Below are positions 1 to 5,148 of a DNA stretch of 5,148 nucleotides, in pieces (position 1 is the first letter of the stretch; each line of letters begins with the position of its first letter). Source of the DNA: Deltaproteobacteria bacterium (GTDB lineage: Bacteria; JAUYMQ01); NCBI GenBank assembly GCA_030698575.1, contig JAUYMQ010000186.1:1-5148 (forward strand). Direction: 5' to 3'. Made by a program: the position numbers and the translations under genes. The notes beneath the pieces are model-generated. The model saw nothing but the letters and a program-made list of their open reading frames with translations. It was not told where the DNA came from and ran no database searches.

Positions 1-267
1 GGCCTCAACCGTCGGTGTTCCCTCAACCACCTTCGCCAGGCTCGTCAGCACCTGTGGATAGATGTCGCGGCTATAGTTGTCCGCGTCCTCTCGCCGATCC
101 CACAGACTGATCGCAACCGCTTCGGAGCGGTCCGCGGCAACGAACGAAATCTCGTCCTTGAAACCGTTCTGCTTCCGCAGCAGGGGCAGGACGTCCCTCT
201 CGAGCGTCTGGGTAAACTCACCGGCCGTGTTGGCCTTCAGATGCATGGACACATTGCGTGCGTACAT
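1..267 (-). CDS. ABM-like small dimeric alpha/beta-barrel protein, C-terminus cut by window edge
   Basis: Seen: reading leftwards from ATG 267-265 the frame stays open to base 1 (89 codons, no stop reached). The peptide begins MYARNVSMHLKANTAGEFTQ and continues with VLPLLRKQNGFKDEISFV and AISLWDRREDADNYS. The Shine-Dalgarno AAGGAG sits 6 bases before the ATG. Family: this beta-strand, helix with an 'LLRKQ-GF' segment, then 'ISLWD' layout is typical of ~95-105 aa proteins of the antibiotic-biosynthesis-monooxygenase (ABM) superfamily, so only about ten residues should be missing. Most such small proteins have no known substrate, so a monooxygenase role is not shown. Context: it is the next gene downstream of the groESL remnant on the same strand, 76 bp after the old groEL stop, with no clear terminator between. 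It may now be read from the former groESL promoter. Confidence 0.8.
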   Translation of the reverse strand, partial: MYARNVSMHLKANTAGEFTQTLERDVLPLLRKQNGFKDEISFVAADRSEAVAISLWDRREDADNYSRDIYPQVLTSLAKVVEGTPTVEA

Positions 268-288
268 ATCGACTCCTTGGCTACTCCG

Positions 289-326
289 ACGTGAACCTAC
301 GTGACCACTACGTGTGCCTGTGCGTG
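289..326. repeat. Four phased (A/G)CGTG pentamers upstream of the ABM-like gene
   Basis: ACGTG occurs at 289-293, 299-303 and 310-314, and GCGTG at 322-326, so starts are 10, 11 and 12 bases apart. They lie in the 76-bp gap between the old groEL stop and the ABM-like start, roughly one helical turn apart on one DNA face. A binding array is possible, but pentamers this short could also arise by chance in GC-rich DNA. Confidence 0.35.
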
Positions 327-343
327 TTACAGCCTCTCTCCGC

Positions 344-413
344 TCAGTACATCCCGCCCATGCCACGCCCCCGAGCGGGCCTCTGTATTGAATTCGAGGT
401 ACTTGGCAGCCAT
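344..413 (-). pseudogene. groEL: groEL remnant: 5' end fused out of frame to 3' end
   Basis: Seen: on the minus strand, ATG 413-411 opens MAAKYLEFNTEARS, the near-invariant start of GroEL (MAAK-x-L-x-F-x-x-EAR). It is preceded by GGAAGGAG 3 bases upstream and by a groES end 15 bases further. After codon 14 (base 372) the match stops. In another frame the DNA then reads RGMGGMY and a TGA at 346-344, the Gly-Met-rich tail typical of GroEL C-termini. About 520 of the usual ~545 codons are therefore missing, and the junction, near 369-376, is out of frame. The open frame from the ATG would give only a peptide of under 30 residues. GroEL is the 60-kDa ATP-driven chaperonin; this copy cannot make one. 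It is either true erosion of a second groESL copy or, less likely, an assembly deletion. Confidence 0.85.
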
Positions 414-428
414 CTACTCCTTCCTCGC

Positions 429-491
429 TCAGCTGAGCTTCGCGATGACGTCGGATTCCTTGATCAGGATGATCTCTTCCTCCCCGTGCCA
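429..491 (-). pseudogene. groES: groES remnant: C-terminal ~18-20 codons only
   Basis: Seen: the minus strand reads GEEEIILIKESDVIAKLS then TGA at 431-429, the classic C-terminal strand of the GroES co-chaperonin (GEE-x-x-IL-x-ESD-[IV]-A). Upstream of the GEEE the frame continues as SAVSQWH, which does not look like GroES, so the break is near 486-508. About 75-80 of the usual ~96 codons, including the start and mobile loop, are gone. The TGA is 15 bases from the groEL-remnant ATG, the ordinary groES-groEL arrangement, so this was a real operon. Its upstream control element at 509-571 is still intact, which makes a deletion between the leader and the 3' part of groES the simplest reading. Confidence 0.82.
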
Positions 492-508
492 TTGGCTGAC
501 AGCGGATC

Positions 509-520
509 CTAGTTAACTAG
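509..520. promoter_or_regulatory. Perfect 12-bp palindrome CTAGTTAACTAG, downstream box of operator copy 1
   Basis: CTAGTTAACTAG is its own reverse complement. It lies 31 bp downstream (in the groESL direction) of the long block at 551-571. The same TAGTTAACTAG lies at the same distance from the second copy of that block in front of hsp20 (1618-1628). It would lie in the leader of the former groES. This is an inferred operator half of the chaperone control element. Confidence 0.65.
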
Positions 521-541
521 TGGAAGTTTCAGATCTGTGAG

Positions 542-568
542 TGTATATTCATGTACTTAACTTGTCAA
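542..568 (-). promoter_or_regulatory. Candidate sigma70-type promoter of the former groESL operon
   Basis: On the minus strand a consensus TTGACA (568-563) is followed after 15 bases by TATACA (547-542). The -35 element lies inside the palindromic block 551-571, so a protein bound there would compete with RNA polymerase. The spacer is slightly short (15 versus 16-18). The second copy before hsp20 keeps TTGACA but has no clear -10 at this distance, so the promoter call is weaker than the operator call. Confidence 0.4.
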
Positions 569-571
569 GTA
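551..571 (-). promoter_or_regulatory. Operator block, copy 1 (21 bp identical to 1566-1586)
   Basis: Read on the minus strand it contains TACTTGACAAGTTAAGTAC plus AT and is identical over 21 bp to bases 1566-1586. Inside is the near-perfect palindrome ACTTG-A-CAAGT and the shared half-site CAAGTTAA (TTAACTTG on the other strand). It sits between the divergent groESL remnant and the XRE regulator gene, 82 bases before the regulator's start, so it could serve both. It does not resemble CIRCE (TTAGCACTC-N9-GAGTGCTAA) or HAIR (CTTGAGT-N7-ACTCAAG). Confidence 0.7.
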
Positions 572-640
572 CACCAATCGATTTACCCAGTCTTTGTCCC
601 AATGGTTCACCTATTACGGTTAATGACCCAAGTCGGCCCG

Positions 641-646
641 AGGAGG
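641..646 (+). promoter_or_regulatory. Shine-Dalgarno AGGAGG deciding the GTG start at 653
   Basis: A perfect AGGAGG stands 6 bases before GTG 653. The in-frame ATG at 551 has no such site, and the extra 34 residues (MYLTCQVHQS...) would be encoded by the operator block itself. Confidence 0.85.
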
Positions 647-652
647 AATCCC

Positions 653-1510
653 GTGGATGTCCCATTTGTGATCCGGCACCGGCTGGAGGAATTGGGGTTG
701 GAGCAGCAGGATCTCGCCCGCGCCGCCCGCGTGACCGACTCCTACATCTCGCAATTACTCACTCGGAAGAAGGCGCCCCCCGCACCGAGCCGCACCGCCA
801 TCTATGCCCGAATCGACAAGTTCTTGAAGCTTCCGAGCGGGGAGCTGGCGAAGCTGGCGGAGTTACAGCGCAAGGAAGAATTGAAGCGGGAATTGGGGGA
901 GGCACCCGTGCCCCTGTATCACGAGTTTCGTGCGTTGATCCTGCGCAAGTGCAATCGTGAGACGGAAAAACACGTCCGCGCGATCTTTGAACAGCAGCCC
1001 TTCGGCGAGCTCGAACGCCTAGTCACCCAGAAGCTGCTGGATGTGGTCAAGCGCGTGGCGAAAGACGAACTCGACAATGACTACTGGCTCCGCATGGTGG
1101 CCCAAGTCAGCGGCCGCAGCTATGAGGAGATGCGGGTCATCGTGCTCGAGTTCCTCGACACGGACATCTTCCACGTGTCCGCTGAGAACTGCGTCTCGTT
1201 CTTAGATCCGCTGATCGAATCCTGGGACATCGACCTCGCGACGTTTGGTCTGGAGATTGTCTTAAACCACAGCGTCGTCCCAGGGCAGGCGAAGCGATTC
1301 GAGTTTGTCGAGCGGGAAGCCGAACCGCCCGTCAGCGAAGAACCGGGGCTCCAGGAATTCCTGCAGGATCCTTCCCTCAGCGGCACCGCAACCGCCGAGG
1401 AAGTTGAGTTTCTCAAGGGGCTGACGTTCAACCACAAGCGACCGACGCCCCTCTATTACTACCGGGAGTTACAGAACTTCAGAGACCCGCTCCATTTTCG
1501 CACCCCGTGA
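653..1510 (+). CDS. XRE-type helix-turn-helix regulator, likely controlling the neighbouring chaperone genes
   Basis: Seen: 285 residues from GTG 653 (start fixed by AGGAGG 6 bases upstream). Residues ~5-60 form a Cro/C1-type helix-turn-helix: RHRLEELGLEQQDLARAARV, then DSYISQLLTRKKAPPAPS as recognition helix and wing. The remaining ~220 residues are mostly helical and carry RLVTQKLLDVVKRVAK (~122-137), ENCVSFLDPLIESWDIDLAT (~178-197) and a conserved-looking tail RPTPLYYYRELQNFRDPLHF (~263-282). I do not recognise a named effector domain there. There is no signal peptide or membrane segment, so it is a cytoplasmic DNA-binding protein. Context: flanked on both sides by copies of the same palindromic element, with hsp20 starting 132 bases after its stop and the groESL remnant diverging upstream. 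Inference: it binds these elements, controls hsp20 and formerly groESL, and probably its own gene. Whether it represses or activates cannot be told. Confidence 0.88.
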   Translation: MDVPFVIRHRLEELGLEQQDLARAARVTDSYISQLLTRKKAPPAPSRTAIYARIDKFLKLPSGELAKLAELQRKEELKRELGEAPVPLYHEFRALILRKCNRETEKHVRAIFEQQPFGELERLVTQKLLDVVKRVAKDELDNDYWLRMVAQVSGRSYEEMRVIVLEFLDTDIFHVSAENCVSFLDPLIESWDIDLATFGLEIVLNHSVVPGQAKRFEFVEREAEPPVSEEPGLQEFLQDPSLSGTATAEEVEFLKGLTFNHKRPTPLYYYRELQNFRDPLHFRTP

Positions 1511-1522
1511 GAGTCTTCGGCT

Positions 1523-1544
1523 AGTTAACTTGACCAGGTCAACT
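1523..1544. promoter_or_regulatory. Third operator-like palindrome, downstream of the regulator gene
   Basis: TTGACCAGGTCAA (1530-1542) is a perfect 6-1-6 inverted repeat. It extends outward as AGTTAAC on the left and CT on the right, and the left side reads CTAGTTAACTTG (1521-1532), sharing TTAACTTG with the 551-571 block and TAGTTAACT with the 12-bp palindrome. It lies 13 bases after the regulator stop and 112 before hsp20, as an extra upstream site for hsp20 control. Confidence 0.55.
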
Positions 1545-1565
1545 AATACCCGTTGCAGCCGATAT

Positions 1566-1586
1566 TACTTGACAAGTTAAGTACAT
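1566..1586 (+). promoter_or_regulatory. Operator block, copy 2, upstream of hsp20
   Basis: TACTTGACAAGTTAAGTAC plus AT, identical over 21 bp to the reverse strand of 551-571. It contains a consensus TTGACA at 1569-1574 that may be the hsp20 -35 element, though no good -10 is seen 16-18 bases later. It points toward hsp20 just as copy 1 points toward groESL. Confidence 0.7.
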
Positions 1587-1617
1587 TACAGCAGGTTGGA
1601 GTGGTTAGGACTGCGAA

Positions 1618-1628
1618 TAGTTAACTAG
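1618..1628. promoter_or_regulatory. Downstream box TAGTTAACTAG abutting the hsp20 ribosome binding site
   Basis: TAGTTAACTAG lies 31 bp after block 1566-1586, the same gap as in copy 1, and ends immediately before AAAGGAG. From the first T of TTGACA to the centre of GTTAAC is 53.5 bp in both copies. Confidence 0.65.
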
Positions 1629-1635
1629 AAAGGAG
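1629..1635 (+). promoter_or_regulatory. Shine-Dalgarno AAAGGAG of hsp20
   Basis: AAAGGAG stands 7 bases before ATG 1643 and directly follows the TAGTTAACTAG box, so anything bound at that box, as DNA or in the mRNA leader, would touch the ribosome binding region. Confidence 0.85.
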
Positions 1636-1642
1636 CCACGAT

Positions 1643-2119
1643 ATGTTTGTTACCCAGAGGGACCCGATGCTGGACTTGCTGCATCAGCTGGAGCACCGGA
1701 TGGGCCGGAGCTTCAACGGCGAGCTGTTACGCGCGTCCGAGTGGCCGGTACCCGAGGCCGCGACGACCGCCTGGCTGCCGCTGGTGGACATCTTCGAGGA
1801 GCCCGATGTCATCCGCCTGGTGGCGGAGGTACCCGGGGTGAAGCCCGAGGACGTGAAGATTTCGGTAGAGGGCAACCTGCTGACGATCGCGGGCACGAAG
1901 GAGCAGGTGGCGGAGGAGAAGGCCGAGAAGGTCCATCGCTATGAGCGGACCTACGGCGCCTTCGAGCGGACGTTCAGGCTGTCGGCCTCGATCGATCCCA
2001 ACAAGATCAAGGCGACTTACGACCTCGGGGTGCTGACGATCGCGCTGCCGAAGGCGGAGACGGCCAAGCCCCGTCTGATCGAGGTGGCAGTGACGCCACA
2101 GAAGGCGTTGAACGCCTGA
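1643..2119 (+). CDS. Hsp20 / alpha-crystallin family small heat-shock protein
   Basis: Seen: 158 residues. A short N-terminal arm (DPMLDLLHQLEHRMGRSF) leads into an alpha-crystallin domain (~45-140) with PLVDIFEEPDVIRLVAEVPG, VKPEDVKISVEGNLLTIAG, RYERTYGAFERTFRL and the A-x-x-x-G-V-L-like TYDLGVLTIALPK. A short tail carries the IEV (146-148) I-x-I motif that joins dimers into oligomers. Length and domain order are normal for bacterial class A Hsp20. Role in the family: ATP-independent holdase that binds unfolding cytoplasmic proteins and passes them to DnaK or GroEL systems. Context: monocistronic, 132 bp after the XRE regulator, and preceded by the bipartite operator shared with the former groESL operon. 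That points to stress-induced expression under the same regulator. The start is secure (AAAGGAG 7 bases upstream). Confidence 0.96.
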   Translation: MFVTQRDPMLDLLHQLEHRMGRSFNGELLRASEWPVPEAATTAWLPLVDIFEEPDVIRLVAEVPGVKPEDVKISVEGNLLTIAGTKEQVAEEKAEKVHRYERTYGAFERTFRLSASIDPNKIKATYDLGVLTIALPKAETAKPRLIEVAVTPQKALNA

Positions 2120-2130
2120 CCTCACGCGGA

Positions 2131-2167
2131 GGGAGAGGGCGCGGCCCGGTTGGTCGCCCCCTTTCTC
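2131..2167 (+). terminator. Probable hsp20 transcription terminator hairpin
   Basis: Bases 2131-2146 pair with 2152-2167 across a 5-base loop (CGGTT): about 15 pairs with one C-C mismatch and three G-U pairs. The 3' arm includes CCCCTTTCTC, but there is no clean T-run after the stem, so termination may be imperfect. It lies 11 bases after the hsp20 stop, in the gap to the convergent receiver gene. A small perfect inverted repeat GGCGTTGAACGCC (2104-2116) also covers the last hsp20 codons. Confidence 0.5.
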
Positions 2168-2173
2168 GTCCGA

Positions 2174-2192
2174 GGGGGGGGGCTACAGCCCC
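2174..2192. repeat. G9 tract with hairpin past the receiver-gene stop
   Basis: Nine consecutive G (2174-2182) followed by CTACAGCCCC. GGGGC (2179-2183) pairs with GCCCC (2188-2192) across TACA. It lies 7 bases beyond the receiver stop on the minus strand. It could stop or slow transcription of the kinase/receiver operon, but no T-run follows. This is one of three long G tracts within 1.7 kb. Confidence 0.5.
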
Positions 2193-2199
2193 GGGACCC

Positions 2200-2664
2200 C
2201 TATGCGGCCGTCGGCGGCAACTCGACGATCTCGAGCCAGTAGCGGCCCAGCACGTTCATCGCCTCCACCAGCCCCGAGAACGTGACGGGCTTCCTAATGA
2301 AGGAGTTCACGCCCAGCTGGTAGCTGCGCACGATGTCCTGGTCGAACCCTGACGTAGAGAGCACGACGACCGGAATGTCGCGCAACGTCTCGTCTCCCTT
2401 GATCACCTTCAGGGCCTCGCGCCCATCCATCTTCGGCATGTTGAGGTCCAGCAGGATCAATCCGGGACGCGGGGCCTTCCCGGTCTCCCCCGCGTACTCG
2501 CCGCGCTGGTAGAGGTAGTCGAGCAACTGGTCGCCATCCTCGACGAAGCGCACCGCGTTCGCGACGTGCGCGTCTTCCAGCGCCTGCTGGGTGAGCATCC
2601 GGTCGTCCGCATCGTCATCGCAGATGAGGATCGTGATGGGGATTTTGTTCTTGTCTCGGGTCAT
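2200..2664 (-). CDS. Single-domain response regulator, Rcp1-like receiver
   Basis: Seen: 154 residues, all receiver domain. The acidic pocket is D16-D18 (ILICDDDADDR), the phospho-acceptor is D73 in LILLDLNMPKMDG, the switch residue is S103/T104 in VVVLSTSG, and the conserved lysine is K125 in FIRKPVTF. The tail RYWLEIVELPP is typical of Rcp1-type receivers that partner phytochrome-like or other SHDLQEP-type kinases. No output domain follows, so it acts by protein-protein contact or as a phosphate relay in the cytoplasm. Context: its ATG overlaps the kinase stop as ATGA (2664-2661), so translation is coupled and the kinase is its likely phosphodonor. Frameshifts in the kinase tracts could therefore also lower synthesis of this protein. 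Confidence 0.95.
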   Translation of the reverse strand: MTRDKNKIPITILICDDDADDRMLTQQALEDAHVANAVRFVEDGDQLLDYLYQRGEYAGETGKAPRPGLILLDLNMPKMDGREALKVIKGDETLRDIPVVVLSTSGFDQDIVRSYQLGVNSFIRKPVTFSGLVEAMNVLGRYWLEIVELPPTAA

Positions 2665-3842
2665 GACATGAATCCTTTAGCCGCCTGCGTGACCGGTAGG
2701 GTGACGGTGAACGTCGCCCCCTGGCCGGCAGTGCTCGTGGCGGCGATCGTGCCGCCGTGCCGCTCGACAATCTTGCGGCAAATGGCGAGGCCAATGCCGG
2801 AGCCTTCGTACTCCGCGCGGCCGTGGAGGCGCACGAACATCCGGAAGATCTTGCCCGCGTGCTTCTCGCTGAACCCGATCCCGTTGTCCGTCACCGTGAT
2901 GGTACAGTCCGCGCCGCCGGGGGGGGGGCTCGAGCAGCTGAGCCGGACCACGGGCGGCATGTCCTTCTGGCGGTATTTGAGCGCGTTGCCGAGCAGATTC
3001 TGCAGCAGCTGGCGCATCTGAAGCGCGTCGGCGTCGATCACGGGCAGCTCGCCCACCTCCACGCGGCCGCCGGACTCCGCGATGGACGTCTCGAGGTCGG
3101 CGATGACCTCCCGGGCCACCCGGGCGAGGTCGGTGCGGACGAACGGCTGGACGCGCGTGGTCACCTGCGAATACAGGAGCAGGTCGCTGATCAGGGTGCG
3201 CATGCGAGCGGCCGCGCTGAGCATGCGGGCGAGGTGCTCCCGCGCATTGCCTTCGAGCGCCGGCCCCGCGGACGTGTTCAGCAGGTCGCCGAACGACAGG
3301 ATCTTGCGCACCGGCTCCTGCAAGTCATGGGACGCGACGGACGCGAACTCATCCAGCGCCGCGTTGGAGCGCTCGAGCTCCCGGTGCTGCTCCGCCAGGC
3401 GCCATTCCGTGAGGCGGCGAGCCGTGATGTCCTCGATCGCCAGCAGGATGATCCGCGGGAGGTTGGGTCCTTGCGACACGAGCCGGGCGTTGAGCAGCAT
3501 GATCTTGCGGCCGATGCCGGGAAACTCGTGGTCGACGTCGAAATCATTCAATTGCGGCTCGACCGCGAGCTTGTCGCGCAGCAGCTCGCGGAGGGGTGCA
3601 ATGTCCCATTGGCCGTCGCCGAGCGTGAAGAGGACCTCGCCGATCGTGTCCTGGGGCTCTACGCGAAAGGTGCGAAAGAAAGCCCGATTCGCCTGCGTGA
3701 CCCGGAATGCGGCGTCCAGGACGATGAGGGGCTCCCGGACGGTGTCGATGATATCGAGCAGCAGCCGCTGGGCGGCGGGCACATCGCGCGCCGCCTCGTC
3801 GGGGGGGGGGAGGGTCATGGGCAACGACTCGGTGGCAGGCAC
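2661..3842 (-). CDS. Cytoplasmic PAS sensor histidine kinase
   Basis: Seen: 393 residues from GTG 3842, chosen because GAGGAGA lies 7 bases upstream; the in-frame ATG at codon 9 lacks such a site. A PAS domain (~27-140; EPLIVLDAAFRVTQANRAF ... LLAIEDITARR) is followed by a linking helix and HisKA with phospho-acceptor His172 in ASVASHDLQEPVRKI. The HATPase domain follows: N box LLQNLLGNALKYR (~279-291), G1 DNGIGF (319-324), F box around FRMF (333-336) and G2 EGSGIGLAI (346-354). There is no membrane segment, so it senses a cytoplasmic or small diffusible signal; no cofactor-binding residue is obvious in the PAS. Context: coupled to the receiver gene by ATGA and divergent from a LuxR-type regulator. 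Odd: two C10 tracts in the coding strand, at codons 11-14 and 304-308, each encoding three prolines. Confidence 0.95.
   Translation of the reverse strand: MPATESLPMTLPPPDEAARDVPAAQRLLLDIIDTVREPLIVLDAAFRVTQANRAFFRTFRVEPQDTIGEVLFTLGDGQWDIAPLRELLRDKLAVEPQLNDFDVDHEFPGIGRKIMLLNARLVSQGPNLPRIILLAIEDITARRLTEWRLAEQHRELERSNAALDEFASVASHDLQEPVRKILSFGDLLNTSAGPALEGNAREHLARMLSAAARMRTLISDLLLYSQVTTRVQPFVRTDLARVAREVIADLETSIAESGGRVEVGELPVIDADALQMRQLLQNLLGNALKYRQKDMPPVVRLSCSSPPPGGADCTITVTDNGIGFSEKHAGKIFRMFVRLHGRAEYEGSGIGLAICRKIVERHGGTIAATSTAGQGATFTVTLPVTQAAKGFMS
2919..2928. repeat. G10 homopolymer tract inside the kinase gene (ATPase domain)
   Basis: Ten G on the plus strand, i.e. C10 in the kinase coding strand. 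It encodes the S-P-P-P-G stretch between an HATPase beta strand (VVRLSCS) and the next (DCTITVTDNG). Loss or gain of one base would frameshift the kinase before its DNGIGF motif and abolish ATP binding. Confidence 0.85.
3801..3810. repeat. G10 homopolymer tract at the 5' end of the kinase gene
   Basis: Ten G on the plus strand, C10 in the coding strand. It begins at codon 11 and encodes L-P-P-P-D before the PAS domain. A one-base change here would end kinase synthesis near the N-terminus. Confidence 0.85.
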
Positions 3843-3849
3843 AGCAGTT

Positions 3850-3856
3850 TCTCCTC
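3850..3856 (-). promoter_or_regulatory. Shine-Dalgarno GAGGAGA deciding the GTG start of the kinase
   Basis: GAGGAGA on the minus strand stands 7 bases before GTG 3842. The alternative ATG at 3818 has GTTGCCC immediately before it and no purine-rich site. Confidence 0.8.
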
Positions 3857-3878
3857 GCGCGATGAGCCTTCAGATGGA

Positions 3879-3891
3879 GGGTACCGTACCC
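3879..3891. promoter_or_regulatory. Perfect 6-1-6 palindrome between the divergent signalling genes
   Basis: GGGTACCGTACCC is a perfect inverted repeat about a central C. It sits 37 bases before the kinase GTG and 58 before the LuxR-type regulator ATG. Its position suits an operator controlling both genes, perhaps bound by the LuxR-type regulator. A short GCAC-N4-GTGC repeat (3909-3920) follows on the regulator side. No convincing -35/-10 pair was found in the 106-bp spacer. Confidence 0.5.
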
Positions 3892-3948
3892 AGGGGGCAC
3901 GCGCTATCGCACAATCGTGCTAGAGGATTCCTGCTACCTTTGGTCGCC

Positions 3949-4596
3949 ATGCCTCCGAAAGACACGATCAGGGTTGCCATCATCGACGACAATCGCCTGG
4001 TGCGCGAAGCGCTCACGGCGATGCTCAATAGACTCACGGACATCCACGTCGTCTCCTCGGACGTCGCCGACTCGGCATCGCTCGCCGAGACGAAGCCGGA
4101 CGTGCTGCTGCTCGACGTGGGGCTGCGGGACCAGGACAGCCTGCGCGTGGCCGCCACGCTCAGGCAGGAGAACCCGGACGCGAAGATCATCGTGATGGAT
4201 CTCCTCCCGGTGAACGAGGAAATCATGGAGTATGTGAACGCGGGGGTGTGCGGGTTCGTCCTCAAGGATGCCACCTTCGAGGAGTTCATCGCGACGATCC
4301 GGTCGGTCGCTACGGGCACGAAGGTCTTGCCGCCCCGCATGACGGAATCGCTCTTTTCCCAGATCGCGAAGGAGGTGGACGGCCAAGAGCCCGCGCACGT
4401 CCTCGAAGACGTGCGCATGACGCCGCGCGAGCGTGAGGTGATCGACCTGATTGGCGAGGGGCTGAGCAACAAGGAGATCGCCCAGCGTCTCAACATCGCG
4501 ACCCATACCGTCAAGAGTCACGTGCGGAACGTCATGGAGAAGCTGGCGTTGCACACGCGGCTGCAGATCGCCGCGTATTCCCACCGCGAGGGGTAG
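3949..4596 (+). CDS. NarL/FixJ-type response regulator with an unusual switch residue
   Basis: Seen: 215 residues from ATG 3949. Receiver domain: acidic pair D13-D14 (VAIIDDNRLVRE), phospho-acceptor D56 in VLLLDVGL and conserved lysine K106 in GFVLKD. The position normally holding Ser/Thr at the end of beta-4 is D84 (IIVMDLLP). A linker (~125-155) leads to a LuxR-type helix-turn-helix, MTPREREVIDLIGEGLSNKE to NVMEKLALHTRLQIA (157-208). Role: transcription factor switched by phosphorylation. Context: divergent from the PAS kinase across a 106-bp spacer with a palindrome, so the kinase is the likely partner. The start is uncertain because no good Shine-Dalgarno is close to ATG 3949. The frame stays open far upstream, but the receiver fold begins at residue 7 here; an in-frame ATG at 3874 would add 25 residues with no receiver similarity. 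Confidence 0.93.
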   Translation: MPPKDTIRVAIIDDNRLVREALTAMLNRLTDIHVVSSDVADSASLAETKPDVLLLDVGLRDQDSLRVAATLRQENPDAKIIVMDLLPVNEEIMEYVNAGVCGFVLKDATFEEFIATIRSVATGTKVLPPRMTESLFSQIAKEVDGQEPAHVLEDVRMTPREREVIDLIGEGLSNKEIAQRLNIATHTVKSHVRNVMEKLALHTRLQIAAYSHREG

Positions 4597-4635
4597 CTCA
4601 ACCAGCGTACTCACTGTTTCACCCGTTCGTGCGAT

Positions 4636-4701
4636 GTGGGTTCACGGCGATTAGGCCTATGCTCCGTGCAGTGATTCGTTGTCCACTGTACTTCAACCCA
4701 C
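4636..4701 (+). other. Leader able to form a three-way stem structure before the DUF3494 gene
   Basis: Outer arms GTGGGTT (4636-4642) and AACCCAC (4695-4701) are exact complements. Between them CACGG/CCGTG (4643-4647/4664-4668) and CAGTG/CACTG (4669-4673/4684-4688) pair with no unpaired bases between helices on the 5' side. The last stem can extend to GTGCAGTG/CACTGTAC (one G-U) at the expense of the first. The outer right arm abuts the GGAG ribosome site (4702-4705). It resembles no riboswitch I know, and the stems are short. Confidence 0.3.
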
Positions 4702-4714
4702 GGAGCTCCACTCC

Positions 4715-5148
4715 ATGTTCGCATGCAATCGTCCTATCATGCAGCTCGCAGTCTTGATCGCCTTGGGGTCGCTGTCGGCGGCCTGCAGCGACTCCCCGTC
4801 CGGCGTGACCGGGCCCTCGTTCGAGGGCGTATCGGTCGAGGCGTCGAATTTCGCAGTGCTCGCCAACGCAGGCGTCACCTGCACCGACGGCACCATCATC
4901 GGCGACGTGGGCACGTTCAGCGCCACTGGCGCGATCACCCGCACCACTTGCCCCATCACGGGGACGTTGCACGTGGGGGACGGCGTCGCCACACAGGCCT
5001 ACAATGACTTCCTCAACACCTACGCCGTGCTCGCCCCCCAGGCGGGGGACGTCTGCACGACGTTGACGGGCACCCTCGCCGGCGTGATTCTGGCGCCCGG
5101 TGTCTACTGCTTCGATGCGGCGGCGACGTTGACGGGCGTGTTGACGCT
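4715..5148 (+). CDS. DUF3494 (ice-binding-like) lipoprotein, 3' end cut by window edge
   Basis: Seen: open from ATG 4715 to the window end (144 codons, no stop). GGAG lies 9 bases before the ATG. Residues 1-23 are a signal peptide (hydrophobic LAVLIALGSLSAA) ending in a lipobox with Cys24, so the mature protein should be lipid-anchored. The rest matches the start of the DUF3494 beta-solenoid: SNFAVLANAGVTC, IIGDVGTFSATGAIT, VGDGVATQAYNDF, LTGTLAGVILAPGVYCFDAA and TLTGVLTL. Family: members include ice-binding proteins of cold-living microbes, but many are adhesin-like surface proteins with no tested ice activity. Odd: four cysteines (56, 79, 114, 132) that could form two disulfides. The usual length of ~220-250 residues implies about 80-100 residues lie beyond the window. 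A 14-bp DNA repeat (5058-5071, 5124-5137) encodes successive TLTG turns. Confidence 0.87.
   Translation, partial: MFACNRPIMQLAVLIALGSLSAACSDSPSGVTGPSFEGVSVEASNFAVLANAGVTCTDGTIIGDVGTFSATGAITRTTCPITGTLHVGDGVATQAYNDFLNTYAVLAPQAGDVCTTLTGTLAGVILAPGVYCFDAAATLTGVLT
5058..5137 (+). repeat. Direct 14-bp repeat encoding TLTG solenoid turns
   Basis: CGACGTTGACGGGC occurs at 5058-5071 and 5124-5137, 66 bp (22 codons) apart and in the same frame. It encodes T/A-T-L-T-G, the motif that recurs in the beta-solenoid coils of DUF3494 proteins. It fits internal protein repetition rather than a DNA site. Confidence 0.6.

Follow-up and report, generated by a model that had tools for sequence, protein, structure and literature searches.

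A putative XRE repressor-operator switch for accessory chaperone genes, with operator sites spaced close to whole helical turns

The stretch of DNA analysed here (the window, 5,148 nucleotides) carries an XRE-type regulator gene followed by an hsp20 gene; upstream of the regulator and on the opposite strand are a groES-groEL remnant and, cut by the contig end, the gene of an ABM-like small protein (Table 1). A full-length relative of the latter gave a value of 0.0017 with the Pfam ABM model, which is below the curated cut-off. Downstream of hsp20 a cluster encodes a response regulator, a PAS/histidine kinase and a LuxR-type response regulator (2200-4596), and a response regulator related to this cluster is also present near the XRE gene in the relatives L007 and L008. 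The start of an Ice_binding-like protein (PF11999, above the Pfam cut-off) occupies positions 4715-5146.

Table 1. Coordinates of the genes, promoters and operator sites of the window.
Feature	Position	Strand	Remarks
ABM-like small protein gene	1-267	-	cut by contig end
groES-groEL remnant	347-482	-	groES last 17 codons 482-432; groEL first 13 codons 413-375, then GMGGMY to 347
O1 of XRE/groESL divergent array	513-530	+	TTAAC-N8-GTTTC; second half degenerate; contains TAGTTAACTAG box
Divergent sigma-70 promoter to groESL remnant	540-568	-	TTGACA (568-563), 17 bp, TACACT (545-540)
O2 of XRE/groESL array	552-568	+	inside block 551-571; core TTAAC-TT-GTCAA 557-568
Inferred XRE promoter	557-585	+	TTAACT, 17 bp, GATTTA
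O3 in XRE leader	606-623	+	TTCAC-N8-GTTAA; 1 mismatch; position conserved in relatives
XRE-type regulator gene, 285 aa	653-1510	+	N-terminal helix-turn-helix (HTH) and ~200-residue mostly helical C-terminal part
O3-equivalent of hsp20 array	1525-1542	+	perfect TTAAC-N8-GTCAA; 41 bp from O2 core
O2 of hsp20 array	1564-1585	-	core 1569-1580 TTGAC-AA-GTTAA; exact inverted copy of XRE O2 (block 1566-1586)
hsp20 promoter	1569-1597	+	TTGACA, 17 bp, CAGGTT (weak -10)
O1-equivalent of hsp20 array	1607-1624	-	TTAAC-N8-GTCCT; contains second TAGTTAACTAG box
hsp20 (small heat-shock protein)	1643-2119	+	Pfam HSP20 2.3e-24; array-bearing copies of relatives 83-92% identical

The groESL remnant, recognised as such in an earlier note on this DNA, was confirmed by comparison with the nearest relative, L006: the groES part matches GroES residues 86-102 of this relative at 100% identity, and in the groEL part (413-347) the start of GroEL, MAAKYLEFNTEAR, is joined directly to the GroEL C-terminal GMGGMY. 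In the segment 347-508 groES and groEL have each lost most of their length, and the adjoining operator array is retained. The groESL operon of the window thus appears to have decayed while hsp20 kept its own mirrored array, with the reservation that the deletions could be assembly faults; nearly all source genomes are metagenome assemblies.

The earlier note had described a 21-bp block, 31 bp of unrelated sequence and a second box, present in two mirror-image copies, as a two-site binding architecture shared by the groESL remnant and hsp20. The layout holds: the 21-nt arms (551-571 and 1566-1586) are inverted and 100% complementary, and the box TAGTTAACTAG occurs at 509-519 (minus) and 1618-1628 (plus), nowhere else in the 4.13-Mb genome and at 31 bp from the block in both copies. 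The first base of TTGACA is at 568 (minus) and at 1569 (plus), and from there to the centre of GTTAAC the distance is 53.5 bp in each. The gap sequence differs between the XRE-side and the hsp20-side copy, so that boxes and gap length are indeed fixed where the sequence between them has diverged. The architecture is multi-site as proposed but not two-site, since a third site was missed in each array (606-623 and 1525-1542); both named targets stand, and the list was incomplete in that the XRE gene itself is also served. The box TAGTTAACTAG is the better-kept half of an 18-bp inverted-repeat site, O1, the other half of which is degenerate in this genome. In the XRE/groESL array O1 keeps a fixed register with that of relatives, and O2 shares bases with the -35 box of each divergent promoter. 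The hsp20 array has the mirror orientation of the XRE array; the distance between the centres of O1 and O2 is 41.0 bp in both, and O2 and O3 are 41 bp apart in the hsp20 array and 52 bp apart in the XRE array. The perfect O3-equivalent at hsp20 is of a type with just three exact matches genome-wide. When the window's own genome was scanned with model R2, only the two window arrays matched, both of which were in the R2 training set.

The XRE protein meets the 23-bit cut-off of Pfam HTH_3 with 23.0 bits, a borderline assignment by sequence, and reaches 25.7 bits with HTH_31, below the cut-off of 27. In its AlphaFold2 model (pLDDT 78) the C-terminal region is mostly helical. Foldseek matched the HTH of the model to those of HigA, SinR and P22 C2, with ClgR and DdrO also among the matches. 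This search of PDB folds returned HTH matches alone, none with E <= 0.001 (best 0.015), and gave no confident structural match and no recognised fold for the C-terminal domain.

Relatives of the window were reached via the XRE protein and not via taxonomy. A tblastn search against genome contigs gave 216 relatives, the best 80 of which have 64-85% identity, in bins named Gemmatimonadota, Acidobacteriota, Rokubacteria/NC10, Nitrospirae and Proteobacteria. Of 151 genomes sampled from the class to which the isolate Acidobacteriaceae bacterium KBS 96 belongs (Terriglobia, to judge by the name), 44 gave the gene, and of 200 genomes from the phylum of G248, a Gemmatimonadota genome, 17 have a match, full-length in about half of the cases. 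L011, a Rokubacteria sequence, is nested among Gemmatimonadota on the XRE tree. This nesting and the patchy spread suggest that the XRE module is transferred horizontally, although metagenome bins make up most of the sources. L026 (~9395), L047 (~7344) and L123 (~3013) each have a second XRE copy, intact or decayed, with an array of its own; judged from these sequences, the XRE-array module is also duplicated. Within the Terriglobia sample of 151 genomes, 33 of the 44 with XRE and one of the 107 without it gave arrays (Fisher p 1e-22). Part of this co-occurrence is automatic, most arrays being next to an XRE gene. The exception is G166, with two arrays and no XRE detected. A scan with model R1 found one to nine arrays per genome, mostly one, in 36 genomes.

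Nearly all of the 79 XRE loci read carry an operator array of three sites, O1-O2-O3, of the form TTRAC-N7/8-GTYAA. Counting half-site pairs with spacers up to 21 in the 250 bp upstream of these genes gave 46 TTRAC-N8-GTYAA pairs (0.2 expected), 21 with N7 (0.1 expected) and 18 with the N2 core (0 expected), and hardly any enrichment at other spacers; the O2 core in relatives is TTGAC-NN-GTCAA. The centres of O1 and O2 are 19.5-21 bp apart in 50 loci and 41 bp apart in five loci and the window. The 31-bp gap of the earlier note is real as the 41-bp O1-O2 class, a Gemmatimonadota form, but does not extend to most relatives, in which O1 is two turns closer. L175 and L177 have exactly the window's spacing of TTGACA and GTTAAC, with a gap of 45 bp, and the gap is 46 bp in L176 and L006. 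Between O2 and O3 the distance is 39-42 bp in 25 loci and 49-52 bp in 30 loci, with exceptions of 44-45 bp in one Acidobacterial clade (5 loci) and of 31 and 37 bp in two loci.

Expressed in helical turns, these spacing classes come near 2, 4, 4 and 5. The short and long O2-O3 spacings (about four versus five turns) interchange at least 9-10 times on the XRE tree, and among nine independent pairs differing in this spacing six are shifted by 8-12.5 bp, one by 3 and two by more. The selection on spacing claimed in the earlier note is borne out by this clustering near whole turns and by the repeated switches of about one turn. That roughly one face of the DNA carries all three sites, phased by whole helical turns, may be regarded as well supported; it falls short of proven because few independent events were sampled.

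The usual divergent partner of the XRE gene is that of the ABM-like protein (cluster 3, about 55 loci). The divergent neighbour is directly Hsp20 in L006, L049 and L057 and directly GroES-GroEL in L009, L018, L021 and L082. Arrays without an intact adjoining XRE gene were found before Hsp20 (L049, L119, L128, L166, L170), before ABM or ABM-GroES-GroEL (L119, L120, L124, L163, L164, L169) and before a glycosyltransferase gene (L028). For L122, L134 and L172 the target could not be determined, as the contig or the reading ends too near the array, and the weak model matches in L125 and in L123, where by eye the XRE copy looks decayed, were left out of the targets. A glycosyltransferase gene lies beside the array or the XRE gene in several Acidobacteriota (L028 at 9172, L126 at 4056-6200) and represents a non-chaperone target. 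Gemmatimonadota-type hsp20 copies that are 82-92% identical to that of the window have an array in five of seven cases, the window counted, and a partial one in L178; no array was found upstream of more distant hsp20 copies. The expectation of the earlier note that relatives with the same XRE gene carry the pattern before chaperone genes was fulfilled for groES, hsp20 and groESL; dnaK and clp genes were not seen among the array targets. A Pfam search of several neighbour proteins gave nothing above the cut-off.

In 75 of the 79 loci O2 includes a TTGACA on the chaperone-side strand, followed in 60 loci by the best -10 at a spacer of 17 bp; the mean -10 score on this side is 4.2 versus 2.9 in shuffled sequence. 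Among the invariant columns of the Acidobacterial alignment are the -35 and two -10 bases, and the chaperone-side promoter of many Acidobacterial loci is a near-consensus TTGACA-N17-TATTAT. The inferred XRE promoter of relatives is TTGACT-N17-GATTAT, and the hsp20 promoter stretch of the window is also visible in L177. With the start estimated at 7 bp after the -10, O1 lies at about +4 to +21 of both the groESL-side and the hsp20 promoter of the window. This is the position in Gemmatimonadota, while in Acidobacteriota O1 lies over the chaperone-side -10. The O3 side of the array covers the XRE leader.

Two kinds of groES can be distinguished in the relatives: housekeeping-type copies with CIRCE (0-1 mismatch in 11 loci) and no array, and XRE-linked copies with the array and no CIRCE (L214, L216, L217, L221). 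The other groES of the window's genome (L206) has neither. The window has no match to CIRCE (TTAGCACTC-N9-GAGTGCTAA) or HAIR (CTTGAGT-N7-ACTCAAG), each searched with up to 3 mismatches, in agreement with the earlier note, according to which the boxes match neither.

Rfam gave no match in the window, and no known ROSE or RNA thermometer family was found in the hsp20 leader. A hairpin over the Shine-Dalgarno sequence (CAACC-AAGGA-GGTTG) is present in about half of 40 ABM leaders, on the minus strand upstream of XRE (L017, L022, L041 and L052, for example), with paired changes to CACCC/GGGTG in L022 and GGACC/GGTCC in L041; it is possible, from its sequence, that this hairpin acts as an RNA thermometer. 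In 20 of 79 loci, such as L015, L020, L025, L031, L035 and L050, the stretch from O1 to the ABM start contains TCAGGTTATCTGAA once or twice, paired copies being 19 bp apart.

The observed sites, spacing, promoter sequences, gene context and co-occurrence are best read, with a probability of about 0.72, as an autoregulated XRE repressor-operator switch for accessory chaperone genes. The identity of the binder, repression and cooperativity are inferred in the absence of binding or expression data, and the inference of heat as the signal has the targets as its sole basis. An XRE dimer would bind each of the three sites, two, four or five turns apart. Of the two divergent sigma-70 promoters, both would have their -35 box under the middle site; the outer sites would lie over the XRE leader and, on the chaperone side, over the promoter -10 or about +4 to +21. 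Both promoters would be silent when the dimers bind cooperatively, and protein damage or heat could release the repressor, via the C-terminal domain, in which no fold is recognised, or via chaperone titration. Autorepression together with chaperone-side repression is the most economical assumption because the sites sit where a bound protein blocks transcription, and near-whole-turn spacing suggests contacts between dimers on one DNA face. Against an XRE repressor stand the degenerate half of both O1 sites of the window and the spacing outliers of 44-45, 31 and 37 bp.

Site position alone is also compatible with activation and does not exclude it. The XRE protein may bind the array mainly as an activator or mixed switch, recruiting polymerase at the chaperone promoter and repressing only itself: dual action is common among regulators, O2 adjoins the -35, which is the place of class II activators, and the -10 of the window's hsp20 is weak. 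We consider this unlikely, as O2 is on the -35 itself and O1 over the -10 or just past the inferred start, and the near-consensus Acidobacterial promoters should need no help. Slightly less probable again is binding by another protein (HspR-, HrcA- or CtsR-like, or unidentified), which would leave XRE merely a regulated neighbour. Arrays several kb from XRE or on other contigs, and those of G166, would fit such a protein; however, the array tracks XRE (33/44 versus 1/107), CIRCE and HAIR are missing from the window, and the inverted sites have a size that fits dimeric XRE proteins such as P22 C2 and SinR, both HTH structures of the Foldseek list.

Two further explanations were considered. Strong divergent sigma-70 promoters with an RNA-level thermometer, the palindromes being by-products, would account for several invariant columns through TTGACA and TAnnnT and for the Shine-Dalgarno hairpin of the ABM leaders; yet neither the half-sites of O1 and O3 nor their phasing belongs to a promoter, O1 of Acidobacteriota lies at the -10, outside the transcript, and Rfam is silent on the window, so that little credence can be given to it. 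Least credible is a recent local promoter duplication kept by chance and without regulatory meaning. The mirrored hsp20 array and the duplicated arrays and XRE genes of L026, L047 and L049 agree with duplication as such, but the gaps have diverged where boxes and spacing are fixed, and several phyla have these boxes and spacing classes in common. Recent duplication alone is contradicted by the relatives and was rejected.

The XRE repressor-operator switch can be extended, tentatively and at slightly less than even odds, to a horizontally spread second heat-shock switch parallel to HrcA-CIRCE in the same cells, in which an XRE repressor with an unknown sensor domain would cooperatively shut a bidirectional promoter through three phased operators, possibly together with a thermometer hairpin over the Shine-Dalgarno sequence in the leader of the gene that comes first on the chaperone side. 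If true, regulator, operator and targets would be named for accessory chaperones across several phyla, two of which, Acidobacteriota and Gemmatimonadota, are abundant in soil. The O2-O3 switches between about four and five turns, at least nine on the XRE tree, would be a natural experiment on operator phasing, and two separate heat-shock circuits would be predicted for the two groESL copies of one cell.

No paper on the XRE-array system or on an accessory-chaperone regulator of Acidobacteriota or Gemmatimonadota was found among open-licence papers, and the switch appears to be undescribed and separate from the standard heat-shock switch. ClgR and DdrO are XRE-type regulators with an XRE HTH controlling stress genes; the HTH of both matched that of the window protein, no full-length homology to it was found, and their operators differ in sequence from the window array. 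The phage-type XRE repressors (P22 C2, 434) and SinR share the HTH fold, several inverted-repeat sites over back-to-back promoters and the inferred autorepression; the differences are the chaperone targets, the sites 2, 4 or 5 turns apart and the C-terminal domain without a confident structural match. The CtsR box, for which no pattern search was made, is a direct heptad repeat as opposed to the inverted repeats of the window. Identity with HspR-HAIR and with HrcA-CIRCE was rejected, as neither operator is present in the window at up to 3 mismatches. HspR-HAIR is similar in autoregulation, chaperone targets and, superficially, the half-site CTTGAx, but HspR is a MerR-type protein and the window protein is XRE-type. 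With HrcA-CIRCE, the heat-shock repressor system of groESL and dnaK, the array shares an inverted-repeat operator before groESL and the inferred repression of chaperone genes; it differs in operator sequence and protein family, and in the relatives CIRCE belongs to the housekeeping groES and the array to the XRE-linked groES.
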